Shown here one piece after another: positions 1 to 39,787 of a stretch of 39,787 bases of DNA (position 1 is its first letter; every line of letters starts with the position of its first letter). The DNA comes from Verrucomicrobiia bacterium (GTDB lineage Bacteria; Verrucomicrobiota; Verrucomicrobiia; Verrucomicrobiales; Akkermansiaceae), in the NCBI GenBank assembly GCA_030432565.1, contig JAUIGV010000043.1, forward strand, positions 1 to 39,787, in the 5' to 3' direction. The notes under the pieces were generated by a model, which was not told where the DNA came from, made no database searches, and saw only the letters and a program-made list of their open reading frames with translations. Made by a program: the position numbers and the translations under genes.

Positions 1-31
1 GTATTTTTCTTACATTGTTGGATAGGTCTCA

Positions 32-559
32 CTACCCCCGTGGCGGAGAGATAGCCCACGAAAACCCTAGATGCGCCGCTTTCTCTTTCAAGGTTCGCGC
101 ACCTCGTGAACTGCAACCATAGAATCTAGCCAGTTTTTCACCGGGCAGATGCTTAATGGTTGCCCCAGTGAAAAACTGGTCGAAATAGCTTCGCTGTCCG
201 GCCCACAAGAACCAATAAAGCAGATACTGACTGTCTAAACATGAATGAGGTCGCACTCGGTGGAGTGCTTTCTGAATCTTCATGTCCGGAACTTGGTCGT
301 TCCACAACGCGCACCTACCTGGTTCTCCTCCCTCACAAACAACTAGGTCTCCACGTTTCAGTCCATAGCGTTCATGCTCGTGTTCCTCGAACCGCATTTC
401 AGGTAGATCATTTAGATCAAACCTTCCCCATCGAACATGGATGTTTCCAAGGTAGGGGTGGAGTTCCCCTCGGTTCTTCTTCTTGTCCAGCATCTTCCCC
501 AAGCAGAGGTCAGCCACCTCAGCAAGTTTGCGCTTTGGCCATACCTGTGTGCTCGTCAT
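32..559 (-). CDS. hsdS: Truncated type I restriction-modification specificity subunit HsdS
   Basis: HsdS recognises the DNA target for a type I restriction-modification complex. The start ATG (559-557) overlaps the hsdM stop as ATGA, so this start is firm. Residues 1 to about 144 look like a normal first target-recognition domain: an N-terminal [12 protein letters not shown]-type segment, then [16 protein letters not shown], and finally the [12 protein letters not shown] stretch that leads into the first central conserved region. The expected PLPPLxEQ segment never comes. The frame instead runs through about 30 unrelated residues to a TAG at 34-32. The product is 175 residues, while intact HsdS proteins have around 400 with two recognition domains. 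It may be an inactive remnant or a half-subunit that acts as a dimer; the sequence does not decide. No hsdR is visible, though it could lie beyond the left edge. Confidence 0.72.
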
Positions 560-2133
560 GCCGTTTCCAAAATTTTCACGACGTTCTCTGCGATCCGTTC
601 CTCCAACTCCCGCGCTTCGGCGTTGAGCACTTCGAGTTCCTCGTTGAGGGTTTCGAGCTGTTCCTTGAAATCCTCGTCGCTGAGATCCTCGCCCTTGGCG
701 ACGCCGACGTAGCGGCCGGGATTGAGCGACCAGCCCTGGGCTTCGATTTCCGCGCGGGTGGCGGCTTTGCATAGGCCGGGGACGTCTTGATACTCGCTGG
801 CGTCGCCGAAGACTTCGGCCCATTTCTCGTCGGAGCCGTGGTGGAACTCGAGGTCTTCGCCGCGGTAGAAGCGGACGACATTGGCGAGGAATTCGTGCTG
901 GGCGGGGGTGAAGTCGCGGTGGGCGCGGTCGATCTGGCGGAAGACGTGGCGGGCATCGAGGAAGAGGACGGTGTCCTCGCGCGGGGTGCCGGATTTGCCC
1001 TTGTCGAGGAACCAGAGGGTGCAGGGCAGGATAACGGTGTAGAAGAAGTTCGAGCCGATGCTGACCATGACGTCGACGTCGCCGCTGCGGATGAGCTTTT
1101 CCCGGATGTCCTGCTCGGAGGCGCGGGCGTCGGCGGCGGAGTTGGCCATGACGAAGCCGGCGCGACCTTTCGCACTGAGCGCGGAGTGGAAGTGCTGGAT
1201 CCAGAGGTAGTTGCCATTGTCGGTGCGCGGCAGACCGAAGGGGTAGCGCGGGTCGTCGGCGAGGCGATCCTTGTCGATCTTGCTGACGTTGAAGGGCGGA
1301 TTGGCGAGGACGAAGTCGAAGCGGCCGACGGAGTCGTGGAGGTCCTCGTAGTAGGTATTGCCCTGGCGGATGTCGCCGCTGAGGCCGTGGACGGCGAGGT
1401 TGAGCCGGGCGAGGCGGGAGGTGTCGGTGACGCGTTCCTGTCCGTGGACGGAGATCTCGGCGGTGGGGTTCTTGTGATGCTCCTCCACGAAGCGGGCACT
1501 CTGGACAAACATGCCGCCGGAGCCGCAGGCGGGATCGTAGATGCGCCCGTGGTAGGGCTCGAGGATATCGACGATGAGGCGGACGATGGAGGTGGGCGTG
1601 TAGAATTCGCCGCCCTTCTGCCCCTCGGACATGGCGAACTTGCCGAGGAAGTATTCGTAGATCAGGCCGAAGGTGTCGCCCTCCTTGTCCATGGGGATGG
1701 AGGCCATGACCTTGAGAAGCTCGGCGAGGGTGCGGTTCTCGAGGACCTGGAAGGTCTTGGGCAGGACGTCGGCGAGGTCCGGGTTTTCCTTTTCCACCGC
1801 GCGCATGGCGTCATTGACCGCCTTGCCCATGGCCGAGCCCTCGGGGAGCTGGAGCAGGTGCGGGAAGCGGGCTTCCTCGGGCAGGTAGAGCACGCCCTTG
1901 GCATGGTAGTCCTTCGGGCCGATCTTGCGGCGTCCGGTGGCCGGGCCGATTTCTTCGGCAGCAGCGGCAAAGCGGGTCTCGGCGTAGCGCAGGAAGATGA
2001 GCCCGAGAACGATCGGCGAGAACTCCGAGGGCTTCAGTGCGGCATTGGCCCACAGGCTGTTGGCAGCGTCCCAGAGGCGATTTTCGAGTTCGGCGTGGGA
2101 GTCGTCGGAGGAGGCGGGTTCGGTCCAGTGCAT
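556..2133 (-). CDS. hsdM: Type I restriction-modification system DNA adenine methyltransferase HsdM
   Basis: N6-adenine methyltransferase subunit of a type I restriction-modification complex, using S-adenosylmethionine. The 525-residue product has the family layout: a helical HsdM N-terminal domain ([15 protein letters not shown], then [11 protein letters not shown]-like) over roughly residues 12-150, then the methyltransferase domain with SAM-binding motif [11 protein letters not shown] near residue 200 and catalytic motif IV NPPF near residue 280. The C-terminus is a Glu/Leu-rich coiled coil of the kind that contacts HsdS. The length is normal and the gene looks intact. It is translationally coupled to hsdS by an ATGA overlap. 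Its GC content is visibly higher than that of the hsdS recognition domain, which fits the exchange of recognition domains often seen in these loci. The 138 bases upstream hold no clear promoter. Confidence 0.95.
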
Positions 2134-2271
2134 GTGCTACGAAAAATCTATCAGTTTCATAACTGCTGACGAAGGAAAGAAGAAGAATCCGAAGAAGTTT
2201 TTCTCATATTCGTTTGCAGATCGTTGATTGAAAGCGGCTCCGGAATCATCTCCCCTGCCCTTTTCCTTCCC

Positions 2272-3615
2272 TCAGCGCTTGTCCGGGCGTTCGGAGGCGG
2301 GGATGTGAACGACGGTGAGGGCGCAGGTGTTAAAGGCGAGCTTGCCGCGTTTGGGATCGGGTCCGCCCCGGTTGCCGTGCCAGGTGATCATGACCTTGTC
2401 TCCTTCAGGAGAAACCGCGGTGGCGTAGGTTCCCATGGGAACGAAGCCGAAGGCATCGCGGCAGTGGGGATGGAGAAAGGCGATGACCTTGCGGACTCCG
2501 GTTTTGAGATCGTATTGCACGAGGGGCGAGCCGTCGCGGTAACTGCCACCGTGGGCACCGGCGACAAAGTAAAGGTAGCGCCCGGTTTTGGGATCAAGAT
2601 CGATCGAGGCGATGTAGTTCTCCTTCCCCACGATGAGCCCTCCGAGGGAGCGGGCGCTTTCCGTGCGGGTGTCAAACTCCCACAAGTGGTCGCCATCGAC
2701 GGTATAGACTTTTCCTTCGCGCGTCTCGCGGGTGGCGGCCCGCAGTCCCACCTCGGCAGCGATCTTTTGGGGCGGGCCGGGCTTGGCGGGATCGAAGCGG
2801 GCGAGCGGGGCCGCGATCCCGCGACCACCCTCGCGATGGAAGTAGAGCCGTCCCGTGGACGGGGCAAAGATCATGGCCCGGTAGGGACCGGAATCATCGT
2901 GGTAGAGGACCTTCTTTTCCCGGGTGTCGTAAGCGAGGAATTGCACCCGCTTCACCGAGCGGTCGCCATCGGCGGTGCCGGCATAGAAGATGAGGCGTTC
3001 GGGATCGAGCTCGCCGGTGGGCAGGCATTGGTTGGGGAGCGGAGCGTGGGCCACGACCTCGCCGCGTCCGTCGTCGGGATGGCAGCGCAGGATCCAGGCG
3101 CCCTTGAAACCGTTCTCCGGAATGCTGGCGCGCGTGCTTCCACGATGGGTGGCAAAGTAGAGCCACCCGTCGGACCCCAGAGTGAGGCGGGTGTGAATCT
3201 TGCCCGGAGTGTAGTCGGGTTCGGGCACGCGGATGATGCTTTGGACATCGGTGAGGAGACGAAGCGATTTGGTGGTGGTATTGTAGGCGTAGACGAAGGC
3301 GTTGCCGCGCGGGGCGAGGTGGTCGCCAATGCTGGTGTAGTAGGTGTCCCCCACGGCGAGGCCATCGCCCCAAACCGACCACGGATTGCCGGGGTAGCGC
3401 TGGCAGTCGAAGTAGAGGAAATCGACGGTGGGCGCGGCTTTGGCGATGGTGACGCCGTCCTTGAGTTCGCCCGGTGGCTTGAGCCAGATTTCGGAGCCAA
3501 GGGTCGTGACCGCCTTGCCATCGGGAAAGACCGGGGGCCATGCCAGTTCCCCGGCCCGGAGGCATGGCAAAGTGGCGATGGTGAGAGCGATTGGAAGGAA
3601 GAGAAGAATCTTCAT
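2272..3615 (-). CDS. Secreted beta-propeller-like protein of unknown function
   Basis: A 447-residue exported protein. It begins with a clear signal peptide (MKILLFLPIALTIATLPCLRA), and this ATG overlaps the stop of the FG-GAP gene upstream as ATGA, which sets the start. An open frame extends further upstream but antisense-like composition and the signal peptide argue against using it. The mature part has repeated strand-rich units such as DGWLYFATHRGS, FAPSTGRLYF, DGDHLWEFDTRT and KTGRYLYFVAGAHGG, which suggest a six- to seven-bladed propeller related to SMP-30/NHL or WD40-like folds. No catalytic motif is evident. The arrangement with the preceding FG-GAP/ASPIC protein suggests both are made together and act outside the cytoplasm. 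The substrate or partner is not known. Confidence 0.85.
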   Translation of the reverse strand: MKILLFLPIALTIATLPCLRAGELAWPPVFPDGKAVTTLGSEIWLKPPGELKDGVTIAKAAPTVDFLYFDCQRYPGNPWSVWGDGLAVGDTYYTSIGDHLAPRGNAFVYAYNTTTKSLRLLTDVQSIIRVPEPDYTPGKIHTRLTLGSDGWLYFATHRGSTRASIPENGFKGAWILRCHPDDGRGEVVAHAPLPNQCLPTGELDPERLIFYAGTADGDRSVKRVQFLAYDTREKKVLYHDDSGPYRAMIFAPSTGRLYFHREGGRGIAAPLARFDPAKPGPPQKIAAEVGLRAATRETREGKVYTVDGDHLWEFDTRTESARSLGGLIVGKENYIASIDLDPKTGRYLYFVAGAHGGSYRDGSPLVQYDLKTGVRKVIAFLHPHCRDAFGFVPMGTYATAVSPEGDKVMITWHGNRGGPDPKRGKLAFNTCALTVVHIPASERPDKR

Positions 3616-5204
3616 GGCAGTTCGAAAGTGAGGACCTGATTCTTGGCGACCCCGTCTCGCTTGAGTGATTTTCCGGAAGGGAGATGCAGGATGACCGAAT
3701 CGACCTGCTCGAGTTTTCCGAGTCCGAAATGGACCATGGGGATTTGACCGCTGGCGTAGCCGTATCCGGTGGCGATTTCGCGGATCCCCAACCCGGGGAT
3801 CTCGACCTTGAGACCGATGCCGTTGCCGGGGATCTTGTTTGGTGTCTTGTGGACGGCCCGGACCTGCAGCCAGCCGCCGGCCCGGGTGGTATTGCGCAGG
3901 AGGCGGGTGTGATTTCCGGCGAACCAATTCACAAGGAGAAGATCGACTCTGCCATCGCCATCGTAGTCGGCAGTGGGACCGGCGGGAAAGTAAACCGCCC
4001 TGGCGTTCGGAGGCGGGGTCGGCCCCTGGAACCGGGGAACGCCACCCGGCTTGCCGCCGAGGTTGCGATAAACGAGAGGAGTGATCTCCCCTGCTTCATC
4101 AAGCCAAGCGGCGGAGAAATAGAGATCAAGCCAGCCATCGTTGTCGAAGTCCTGCATCTCGACATGTGGAACGCGGGTTGACCATTCCGCGGGAAGTCCG
4201 GATTGCGGAGTGACATCGACAAAGGCCGGCGGCGACTCCCCCTTCGAGACCTTCGCCGAACCGAGATAGATGCGATTGCGGGCGGGCTCGCCGTGGATGC
4301 TGAGAACGAGGTCGCTCTGCCCGTCGCCATTCAGGTCTCCAAAGGCCGCTCCACACGGCCAGTCTTCGTTGTGCAGGGGTTTCCAGGCGAGTGTTTCACC
4401 AAGAGTCGGAACTTCCTCGAATCGCTTGTTCCGACAGAGGAAGAAGCGGTTGGAATGAGCCACAAAAAGAGCGAGGCCTTCCGGGAGCCGGGTGACCGCC
4501 GCGCCCAAGCCAAAGAGATCAGCGGGCAGGCCGGCTTCCTTCGTGACATCTTGAAATCGCAAGCCGCCTTTGTTGCGATAGAGAGCGCTCCGCGGGTTTT
4601 TGGTAAAACGGTCTTCGATGATCAGGAGATCGAGGAGACCATCATCATCGTAGTCGAGCGGCATGACATTACGCGCGGTGAGGAGGCCCTCCGGGCAGGC
4701 CCCGCATTCGCGGGAGATGTCGATCAGGGTGCCCTTGTCGTTCTTGAACAACTGAACCAGTTGGGTGGTGGCGCGGGCCTGGATTTCGCCGCGGTCCCGG
4801 CGGCGTTTCGATTTGGCATTGTTGCCCACGATCAGCTCGGGCCATCCATCGTTGTCAAGATCGGCAAAAACCGCTCCGCTGGTGCGGGCGTGGATCGCGG
4901 CCGGAGAGTCGATGATTTTTCGGAACCTTCCGTCCCCGAGATTTTCGAAGAGAGCATTGGGCGGAGGCTTTTTCTTCGGGGCGTATTCCTCGTCGGGACG
5001 GTCGGCAAAGCCGCCGACGAAAAGATCGGGATCGCCATCACCATCGATATCACCCCAGGCGGCGCCGTGGCCAAGAAAGCCGGCGAGAGGGGCACGCAGG
5101 CCGGCCTCTTCGGTGACGTCCTCGAAGGTGATTTCGGCAGCCTCCGGGGCAACTCCTGAAACGAAGAGAAACACCATGGAGCGCAATCCCGCCGGCCTGA
5201 TCAT
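3612..5204 (-). CDS. FG-GAP repeat / ASPIC-UnbV (CRTAC1-like) secreted protein
   Basis: A 530-residue extracellular repeat protein. At least six calcium-binding FG-GAP/VCBS loops are visible: DIDGDGDPD, DLDNDGWPE, DYDDDGLLD, DLNGDGQSD, DFDNDGWLD and DYDGDGRVD, spaced 50-100 residues apart, which predicts a seven-bladed integrin-like propeller. The last 80 residues (GIGLKVEIPG, GYGYASGQIPMVHFGLG, VDSVILHLPSG) are a typical ASPIC/UnbV domain as in CRTAC1 proteins. The ATG at 5204 is preferred because it gives a short hydrophobic leader; the frame stays open to 5282, and another ATG occurs nine codons downstream. The stop overlaps the start of the downstream propeller gene. The molecular role of bacterial CRTAC1-like proteins is mostly unknown; binding or adhesion outside the cell is an inference. 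Confidence 0.9.
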   Translation of the reverse strand: MIRPAGLRSMVFLFVSGVAPEAAEITFEDVTEEAGLRAPLAGFLGHGAAWGDIDGDGDPDLFVGGFADRPDEEYAPKKKPPPNALFENLGDGRFRKIIDSPAAIHARTSGAVFADLDNDGWPELIVGNNAKSKRRRDRGEIQARATTQLVQLFKNDKGTLIDISRECGACPEGLLTARNVMPLDYDDDGLLDLLIIEDRFTKNPRSALYRNKGGLRFQDVTKEAGLPADLFGLGAAVTRLPEGLALFVAHSNRFFLCRNKRFEEVPTLGETLAWKPLHNEDWPCGAAFGDLNGDGQSDLVLSIHGEPARNRIYLGSAKVSKGESPPAFVDVTPQSGLPAEWSTRVPHVEMQDFDNDGWLDLYFSAAWLDEAGEITPLVYRNLGGKPGGVPRFQGPTPPPNARAVYFPAGPTADYDGDGRVDLLLVNWFAGNHTRLLRNTTRAGGWLQVRAVHKTPNKIPGNGIGLKVEIPGLGIREIATGYGYASGQIPMVHFGLGKLEQVDSVILHLPSGKSLKRDGVAKNQVLTFELP

Positions 5205-5354
5205 TGTCTTTTTCACAGACTCCCACACTGTCGGCCCGGTCCCCGGGCGACAAGAAGAAAGGAGGCCGGAAAGCGGGACCATCGTTAGTAGCCCATCTTC
5301 GGGTTTGAGGTGCCTTGCTTGCGAGGAATTGGAGCAGAAAGCCCACTCTTCATC

Positions 5355-6803
5355 TTAGGCAAGAAGGTCTTTGACCACCTTGCCGTGGACGTCGGTGAGG
5401 CGGTAGTCGCGGCCCTGGAAACGGTAAGTGAGTTTTTCGTGATCGAAACCGATGAGGTGCATCCAGGTCGCCTGGAGATCATGAACGTGGACCTTATCGC
5501 GGGCGACGGAGAAGCCGAGATCATCGGAGGCGCCGTGGGTGTATCCGCCTTTCACTCCCCCACCCGCCATGACCATGGTGTAGCAATCCGGGAAGTGATC
5601 GCGACCAAGCACTTTCCCCTTGGCGGTCCGTCCTTCGCGGAACGGAGTGCGCCCGAATTCCCCACCGAGGATGATGAGGGTGTCTTCGAAAAGACCGCGC
5701 TCCTTGAGATCATTGATCAAAGCCGCGACGGGCTTGTCCATGGTCGAACATTTCTTGGTAAGACCATCGCGGATGTCTTCGGCAGGGTTGGTCCCGTGGA
5801 AGTCCCAGCCCCAATCGAAAAGCTGGACGAAGCGCACGCCGTCCTCGGCGAGACGTCGGGCGAGGAGGCAGTTGTTGGCGAAGCTGGAGGCTCCGGGTTG
5901 GGCACCGTAACTCTCAAGGGTTTTCTTGGACTCCCTGGAAATATCCATGACCTCGGGAACCGACATTTGCATGCGGAAGGCGAGCTCGTATTGCGCCATG
6001 CGGGTGAGGGTCTCGGGATGGGCGAAGTCCCTGGAAGCCGCCTCGTTGAGATCGCGGAGGGCATCGAGACTTGAACGACGCAAACTGCGGTCCATCCCCG
6101 GCGGGTCGGTGACGTAGAGAACGGGGTCCCCTTTCGAGCGGCACTGCACGCCCTGGTAAACAGACGGAATGAATCCGGAGCCGAAGGAACTCTTGCCGCC
6201 GTTCGGTTGCACTCCGCTGGAAATGAGAACGACGTAACCGGGAAGATTTTGGTTTTCGGACCCCAGTCCGTAAGTGGTCCACGCTCCAAAGGTCGGGCGC
6301 CCCGGTTGCTGGAAACCGGTGTGCACGAAGAGCTCGGCGGGCGCGTGATTGAAATGGTCGGTGGTCATCGAGTTGATGACGCAAAGATCATCGGCGACGC
6401 CGTGAAGGTGCGGAATGGCATCGGACATCCAGAGGCCGTTCTTGCCGTATTGCTTGAAGGTGCGCGGACTGCCCATGAGCTTGGGCGTGCCGGAGGTGAA
6501 GGCGAACTTCTTCCCCTTGATGTATTCATCGGGACATTCCTGACCATCGCGTTTCACGAGCTCGGGTTTGTGATCCCACATGTCGAGATGCGGCGGCGAG
6601 CCGGTGAGGTGAAGGTAGATGACCCGCTTGGCCTTGGGCGCGAAGTGCGGGAGCTTTGGCAGAAGCGGATTGTCGGGCGCCTCCAGCCCCATGGCATCGG
6701 TCGCGAGCATCTCGCTGAGAGCGACCCCGCCGAGCCCCATGGAGCATTGTTTAAAAAAGTGCCGCCGGGTTTTGTATTGCAGGCTTTCGAGCTGTGGATT
6801 CAT
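5355..6803 (-). CDS. DUF1501 domain protein with Tat-type signal (locus A)
   Basis: A 482-residue DUF1501 (PF07394) protein, a family related to the alkaline phosphatase/sulfatase superfamily and abundant in Planctomycetes and Verrucomicrobia. The N-terminus has a twin-arginine-type signal, TRRHFFKQCSMGLGGVAL, predicting folded export. Family motifs visible are YLHLTGSPPHLDMWDHKP near residue 65-85, HFNHAPAELFVHTG, GGEFGRTPF near residue 375, and GRDHFPDCYTMVMAGGG with GGYTHGASDD near residue 400. It lies 21 bases downstream of the PSCyt/DUF1549 gene on the same strand, the usual partner arrangement for this family. The enzymatic activity of DUF1501 proteins has not, to my knowledge, been settled, so none is assigned. 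Confidence 0.93.
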   Translation of the reverse strand: MNPQLESLQYKTRRHFFKQCSMGLGGVALSEMLATDAMGLEAPDNPLLPKLPHFAPKAKRVIYLHLTGSPPHLDMWDHKPELVKRDGQECPDEYIKGKKFAFTSGTPKLMGSPRTFKQYGKNGLWMSDAIPHLHGVADDLCVINSMTTDHFNHAPAELFVHTGFQQPGRPTFGAWTTYGLGSENQNLPGYVVLISSGVQPNGGKSSFGSGFIPSVYQGVQCRSKGDPVLYVTDPPGMDRSLRRSSLDALRDLNEAASRDFAHPETLTRMAQYELAFRMQMSVPEVMDISRESKKTLESYGAQPGASSFANNCLLARRLAEDGVRFVQLFDWGWDFHGTNPAEDIRDGLTKKCSTMDKPVAALINDLKERGLFEDTLIILGGEFGRTPFREGRTAKGKVLGRDHFPDCYTMVMAGGGVKGGYTHGASDDLGFSVARDKVHVHDLQATWMHLIGFDHEKLTYRFQGRDYRLTDVHGKVVKDLLA

Positions 6804-6824
6804 GAAAAAAGATGATTGAGGATT

Positions 6825-9815
6825 CTAGCGTTTCATCAGGGTCTCATCGAGATTGAGGAGGATGTTGGCAACGACGGTGAGAGATGCGAGTTCGACAACA
6901 TCGCCGCCCACGGGAATGGGCCCGATGGGATTGGTGGCCATTTCTTTAGCGAGTTTTTTATCGGCGGCATACTTGGTACGAGTGGAATCGTACAAGGCGA
7001 TAAGTCGGGCGGACTCAACCTCTTTGGGAGGCCGTGCCAGCGTGAGACGGAAACCAAGCTTGATCCTGTCGGCGATGGAACCCTGGTGCGCGGCCATGCG
7101 CCGTGCGAGGGCCTGGGCGGCTTCGATGTAAACAGGATCATTCAAGGTCACGAGCGCCTGCAGCGGCGTGTTGGTGGTGCCGCGCCGGACGGTGCAAACC
7201 TCACGATTGGGCGCCCCGAAGGTGGCCATGGAGGGATAGGGACTGGAGCGACGCCAGCTGGTGTAAAGGCCGCGGCGGAACTTGTCCTCACCCGTGCTCG
7301 TTTGCCAATCGGTGCCACCACCAAAGGCGGCCCGCAAACCGAGGTTGGGCTGTGGCGGACGGACGGGAGCACCATACATTTTGGAGCTCAGCAATCCCGA
7401 AACCGCGAGAGCCTGGTCACGGATCATTTCGGCAGAGAGACGGACACGGGGACCGCGTGCCACGAGCCGGTTGTCGGGATCACGGGCGGCCATGTCGTCG
7501 GTGACGTGGGAGTTCTGGCGATAGGCGGAAGAACTCACGAGGAGGCGCAGAAATTTTTTGACGTCCCATCCTCCGTCCATGAATTCGACGGCGAGCCAAT
7601 CGAGGAGTTCGGGATGGGAGGGGCGCTCTCCCTGCGATCCGAATTCCTCGCTGGTGAGGACGATGCCCACGCCGAAAAGGTTCTCCCAAAAACGGTTGGC
7701 AACGACACGGGCGGTGAGTGGATTTTCGCGATCCACCAACCACCTGGCCATGGCGAGGCGGTCGGGATTGACACCTTCGGGAAGCGAACCGAAGACCTTG
7801 GGAACCCCCGGACCCACCTCCTCGCCGAGGCTGAGATAGCTTCCCCGGAGCTGGATGTGGGTCTTGCGATGCTTGGCCTTGGGCAGCTCGCGCATGATGG
7901 GTACGGTCGTCAGAGGCTTCACGGCTTCCAGCTGTTTCTTAAGATCGGCAAGCTTTTGATTGAGCGCGAGAGCTTCGGGGTTGGTCTTTTGATAAAGGGA
8001 GAGGACGGTGGCCTTTTCGGCATCGGTTCGTTGAGCCTCGGGCTTTTTTAGAATCGCGACGAGGGAATCCGGAAGAGCTACCGAGGGTCCCGGAGCATCG
8101 GTCACGGAAATACGGAATCGTCCGAGAGCGTGGTTGGGATAACGTTGGAGAAGCTTCAGGGTGAGCTCACTGCCGGTGAGTGGTTTGGCCAGCTCCACGA
8201 CAAGGTGGTGGTCCCGGCCGAGGGCTCCCCCGACCGCCCAGCCGGAGTCCTTTCCGGCATTGCCATCGATGGCAGAGGCTGCACCAAACTGGCTCTGATC
8301 ATATGTCGAGGTGGCATTGGAGAATGCGGCCTTGCTGCTGCCCGCACCAAGTTCGATTTCATTGATGACAAAGTTGCCATTTCTTCCCGGCCCGCCGCTT
8401 CCCAGTTTATCATAAGCAAGGGCTTCGATCTTGATGGCGGTGATCTTTTTCAGCTTGGTGGAAGCGGTGATGGTGTAGTCATCGGTGCCGGCGGTCTTGC
8501 CGCTCACGAGGACCGAGCCGTCGGATCCTTCCTTGAAGGTCGCGCCGGAGGAGGCAGCCATCGTTTTCGGGGAAAGAACCTGCCAGCGGCCAGCAGCAGC
8601 CTTCAAATCGGCTTCCCATTTCGCGAAGACTTTTGGGGCCGGGTTTACCTGTTGAGTGATTTCTTTTTCCAGCTTGGCAATCTCGGCGGCCAGCGCGTGG
8701 GCCTGCTCCTTGTTGCGAACCCCCATCACCTGGATGATGGGCGCTTCATTGCGACGGTCGGCATCCTCCGATTGATTGAAGATGGCGAACATTGAGAAAT
8801 ACTCGGCGTGCGTGATGGGATCATACTTGTGGGTGTGACACTGGGCGCAGGCGGCGGTGGTCCCCATCCAGGTCGCCATGGTGGTATTGACGCGGTCGAC
8901 GACGGCAGCGTTGCGGAATTCCTCGTCGCTCGTTCCACCTTCGTTGTTGGTCTTGGTATTGCGATGAAAAGCCGTGGCGATGAGTTGGTCCTCAGTCGGA
9001 TTTGGAAGCAAGTCACCGGCGATTTGTTCGATGGTAAACTGGTCGAAGGGCATGTTTGCATTGAAGGCTCGAATGACCCAGTCGCGGTAGGCCCAGATGG
9101 TACGACCCGGGTCATCGGCGTAGCCGGCCGAGTCGGCATAGCGGGCCAGGTCCAGCCACATGCGTGCCCAGTGCTCTCCAAAGGCGGGCTTGGCGAGGAG
9201 GCGGTCGACGAGCTTTTCGTAGGCGTCGGCGCTCTTGTCAGAGATAAAGGCGTCGACTTCCTCCTTCGTCGGCGGGAGCCCGGTGAGATCGAGGGAGACC
9301 CGGCGAATCAAAGTGTAACGATCAGCTTCCTTGCCGGGAGAAAGGCCTTCCTTTTTCAGGCGGTCCAAAATGAAGGCATCGATGGGGCTGCGAACCCTCA
9401 TGACGCTCTCTTCTATCACAGGGACCTCGGGGCGGACGGGTTTGGTGTATGACCAGTGGACCTCGTATTCGGCGCCTTCTTTGATCCATTGCTTGAAGAG
9501 ATCGATCTCCTCCCTGGAAAAACGTTCGCCCTTCCCCGGAGGCGGCATCATTTCATCTTCGTCGTCGGTGACGATGCGGAAGATGAGCTCGCTGTCCTCG
9601 ATATTGCCCGGCACAATGGCCGAAAAGCCCCCTTTCTCCTTCATTGCGCCCTCGCGGGTATCGAGGCGGAGCTTGGCCTTGCGATCCTCTTCGTCCGGCC
9701 CGTGACAACGATAGCAGCGGTTGGAGAGCAAGGGACGAATTTGATCATTAAAGCTAACCTTTGCGCGGACGGCGGGAAGGCAGAGAATGAGAGCGAGAAT
9801 GGTGCGGAAGAACAT
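6825..9815 (-). CDS. PSCyt1-DUF1549-DUF1553 cytochrome-like secreted protein (locus A)
   Basis: A 996-residue exported protein with two haem-binding CxxCH motifs: CYRCH at about residues 34-38 in the N-terminal planctomycete cytochrome c domain, and CAQCH at about 322-326 at the end of DUF1549 (which begins near residue 145 with PIDAFILDRLKKEGL). Roughly residues 405-580 form an inserted strand-rich segment (NFVINEIELG, ASAIDGN, DSGWAVGG, LKLLQRYPNHALGRFRISVT) resembling a discoidin/F5-8-type carbohydrate-binding domain. DUF1553 follows (NPLTARVVANRFWENLFG to LVTLNDPVYIEAAQALARRM). The chosen start gives the signal peptide MFFRTILALILCLPAVRA; the frame stays open to 9941 but the extension would overlap the divergent promoter region. 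The DUF1501 partner follows directly. Redox function at the cell surface or periplasm is likely, but the substrate is unknown. Confidence 0.92.
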   Translation of the reverse strand: MFFRTILALILCLPAVRAKVSFNDQIRPLLSNRCYRCHGPDEEDRKAKLRLDTREGAMKEKGGFSAIVPGNIEDSELIFRIVTDDEDEMMPPPGKGERFSREEIDLFKQWIKEGAEYEVHWSYTKPVRPEVPVIEESVMRVRSPIDAFILDRLKKEGLSPGKEADRYTLIRRVSLDLTGLPPTKEEVDAFISDKSADAYEKLVDRLLAKPAFGEHWARMWLDLARYADSAGYADDPGRTIWAYRDWVIRAFNANMPFDQFTIEQIAGDLLPNPTEDQLIATAFHRNTKTNNEGGTSDEEFRNAAVVDRVNTTMATWMGTTAACAQCHTHKYDPITHAEYFSMFAIFNQSEDADRRNEAPIIQVMGVRNKEQAHALAAEIAKLEKEITQQVNPAPKVFAKWEADLKAAAGRWQVLSPKTMAASSGATFKEGSDGSVLVSGKTAGTDDYTITASTKLKKITAIKIEALAYDKLGSGGPGRNGNFVINEIELGAGSSKAAFSNATSTYDQSQFGAASAIDGNAGKDSGWAVGGALGRDHHLVVELAKPLTGSELTLKLLQRYPNHALGRFRISVTDAPGPSVALPDSLVAILKKPEAQRTDAEKATVLSLYQKTNPEALALNQKLADLKKQLEAVKPLTTVPIMRELPKAKHRKTHIQLRGSYLSLGEEVGPGVPKVFGSLPEGVNPDRLAMARWLVDRENPLTARVVANRFWENLFGVGIVLTSEEFGSQGERPSHPELLDWLAVEFMDGGWDVKKFLRLLVSSSAYRQNSHVTDDMAARDPDNRLVARGPRVRLSAEMIRDQALAVSGLLSSKMYGAPVRPPQPNLGLRAAFGGGTDWQTSTGEDKFRRGLYTSWRRSSPYPSMATFGAPNREVCTVRRGTTNTPLQALVTLNDPVYIEAAQALARRMAAHQGSIADRIKLGFRLTLARPPKEVESARLIALYDSTRTKYAADKKLAKEMATNPIGPIPVGGDVVELASLTVVANILLNLDETLMKR

Positions 9816-9944
9816 CAGAAGGAGTTTCGGAAAGCTAGCGGTCAGAAATACGGTCAGCCAGCCTCTAATCTTGCCCGTCCATTTCGGACCAAAAAACGTT
9901 TCTCCTCGATCCATGGTCCGGGATTCCCTAATCTGCAACAATCC

Positions 9945-10247
9945 ATGAAATCAAAACTCAGCATCGCCTCCGCCATCATTGCCATCCTCTCCCTCGGATT
10001 CATCTTCCTGCCCGCCCGGGCCCAGGACGATGTCGCCGACACTCCCCCTGCTGCAGAGGCTAAAACCGTCGTGAAATGGCAACATCTTGCGCTCAACGAC
10101 AACGCCCGCAAGAGGTTCGGAGGAACAGAACTTGCCCGCAAAATCAACAGCCTTGGTGAAGAAGGCTGGGAAATGGTGAGCGTTCTCAACTTTCAGGAGG
10201 AAGGAACGACGAACAAGACCGTCTATTACTTCAAGCGTCCGCTCTAG
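9945..10247 (+). CDS. Small exported DUF4177-like protein
   Basis: A 100-residue protein. Residues 1-26 are a signal peptide (MKSKLSIASAIIAILSL then FIFLPARAQ). The mature part matches the DUF4177 pattern: VKWQHLALND near residue 43, LARKINSLGEEGWEMVSV at 63-80, and the terminal YYFKRPL. DUF4177 proteins are small alpha-beta proteins of unknown function, usually cytoplasmic, so the export signal is a variation worth noting. An open frame extends upstream to 9456 but that part is antisense to the PSCyt gene; the signal peptide supports the ATG at 9945. It is divergent from the PSCyt gene and 53 bases upstream of the PQQ-propeller gene, possibly in one transcript with it. Confidence 0.82.
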   Translation: MKSKLSIASAIIAILSLGFIFLPARAQDDVADTPPAAEAKTVVKWQHLALNDNARKRFGGTELARKINSLGEEGWEMVSVLNFQEEGTTNKTVYYFKRPL

Positions 10248-10300
10248 CCCGGCCCCGGGGTTGAAACTCCGCCCTCGTTCCACGCGTAGGAGAAAGAACC

Positions 10301-11512
10301 ATGACCATGAAAAGCGGATTTTTTTACCTGGGCCTCCTTGCAACCAGCCTGGCCGGAGAGTGGCCGGGATGGCGGGGACCAACCGGAGACGGGATCGTTC
10401 CCGACACCAGGGCACCGCTTGAGTGGTCGATCGGGAAGGACGTGAAATGGAAGGTCAGAATTCCCGGAAAGGGACACGCCTCCCCGGTCATTTGGGGAGA
10501 CGCCCTTTTCCTGGTCTCGGCTGATGAAGAATCAGGTGAACGCATCCTCATGCGCCTCGATCTGAAGACCGGCAAAACCATTTGGACAAAGACGGTTCTC
10601 GAATCACCCATCGAAAAAGTGCATCGCAAGAACAGCCGGGCTTCCAGCACTCCGGTCACGGATGGCAAGTCAATCATGGTGAGCTTCCTCGACAAGGAGC
10701 AGATGTTCATTGCCTCCTACGACTTCAACGGGAAAAAGCTCTGGGAAAAAAGACCGGGCATTTTTTCAAGTGTCCATGGATATTGCTCCAGCCCCGTCCT
10801 TTGGAACGACAAAGTGATCATTAACGGCGACCACGACGGGAATGCCTACATCGTCGCGTTGGACAAAGAGACCGGCAAAGAAGTTTGGAAAACACCCCGG
10901 CCCAACAAGACGCGGAGTTACTGCACTCCCCTGCTCCGGAGAATTGGCGGACGCAATCAATTGATTCTCTCGGGAAGTAAAAGTGTGGCTTCCTACGATC
11001 CCGACACCGGCAAGCAGCACTGGATCATCGACGGACCCACGGATCAGTTTGTCGCCTCGATGGTCTACGATGGAAAGTATCTCTACATGACCTGCGGTTT
11101 TCCCACCAAACACATGATGGCGATCGATCCCACCGGCAGTGGAAACGTCACCGACACCCATGTCGTTTGGCACACCCGGAAAAACCCTTCGTATGTTCCC
11201 AGCCCGGTGGTGGTGAACGGCTACTACCTTGCGGTCTCCGACTCGGGAACTGCCACCTGCTGGAAGGCGCGCGATGGCGAGCTGCTGTGGAAGCAGAAGC
11301 TGGGACGCGAGCATTCCGCTTCGCTTGTAGTCTTGCGGGACCATGTTGTTTTCGGATCCGAGAAAGGGTTAATCACGGTGGTGAAACCCGGGGAGGAATT
11401 TGAGGAAGTCGCAAAAATGGAACTGGGCGAACCTCTCTGGGCCTCGCCCGTCATTACCGATGGGCAGTGGTTTCTCCGCGGCGAAGAGCACCTCTTCTGC
11501 ATCGGAAAGTGA
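10301..11512 (+). CDS. Secreted PQQ-like beta-propeller protein
   Basis: A 403-residue exported propeller. After a short signal peptide (FYLGLLATSLAG) comes WPGWRGPTGDG, the hallmark start of the PQQ-binding-like propellers common in Verrucomicrobia and Planctomycetes. Repeated blade motifs follow: LDLKTGKTIWTKTV, YDFNGKKLWEK, LDKETGKEVWKT, YDPDTGKQHWIIDG and KARDGELLWKQKLG. An AGGAG lies 8 bases before the ATG at 10301; a second ATG six bases later is also possible. No haem-binding CxxCH is present and I see no proof of quinone binding, so the name reflects the fold only. The gene ends four bases before the end of the convergent thioesterase gene. Confidence 0.9.
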   Translation: MTMKSGFFYLGLLATSLAGEWPGWRGPTGDGIVPDTRAPLEWSIGKDVKWKVRIPGKGHASPVIWGDALFLVSADEESGERILMRLDLKTGKTIWTKTVLESPIEKVHRKNSRASSTPVTDGKSIMVSFLDKEQMFIASYDFNGKKLWEKRPGIFSSVHGYCSSPVLWNDKVIINGDHDGNAYIVALDKETGKEVWKTPRPNKTRSYCTPLLRRIGGRNQLILSGSKSVASYDPDTGKQHWIIDGPTDQFVASMVYDGKYLYMTCGFPTKHMMAIDPTGSGNVTDTHVVWHTRKNPSYVPSPVVVNGYYLAVSDSGTATCWKARDGELLWKQKLGREHSASLVVLRDHVVFGSEKGLITVVKPGEEFEEVAKMELGEPLWASPVITDGQWFLRGEEHLFCIGK

Positions 11513-11516
11513 GAAA

Positions 11517-11969
11517 CTAGGATCTCTCGTCTAAATCCGAAACGACAAAGGTCCCCTCGAAAGAACCGACCGCTTCCCCGGCACAGGTGAGTTGGCTGGC
11601 AAGTCGAAGCCGGCCGATCTTTTTGCGGGAAAGAGACTTCAAGAGAAAGTCCCAGTCTCTTTCGGATCCGAGATTACAGGTGGCCATGAATTCCCCCTGA
11701 ACCGGTTTCAGGTATTCCATGGAGTTCTTTTGAATCACAATGCGCGGTTTGATTTCAGGATGGTTGCGAAGGCGGCAATGAATCAAGGACCACGCCGAGA
11801 GAATACAGAGAGCCGAGGCACTCCCGCCAAAGACGGTCTCACGATGATTGATGTTGGGCGCAATGGGCGCACTCAGAGTGAGGGCGGTGTCGGAAATGGA
11901 ATCGACTTCGACCTCCATCGCACGCGTGAGCGGAATGTGATTGTAGAGATATTCTTTAAGCGAAGACAT
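11517..11969 (-). CDS. YiiD C-terminal-like hotdog thioesterase
   Basis: A 150-residue protein that resembles the thioesterase domain found at the C-terminus of YiiD (PF09500), a hotdog-fold family thought to hydrolyse acyl-CoA or acyl-ACP thioesters. Supporting features are IPLTRAMEVEVDSI near the start, IAPNINHRETVFGGSASALCILSAW in the middle (the hydrophobic central helix and preceding His/Asn), and the final strands LRLASQLTCAGEAVGSFEGTFVV. The length matches a single hotdog domain. The ATG at 11969 is used; a TTG at 11996 would add nine residues. It lies 51 bases after ftsK on the same strand. The natural substrate cannot be read from the sequence. Confidence 0.8.
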   Translation of the reverse strand: MSSLKEYLYNHIPLTRAMEVEVDSISDTALTLSAPIAPNINHRETVFGGSASALCILSAWSLIHCRLRNHPEIKPRIVIQKNSMEYLKPVQGEFMATCNLGSERDWDFLLKSLSRKKIGRLRLASQLTCAGEAVGSFEGTFVVSDLDERS

Positions 11970-12020
11970 TGGCTCTGGAAGCGGGAAGGAAGACAACCAG
12001 GGGCATTGCTCCAGCGATCC

Positions 12021-14480
12021 TTATTCAGGAACACCCACGCCGGGAATGAGAACCTCCCGGGGCTTGGCGCCATCACCCGGCCCCACGATACCCCGGGCTT
12101 CCAGAATATCGATCATGCGGGCGGCACGGGTGTAGCCAAGTCGCAGACGACGCTGAAGCAAGGACGTGCTGGCCTTGCCTTCGGCCTGCAACACTTCCAT
12201 GCAGCGCTCGAGAGTCTCCTCGTCGGCGTCCGAAACATCATCCTCCCCGCCGTCTCCGCCGGAGGCTCCGCTCTCGATCACCTTCTGGATACTCTCTTCA
12301 AACCGCTGCTCGGATTGATTGGCGCAGAAGTCGACGATTTGCTCGACTTCTTCATCCGAAACAAAAGCACCCTGGGCACGTTCCAACTTGGCCGATCCCG
12401 GAGGGAGGAAGAGCATGTCTCCTTTACCCACCAATTTCTCAGCGCCTTTGTTGTCGAGGATCACGCGGCTATCGAGTGAGGACGAAACCTGGAAAGCGAT
12501 GCGGCTTGGAATGTTTGCCTTGATGATACCGGTAACAACATCAGCACGCGGAGTCTGGGTCGCGACGATCAGGTGGATCCCGGCGGCACGAGCCTTCTGG
12601 GCAATGCGGGCAATCGCCCCCTCGACATCCGCCGGAGCGGTCTGCATGAGATCGGCCAGCTCATCAATAATAACGACAATATACGGGAAGCGATCGGGAA
12701 CTTCGAGATCGTCTTCATGAACCTCGTCATCTTCCGAAGCCATGGGACCAATGTCGCCATCTTCAAAGGCCTTGGCCATGGACTCGATGGCCTCTTCATC
12801 GACGATCGATTCGATGTCCTCCTGCTCTTCCGGCGTGAGGACTTCCTCCTCGGGACGGATGCGGTTGTTAAAGCTGTCGAAGTTACGCACTCCCAGTTTC
12901 GCGAACACCTTATACCGGCGCTCCATTTCGTTCACGCACCAGTTCAAGGCCCCGACCACGCGCTTGGGGTCGGTCACAACAGGCACCACAAGATGGGGCA
13001 GCTTGGCATATACCTGCATCTCCACGACCTTGGGATCGATCATGATGAAGCGCAGTTCATCGGGCCCAAACTTATAGAGAATACTGGTGATGATGGAGTT
13101 GATACAAACCGATTTACCCGCACCGGTGGCACCGGCCACGAGACAGTGTGGCATGGCGGCGAGGTCCCCCACCACGGTATTGCCATAGACATCCTTTCCG
13201 AGAGCAAGCGGGATCTTGCGCTTGGAGCTGCGGAATGATTCGTCCTGAAGAAGTTCCCGAAGCGCAACCGCAACCCGGCTGTCATTGGCGATCTCAATGC
13301 CCACCGTGTCCTTTCCGGGAATCGGGGCCAAAATGTTGATTCGCTCGGCCTTGGTGGCGCGAGCCAGATCGGCCTCCAGCTGGGTGATCCGGCTGACGCG
13401 GAGGCCAATCGCAGGATAAATCTCGTAACGCGTGATGGTCGGACCGCGGGTGATATCGCCGGCTGTGACCTCGACACCGAAGGCGCGGCAGGTCTCGATA
13501 ATCATCGTCTGGGTCGCGAGAAGCTCCTCGCTGAAATCTTCTGGTTCTTCGTCGGCCTCCTCAAACTCGAGAAGATCAAAACCAGGCAGCTCGTAGTCCT
13601 CGAATCCTTCTGTGCTCAGGCCGATGTGGCTCGGTTTCTTCCGTTCAAAAGGCCGGGCTCCGGCGAGAGGAGCGACCTTCTTCTGGGAAGAATCGATGAT
13701 CTGCGGGGTAGGAACCTGACGCAGCGGAAGGACGGCCTGACCATCTTCCTCGACACCACCCGCAAGCTCGGGCGTTGGCTCGGCAGCAGGCTTGGCCTTC
13801 TTTCGCTTGGCACGTTTTTTTGGAGGAGACGGCACCATCTCTTGAGCGGATCGATCCGCCCGCTTTTCACGCCACTCACTGATAAATTCACGAGCCGAGG
13901 TGGCCGAGGTGCGGGCAAAAGCAACGGGATGCCATCCGGTCAAAAGAATCACGCTGGCAAGATACACCCCCAACAAAACGATCGCTGATCCCCACGGGCC
14001 AAGCAGGTTTTTAAAGACAAAATTTCCAAGTCCCTCACCGATCGCGCCACCGGGCCAGTTGCCAAAGTGAACGCTTCCAAATATCCCAAGAACGCTAAAC
14101 AGCGCGGCACTGGCAAACATCAGCGAGCCGAAGCCAATCAGGGTGTGCAGGCCAAGACGACTCTTAAACCAGGCCACCACCACGCCCAGCCAGATCGTCC
14201 CGACCGCCAACAGGTAGGCCGCCGCACCAAAAAGAGCAATAAACACGAAGCCAATCAAAGCCCCCACCGGCCCGATTAAATTCTGGGTATCACGCGACTC
14301 CACCCCTTCCGGAGCAAAGCTGCCGAGGAACTTCCAGTCAGCAAAATCAACGGTGGTGAACCGAATGAGAGAACAGAAAAGCAGCAATCCAACCAAGATC
14401 AGCCCAATCCCAATCAACTCCTGGCCACCCTCTTTCTTCAACACCGCGTGCTGCTTCCTCGGCTTATTTTGCTTGGCCAT
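12021..14480 (-). CDS. ftsK: DNA translocase FtsK/SpoIIIE
   Basis: An 819-residue ATP-driven DNA pump that clears chromosome termini from the division septum. The N-terminal 200 residues hold about four membrane spans. A low-complexity Pro/Lys/Glu linker follows (about 205-330). The motor domain has the Walker A GATGAGKS near residue 452 and Walker B IVVIIDELADL near 600, then TQTPRADVVTG and NIPSRIAFQVSSSLDSRVILD. The C-terminal gamma domain (DEETLERCMEVL to RMIDILEARGIVGP) is the winged helix that reads polar chromosome motifs such as KOPS. Between the motor motifs there is an acidic insert of nearly 60 residues. The start at 14480 gives the basic leader MAKQNKPRKQ; an ATG at 14528 is the alternative. 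Divergent from manA. Confidence 0.96.
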   Translation of the reverse strand: MAKQNKPRKQHAVLKKEGGQELIGIGLILVGLLLFCSLIRFTTVDFADWKFLGSFAPEGVESRDTQNLIGPVGALIGFVFIALFGAAAYLLAVGTIWLGVVVAWFKSRLGLHTLIGFGSLMFASAALFSVLGIFGSVHFGNWPGGAIGEGLGNFVFKNLLGPWGSAIVLLGVYLASVILLTGWHPVAFARTSATSAREFISEWREKRADRSAQEMVPSPPKKRAKRKKAKPAAEPTPELAGGVEEDGQAVLPLRQVPTPQIIDSSQKKVAPLAGARPFERKKPSHIGLSTEGFEDYELPGFDLLEFEEADEEPEDFSEELLATQTMIIETCRAFGVEVTAGDITRGPTITRYEIYPAIGLRVSRITQLEADLARATKAERINILAPIPGKDTVGIEIANDSRVAVALRELLQDESFRSSKRKIPLALGKDVYGNTVVGDLAAMPHCLVAGATGAGKSVCINSIITSILYKFGPDELRFIMIDPKVVEMQVYAKLPHLVVPVVTDPKRVVGALNWCVNEMERRYKVFAKLGVRNFDSFNNRIRPEEEVLTPEEQEDIESIVDEEAIESMAKAFEDGDIGPMASEDDEVHEDDLEVPDRFPYIVVIIDELADLMQTAPADVEGAIARIAQKARAAGIHLIVATQTPRADVVTGIIKANIPSRIAFQVSSSLDSRVILDNKGAEKLVGKGDMLFLPPGSAKLERAQGAFVSDEEVEQIVDFCANQSEQRFEESIQKVIESGASGGDGGEDDVSDADEETLERCMEVLQAEGKASTSLLQRRLRLGYTRAARMIDILEARGIVGPGDGAKPREVLIPGVGVPE

Positions 14481-14620
14481 GATCTTAAATGGGAAGAGAC
14501 AATTCCCCTGTGAGACCGAATTTCGCATAAGAACGGCCGATCAGGCAAGAAGGAACTTAAAGGGATCTGCATAGTCTGGATTGCTTAAATATTCACCCTC
14601 ATCACAGTTTTCTTGTCTGC

Positions 14621-15580
14621 ATGGCCTCATCTGCGCATTTTCCAGCGATGGAACCGATTGCATTTTCGCCAATCTACATGACCCGCGTGTGGGGAGGCCG
14701 CTCGCTTGAAACGGTCTATCAACGGGACCTCCCCGACGAGCAACCCTACGGGGAATCGTGGGAAATGAGTGACCGGGCTGACGAGCAATCCATCGTTTCG
14801 TCAGGTCCCTTCGCCGGCAAATCGCTGCACGACCTCTGGACCAACCATCGGGAGGAGATCTTTGGAGAGGACCTCACCGGAGACCGCTTCCCCCTTCTCA
14901 TCAAGATTCTCGACGCCCGCGACGACCTTTCCATCCAGGTCCACCCTCCCGCGGAAGTCGCTGACGAGTTGGGAGGCGACCCTAAGACCGAAATGTGGTA
15001 TATCGCCGATTGCGATCCCGGAGCCAAACTCTACATCGGCTTGAAGGATGGCTGCACACGCGACACGTTCGAGCGGTCCCTCGCCGAAGGAACAGTGGAA
15101 GAGCAAGTCCACGCCGTCAGCCCGCGAGCGGGCGAATCGATCTTCATTCCCTCCGGACGACTTCATGCGATCGGCGCTGGCTTTCTCATTTACGAGATTC
15201 AGCAAAATTCGGATACAACCTACCGGGTTTTCGATTGGAATCGCGTTGGGCTCGATGGCGCCCCAAGAGACCTGCACATTGAGGAATCGATGGCATCCAT
15301 CGACTTTGATGATTTTGAGCCGGGAATGGATCAGCCGGATGGCGACACGCTCGCGTCGTGCGAATATTTTATCGTCACCCGTCACAACATTCCGGAGTCT
15401 CAAGAGATCACGATTCAAAATGATGCCTTTTCCATTATCACGGTGATTTCCGGGGAGATCCGCTCGGATGCAGGGACGATTTTCAAAACCGGTGATTTTC
15501 TGATCCTGCCAAGAAATGCCCATCCTCTGATCGCTCAAACAGATTGCCAGGTTCTCCGAACGAGCCTTCCGGGCAACTAG
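14621..15580 (+). CDS. manA: Mannose-6-phosphate isomerase, class I
   Basis: Zinc-dependent cupin enzyme that interconverts mannose-6-phosphate and fructose-6-phosphate, feeding GDP-mannose synthesis or mannose catabolism. The 319-residue product matches short bacterial type I enzymes. Visible metal ligands are the Gln and His of SIQVHP near residue 107, the Glu of KTEMWYIAD near 124, and the His of SGRLHAIGAG near 181. The motifs WGGRSLE near the N-terminus and the FDWNRVG segment near residue 207 also fit. The ATG at 14621 is used; a second ATG at 14648 would remove nine residues. The HupE-type gene starts 10 bases after its stop, so both may share one transcript without an evident functional link. 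Confidence 0.93.
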   Translation: MASSAHFPAMEPIAFSPIYMTRVWGGRSLETVYQRDLPDEQPYGESWEMSDRADEQSIVSSGPFAGKSLHDLWTNHREEIFGEDLTGDRFPLLIKILDARDDLSIQVHPPAEVADELGGDPKTEMWYIADCDPGAKLYIGLKDGCTRDTFERSLAEGTVEEQVHAVSPRAGESIFIPSGRLHAIGAGFLIYEIQQNSDTTYRVFDWNRVGLDGAPRDLHIEESMASIDFDDFEPGMDQPDGDTLASCEYFIVTRHNIPESQEITIQNDAFSIITVISGEIRSDAGTIFKTGDFLILPRNAHPLIAQTDCQVLRTSLPGN

Positions 15581-15590
15581 GACAACTTCA

Positions 15591-16691
15591 ATGATCGCCT
15601 CCCTGCTCCGTCGCATTCTGGCCTTTGCGGTGGTGACCTCGACGGTGAGTGCGCACGTTGTCGAGCAGTTTTACCTCTCCGTCGAAGAGACCGGATCCGA
15701 GTGGCGCCTCGATGTCACTTTTGACGCCAGCTATGCTTTTGAAGAATTGCGCGACGATCCCAACTCTCCACAACCGGAGAGCTCTTGGTTGGTCTCAATG
15801 AACGAAGCTCAATATGAGGAACTTCGCGGGGGAGCAGAAAAATTCCTAAGGCAAGCGATTTCATTTCACCACGATGGCAGGGAAACACCCTTCACCATTT
15901 CCTTCCCGGATTTTGACTCCACCCCGCCGCGCTTCCCCCAACTCTCAGCCGGTGGCGCCTATGTCACGATCCGGCTCGAAGGGACCATTCCCGCATGGCA
16001 GGGTGGCGAACTCAATCTCACCGTCTCCCCGGACATCCGCCCCAATTTTATCCTCGCCAAAAAGACAGAAGGTGAGATCCATCTCGAGGTCGTCTCGCCC
16101 GGCGGGAGCAAACCGATCTTCTTCCTGGACCGTGGCAGACTGGCGCTCCTTTGGCTTGGATTTCGACATGTCGTCCCGGACGGATTTGATCATATCCTTT
16201 TCATTCTCGCCCTCTTCCTGATGGCGCGGAAATGGCGTCCCCTCCTCGCCCAGTCCCTCGCCTTCACCATCGCGCATAGTCTGAGCCTTGGGCTTGTCGT
16301 GTTCAGGGCGATCACGATTGAGACCTTGCCCGGAAGCACTCTTATCGAACCTCTGATCGCGCTGAGTATCGCCGCACTCGCGATTGAAAATCTCTTCCGC
16401 AAGGAACTCCACACCAGGCGTCTGGTGGTCGTCTTCCTTTTCGGTCTCATTCATGGCTTGGGTTTTGCCGGCAGCCTCGGCGCGGTGTTGCAGAACGAAC
16501 CCCGCCTTTTTTCTTCGCTGGTTCTCGCCAACGTCGGCGTGGAACTTGCCCAAATCTCAGTTCTCGCGGCAGCCTGGTTGGCAACGATGCGATGGTGGCA
16601 AAGCGCCTCCTACCAAAAAACACGAATGGCATCGTCACTCGTCATCGCCACCATTGGCGTTTATTGGACGATTGAACGGCTGACTATTTGA
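15591..16691 (+). CDS. HupE/UreJ-type membrane protein with large extracytoplasmic domain
   Basis: A 366-residue membrane protein. Residues 1-22 are a signal sequence, 23 to about 180 a strand-rich extracytoplasmic domain, and the rest carries about six membrane helices. The first is preceded by FRHVVPDGFDHILFILALFL, and a later one contains GLIHGLGFAGSLG, the two signature stretches of the HupE/UreJ_2 family (PF13795). Relatives in hydrogenase and urease clusters are linked to nickel uptake, but this two-domain form occurs without such enzymes and its cargo is unknown. No hydrogenase or urease gene is nearby. The stop overlaps that of the convergent peptidase gene by eight bases. Confidence 0.85.
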   Translation: MIASLLRRILAFAVVTSTVSAHVVEQFYLSVEETGSEWRLDVTFDASYAFEELRDDPNSPQPESSWLVSMNEAQYEELRGGAEKFLRQAISFHHDGRETPFTISFPDFDSTPPRFPQLSAGGAYVTIRLEGTIPAWQGGELNLTVSPDIRPNFILAKKTEGEIHLEVVSPGGSKPIFFLDRGRLALLWLGFRHVVPDGFDHILFILALFLMARKWRPLLAQSLAFTIAHSLSLGLVVFRAITIETLPGSTLIEPLIALSIAALAIENLFRKELHTRRLVVVFLFGLIHGLGFAGSLGAVLQNEPRLFSSLVLANVGVELAQISVLAAAWLATMRWWQSASYQKTRMASSLVIATIGVYWTIERLTI

Positions 16692-17880
16692 AGGTGATGG
16701 TAATTCCTTCCCGTTTCCAGGCCTTGGAAATATCCTCCTCCAGTTCCTCCCACGAGCGCCCGTTGCGAAGCTCCTTGAGAGCAGCCTCCCCGGACTTCCC
16801 TGATTTCAGAGCCTTGAGAAATTTCGTAATGCTGGTGCGATCCTCCTCAAGGTGGAAAAAATAGTAGGTCATGAGCAGACCGAAGCCATAGTTGAAGTTT
16901 CCGTTTTTGGTGAACTGCCCGTAGGATTGAAGCATGTAGGCCTTTAAATCAGGCGCAGCAATCTTGTTCCCCAAGCCCCGTCCGCGACGTTTTGCCCGAT
17001 TGTAGCTGATGACATCCCGTTTGATCGCGTGGATGTTGTTATCCACCAAAAACTTTCCTGTCTGATAAGGCGTCGCCGAAACATACTCGGCCAGCCCCTC
17101 GGAAAACCATCCCAGAGCGCCGGGTTGAAAATAGTGAACATCGGTAAGCTGATGGGTCAGCTCATGAGGCAGGACATCGTTGTTCCCATTGTTGTCATGA
17201 ACATAGCGGTCGCCCTTACGCTTGACTCCCATGCTGGTCAGCGGAGCCAGAATGACGCCGAATTTTCCCCGTGACATATAAACGCCGCCCGAGTTCGGAG
17301 GCCCGCCGTTGCGCACGTAGTTTGAATAAGATCCAAAAAGATAAATCCGGTTGCGAAAGAGCGCCCCCGGAATGTGAGCCTTCATCGTGGAAATCGGAAG
17401 CACCCTGCAATACTCGCGTGTGGTCTCAAAGAGGATGGCGAACTTCTTCACGATCTGATTCGCCAACTTCACATCCGAGATGAATTCGTAATTGGGACTA
17501 TGGTAAACGAACTTTCGATTCGCGGCATCTTCAGTGACCGTTTTTATGAGAATATCAGGATTAATCCTGGCCGCATCAGGCCAGCGATCATCCCAGTTCT
17601 CTTCCACCTTCAAGCTATCCTGCTGATTCAAGGCGTCCTGAGCCTTCTTCCCGCCCCTTTCGCCGGCGCGAATCCAAGCTTGAATGAAAGTCTGATCCGC
17701 TTTCGAGAGGGTCGAAGCTTTGACCCAGTAGGACTTCCCGCCCTTCATCGCCAGCTTCACCTCCCCGCCTTTCACTTCGGTCAAAAACGCTTCGATTTTC
17801 TTCCCCTCGTTATTCGTAAAAACCCGGGCACCTAGCGACTGCACAAGCAGTGCAAGGATGAATAGAATTGACGTTTTCAT
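16684..17880 (-). CDS. Secreted SHD1-domain HExxH metallopeptidase-like protein
   Basis: A 398-residue exported protein. The signal peptide MKTSILFILALLVQSLGA sets the start at 17880. Residues about 18-70 (RVFTNNEGKKIEAFLTEV, then KGGKSYWVKASTLSKADQTFI) match the SHD1-like domain common in PVC secreted proteins. The C-terminal half contains HELTH near residue 237, the zinc-binding HExxH pattern, and a downstream Glu in GWFSEGLAEYVS near 260, giving a gluzincin-like arrangement similar to DUF1570/peptidase MA-like families. Protease activity is therefore predicted but not certain. The gene ends in an eight-base overlap with the convergent HupE-type gene and stands 108 bases downstream of the DUF1501 gene. 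Confidence 0.83.
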   Translation of the reverse strand: MKTSILFILALLVQSLGARVFTNNEGKKIEAFLTEVKGGEVKLAMKGGKSYWVKASTLSKADQTFIQAWIRAGERGGKKAQDALNQQDSLKVEENWDDRWPDAARINPDILIKTVTEDAANRKFVYHSPNYEFISDVKLANQIVKKFAILFETTREYCRVLPISTMKAHIPGALFRNRIYLFGSYSNYVRNGGPPNSGGVYMSRGKFGVILAPLTSMGVKRKGDRYVHDNNGNNDVLPHELTHQLTDVHYFQPGALGWFSEGLAEYVSATPYQTGKFLVDNNIHAIKRDVISYNRAKRRGRGLGNKIAAPDLKAYMLQSYGQFTKNGNFNYGFGLLMTYYFFHLEEDRTSITKFLKALKSGKSGEAALKELRNGRSWEELEEDISKAWKREGITITFK

Positions 17881-17988
17881 GACTTCAAGCTGCGGGAGCG
17901 TAACCAACTCGCCTAAAAATGCGACCCACCTGGGCAAAAATCCTCCCCCGCCGCTATGAAGCAGGTTTGAAAAACAGTCCCGTTGATA

Positions 17989-19386
17989 TCAAGCGAGGAT
18001 ATTCTTGATCACCTTCACCCCGGGCTCCACCCCGGTCAGTCGCATATCCAGCCCCTGAAATTTGTAGGTGAATTTTTGGTGATCAATTCCGAGTTGATGC
18101 AACATCGTGGCGTGCAAGTCGTGGACTGTGACGACATTCTCGACCGCATTGTAGCCGAAATCATCGGTGGCACCATGGGTCACCCCGCCTTTAATTCCAC
18201 CTCCGGCCATCCAGAGGGAGAAACCTTTGATATGATGGTCGCGCCCCGGATTCTTGCCACCTCCCTGTGACATCGGAGTGCGTCCAAATTCCCCTCCCCA
18301 GATCACCAGGGTATCATCGAGCATGCCACGTTGCTTCAAATCCTGCACGAGCGCCCAGCTCGCCCGATCAACCAGTTTGGCCGTTCCCGCCACGCCATTT
18401 TTGACACCTCCATGGTGATCCCATCCGCGGTGGTAAAGTTGAATAAATCGAACCCCTCGCTCGGCCAAGCGACGGGCCAGCAAACAATTGCTCGCAAAAG
18501 AACCATCGCCGGGCTTCGCACCATACATCTCGAGAGTCTCCTTGGACTCCCCTTTCAGGTCGACCAACTCAGGAACACTGGCCTGCATGCGGAAGGCCAT
18601 TTCATACTGGGAAATCTTGGTTGCGATCTCCGGATCATCGACGAGCCCGTTTCGAATCGAATTCAAACCGTTGACCCCGTCGATGACCTGACGTTGATCC
18701 GCACGGCCCACTCCTTTTGGATTTCCAACGTACAGGACCGGATCTCCTTTCGAGTGAAAGTGTACGCCCTGATACTTGCTTGGCAGGAACCCGCTGTGCC
18801 ATTGGCGCGAAGCAATCGGCTGACTCTGACCACCACCCACGGAGGTCAGGACAACAAACCCCGGAAGGTCTTTGGTCTCGCTGCCGAGACCATATTGAAT
18901 CCACGAACCCATGCAGGGACGACCGGAAATCTGGGTTCCGGAATTCATGAAAGTGTGCGCGGGGTCGTGATTGATTTGCTTGGTCGTCATCGATCGGATG
19001 ATCGCGATGTCATCAGCCATCTTCCCGATAAACGGGAGTTGTGAGGAAATCTCCTGGCCGGACTTCCCCTGCTTGATGAAATCCCACTGCGGACCGAGGC
19101 ATTTCAATGCCTTGCCCTGCAATTGTGCAATCGGTTGTCCCTTGGTGATCGACTCGGGCATGGCCTGCCCGTGCATCTTGGCGAGGGTTGGTTTGTAATC
19201 GAGAGTCTCCAGGTGTGATGGGCCACCCGCCATGCAGAGGAAAATCACCCGCTTGGCCTTGGGATTCCCCGCCATCTTGATCTCGTCCGGAATCCCCTCG
19301 GCAAAGAGTTGACGCTGGAAGGCAAGCGCCCCGATTCCCACGGTGGCTTGATTCAAAAAAGTTCGTCTGTTTGTGGTATCAATCAT
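17989..19386 (-). CDS. DUF1501 domain protein with Tat-type signal (locus B)
   Basis: A 465-residue DUF1501 protein, the second copy in this window. The N-terminus has NRRTFLNQATVGIGALAF, a convincing twin-arginine signal. Family motifs include FLCMAGGPSHLETLDYKP, INHDPAHTFMNSGT, WGGEFGRTPMSQGGG and GRDHHIKGFSLWMAGGG with GGVTHGATDDFG. The ATG at 19386 is used because it places the RR near the start; the frame stays open into the upstream gene. It begins five bases after the stop of the PSCyt/DUF1549 gene, repeating the order seen at locus A. Compared with locus A it lacks the downstream FG-GAP and propeller partners. The activity of the family is unsettled. Confidence 0.93.
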   Translation of the reverse strand: MIDTTNRRTFLNQATVGIGALAFQRQLFAEGIPDEIKMAGNPKAKRVIFLCMAGGPSHLETLDYKPTLAKMHGQAMPESITKGQPIAQLQGKALKCLGPQWDFIKQGKSGQEISSQLPFIGKMADDIAIIRSMTTKQINHDPAHTFMNSGTQISGRPCMGSWIQYGLGSETKDLPGFVVLTSVGGGQSQPIASRQWHSGFLPSKYQGVHFHSKGDPVLYVGNPKGVGRADQRQVIDGVNGLNSIRNGLVDDPEIATKISQYEMAFRMQASVPELVDLKGESKETLEMYGAKPGDGSFASNCLLARRLAERGVRFIQLYHRGWDHHGGVKNGVAGTAKLVDRASWALVQDLKQRGMLDDTLVIWGGEFGRTPMSQGGGKNPGRDHHIKGFSLWMAGGGIKGGVTHGATDDFGYNAVENVVTVHDLHATMLHQLGIDHQKFTYKFQGLDMRLTGVEPGVKVIKNILA

Positions 19387-19391
19387 GGCGT

Positions 19392-22300
19392 CTAGAATCG
19401 TGAGGTTGTCTCGTAAGCATTTAAAATCACCCGGCCCACCTGCCCCCAGGCTGCCGCTTCGTGGGCAGGAACACTCGTTTTCAACGGCCACTTTCCAGTT
19501 GAAAGGAAAGCGGTGGCCGCGTCGGGATCGCTTTCAAATTTCTTCAATTGCGACTGATAGACTTTCATCAACAAATCCAACTCTTCCCTGGTTCCCTCCC
19601 GTGAAAATGCCTCGGTCAGCCCCCATGCCATTTTTTCAGGAACAGTTCCCTGGTATTCCGCCATCCGCGTTCCAAAAACGCGGGCCGCTTCCACAAAGAT
19701 GGGATCGTTCAACATGGCGAGGGCCTGTTGGGGAATATTGGACCGCGAACGCTCGGCGGTGCACTCCTCCCGGCTCGGGGCGTCGAAGGCCACCATGGAG
19801 GGATGTGGAAAGGTCCGACACCAGAAGGTGTAGACCGAGCGGCGGTAAAGATCACCACCTTCACTCGCTTTCCAGGTCTTCTTCGGGAAATTTAAATGCT
19901 GCCAAAAGCCTGCCGGTTGATAGGGCTTCACGCTGGCACCTCCCAGCTTTTCATCATTGAGGAGCCCGGCGATTTCGAGCGCTCCATCGCGGACAAATTC
20001 CGCCTCGACCCGCCAGCGTCCCTGACGGGCCAGCAGGTTGTTGGCCGGGTCTTTCTCACGCAAAAATGAATTCACTTCGGACCGTTGGAGATAGGCCTGG
20101 CTCGAGACAATCTTTTTCACCATCCGCTTCAAGTCCCAACCACCGTCGCGGAAATCAGACGCCAACCAATCGAGTAACCTGGGATGTGTCGGCATCTCAC
20201 CCTGCCCTCCCAAATCGGTCACGTTCGGTGAAAGCCCGCGGCCAAAAAAGAGACGCCACACCCGGTTCATCGTCGAACGCGCCGTGAGCGGGTTGTCTTC
20301 ATGCAAAATCCACTTTGCGAGATCGAGCCGATTTGCCCGCCCCTCCACTTCCCACATCTCCTTTTGTAGAAACTCCGGAACGGCGGGTTGCACCGCCTCC
20401 CCGGAATCATCCATCCAGTTTCCCCGCGGCAGGATCCGGGTCATCCGGGGCTGATCCAGAGCCTCGGAAACAAGCATCTTGCGCATCCCGCCTTCGATTT
20501 TCTTCAACTCATCCTCCATTGAGCGAAGCTTCTCTTTTTGAGCGACGATCTCGGGAGCGATGGAAAGATAGTAGTTTTTCAGGAGCTCATTCTGTTTGGG
20601 TGTCCGTTTGGAAGCAGCGAATGCTTCGATCACTTCGGCTGATGGCCCGAGTGGGTCTTCCAAACCGGCATGATCGGCAGCAGTAACCGACAGGGCAAAT
20701 CGGGCGATACTGTGGGACGCGTGCTGTGATTGATAATGCAGGGTTACCTCCAAAGCCTCGTTGCCTTTAAGTTCAACCGGCTTTTCGAGAATGAAGGCGG
20801 CCCGGCGGGTGCCCTTCAGCCCTTCCGGCATGTGCGCTCCGACGGCCCAACCGGTCTTTTGGTTCCCATCGAAGGCAGCACTGGCTGGAAACCCATCCTG
20901 CTGCACATCCGCTTTGACGGAGGCGATTTTGAGCTTCTTCCCGTCCTTCTTGATCTCAATCTCAGTGAGGACAAAATTTCCATTTCCCCGGGAGAAACCA
21001 TTTTTCACGGGAAAACTTTCATGTGTGAGGGCATCGAGCTTGATCGCCGAAACCTTTCCAGGTGAGGTCACTTTCAACGAGTAACTCGCAGTGGCCGCGA
21101 TCTTGCCCCCTTCGAGCACAGTTCCGTCATCCAGAACCTTGAGAGTCGTGCCCTTCGGAGTTTTGAAATCGCCAAACGTCACCGGACGCCACACCGAACG
21201 TCCCAACTCAGCTTCGGCGAGCCACGCTTTCATGCCTGTGGAAATCTTCGCACGGAATGCAGGATCATCCTTCAAAAGCTTCTCAACCTGGCCATCCTCA
21301 ATGGCTTTCCTGAGTTCGGCAATTCGGGCCTCCTCCCCAGGTGATGGAACCAAGAGATTCGGGCGCCGCTTTCCGACCCCGTTTTCGCGAATATCACCGA
21401 AGAAGGCGGCCATCGAGTAGAAATCTCGCGCGGTAAACGGATCGTACTTGTGATCATGACACTGGGCACATCCCAGCGTCGACCCAAGCCACACCTCCGA
21501 GACATTTCGCACCCGGTCAGCGGCATAAATTGCGCGGTATTCCTTTTCCTGGGCTCCCCCTTCCTCGGTGGTTTGCAAAAGCCGATTGTAGCCCGAGGCC
21601 ACCTTCTGCTCCAGGGTGGCATCGGGAAGCAGATCACCCGCCAATTGCTCGATGGTGAAATCAGTGAAGGGCTTGTTCTTATTGAAGGCATTGATGACGT
21701 AGTCGCGATAAGGAGTGACCTTCATCTCGTTGTCGCTGTGGTATCCAATGGTGTCGGCGTAACGGACCAGATCCAGCCACCATACCGCCATACGCTCGCC
21801 GTATTTCGGATCGGCCAGAAAACGATCTACCAACCTGCCCCACGCCTCGGGAGACTTGTCATTCAAAAACTCTTCCCGCTCCTGCGTTGAAGGCGGGATG
21901 CCTCGCAAATCCCACGAAAGCCGGCGCAACAAAACTTCCTTCGAGGCAGGCTTGCTCCCCTGAATTCCGGCCTCGTCCCACTTGCGAGTCACAAAATGAT
22001 CGATCTCCTTCCCCGCCGGAGCGTCCGCTTTCTTGATCGGCTCGTAAGCCCAGTGCTCCTGGTACTCCGCGCCTTGTTCGATCCACTTTTTCAGCGTTTC
22101 AATCTCCCCCGGGCTCAAGGTCTTATGAGACTCCGGGGGGGGCATCATTTCCTTCTTCTTGGTGCTGGTGATTCTCAGATAAAGTTCCGATTCCTTGACC
22201 TTGCCCGGGACCACCGCAGAATACCCGCCCAGATTTTCATAAGCACCCTCGGGCGTATCCAATCGTAAATCCGCCTCACGGGTCTCGGGATCGGTGCCAT

Positions 22301-22421
22301 GGCAGAAGAAGCACTTGTCCGAAAGAATCGGCCGGACATCCCGCTGAAAGTCCACCTCATCCTCCGCCGCAGCGGCTAACCCCATCGATAACAATACAAT
22401 CCAGGTGATCTTCACAACCAT
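19392..22421 (-). CDS. PSCyt1-DUF1549-DUF1553 cytochrome-like secreted protein (locus B)
   Basis: A 1009-residue paralogue of the protein at 6825-9815. The signal peptide MVVKITWIVLLSMGLAAA is followed by CFFCH at about residues 37-41 and by CAQCH near residue 318, both haem c sites. DUF1549 begins near EIDHFVTRKWDEAG and DUF1553 near NPLTARSTMNRVWRLFFG. Between them is the same type of inserted strand-rich segment as in locus A (GNFVLTEIEIKK, ASAAFDGN, KTGWAVGAHMPEG, HYQSQHASHSIARFALSVT), pointing to a discoidin-like carbohydrate-binding module. The ATG at 22421 is preferred over a TTG at 22442. It is divergent from the giant beta-helix gene. An exported redox protein working with its DUF1501 partner is likely, with unknown substrate. 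Confidence 0.92.
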   Translation of the reverse strand: MVVKITWIVLLSMGLAAAAEDEVDFQRDVRPILSDKCFFCHGTDPETREADLRLDTPEGAYENLGGYSAVVPGKVKESELYLRITSTKKKEMMPPPESHKTLSPGEIETLKKWIEQGAEYQEHWAYEPIKKADAPAGKEIDHFVTRKWDEAGIQGSKPASKEVLLRRLSWDLRGIPPSTQEREEFLNDKSPEAWGRLVDRFLADPKYGERMAVWWLDLVRYADTIGYHSDNEMKVTPYRDYVINAFNKNKPFTDFTIEQLAGDLLPDATLEQKVASGYNRLLQTTEEGGAQEKEYRAIYAADRVRNVSEVWLGSTLGCAQCHDHKYDPFTARDFYSMAAFFGDIRENGVGKRRPNLLVPSPGEEARIAELRKAIEDGQVEKLLKDDPAFRAKISTGMKAWLAEAELGRSVWRPVTFGDFKTPKGTTLKVLDDGTVLEGGKIAATASYSLKVTSPGKVSAIKLDALTHESFPVKNGFSRGNGNFVLTEIEIKKDGKKLKIASVKADVQQDGFPASAAFDGNQKTGWAVGAHMPEGLKGTRRAAFILEKPVELKGNEALEVTLHYQSQHASHSIARFALSVTAADHAGLEDPLGPSAEVIEAFAASKRTPKQNELLKNYYLSIAPEIVAQKEKLRSMEDELKKIEGGMRKMLVSEALDQPRMTRILPRGNWMDDSGEAVQPAVPEFLQKEMWEVEGRANRLDLAKWILHEDNPLTARSTMNRVWRLFFGRGLSPNVTDLGGQGEMPTHPRLLDWLASDFRDGGWDLKRMVKKIVSSQAYLQRSEVNSFLREKDPANNLLARQGRWRVEAEFVRDGALEIAGLLNDEKLGGASVKPYQPAGFWQHLNFPKKTWKASEGGDLYRRSVYTFWCRTFPHPSMVAFDAPSREECTAERSRSNIPQQALAMLNDPIFVEAARVFGTRMAEYQGTVPEKMAWGLTEAFSREGTREELDLLMKVYQSQLKKFESDPDAATAFLSTGKWPLKTSVPAHEAAAWGQVGRVILNAYETTSRF

Positions 22422-22594
22422 GTTACGGGATTTATACGGCAACTTCTCAAAAACGAGGGAAAAATCGCATCGTAATTTGAGCGGAAATCGCCGCGCCCCA
22501 AGAAGCCTCCGCCAACCAGGTTCTCATGGTGCCGCTGGGTCTTTACCAACGAGAGGCCTTTTTCTTGTTTCCAGATCCGGATAAGGATAACTCA

Positions 22595-25500
22595 TTGGAC
22601 CTTGTGAACAGGCTCAAAAACTCTCTGGTTCTTTTATCACTTGGATTTCAACTGGGGATGGTCTCTGATCTTCAATCGAAGGAGATCCGGGTTTCCGCCC
22701 TGGCCGATCCCAACAACGCACAAGTTGGAGAATCCTGGGCCACCCCGACCAATTTAAAAAACGGAATCGCCCTCGCAGAACCAGGAGATGAAATCTGGCT
22801 TTCCTCCGGCACTTATTTGCCAACTTCAGGTACGTCATCGATCGACGCTCGCGCAACATTCCATCTCAAAGGGGGGATCACTTTTTTGGGTGGCTTCTCG
22901 GGCACCGAAGATTCAAAGACTGAGAGGGACCCCTTCCTGAACCGGACGATTCTTAGTGGTGACCTCGGAAACGATGATCTCTATATTGCGTCAAGAGGGT
23001 ATCGTAAAACCGGCTTCAACGCGACCAATGTCTGCACAGTCGTTTCTGCCGAAGAAACCCCGGTAGTCCTGGACGGATTGACCATCACAAGAGGAGCTCC
23101 CGATTTTTTGACAGAGGCTCCCGGTGCCGGCATCCTTTGCATCGGAGGAAAGATTCAGCTGCGTCGTTGTTCTTTTGAAACGAACTATTCATATGCAGCC
23201 AAAGGTGGCGGCGCCCTCAGCCTGACAGCAGGTTCCGAAGCCGTTCTTGAAAACTGCATTTTCCGGGCGAATTCCTGCCGCGGCGACGGCGGTGCCCTTT
23301 ATTCCCTGAACTCCGACCTCTCCCTTTACCAATGCGAGTTCAGTGGAAACCACTCCGATGACGATGGCGGTGCGATCTATTTTCGAAGCGGCACTCTTTC
23401 GATGAATCGGTGCTCAATCGTTGGCAACATGTGCTCCGGCGGAGGAGGTGGAATGTTGCTCTTCCTTGCCGAAGTCAAAATCTCCAACAGTGTATTCTGG
23501 GGAAACAGGGAGGGTCGGTTTTCCAATTTTCAGGACCGTCAAATCATCGCCCCGGGCAATGACATTACCGTCGAAGTTGACCACTGTCTGATCGAGCAGT
23601 CCGGGGGAAGCGCATCGTGGAACCCAAGGTTATCCAACATCACCGACGGAGGAAATAATCTGGATCTTGATCCCGTTTTTGAAATCCCGCCCGTCTTCGC
23701 CAGCGGAGGGCAGTCGTTTGAGCCAGTCTCGTTGAGCGGAGATTTTCGCCCCACGGCCAGCTCTCCCCTCCTTCACCGCGCGTCACCTGCAGAAGACGAA
23801 GAGAACCTTGACATAAGAGGAAGCCAACGGGTCTTCGGAAGCGCCCCTGACATCGGAGCTTCCGAGTGGACCGGGAAATTCACCCCGCCTGTTTCCACCC
23901 TGTTTCAGGTGACGACCGGAGAAGCAAATCGCCGGAGCCTTGAAAATCTCAGGGACCTCTTTTCCTTCGAGGCCTCCAACTTTGTTTTGGCCTCAAACTC
24001 GGACCCCGACCTCGCTACGGTCAGCGTACACCCCACGGATGGAACGCTGTCAATTTCCTGGAGTGATACGAGGCCAACAGGCTTTGCCGATCTGAAATTT
24101 GAGGCCGATTTCGATGGTGTCACGCTTGAGGTCCCATTGCGCCTGGAGCTCATTCCGGGGGTGATCTTCGTTGATCGAAATCAAACGAATGGAGGAGACG
24201 GCCTTTCCTGGGAGACCGCCTTCACGCACCTTCAAGACGCCCTTGATATCATTCAGCCCAATCTTTCCCAATCGATCTGGGTCGCGCAAGGAACCTACTA
24301 TCCCGATGATGGCGCAACAAAAACAGAGAACTCAGCCCTGGAGTCCTTCAATCTCCCGTCCGGAATCTCTCTCCATGGAGGATTCACGGGAACTGAAACC
24401 AATCTTGAACAACGTGATCCAAATGCCCATCCCAGCATCCTCAGCGGCGATTTCCGGGAAGATGACAACAACCATTTTGACATGCGAAACAACTCCGAGC
24501 ACGTCGTTGTCATTGAGAACTCAGCGGAGGTCGTGACCTTGGATGGGTTCACCGTCGAAGCCGGATACGTCAACTCCACCGGACACGGGTGCAATATCAG
24601 AATTGATCAGGCCGAAGCCTTGATCCAAAATATTCGCTTGGGCCGGTCATCCGGCGTCCCTGTTGTCATTGCCGGGTCTCCTAAAACGACCTTCGCTGAT
24701 TGCGATTTCGAATCTCTGGAGATCTACAATGTCGTGCTGGATGTGTATGGGTCCCAATTCACGCTAAGTTCTTCCAGGATTCGTGGACTCACCTACGAAC
24801 CTCTGGGCGTGCTTGGGACTTCATTTTTGCGAATCAACTCCTCGGAGACTACGATTGAAAGCTGCCTCTTTTCAGGAAACAGAACCGGCTATTCCTTGAT
24901 CACAGTCAACCATTCCTCGGCCGGCGATGGATCCCTTCTTTCCTCGAACGTCAACATTCTTAATTCAACTTTCAGCGGCAACGATACCACCCCAAGAGAC
25001 AACGGGCGACCAATAGACACCATCCATCCTCTTATCCGAAACAATGGAAAGGGACTCATTAGCGTGACCGATTCCATCATCTGGAATAACAGCTGGAACA
25101 ATGACACCCTCAGAACAGACACTGTTGTGTCGAACATTGGCGGAGCCAATTCATACTTTGCGAATTGCATCATTGAGAACGCCAAATCAGGGGAAGAATG
25201 GAGTGATGATCTGGGAATCGACGGTGCTTCAAACACTTCGGACCCGCCGCTCTTTATCGATCCCCTCTCGACCGAGGATGCCCCGTCGCCCAACGGAGAC
25301 TATTCTTTGCCTGGTGGATCGCCCGCAGTCGACCGGGGGAGAACCGACGTCCAACTATCCGCAGTTGATGCCTCGGGAGGACAGCGGATCATAGGAGCAG
25401 GGCCAGATTTGGGGGCCATCGAATGGGACGGGAGATTAAGTTCGCCCCGGCGGAATATTTTTCTCTACTCCGGACCACATGGAGCCGGACAAGCCACGAT

Positions 25501-27601
25501 CTCCTTGCGCGACAGCATGGGGATAACACCCGGTTCATTTTCGTTGGAATCAAACGACACGAACGAAATCACCACACAACTCGATGCAACCACCGGGATA
25601 CTGACGTTAACTCTCGCCTCACCCACTTGGACCGGGGTGGCCACCATCGGGTATTCAGCAACCCGCGAAAATGAAGTATTTTCTGGTGAAATCAAAGCCA
25701 CCGTTCTTCCAAAAGTCCTCCATGTGCGAAGTGATATCAACGAAGGAAGACGGGATGGCCTCGACTGGACCAACGCCTTTGCCAGCTTGAAAAACGCTCT
25801 CGCCTCCACGATTGCAAACTCCGGTCAGGAGGTCTGGATCAGCGAAGGAATCTACCGCACGGATGATGGCGAAAACGAAGTTCCCCTCTCACGGGAATCA
25901 CCATTCCGAATTCCAAATGGCATCTCAATCATAGGAGGATTTTCTGGAGTTGAAACCAGCAAAGACCTTCGAGATCCGGAAGCTCACCCATCGATCCTTG
26001 CCCCGCCCTCCGAGCGTCCTCCCATCGGCTCGCCTTCCCGCAGTAGTTTTAACTTTTTGGCGATCATGGAGCCCGGCCCCAGCGCAATGACACTACTCGA
26101 TAGCCTGATCCTCGAAGGAGAACCGAGGAGCGCAGTCCACGCGACCTATGGCCAAATCCTCTCCTGTCAAACAACACGCGCAACCTTCAAAGACTGCACA
26201 TTTCGAATGGCCTCGGAAGAGGGCATTTCCGCCAACTACTCTTTCCTGACTGTCGAACAGTGCCGATTTGAAGATACCACCGGACTCAATGCCTCGGCAA
26301 GCACCGTCACCTTGACGAAATCTCACTTTACCAACGCCAACATCACCCTCTCCGAAGGGTTTGGAATGATCGCCGAGTGTCAATTCTCGGCAGACCCGAC
26401 ACTCGAAATAGGCCCCGCGATCCTGGCAACCCCTGAATCTGATCAAGGGCTCTTGATCAGAAAATGCTCGATCAGCGGGTTCCAGCAAGGACTTGTGGCA
26501 ACATCCAATGCTTCAAATCCTCGTCCTATCGAAGTCATGGAATGTAATTTCACAAACAACTACTCCCTCTTCAATGGCGGCGCAGTTCTCACATTTGGTC
26601 TACCAGCCATCATCCAGAAGTGTCGATTTCAGGGGAATCGTGCAACCAACAATGGTGGCGCGGTCTTCATCGAACACAAAAGCCCGGAGAACCTGCTCGA
26701 AGGATGCCTCTTTGCCGGAAACCGGGCAGACAACAACGGAGGAGCCTTCCAGATAGGTGGCTTCGGACAGGGTGACACGCGGATCGTCAACTGCACCATC
26801 ACCAATAACTCAGCCGGCAGCGAAGGTGGCGCTGCCAACACTGATGGAGGAAATGCCCGCTACGAGGCATGTATCATCACCGGAAACACTTCCCCGGATG
26901 GATTTCAAATTCATCCCCAGGGAAGGGGCTCAAACAGACCCATCATCCGGAATTCAATTGTTGAGGGCACCGGAGGAAGTGCCGCCTGGTCCGAGCCCGA
27001 CCTTCAAGATCAGGGAGGTAATCTGGACCTCCCTCCGCTCTTCCTCTCACCAAACCCGAATCCCGCTCCTTCCGTAGGCGGCAACTATCAATTGCAGCCA
27101 AACTCACCCGCCATCGATCAAGCTTTCGAGCCTTCTGCTCTGTCGTTCGACCTGAACGATTCCCCTCGCCTCTCGGGAGCTTTCGTGGATCTTGGAGCTT
27201 ATGAATTCCAATTTCCCGACATCGTGCCCGAAGGTTTCTCATCCGCATTTCCAAATCTCGATCCAAATGACGATGACAATCAAAACGGCACGACAAACTT
27301 TGCGGAATTTGCCTTTGGAGCGGATCCAACGACTCCCAATCCCCCCTCCTTCTTGCAACTATCTCGAAACAACTCAGTGAGCTTCAGGATCAGAGAGGAC
27401 CCTCAAATCAAAATAAGCTACCAATACAGCCTCGACCTCGCTCACTGGATGCCCCTGCAGGAAACCAACGATTTTGAATTTGGCCCGGATCTGGATGACA
27501 TCGAAGGCATTCAGAGGAAGCTACTCCTAACCGAGGAATTTCGGACGAGAAATCCGGCAGTCTACTTCAGACATCAACCTTTCCCCGCTCCTGCCAACTG
27601 A
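22595..27601 (+). CDS. Giant three-module secreted beta-helix protein (Pmp-like repeats, choice-of-anchor Q)
   Basis: A protein of about 1668 residues built from three homologous modules of 400-500 residues (about 32-428, 522-945 and 1040-1538). Each opens with an IW(L/V)xxGTYxP-like strand, then a GGF(S/T)GTE turn and RDP motif, passes through right-handed beta-helix coils with Pmp-style units (GGAIYF, CxFxGN), and closes with SPAxD...R..G...D(I/L)GAxE, the choice-of-anchor Q signature. Short Ig/cadherin-like linkers separate modules. The tail has DPNDDDNQNGTTNFAEFAFG and YQYSLDLAHW, common at the ends of verrucomicrobial surface proteins. The TTG at 22595 has AAGGA seven bases upstream and gives a good signal peptide; an ATG at 22526 would add 23 residues. 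Adhesion or polysaccharide binding is inferred. Confidence 0.87.
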   Translation: MDLVNRLKNSLVLLSLGFQLGMVSDLQSKEIRVSALADPNNAQVGESWATPTNLKNGIALAEPGDEIWLSSGTYLPTSGTSSIDARATFHLKGGITFLGGFSGTEDSKTERDPFLNRTILSGDLGNDDLYIASRGYRKTGFNATNVCTVVSAEETPVVLDGLTITRGAPDFLTEAPGAGILCIGGKIQLRRCSFETNYSYAAKGGGALSLTAGSEAVLENCIFRANSCRGDGGALYSLNSDLSLYQCEFSGNHSDDDGGAIYFRSGTLSMNRCSIVGNMCSGGGGGMLLFLAEVKISNSVFWGNREGRFSNFQDRQIIAPGNDITVEVDHCLIEQSGGSASWNPRLSNITDGGNNLDLDPVFEIPPVFASGGQSFEPVSLSGDFRPTASSPLLHRASPAEDEENLDIRGSQRVFGSAPDIGASEWTGKFTPPVSTLFQVTTGEANRRSLENLRDLFSFEASNFVLASNSDPDLATVSVHPTDGTLSISWSDTRPTGFADLKFEADFDGVTLEVPLRLELIPGVIFVDRNQTNGGDGLSWETAFTHLQDALDIIQPNLSQSIWVAQGTYYPDDGATKTENSALESFNLPSGISLHGGFTGTETNLEQRDPNAHPSILSGDFREDDNNHFDMRNNSEHVVVIENSAEVVTLDGFTVEAGYVNSTGHGCNIRIDQAEALIQNIRLGRSSGVPVVIAGSPKTTFADCDFESLEIYNVVLDVYGSQFTLSSSRIRGLTYEPLGVLGTSFLRINSSETTIESCLFSGNRTGYSLITVNHSSAGDGSLLSSNVNILNSTFSGNDTTPRDNGRPIDTIHPLIRNNGKGLISVTDSIIWNNSWNNDTLRTDTVVSNIGGANSYFANCIIENAKSGEEWSDDLGIDGASNTSDPPLFIDPLSTEDAPSPNGDYSLPGGSPAVDRGRTDVQLSAVDASGGQRIIGAGPDLGAIEWDGRLSSPRRNIFLYSGPHGAGQATISLRDSMGITPGSFSLESNDTNEITTQLDATTGILTLTLASPTWTGVATIGYSATRENEVFSGEIKATVLPKVLHVRSDINEGRRDGLDWTNAFASLKNALASTIANSGQEVWISEGIYRTDDGENEVPLSRESPFRIPNGISIIGGFSGVETSKDLRDPEAHPSILAPPSERPPIGSPSRSSFNFLAIMEPGPSAMTLLDSLILEGEPRSAVHATYGQILSCQTTRATFKDCTFRMASEEGISANYSFLTVEQCRFEDTTGLNASASTVTLTKSHFTNANITLSEGFGMIAECQFSADPTLEIGPAILATPESDQGLLIRKCSISGFQQGLVATSNASNPRPIEVMECNFTNNYSLFNGGAVLTFGLPAIIQKCRFQGNRATNNGGAVFIEHKSPENLLEGCLFAGNRADNNGGAFQIGGFGQGDTRIVNCTITNNSAGSEGGAANTDGGNARYEACIITGNTSPDGFQIHPQGRGSNRPIIRNSIVEGTGGSAAWSEPDLQDQGGNLDLPPLFLSPNPNPAPSVGGNYQLQPNSPAIDQAFEPSALSFDLNDSPRLSGAFVDLGAYEFQFPDIVPEGFSSAFPNLDPNDDDNQNGTTNFAEFAFGADPTTPNPPSFLQLSRNNSVSFRIREDPQIKISYQYSLDLAHWMPLQETNDFEFGPDLDDIEGIQRKLLLTEEFRTRNPAVYFRHQPFPAPAN

Positions 27602-27657
27602 TTCCAAACCATCTGCTTCTCAAGCAAGCTCTCTTGAGATAGACAACGTCCATCAAG

Positions 27658-28251
27658 ATTAGCGACGCCATCTTCACTGCCATCGATTTTGAGTCCGCTG
27701 GCACCGCCAAAGGAAAAACCGATTCCCCTGTCCAAATCGGACTCGCAACCTGGTCCGCGGAACAAGACATCCACGACCCGTTCGTCTCCTTCCTGCATTG
27801 CGATCAGGACATCACCTGGGCCGCCCGGAAAGTTCACGGCATCACCACCGAGGATCTCCGCGACGCCCCTTCCCTCCTCTCGCTGTGGCCCGTCCTGAAG
27901 AAGCAACTGGGTCGCGGCCCCATCGTCGCCCATGGACACGGAACCGAGAAACGATTCCTTCGCACCTTTCCCGGCCACTCCTTTGGACCCTGGGTCGACA
28001 CCCTCCAACTCGCACGCGCTGCCTGGCCGGATGAAAAATCCCACTCTCTTGGTGACCTCTGCACTTCGCTGGGGTTGAACGATTTCGGTGAGCACGCACC
28101 TTCGAAAACCTGGCACGATGCCCTTTACGATTCGCTTGCCTCGCTCGCCCTTCTCAAGCACCTTGTTTCGCAACACAATCTTGGCGACTTGCCCGTCGAA
28201 GTTTTGCTCAAGCCGGACACCTCCGTCTGGCACCGATCCCGTCATCAATGA
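27658..28251 (+). CDS. DEDDh-type 3'-5' exonuclease with non-canonical start codon
   Basis: A DnaQ-like exonuclease of about 197 residues. Motif I is AIDFES (Asp10, Glu12), motif II is VAHGHGTEKRFL at residues 90-101, and motif III is the H-x4-D of WHDALYD (His153, Asp158). The KVHGITTEDLRDAPS segment near residue 58 is typical. Motif II has Glu97 where Asp is usual. The frame is open only after a TAG at 27640-27642, and no ATG, GTG or TTG lies before motif I. ATT at 27658 (giving MSDAIFTAIDFES) or ATC at 27652 are the candidate starts, so the boundary is tentative; a damaged start is the alternative. Its stop overlaps the aroB start as ATGA. The role in repair or RNA processing cannot be told. 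Confidence 0.8.
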   Translation: MSDAIFTAIDFESAGTAKGKTDSPVQIGLATWSAEQDIHDPFVSFLHCDQDITWAARKVHGITTEDLRDAPSLLSLWPVLKKQLGRGPIVAHGHGTEKRFLRTFPGHSFGPWVDTLQLARAAWPDEKSHSLGDLCTSLGLNDFGEHAPSKTWHDALYDSLASLALLKHLVSQHNLGDLPVEVLLKPDTSVWHRSRHQ

Positions 28252-29327
28252 ATACCGTTCACGTCAATCTAGGTTCCCGGTCTTACGACATCCTCGTTGC
28301 TCCCGGTCTGCTCGCTGAAACCGGCTCGCGCATTCAGGCCGCCGGACTCAGCGGAATGGCCGCCATCATCACCGACAGCAATGTCGCCCCGCATTTTCTC
28401 GAACAAGTCAAAACCTCGCTCCTCGACCGGGGATACAATTTCTCTTCCCACATCTTCCCTGCCGGCGAGGCCTCGAAATCGCTGACGGTGGTTGAGAGCC
28501 TAAGCCGTGAACTCATCCAGGCCGGGCACAATCGCTCCTCATTCGTCGTGGCCCTTGGCGGGGGTGTTACCGGAGATCTTGCGGGCTTTGTCGCCTCCAT
28601 TTTCTATCGCGGCGTCCCCTTCGTCCAGATCCCCACCACCATCGTCTCGCAAGTCGACTCGGCGGTCGGAGGGAAAACCGGTGTCAATGCACCCGAGGGG
28701 AAAAACCTCATTGGCGCTTTTCACCAACCCCGGTTGGTCCTCATCGACCCGGAGACCCTCCTCACCCTTCCTGGTCGCGAATTCAGGGAAGGCTTCGCCG
28801 AAGTCATCAAACATGCCGCCATTCGCGATGAAGCGATGTTTGCCGACCTCGAAGCGCTCGATCCTCTGAATCAAACAGTTCCCTCCGAATTGATCGCCCG
28901 CAACGTCGCCATCAAAGCCCGCGTGGTCGAAGAAGATGAACAGGAAACCTCCGGAACGCGAGCCCTCCTTAACTTCGGCCACACCATTGGCCATGGCATC
29001 GAGGCCTCGGTCCCTTATGGCACCCTCCTTCATGGCGAAGCAATCTCGCTCGGGATCCGCGCCGCGCTGATGCTCTCGGAGAAACATGCCGGCCTCGCTC
29101 CCGAAGCCAGCCAACGCATTCTCGATCTCCTCACTCACTTCCAACTTCCACTCAAACTCAGCGATGAGATCTCGACCGATCTCGTCATGGAAAAACTTAT
29201 GCGGGACAAAAAATTCTCCGGCGGAAAACGCACCTTCGTCCTCCTCGACCGCCCGGGCAACGGCATCACCTGCAGCACCATCCCGCTTGAGGACATCGCC
29301 CCTACCATCAACTCCCTTCGCTCATGA
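28248..29327 (+). CDS. aroB: 3-dehydroquinate synthase
   Basis: Second enzyme of the shikimate pathway; converts 3-deoxy-D-arabino-heptulosonate 7-phosphate to 3-dehydroquinate using NAD and a divalent metal. The 359-residue length is standard. The NAD-binding GGGVTGDLAGFVAS lies near residue 104, followed by RGVPFVQIPTTIVSQVDSAVGGKTGVN. Metal ligands are the Glu of EGFAEVIKHA near 182, the His of NFGHTIGHGIEA near 245, and the His of LLHGEAIS near 262. The start overlaps the exonuclease stop and its stop overlaps the start of the MBL-fold gene, both as ATGA, so three genes are probably translated in series. No other aromatic-pathway gene is in the window. Confidence 0.97.
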   Translation: MNTVHVNLGSRSYDILVAPGLLAETGSRIQAAGLSGMAAIITDSNVAPHFLEQVKTSLLDRGYNFSSHIFPAGEASKSLTVVESLSRELIQAGHNRSSFVVALGGGVTGDLAGFVASIFYRGVPFVQIPTTIVSQVDSAVGGKTGVNAPEGKNLIGAFHQPRLVLIDPETLLTLPGREFREGFAEVIKHAAIRDEAMFADLEALDPLNQTVPSELIARNVAIKARVVEEDEQETSGTRALLNFGHTIGHGIEASVPYGTLLHGEAISLGIRAALMLSEKHAGLAPEASQRILDLLTHFQLPLKLSDEISTDLVMEKLMRDKKFSGGKRTFVLLDRPGNGITCSTIPLEDIAPTINSLRS

Positions 29328-29941
29328 ACCTTCTCATCCACACCGGCGGAGTCTTCCAGACCAACGGCTATATTCTTGCAAACGATGATGGCACCTGCAT
29401 CGTCATCGACGCTCCCGCTGAAATTGCCGGTTTTCTGGCTCAAAACTCCCTCACGCCCACCCACCTTCTGCTCACCCACCAACACCTTGATCACATCGAG
29501 GATGCCGCGAAATTAAGGGAAGCCGGAGCCAAGGTGGTGGCCTTTCAGGACTACGCACCGGAAATCATCATGGAAAAGCGCCTCCAGGAAATGGGCCTCC
29601 CGGTGCAAGCAATTCCCTTTGAGGTGGACGAAGTAATCGGAGCGGGCCCGACCTATAAGATCGCCGGCCACACCTTCGAAATCGCCCACGTCCCGGGGCA
29701 CTCGCCGGACTCGATTTCCTTCCACCTGCCCGCGGAATCCTTCCTCTTTGCCGGGGATGCCTTGTTTAATGGGAGCATTGGACGCACCGACCTCCCCGGA
29801 GGGAATCACGAGCAACTCCTCGACTCCATCCGCCAAAACCTCTACTGTCTGCCCGACGAAACGGCAGTTTTGCCCGGCCACGGTCCCCGGACCAGCATTG
29901 GCCGGGAGAAACAAAGCAACCCATTTTGCCCCAACACCTAA
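29324..29941 (+). CDS. MBL-fold metallohydrolase (glyoxalase II-like)
   Basis: A 205-residue metallo-beta-lactamase-fold hydrolase of the YcbL/glyoxalase II-like branch. The metal site is clear: THQHLDH at about residues 51-57 (the HxHxDH signature), the His of VPGHSPDS near 125, the Asp of FAGDALF near 144, and the His of LPGHGPRTSIGREKQSNPF near 187, the last stretch being very typical of the YcbL group. No additional domain is present. Translation is coupled to aroB by an ATGA overlap. Hydrolysis of a thioester such as S-lactoylglutathione is possible, but the substrate is not determined by the sequence. Confidence 0.9.
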   Translation: MNLLIHTGGVFQTNGYILANDDGTCIVIDAPAEIAGFLAQNSLTPTHLLLTHQHLDHIEDAAKLREAGAKVVAFQDYAPEIIMEKRLQEMGLPVQAIPFEVDEVIGAGPTYKIAGHTFEIAHVPGHSPDSISFHLPAESFLFAGDALFNGSIGRTDLPGGNHEQLLDSIRQNLYCLPDETAVLPGHGPRTSIGREKQSNPFCPNT

Positions 29942-29953
29942 ACGACCTACACC

Positions 29954-30526
29954 ATGACCCGACGCCTAATTCTATCCTTCCTCGCCTTCGCGATGGTCAC
30001 GCCAAGTGCCCTTGCGATGGGAAAACGCCCTGAAAAAAATCAACTCACCTTTCACCTCCAGGGACACGTCTCGGACGGGCCAAAAATGGTTTTCCCCATC
30101 CCCATGGGGAACAAAAAGCGCTTCTTCCGGAAAAGCCCGGTCACCTTCACCAAGGAAATCGTTTCCTTGAAACACTTCATGACCGAGGACGGCACCTACG
30201 GCGCAACCTTCTCTTTTGATAAAGCCGCGGCCGGACGAATCGCAGCCATCACCACCAGTAATCAAGACAAGTGGCTTGTCGCCATGCTCAACGGACGCCC
30301 GGTTGACGCCGTCTTCATCGACAAGCCGATTCGCGACGGAAGGCTCGTCGTTTGGCGCGGAATCAAACAGGTCGAGATCATCCGTTTTGAATACGCCATG
30401 CCCATCACCGGGGAAACCACCAAACAGTGGAAAGAGCGAATCAAAGGTCACGAAGAACAGCGCAAAGCTGCCAAAAAGGCGGCAATCGAAGCTCAAAAAG
30501 AACGGAACCGCCGCCGAAACAACTAA
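29954..30526 (+). CDS. Exported protein with SecD-P1-head-like domain and basic tail
   Basis: A 190-residue protein not assigned to a named family. Residues 1-21 are a signal peptide (SFLAFAMVTPSALA). Residues about 84-138 resemble the P1 head subdomain of SecD/SecF: ATFSFDKAAAGRIAAITTS, then KWLVAMLNGRPVDAVFIDKPI and DGRLVVWRGI, matching the pattern of a folded head with a conserved N-G-x-P-V-x-A motif. This is a fold-level resemblance only. The last 40 residues are rich in Lys, Arg, Gln and Ala and should be helical. It sits 12 bases after the MBL gene and two bases before the M23 peptidase gene, so it is likely in the same transcript. Function unknown. Confidence 0.78.
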   Translation: MTRRLILSFLAFAMVTPSALAMGKRPEKNQLTFHLQGHVSDGPKMVFPIPMGNKKRFFRKSPVTFTKEIVSLKHFMTEDGTYGATFSFDKAAAGRIAAITTSNQDKWLVAMLNGRPVDAVFIDKPIRDGRLVVWRGIKQVEIIRFEYAMPITGETTKQWKERIKGHEEQRKAAKKAAIEAQKERNRRRNN

Positions 30527-30528
30527 CG

Positions 30529-31581
30529 ATGAAATTGCTCGGGATCCTCCTGCTCCTTCCTCTGGCCCTGAAAGCCGCCGAACCGCTCAAGCTGGTTCTC
30601 CCCACTGACAACCGGGCCATTTTTGACGGCAAGCCCGAGGACTTCTACATGTATGTCCTCCGCTACTCCGGCGACAAGGCCTCCCAACACTGGACCGCCG
30701 GACAGTACGGCTTTGTTCGTACCATTATTGACACCGAAAAAGAGGGCCCGATCGCCACGAAGTTTCACGAAGGTCTCGACATCAAGCCCACGAAACGGGA
30801 TCGCAGCGGAAACCCTCTCGATGAGGTCCGCGCCATTGCGGACGGCGAAGTTGTTCACGTCAACAACAACTCCGGGGGAAGCAGCTACGGTAAATATCTC
30901 GTCATCAAACACGACTGGGACTGCGGCCCTTTTTTCAGCCTTTATGCCCACCTTTCACGGGTGGATGTCACGGTCGGAGACAAAGTGATTGGGGGCTTTC
31001 CGGTCGCCATCATGGGATACACCGGAGCCGGAATCAACCGCACCCGGGCCCACCTCCACCTGGAACTCTGCATGCTCTCAACTGAAAATTTCGCCGACTG
31101 GATCGGAGCGAAGACAGCCCACGGAATCTACGACGGACGGAATCTCATCGGCGTGGACGTTGCCTCCCTCTTTCTCGCCACCAAGGACAGCAACAACGTG
31201 ACAATGCCCGGATTCCTTGCGAGCGCCTCGCCTTACTTCAAGGTCGCAATTCCCCGAAAAGATGAGCTGGAAATCACCAAACGCTATCCCTGGCTCAAGA
31301 AGGGCGATCACAGCGCCGGGAGCCCGTCCCTCGAAATCGCCTTCACCGATTCAGGGATTCCGCTTTCCGTTGTCCCCAGCCACCGCGAGGTGACGAAAGC
31401 TACCATCACCTTCGTTCGCACCACCCGCTCAAAACACGAATATTACACCCGGGGACGTCTCACCGGAACCGGTCGCAAGGCCAGTCTCACCCGGAACGGG
31501 CGTAAATTTGTGGCACTTTTCACCAACGAATACACAAAGCCAGACCCAACCCCTACCACCGAAGAATCCGATGACTCCTGA
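30529..31581 (+). CDS. Exported M23 (LytM-type) metallopeptidase
   Basis: A 350-residue exported peptidase that probably cuts peptidoglycan cross-links or other wall peptides. The signal peptide MKLLGILLLLPLALKA marks the ATG at 30529, two bases after the preceding stop. The M23 catalytic residues are all present: His80 and Asp84 in FHEGLDI, His141 in LYAHLS, and the HLH of AHLHLEL (His175, His177). About 170 residues follow the peptidase core, with no recognised domain but strand-like content, and end in a Thr/Pro/Asp/Ser-rich tail. The last codons overlap the start of the RidA gene by 11 bases. An active enzyme is expected rather than a degenerate regulator because the zinc ligands are intact. 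Confidence 0.92.
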   Translation: MKLLGILLLLPLALKAAEPLKLVLPTDNRAIFDGKPEDFYMYVLRYSGDKASQHWTAGQYGFVRTIIDTEKEGPIATKFHEGLDIKPTKRDRSGNPLDEVRAIADGEVVHVNNNSGGSSYGKYLVIKHDWDCGPFFSLYAHLSRVDVTVGDKVIGGFPVAIMGYTGAGINRTRAHLHLELCMLSTENFADWIGAKTAHGIYDGRNLIGVDVASLFLATKDSNNVTMPGFLASASPYFKVAIPRKDELEITKRYPWLKKGDHSAGSPSLEIAFTDSGIPLSVVPSHREVTKATITFVRTTRSKHEYYTRGRLTGTGRKASLTRNGRKFVALFTNEYTKPDPTPTTEESDDS

Positions 31582-32029
31582 AGAAAAGCTGGCCTCGCTT
31601 GGCCTCGAACTCCCCGAAGTCGCCACTCCTCTTGGCTCTTATCTGAATGCCAGCCGTTCCGGAAACCTTCTCCACATTTCAGGAGGACTCCCCATCATGG
31701 GCGATGAGAAGTATCTTGGCAAAGTGCCGACCCAATGCAGTGTCGAGGACGCCAACAAGGCCGCCCGGCTAGCCGTCATTACTCGCCTCGCGGTCATCAA
31801 GTCGGAGCTTGGTTCACTCGATCAGGTGGCCCGCGTTGTTTCGGTCTCCGGCTTTGTGAATGCCGCACCCGATTTCACCGACCATCCCCAGGTGGTCAAC
31901 GGGGCCTCCGACCTTCTCGTGGAAGTCTTCGGTGAAATTGGAAAGCACTCCCGCACTGCCGTTGGCTGCTCCTCTTTGCCTCTCGGGGTTGCGGTTGAGG
32001 TGAGCCTCGTCGTTGAGGTAAAATCTTAA
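31571..32029 (+). CDS. RidA/YjgF-family enamine-imine deaminase-like protein
   Basis: A 152-residue RidA-superfamily protein. RidA enzymes hydrolyse reactive 2-aminoacrylate and related imines released by PLP enzymes. The hallmark HSRTAVGCSSLPLGVAVEV near the C-terminus contains the Arg that binds the substrate carboxylate, and SGNLLHISGGLPIMG in the N-terminal third is the usual strand pair. The product is longer than the 128-residue E. coli RidA and fits the YjgH/RidA-like subgroup. It overlaps the M23 gene by 11 bases and is five bases before mnmH. The proximity to the PLP aminotransferase at 33907 is suggestive but they are on opposite strands. Confidence 0.9.
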   Translation: MTPEEKLASLGLELPEVATPLGSYLNASRSGNLLHISGGLPIMGDEKYLGKVPTQCSVEDANKAARLAVITRLAVIKSELGSLDQVARVVSVSGFVNAAPDFTDHPQVVNGASDLLVEVFGEIGKHSRTAVGCSSLPLGVAVEVSLVVEVKS

Positions 32030-32034
32030 TCTGT

Positions 32035-33093
32035 ATGGAACTGCCCGAGCGCGTCACCCCTCCGTTTTCCCTGAACGAATTCACGGAAATTATTGACGTT
32101 CGCTCACCTGCCGAGTTCGAGATCGATCACATCCCCGGTGCCATCAATCTGCCGGTCTTGGATGATCAGGAACGTCACGAAGTTGGACTTCTTCACGCCC
32201 GGAACCCTTACCAGGCGCGGCGACTTGGAGCGACCTTGATCACGAAAAACATCCACCGTCACCTGGAGGGACCGCTCGCCGAAACCCCCAACTCGTTTGC
32301 CCCGCTCGTCTACTGCTGGCGAGGCAATCTACGATCCAGCTCAATGGCCCTGATCTTCCGGGCCATCGGCTGGAGGTCCCGCGTCCTGGAAGGAGGCTAC
32401 AAGGCCTGGCGAAAATTCCTCATTGCCGATCTTGATCCACTCATCGGTGCCGGAAAACCCGAGCTCATCATTCTCGGGGGAATGACCGGATGCGGAAAAA
32501 CCCGCCTGCTTCATGAACTGCATCGCCAGGGAGCCCAAATTCTGGACCTCGAGGGACTCGCCAACCACAAAGGATCAATCCTGGGCAATGCTCCCGACAG
32601 TCCGCAGCCAGGTCAAAAGCGCTTTGAGTCGCAGCTTTGGGAAGCATTCCAAAGGTTCGATCCCGAGAGACCTGTTTTCACCGAGGCCGAGTCCAATCGC
32701 ATTGGCCGCCTGCAATGTCCCCCGCCCTTGTGGAAACGACTGGGTGAAGGAAAAGTCGTCCTGCTTGAACTCCCCCTTCACGAACGGGGTAAATTGCTTG
32801 CGCGTGAATACGAACACTTCATTTCAAATCCCCAATCGCTCAAGGACACCCTGGACGGCTTGCGAAGACTACGCGGGCATGAGCAGGTTGACGAATGGCA
32901 CCGTCAAATTGATGCCAGTGATTGGCCGGCCTTTCTCGAGTCAATTCTCGTGAAGCACTACGATCTTTGCTATCGGCAACCCGGGTCGGAGGACTCGATT
33001 TATGCCGAACCCTCTGCCACGATTACGATTTCAAGTGCTGCCGACAGCGACTACGCAATCGCGGCAGCCGATCTGATCGCCAAGCACTCGTGA
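32035..33093 (+). CDS. mnmH: tRNA 2-selenouridine synthase MnmH (SelU/YbbB)
   Basis: Enzyme that replaces sulphur with selenium at the wobble 2-thiouridine of tRNAs for Lys, Glu and Gln, via a geranylated intermediate, using selenophosphate. The 352-residue length is typical. Residues 1-130 form a rhodanese domain with DVRSPAEFEIDHIPGAINLPVL and the active-site Cys94 in YCWRGN. Residues 140-352 are a P-loop domain with Walker A GMTGCGKT (149-156) and the family signature DLEGLANHKGSILG. The residue after CWRG is Asn, where Gly is usual. It starts five bases after the RidA stop and its stop overlaps the GTG start of the TatD gene. No selD is in the window. Confidence 0.93.
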   Translation: MELPERVTPPFSLNEFTEIIDVRSPAEFEIDHIPGAINLPVLDDQERHEVGLLHARNPYQARRLGATLITKNIHRHLEGPLAETPNSFAPLVYCWRGNLRSSSMALIFRAIGWRSRVLEGGYKAWRKFLIADLDPLIGAGKPELIILGGMTGCGKTRLLHELHRQGAQILDLEGLANHKGSILGNAPDSPQPGQKRFESQLWEAFQRFDPERPVFTEAESNRIGRLQCPPPLWKRLGEGKVVLLELPLHERGKLLAREYEHFISNPQSLKDTLDGLRRLRGHEQVDEWHRQIDASDWPAFLESILVKHYDLCYRQPGSEDSIYAEPSATITISSAADSDYAIAAADLIAKHS

Positions 33094-33848
33094 TTGACGC
33101 CCATAACCACCTTCAAGATCCGCGATTTCTCGGCAAACAAGGCGAGATCATCGAAGCCATGCAGACTGCCGGCATCACCGGCTGCGTGGTGAATGGAACC
33201 TCGGAAGCCGATTGGCCGGATGTCGCCCGGTTGGCCGGCCAATTCCCCGATTTCGTTCGCCCGGCATTCGGACTCCACCCCTGGAAAGTCAGCGATCGTT
33301 CATCCCGCTGGCTCGAGATTCTTCAAGGCTATCTCGATCAATTCCCGAACGCCTCACTCGGAGAATGTGGACTGGATCGTTGGATGGAATCCCCCAACCT
33401 TGATGAGCAACACGAGGTTTTCCGGGAGCAGATGAATCTTGCCCTTTCGCTGAACCGTCCCGCGACCATTCATTGCTTGAGAGCCTGGGGCCCCTTAATG
33501 TCCGAGCTTCGGAATTTCCCACGACTCCCCCGCCTTCTCCTCCACTCATTTGGAGGCTCACTGGAAATCGCGGGGGAAGCAGCGAGGTTGGGGGCATACT
33601 TTTCGTTTTCAGGTTACTTTCTTCAGCCCCGCAAAGCCAAAACCCGTGAAGTCTTTGCGTGCCTCCCGCTTGAAAGGGTCCTTGTTGAAACCGACGCTCC
33701 GGACATGCCCCTCCCTTGTCCGGAGTTCGAATTTAATAAAGTCAATCATCCGGCCAACCTCGCGAGAATCTCCCGCGAATTGTCGAAAATCCGCAAGACC
33801 GATCCGAAGGTCTTCACCGCGAATACCCGGGCCTTTTTGGGAGAGTAG
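33090..33848 (+). CDS. TatD-family metal-dependent hydrolase/DNase
   Basis: A 252-residue TatD-family hydrolase, a TIM-barrel metalloenzyme group with DNase and D-aminoacyl-tRNA deacylase activities in E. coli homologues. The start is the GTG at 33090, overlapping the mnmH stop as GTGA, and places the HxH ligand motif IDAHNHL at residues 2-8; the longer open frame upstream is in another reading frame of mnmH. Other family motifs are GLHPWKV, GECGLD, TIHCLRAWGPL, LLHSFGGS and ETDAPDMPLP with NHPANLARI near the end. A rho-independent terminator 11 bases after the stop faces the opposite strand. Complete and probably active. Confidence 0.93.
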   Translation: MIDAHNHLQDPRFLGKQGEIIEAMQTAGITGCVVNGTSEADWPDVARLAGQFPDFVRPAFGLHPWKVSDRSSRWLEILQGYLDQFPNASLGECGLDRWMESPNLDEQHEVFREQMNLALSLNRPATIHCLRAWGPLMSELRNFPRLPRLLLHSFGGSLEIAGEAARLGAYFSFSGYFLQPRKAKTREVFACLPLERVLVETDAPDMPLPCPEFEFNKVNHPANLARISRELSKIRKTDPKVFTANTRAFLGE

Positions 33849-33858
33849 TCTGCGCAAA

Positions 33859-33884
33859 AAAGGGTGCGGTTTCCCGCACCCTTT
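33859..33884 (-). terminator. Rho-independent terminator of the aminotransferase gene
   Basis: An 11-bp perfect inverted repeat with a four-base loop (AAAGGGTGCGG / CCGCACCCTTT, loop TTTC). Read on the minus strand it is followed directly by a run of six T, so it should end transcription of the aminotransferase gene that stops at 33907. On the plus strand there is no T run after it, so it is a weaker stop for the TatD operon. Confidence 0.85.
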
Positions 33885-33906
33885 GAAAATTGAATGAGCC
33901 GATGGC

Positions 33907-35079
33907 TTAGTGAGAGCGACAGAATTCCTCGAAACGGCTGATCCCCTCGTTGAGAACATCCAAAGTGGTGCAATAGCTGATGCGCACTCCCATATCGTGA
34001 CCGAAAGCAACACCGGGAACGGCAGCCACCTTGTAACGGGTGAGAAGCTTGTCACAAAGATTCACCGACTTGAGACCAAGATCAGTGCAGTTCACAAAGA
34101 AGTAGAACGCCCCTTTTGGCTCAACCACACTCACGTTCGGAATGGCCTTGAGGCGACCGAGCATGAACTGGCGGCGCACATCGTATTCACCACGGAGATT
34201 TTCGATAAACGGAGCTGAGGCCTCGTCGGTGAGAGCAGCAAGCGCACCGTACTGGGCGAAGGTGGTTGCGTTCGAACTGGTGTGACCCTGAATGGTTGAG
34301 AGAGCCTTCGCGATTGCCTCGGGAGCAGCGGTGTAACCAACACGCCAGCCGGTCATCGAGTGTGACTTGGAGAATCCGTTCACGGTGATGGTGAGATTAT
34401 AGGCGTCCTCGTTGACCGAAGCCACGCTGACGTGCTTCTCCTCGCCATAGACGAGGTGCTCATAAATTTCGTCGGCAAGGATGATAATATCCTCGTAGGA
34501 AGCGACCTCGACAATGCCCTCGATTTCCTCACGGCTGTAAACCGAGCCAGTGGGATTGCCCGGAGTGTTCAAGATGATCATCTTGGTCCGAGGCGACATG
34601 GCCTCCTCGAATTCGTCGGCCGTAATCTTCCATTTGTTGCTCTCCTTGGTCTCAACCATGACGGGGACACCGCCGGCCAATTTGACCATTTCGGGGTAAC
34701 TCACCCAGTATGGAGAAGGGATGATCACCTCATCACCTTCTTCGACAACCGCGAGAATGGCATTGAAGCAGGCTTGCTTGGCACCGGAAGTCACGCAAAT
34801 CTGGCTCGGTTCGTAGTCGACCTGATTCTGGGTCTTAAGCTTGCTTGAGATCGCCTCACGCAGCTCGGGAATACCAGCGGCGGGAGTGTATTTGGTTTTA
34901 CCTTCGGCAAGAGCAGTGTAAGTCGCCTGCTTGATGAAATCGGGGGTGTCGCAATCCGGCTCACCGCCGGCAAGTCCATAAACTTCTTCACCTGCGGCCC
35001 GAAGTGCTTTGGCCTGATTGGTAACGGAGAGGGTCAGCGAGGGAGTCACTGAAGTTACGCGATTTGAGAGACTTTCCAT
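33907..35079 (-). CDS. Class I/II pyridoxal-phosphate aminotransferase (aspartate aminotransferase-like)
   Basis: A 390-residue fold-type I PLP enzyme of the Ib aspartate aminotransferase subgroup, which moves amino groups between aspartate and 2-oxoglutarate and sometimes prephenate. The PLP lysine is in NGFSKSHSMTGWRVGY near residue 239; other conserved parts are GLAGGEPDCDTPDFI, TSGAKQACFNA, PSPYWVSYPEM, NTPGNPTGSVY and ILADEIYEHLVYG. The C-terminal VRISYC contains the Arg that binds the substrate carboxylate. The ATG at 35079 gives the usual length; the frame stays open to 35199 but the extra stretch has atypical composition. A strong terminator follows 23 bases after the stop. Confidence 0.94.
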   Translation of the reverse strand: MESLSNRVTSVTPSLTLSVTNQAKALRAAGEEVYGLAGGEPDCDTPDFIKQATYTALAEGKTKYTPAAGIPELREAISSKLKTQNQVDYEPSQICVTSGAKQACFNAILAVVEEGDEVIIPSPYWVSYPEMVKLAGGVPVMVETKESNKWKITADEFEEAMSPRTKMIILNTPGNPTGSVYSREEIEGIVEVASYEDIIILADEIYEHLVYGEEKHVSVASVNEDAYNLTITVNGFSKSHSMTGWRVGYTAAPEAIAKALSTIQGHTSSNATTFAQYGALAALTDEASAPFIENLRGEYDVRRQFMLGRLKAIPNVSVVEPKGAFYFFVNCTDLGLKSVNLCDKLLTRYKVAAVPGVAFGHDMGVRISYCTTLDVLNEGISRFEEFCRSH

Positions 35080-35246
35080 GATGTTATGTAGATAAGTAAT
35101 ACCCCGGAACCGGGGAAAAACATCTATGGTGGCGATCGTCGCGTTCCTCCCCGGGGAGCGGGTGATTTCTGCACCTGAGGCGCCGTCCATGCAAGGCAAA
35201 TGAGTATTGTCCGTGGATTTTTTTCCCCACGCCCGGACTCAGCCCA

Positions 35247-36065
35247 TCACGAAGCGTCAAAGCTCGCCGTCACCCACTTTCCGATTGTTTTGTCCGAGAC
35301 CCGCTGGAACCCACAATCCTCGGCCGTATCCAGGACCTCCTGCCATTGCTCGGCAAGGATTCCCGATAAAATCAAGCGCCCCTTGCTTTCAATCCATTTC
35401 GTTATCAAGGGAAGAGCTTCGATCAAGACCGTCGAAAAGAGGTTTGCAGCCACCACTTGAAATCGTTGCGAGTTCTCCCACTCGAAGACATCAGCCTCAA
35501 AGATCTCAATATCAGTGATTTTGTTTCGCTCCATGTTCAAAGCCGCCACCTCAACGGCCTTGCCATCGAAATCGAAGGCCTTGACCTCACCCGCTCCCAG
35601 AAGCTTGCCCGCCATTGCCAAAACTCCGCTTCCGGTTCCCAGATCCAGAAAGGTCCAGCCAGGGGGAATATCCGTCGAGTGGTCCACCAGCAATCTCAAA
35701 CAGGTCGCAGTTGTCGGGTGGTCGCCGGTTCCAAAAGCCATCTCCGGAGGAACCACGATCACCATTTTATCAGGGTAGGTTCCTTCCGGCACCTCAACCT
35801 GCGAAATGACGAGCCGATCCCGGATCATCAAGGGTTCTGTTTTGGGTGCGCTCATCGCGACCCAATTACGGGATTTCAACTCACGAACCGATCCGCCGAA
35901 TTGCTCTTGAATCTCGAGCGCTCCTTTTTCGTCTTCGCAATAGACCTCCACCCGGACCGTCTTCCCCCCTTTAATTTCGCTAATGACTGAGTTTGGATTT
36001 CCGTAAAATCGCTCCTCCCAGGCGTCCGTCCATTTTACGGCGGACAATTTTGACCAAACCCACAT
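35247..36065 (-). CDS. prmA: Ribosomal protein L11 methyltransferase
   Basis: A 272-residue SAM-dependent methyltransferase that methylates ribosomal protein L11. The FGTGDHPTT motif near residue 112 and the SAM-binding LDLGTGSGVLAMAGKLLGA near 137-155 are characteristic of PrmA, and AANLFSTVL near 205 corresponds to the usual NxxANxL motif. The N-terminal 100 residues have the split alpha-beta domain that docks on L11. The protein is somewhat shorter than the 290-300 residues of E. coli PrmA. It lies 31 bases after the P-loop kinase gene and 168 bases before the aminotransferase start on the same strand. Confidence 0.92.
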   Translation of the reverse strand: MWVWSKLSAVKWTDAWEERFYGNPNSVISEIKGGKTVRVEVYCEDEKGALEIQEQFGGSVRELKSRNWVAMSAPKTEPLMIRDRLVISQVEVPEGTYPDKMVIVVPPEMAFGTGDHPTTATCLRLLVDHSTDIPPGWTFLDLGTGSGVLAMAGKLLGAGEVKAFDFDGKAVEVAALNMERNKITDIEIFEADVFEWENSQRFQVVAANLFSTVLIEALPLITKWIESKGRLILSGILAEQWQEVLDTAEDCGFQRVSDKTIGKWVTASFDAS

Positions 36066-36096
36066 GAGGATGACTTAGCCTCCACGGCAAAGCGCA

Positions 36097-36606
36097 TCAA
36101 GCCTTAAGAAACTGACTGACAATATGTTCGTGTTCGAAAACCGGTGGCCTGGAGTGACTTGGCGCAATATATCCCTCCCAATTTTCGAGCTTTAAACGAT
36201 CCCGCGGATTACCGCGCAGCTCAATCCGCCGCTTTCGTTCAACTTCGTCGCAAGTCACAAAGATCACCCGAACCGAGGTTTGAAACCGCTCTGAGAGTTC
36301 GTCCCGCCAGCCGGGGTTTCGAATTTCAGAGGTGAAGGGCCCGACAAGAATGACATCGATGTGAGGCAGATTCTCTGCCGCGCTTGCAAAAATACAGTCG
36401 TAAACGGGCTCCCGGAAAGCAGCCCGATAGTCCGGAGAGTCACGGTCGTCGGGATCGAGGCCACCCAGCACCATCCCGGCACGCACCACCGGTTCGGTAA
36501 CGGTATCGCTATCCAGCAGACAAGCCCCCTTCTCAGCGGCAAGCTTCTTTCCGTAGGTGCTTTTACCGGCCCCGGCGGGACCACAAATGATCCAGAGATC
36601 GCCCAT
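36097..36606 (-). CDS. Zeta-toxin-like/AAA P-loop kinase
   Basis: A 169-residue P-loop protein. Walker A is GPAGAGKST at residues 9-17, preceded by the strand LWIIC. Later landmarks are DSDTVTEPVVRAG, IDVILVGPFTSE with a hydrophobic Walker B-like strand, and RVIFVTCDEVERKRRIELRG with a lid-type Arg cluster. This layout matches the zeta-toxin/gluconate kinase-like group, small kinases acting on nucleotides, sugars or UDP-sugars. No antitoxin gene is adjacent, so a toxin role is not proposed. Its ATG overlaps the stop of the upstream DUF6607-like gene as TGATG; a TTG one codon upstream is the alternative start. Confidence 0.8.
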   Translation of the reverse strand: MGDLWIICGPAGAGKSTYGKKLAAEKGACLLDSDTVTEPVVRAGMVLGGLDPDDRDSPDYRAAFREPVYDCIFASAAENLPHIDVILVGPFTSEIRNPGWRDELSERFQTSVRVIFVTCDEVERKRRIELRGNPRDRLKLENWEGYIAPSHSRPPVFEHEHIVSQFLKA

Positions 36607-37745
36607 CAATACTTTCCAACTGTCCCGGCATCCACTTCCTGGACAAATTTTGCGATCGTCTCCCGGGCATGGGCTTTGCCCGCTTTCGCGTCGTAAGCTT
36701 CATCGGAACCTTCAAGCTTCATGGCGTAACCAAAGTGGTGTTGATACAGCTTTTTCCCGTCAACCTCGGTTTTCAGTGAGAAAGCCGGATGCTTTTCATA
36801 AACGTCGGCCCAGGCCTCACGAACTTCCTTCCAGTATTCCCCGGTCTTCTTCCAGGTCGTCTCCGCCGCCACCAACGATGGCTCGCTGATTCTCTCATAA
36901 CGATTCACGCCCAGCTCCTGTCCGACAATCGTGATTTCCCCTTGATCGCCCAGAGCCACTTTTTGGTTCTGCTGGGTGTGCACCCAACCGTTTGCGGTGA
37001 TCGTCAATTCGTGCACGCCTTGTAAGACCTGATAATCACTCCGGACCGAAAACTCCCGCCGTGGCAGGGGCCGCCAGCAGGATTCACTCCGCCAGCTTGA
37101 CATGCCACCGGAATGAACCCACTCGCCCACCACTTCGTAGCGTGGTGAGTCATCGACTTGAAAAACCGATTGCGTCCACTTCCCCTTTACTTTTCGGGGC
37201 CTCAACTTTTCACCGGCCCACGTGGAGTTGCCACGGAATGTCTTGAGCTCGTTATCCTCATAGCTCCAATCCTGCCGCCAGTGCTTCATCACCATGGGCC
37301 CCATCTCCTTGCCCTCCTCGTCTTTGAAATACATCACGAGAGTGTGCTGCAGACTGATGAACTCCTCCTCGGAAGCGAGAACCTGAACGTGCTCGGTTCC
37401 CCATGAAAAATAAGGTTTGGGCGGCTGGTAACCCTTGCTGAAACCCATGGTCTCGATAAAATCAAAGCTGACCCGGTAGCTCCCGGCCAAGGCCAGGATG
37501 GCCCGGCGATCTTTTTCAACCTTGGAATCCACCTCCTTTTGCAACTTCTCCCAAGCGGCGGAAGGCTTCTCATCCAGCACAACTTCCGTGCCGCGACTTG
37601 TTCCTCCGCGAGGCTGCATTTTTTCAACCTCGGTGAAGGGCCAAGCAAAGACATGACCGCGCACCACCTGCTCTTCCTTCTTCCCCTCATCCTGCCCCTG
37701 AGCCAAAAGCCCAAGAGCTGCAGTGACCAAAATTGCTCGTTTCAT
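36606..37745 (-). CDS. Exported DUF6607-like protein
   Basis: A 379-residue exported protein that seems to belong to DUF6607. Residues 1-18 are a signal peptide (MKRAILVTAALGLLAQ). The region near residue 145 (VMKHWRQDWSYED) is the feature I associate with that family, and further conserved-looking stretches are RYEVVGEWVHS, SESCWRPLPRREFSVRSDY, and GWVHTQQNQKV, suggesting an extended beta-barrel or lipocalin-like body. I cannot confirm the family without a profile search and no biochemical role is known to me. It is joined to the kinase gene by a TGATG overlap and lies 47 bases after the hydrolase gene. Confidence 0.78.
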   Translation of the reverse strand: MKRAILVTAALGLLAQGQDEGKKEEQVVRGHVFAWPFTEVEKMQPRGGTSRGTEVVLDEKPSAAWEKLQKEVDSKVEKDRRAILALAGSYRVSFDFIETMGFSKGYQPPKPYFSWGTEHVQVLASEEEFISLQHTLVMYFKDEEGKEMGPMVMKHWRQDWSYEDNELKTFRGNSTWAGEKLRPRKVKGKWTQSVFQVDDSPRYEVVGEWVHSGGMSSWRSESCWRPLPRREFSVRSDYQVLQGVHELTITANGWVHTQQNQKVALGDQGEITIVGQELGVNRYERISEPSLVAAETTWKKTGEYWKEVREAWADVYEKHPAFSLKTEVDGKKLYQHHFGYAMKLEGSDEAYDAKAGKAHARETIAKFVQEVDAGTVGKY

Positions 37746-37792
37746 AACGTTATCATTTATGATTTTTGCCGAATTGCAACCGACCAAACCCT

Positions 37793-38677
37793 CTATGATT
37801 GCAAGATCTTCCCCATCCAGGCCAATACCTTGCTGCGATACTCTCCGTCATTCATCCAGAGTGCACGGGTATGCGAGCCATTCGGAATCCGGTAGATCGT
37901 CTTGGGTTCCTTCGCCTTCTTGAAGAGGATCTCGCCCTGGGCCAAAGGCACCGTGGCATCCTTCGTTCCATGGGCGATCAATACCGGAACCGGGGAAATT
38001 TTCTCCACCAGATCCCGTGGCGACAACTCGTCGGTCACAAGTTCAGCTCCCGCTTTCCCGGCAAACCGTGTCGCCATGTCCTCATACGAGGCAAATCCGG
38101 CATAACAAATCACTCCCCGCACACCCGGAATCATTTTTTCACCCAATGCCGCCAGAGACTTCGCCCCTCCCAGGCTGTGTCCAAAGGAGATGATGCGCTT
38201 TCCATCCACATCTTCGCGTGATTTCACATAGTTAATCGCCGCCCGCGCGTCCTGCACCAATCCCTCCCGGGTAATCACGCCCTCTGATTTCCCGTAGCCC
38301 CGGTAGTCGTAAAGAAGCACCTGATACCCGGCCCGGGCCATCCAACCAACAAAACCAATGTGATAACCAACCGATCCCGCATTCCCGTGATGAAAAACGA
38401 CCGTCCCCTTGGGCCTCACCTTTTCAAGGGGCTGGAAAAACCAACCATGAAGCTTGGTTCCGTCCCCGGACTTAAAAGTGACATCCTCAAAGCGATGCCC
38501 AAAATCGGACGGGACATCTGGTGCGGTTTTTGTCGGATAGTAAAATAGGCGGTTCGCCCCGTTCTTACCCAACATCTTTTCGGCAAAGGCAGCGAGGGCC
38601 GACTTCTCAGGAGCAGGCTTCGTCTCGTCCGCCCAAAGCGACGTAAACAGTGAAATTGCAATCAGGTAGCGAATCAT
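37793..38677 (-). CDS. Exported alpha/beta hydrolase
   Basis: A 294-residue serine hydrolase of the alpha/beta fold (DUF/BAAT-like, similar to the FrsA/YpfH-type eukaryotic ABHD13 group). The signal peptide MIRYLIAISLFTSLWA fixes the ATG at 38677; the TTG further upstream would overlap the AEC gene. Motifs are the oxyanion FHHGNAGSVGYHIG near residue 95, the nucleophile Ser in ISFGHSLGGAKS near 165, the acid in AHGTKDATVPLAQG near 240 and the catalytic His in NGSHTRALWM near 270. It is separated from the AEC transporter stop by one base. Substrate unknown. Confidence 0.9.
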   Translation of the reverse strand: MIRYLIAISLFTSLWADETKPAPEKSALAAFAEKMLGKNGANRLFYYPTKTAPDVPSDFGHRFEDVTFKSGDGTKLHGWFFQPLEKVRPKGTVVFHHGNAGSVGYHIGFVGWMARAGYQVLLYDYRGYGKSEGVITREGLVQDARAAINYVKSREDVDGKRIISFGHSLGGAKSLAALGEKMIPGVRGVICYAGFASYEDMATRFAGKAGAELVTDELSPRDLVEKISPVPVLIAHGTKDATVPLAQGEILFKKAKEPKTIYRIPNGSHTRALWMNDGEYRSKVLAWMGKILQS

Positions 38678-38678
38678 C

Positions 38679-39653
38679 TCAGTCGAAGATAAACCCAATT
38701 CCCCAGGAAATCCATAACGGCATTGTCACCAAGGCCACAATCGAAGTTGCGATCACACCCTGCACCGCCACCCCCGGACTTCCCCCGTAATGACGCGCCA
38801 CAATAATCGGGCTGACCGCAGCCGGCATCGAAGCCTGGACCAACAGGACCTGTTTCAACTCTGGAATCAGCGGCAACCACTTTGCCGCGGCCAAAAAAAC
38901 CAAAGGCATCACTGCGATCCTCACCAAAAGCGAACCAGTCGCCACCTTCTTCGAAAGTCGCTCTTTTCCGATCAGGTCGTACATCGTCGCCCCGATCAAA
39001 ACGAGCCCCATGGGGAAAGCGCAGACCCCCAGCCACGAAATCATCTGACGCACCCCCGCCCCCACAATCCCGCCGCGAGACTCCTCAAAAAACTGCCATC
39101 CTCCCGTCACCGAAAGAAAAACGCCCAACACCACCGAAACTGTCGGCCCGTTCACGAGGAGCCTGGGATTTCCAAAAACCGACCCCGTCATAATCATCAC
39201 CCCGACCATCCAGATCGCGATCTCCACTCCAAGACTGTGAATGAAAAGCACCCCGTAAACCTGCTCGTTTCCATTCATCGCGACAAAGAGCGCCCCCAAA
39301 AGGGGAATGGCAATGTAGCCGTAATTCTGGGTCCCCACCGCAACACAAAATGTCCTCCGTCCGTTCCCGGGCTGCAATCCCAGGCCAATCCCGGTCAAAT
39401 AGGCCACCGCCATTCCCAGAATGACCAACCCAAATCCCAACCCCACACCCCACGCCAGAACATCAAACTGCCGCACCAGATCATTCCCCAGGGTCTTATC
39501 CAGAATCAGGCAGGGATAAAGACAATGAATGACCATCTTGAGCATCCCCTTCTCCATTTCCGGCGTCACCACTTTCAACGCCCGGAGAAACAAGCCCACT
39601 CCCACCAGCAGGTAAACCGGAAGGATCGCTTGCAGGATGACCGAAAAATTCAC
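38679..39653 (-). CDS. AEC (auxin efflux carrier) family transporter
   Basis: A 324-residue inner-membrane carrier of the AEC/PIN-like family, with about ten hydrophobic helices. The N-terminal PVYLLVGVGLFLRAL and the VGTQNYGYIAIPLLGALF in the middle of the first half are characteristic, and the second half has PMGLVLIGATMYDL and VLLVQASMPAAVSPII. Family members move organic acids such as malate or malonate, but the substrate cannot be read here. The start is a GTG at 39653; no ATG lies upstream in frame close enough. It is the first gene of a same-strand series of four (transporter, hydrolase, DUF6607-like, kinase), with intervals of 1, 47 and overlap. Confidence 0.92.
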   Translation of the reverse strand: MNFSVILQAILPVYLLVGVGLFLRALKVVTPEMEKGMLKMVIHCLYPCLILDKTLGNDLVRQFDVLAWGVGLGFGLVILGMAVAYLTGIGLGLQPGNGRRTFCVAVGTQNYGYIAIPLLGALFVAMNGNEQVYGVLFIHSLGVEIAIWMVGVMIMTGSVFGNPRLLVNGPTVSVVLGVFLSVTGGWQFFEESRGGIVGAGVRQMISWLGVCAFPMGLVLIGATMYDLIGKERLSKKVATGSLLVRIAVMPLVFLAAAKWLPLIPELKQVLLVQASMPAAVSPIIVARHYGGSPGVAVQGVIATSIVALVTMPLWISWGIGFIFD

Positions 39654-39747
39654 ACCCCTTGTTTGAAGCGCCCGGCCTTAATCTGCAAGCAGTATGAAGA
39701 GAGCTTGATTCATCCCAATCCCCGTGAGAATCTCCGCCCGCACCAGA

Positions 39748-39787
<40 letters not shown>

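Follow-up and report, generated by a model that had tools for sequence, protein, structure and literature searches.

Why should a bacterium that possesses an intact SecDF encode, as a separate small protein beside an M23 peptidase, what appears to be the head of SecD without the rest of it? This is the question raised by a gene at positions 29954..30526 (+ strand) of the window, by which we mean the whole stretch of 39,787 nucleotides that was analysed. According to the ORF list the gene encodes 190 amino acids, its coordinates including the stop codon. The first-pass annotation of this stretch had described the product as an exported protein with no transmembrane core, with a SecD P1-head pattern at residues 84-138 and a basic helical C-terminus. 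As far as sequence and structure model allow us to say, it is indeed a detached SecD P1 head, predicted to be exported to the periplasm.

The N-terminus of the protein looks like a signal peptide, with a basic start, a hydrophobic stretch and the residues ALA before M22. We assign the signal peptide to residues 1-21 (29954..30016, + strand) on the basis of hydropathy, sequence and homologues, and the cleavage site is placed from the ALA motif. Beyond residue 22 no stretch reaches the hydrophobicity of a membrane helix (the maximum over 19 residues on the Kyte-Doolittle scale is 0.79), in agreement with the earlier description of an exported protein lacking a transmembrane core. A Tat signal was considered and rejected, as the TRR start is not retained in homologues; an ordinary Sec signal is assumed. 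By a simple pattern, a lipobox-like start is present in 17 of the 48 class-level members, versus 2 of the 43 order-level members, and some lone heads are probably lipoproteins. At the other end, residues 151-190 are basic (pI 10.7) and residues 156-189 (30419..30520, + strand) are helical in the model, so this part of the description holds as well; the helix is assigned on the model and on composition, and the tail varies widely among homologues.

The gene seems to be well kept. When the protein is compared with five relatives, dN is 0.08-0.10 at a dS of 1.0-1.3, which is near saturation; hence purifying selection maintains it. It was matched in 56 of the 58 genomes searched, its own included, and the two genomes with no match are 65 and 69% complete. 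Within its own genome the search returned the protein itself as the sole match, and a viral library contained no match at E<=0.001. A promoter and terminator scan gave 2 and 6 sites versus shuffle means of 1.0 and 5.1, and was left unused.

Is it really a P1 head? The domain is already known as Pfam family PF22599 (SecDF_P1_head), and there are lone members that score above its cut-off. The window protein matches this family and no other up to an E-value of 1, with E 0.019 and 15.3 bits as a single sequence, which is below the gathering cut-off of 27 bits. Going by sequence, we file it as a diverged homologue of PF22599 and do not give it the status of a curated member. Of the 43 members of the family, which include the window protein, 24 match PF22599 at E<=0.5, the best of them at E 5.8e-5. 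The AlphaFold2 model, made from a 43-row alignment, has a mean pLDDT of 94.6. When it is compared with the PDB by Foldseek, the first nine rows are all SecDF or holo-translocon structures (best E 9.4e-7) and the tenth row has an E-value of 0.23; the TM-score on the query is 0.43 for the best row and 0.43-0.45 for the best seven. VIA-align superimposes model residues 29-150 on 3aqo with Z 11.8 and an rmsd of 3.7 over 113 residues at 18% identity. In searches of the PDB, Thermus SecDF is found by profile A1 at E 8.7e-4, and by the broader profile A3, which consists of 48 rows of the head family with no SecDF row among them, at E 6e-14 among 177635 PDB sequences. Compared by hhalign with 33 SecDF-like frames over their head region, A3 gives a probability of 98.0 and A1 one of 90.6. 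A reversed-frame control of the iterated family profile produced a single hit (E 0.02) among 6932 frames.

A sceptical reader could point to the single-sequence score, well under the Pfam cut-off, and to the moderate Foldseek TM-scores, and suggest that this is a small alpha/beta protein with a chance resemblance to SecD. We find that hardly credible in view of the A3 match to SecDF, the hhalign probability of 98.0 and the nine leading Foldseek rows, in which nothing other than SecDF and holo-translocon structures appears. In our opinion the P1-head identity predicted from sequence and model is firm, because the structure matches by Foldseek and VIA-align, the profile and hhalign matches and the reversed-frame control all bear it out.

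The modelled fold was the point on which the first-pass annotation had proposed that its reading be checked; it proved to match the P1 head of SecDF, and the profiles agree. The motif it had noticed is also present, with ATFSF at residues 84-88 and LNGRPVDAVFIDKPI at residues 112-126, but the domain had been drawn too short. Residues 84-138 had to be given up as the whole domain, since the match spans about residues 27-150 (30032..30403, + strand), roughly twice that range, as judged from the structure model, structure comparison and profile searches. With the P1 head of SecD and SecDF (PF22599; PDB 3aqo, 5yhf, 5xan) the protein shares the fold over those 113 residues, the periplasmic side and a stretch around the pattern T-x-x-N ... 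G-R ... I. Unlike SecD and SecDF, it is free-standing, with a signal peptide of its own and with neither P1 base nor membrane core. No Pfam match to the SecD/SecF membrane core or to the P1 base (SecD_1st, PF21760) was found in it, and no hydrophobic segment follows the signal peptide. The genome's own SecDF, encoded elsewhere, is intact, with P1 head, P1 base (SecD_1st) and SecD/SecF core. Since the base and the membrane core are missing from the lone protein and an intact SecDF exists elsewhere in the genome, the lone protein, as its sequence reads, is no SecD. The idea that it substitutes for a headless SecDF was likewise abandoned, because the SecDF of this genome retains its head.

According to PMC11470409 and PMC9508474, the P1 head is the polypeptide-holding part of SecD, and PMC8669966 marks a hydrophobic pocket in the SecD head. 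Given this homology, it would be natural to think of a general helper of the Sec system, a soluble head which, on behalf of many exported proteins, catches chains as they leave the translocon or adds to SecDF, with the M23 peptidase and the BsuPI-domain protein discussed below as its clients. Some lineages do keep the head without the M23 subfamily, as such a helper would allow. Moreover, the same genome encodes a second lone head (L135:4189-4743 on contig C49; 184 aa, PF22599 at 50.3 bits), which is situated directly upstream of secDF (L135:4771-7407) and shares 47% identity with the head of SecDF itself. We nevertheless regard a Sec helper as unlikely: SecDF here already has a head, the head gene of the window is not near sec genes, and the lone protein, lacking base and membrane core, has no apparent link to the proton motive force. 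The two lone heads are alike in being small P1-head proteins with a signal-like start, but the second is a nearer copy of the SecDF head, whereas the window protein has diverged much further and stands beside an M23 gene. As a side observation, short frames similar to the second lone head occur just before secDF in two other genomes (G021 and G011), and shorter pieces occur in three more (G003, G004 and G006).

We now turn to the neighbours. The head gene belongs to a run of genes on one strand, namely aroB, a hydrolase gene, the head gene, the M23 gene, a YjgF-family gene, mnmH and tatD. The 3-dehydroquinate synthase gene (aroB, 28248..29327, + strand) overlaps that of a metallo-beta-lactamase-fold hydrolase (mbl, 29324..29941, + strand), which is 12 nt upstream of the head gene. 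On the other side, the start of the YjgF/Rid-family gene (31571..32029, + strand) overlaps the stop of the M23 gene, and mnmH follows (tRNA 2-selenouridine synthase, a rhodanese gene; 32035-33093, + strand), scoring above the NCBIfam cut-off. Further upstream in the window, positions 22526-27601 encode a 1691-aa protein with matches to choice-of-anchor Q and polymorphic outer membrane protein repeats. We rejected a fixed larger operon, as aroB and mbl adjoin the head gene in near relatives only; outside these the two flanking genes are replaced, while M23 stays. The M23 peptidase reported earlier as a neighbour is real, being encoded 2 nt downstream of the head gene (30529..31581, + strand; 350 aa), and is widely conserved across the class in this downstream position. 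A check of conserved synteny had been suggested with M23 or sec genes alike, and it turns out in favour of the former but not of the latter, for no sec gene is found among the neighbours of the lone-head gene.

The M23 neighbour has a signal-like start and passes the PF01551 cut-off comfortably (57.5 versus 28.7 bits); its M23 domain comprises residues 79-180 (30763..31068, + strand), according to Pfam and an alignment of 22 homologues. The motifs HxxxD, AH and HxH, which we take to be the active-site motif of M23 enzymes, are all present. All 22 aligned homologues have the same active-site residues (H80, D84, H141, H175 and H177), so that the protein should be catalytically intact and an active enzyme. 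The structure predicted for it (pLDDT 88.3) partially matches LytM/M23 structures, DipM, ShyA and Csd2 among them, with TM-scores on the query of 0.22-0.30. Among 28 order-level loci, M23 comes directly after the head gene in 22, lies about 2.4 kb off in one and in five is missing from the stretch that was fetched; four of these five genomes have it elsewhere and one has none at E<=1e-25.

For the class as a whole we drew 141 genomes from 47 families and 83 genera. The draw is uneven, one genus giving many genomes, hence the counts by family and genus. A head in a short frame was found in 110 of the 141 genomes, a few of these frames being possibly SecDF pieces or situated at contig ends; frames longer than 560 aa were dropped, matches were listed up to an E-value of about 6e-11, and frames were read from stop to stop, so that gene starts are approximate. 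The M23 subfamily is present at E<=1e-25 in 104 genomes. Both are found in 92, the head only in 18, M23 only in 12 and neither in 19. The head gene is directly upstream of M23 on the same strand in 72 of the 92 (26 families, 42 genera) and apart from it in the other 20; here it should be borne in mind that A3 includes eight rows first found upstream of M23, which biases it to finding heads there, and that those eight came from a profile that did not contain them. An earlier count with a narrower profile had yielded 52 neighbouring pairs. Upstream DNA was taken for 27 of the 30 genomes which that count had left with M23 only, and in 15 of these 27 seemingly head-less genomes a diverged head proved to be encoded just upstream of M23; the profile that found them held neither SecDF nor any of the 15 loci. 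By genus, both are present in 54, the head only in 12, M23 only in 11 and neither in six (Fisher p 0.18). Thus the order of head and M23 is strongly conserved, yet the pair is not obligate, because the co-occurrence by genus is not significant and genomes with a single one of the genes exist. An unsystematic look at the loci examined revealed no fusion of head and M23.

The head has another frequent neighbour. A gene for a BsuPI-domain protein, just upstream of the head gene on the opposite strand, forms a cluster in 13 loci; a profile made from these matches in 20 class-level loci, and all 20 aligned members match PF12690. In the first part of the BsuPI model, A4, two rows contribute long antisense stretches; only matches reaching its BsuPI part were counted (51 genomes), and first-part-only matches were dropped. 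In the 141-genome draw the divergent BsuPI gene adjoins the head in 27 of the 110 head-bearing genomes, distributed as 15 of the 18 with the head only, eight of the 20 in which head and M23 are separated, and four of the 72 with neighbouring pairs; in other words, it is the neighbour in 23 of the 38 head genomes where M23 does not follow directly. In four of the 12 M23-only genomes (G065, G058, G074 and G111) a BsuPI gene is near M23 on the other strand, with no head detected. Inspection by eye of 25 loci without an adjacent M23 showed no other partner common across families. To judge from these arrangements, the three genes seem to belong to a single locus which different lineages have taken apart in different ways. 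M23 is not the only associate of the head, since the BsuPI gene adjoins it in most head-only genomes and in eight of those where the two are apart.

It may be argued from this that the main partner of the head is not M23 at all but the BsuPI protein, peptidoglycan, a metabolite or other envelope proteins, the linkage to M23 reflecting history or shared expression. The BsuPI neighbours, the non-significant co-occurrence by genus and the heads which occur elsewhere with a kinase, with large proteins, with a GMC oxidoreductase set or with a GreA-domain neighbour are all in keeping with such a view. Still, we think it somewhat unlikely, given that head and M23 have stayed in order in 26 families despite the turnover of other neighbours, which would be hard to keep without selection for coupling. 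As for the BsuPI protein in particular, a search of the genome of the window gave no match to PF12690 at E<=0.01, so that within the reach of this search it is excluded as the partner there.

Our preferred reading, which we put a little short of an even chance, is that the head is a periplasmic binding module which works for the neighbouring M23 peptidase as part of a small envelope locus. Judged by the genes around it, a role in the envelope together with the peptidase is more likely than one in Sec, and it is because of gene order that we infer that the head would hold, place or control M23. The lone head may have kept the ability to hold a polypeptide; without base and motor it could hold but not pull. 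It would bind the product of the adjacent M23 gene, as a chaperone, regulator or targeting factor, and might thereby influence the site or the timing of peptidoglycan cleavage. The BsuPI-domain protein encoded at this locus in sister lineages may be a further part of the set, and lipoprotein-like heads would act from a membrane. Counted against this reading are the 20 of 92 genomes with the two genes apart, the 18 and 12 genomes with one of them only, the Fisher p of 0.18 and the existence of BsuPI as an alternative neighbour.

Enzymes of the LytM/M23 fold do have partner proteins, as in FtsEX-EnvC-amidase. There, as here, envelope proteins are paired with M23-fold proteins; however, those partners are not known to be P1 heads, and the M23 protein of the present locus has an intact active site. 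In the open-licence literature we found neither a lone SecD P1 head described nor its pairing with M23. If the proposal is true, envelope biology has put part of the Sec motor to a new use as a free binding domain, and in a large bacterial class the M23 endopeptidases have an associate that had not been described. With a head that is soluble by nature, one could moreover study how the SecD head binds chains free of membranes. More broadly, and more tentatively, the SecD P1 head of Verrucomicrobiota could be a portable extracytoplasmic binding module which has come off the export motor and has joined various partners (M23, the BsuPI protein, a GMC dehydrogenase set, a kinase, or as a copy beside secDF); the window protein would then be the most widespread form seen, placed in a class-wide envelope locus and controlling an M23 endopeptidase.

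With the family profile, short heads encoded on their own turn up in other classes of the phylum too. Three lone heads of another class (L207, L208 and L209) adjoin a gene of 721-731 codons, and the product of the L207 neighbour, the sole one of the three that was scanned, has C-terminal GreA/GreB domains. In one family a second head (L211:3965-4474, 91 bits to PF22599) is flanked by genes for a GMC oxidoreductase and for gluconate dehydrogenase subunit 3, as checked with Pfam, and L212:3382-4110 resembles this setting by sequence. A large frame at L215:2219-6001 (- strand) combines a protein kinase domain with two P1 heads near the C-terminus (PF22599, 159 bits), and three further large frames contain one P1 head each.
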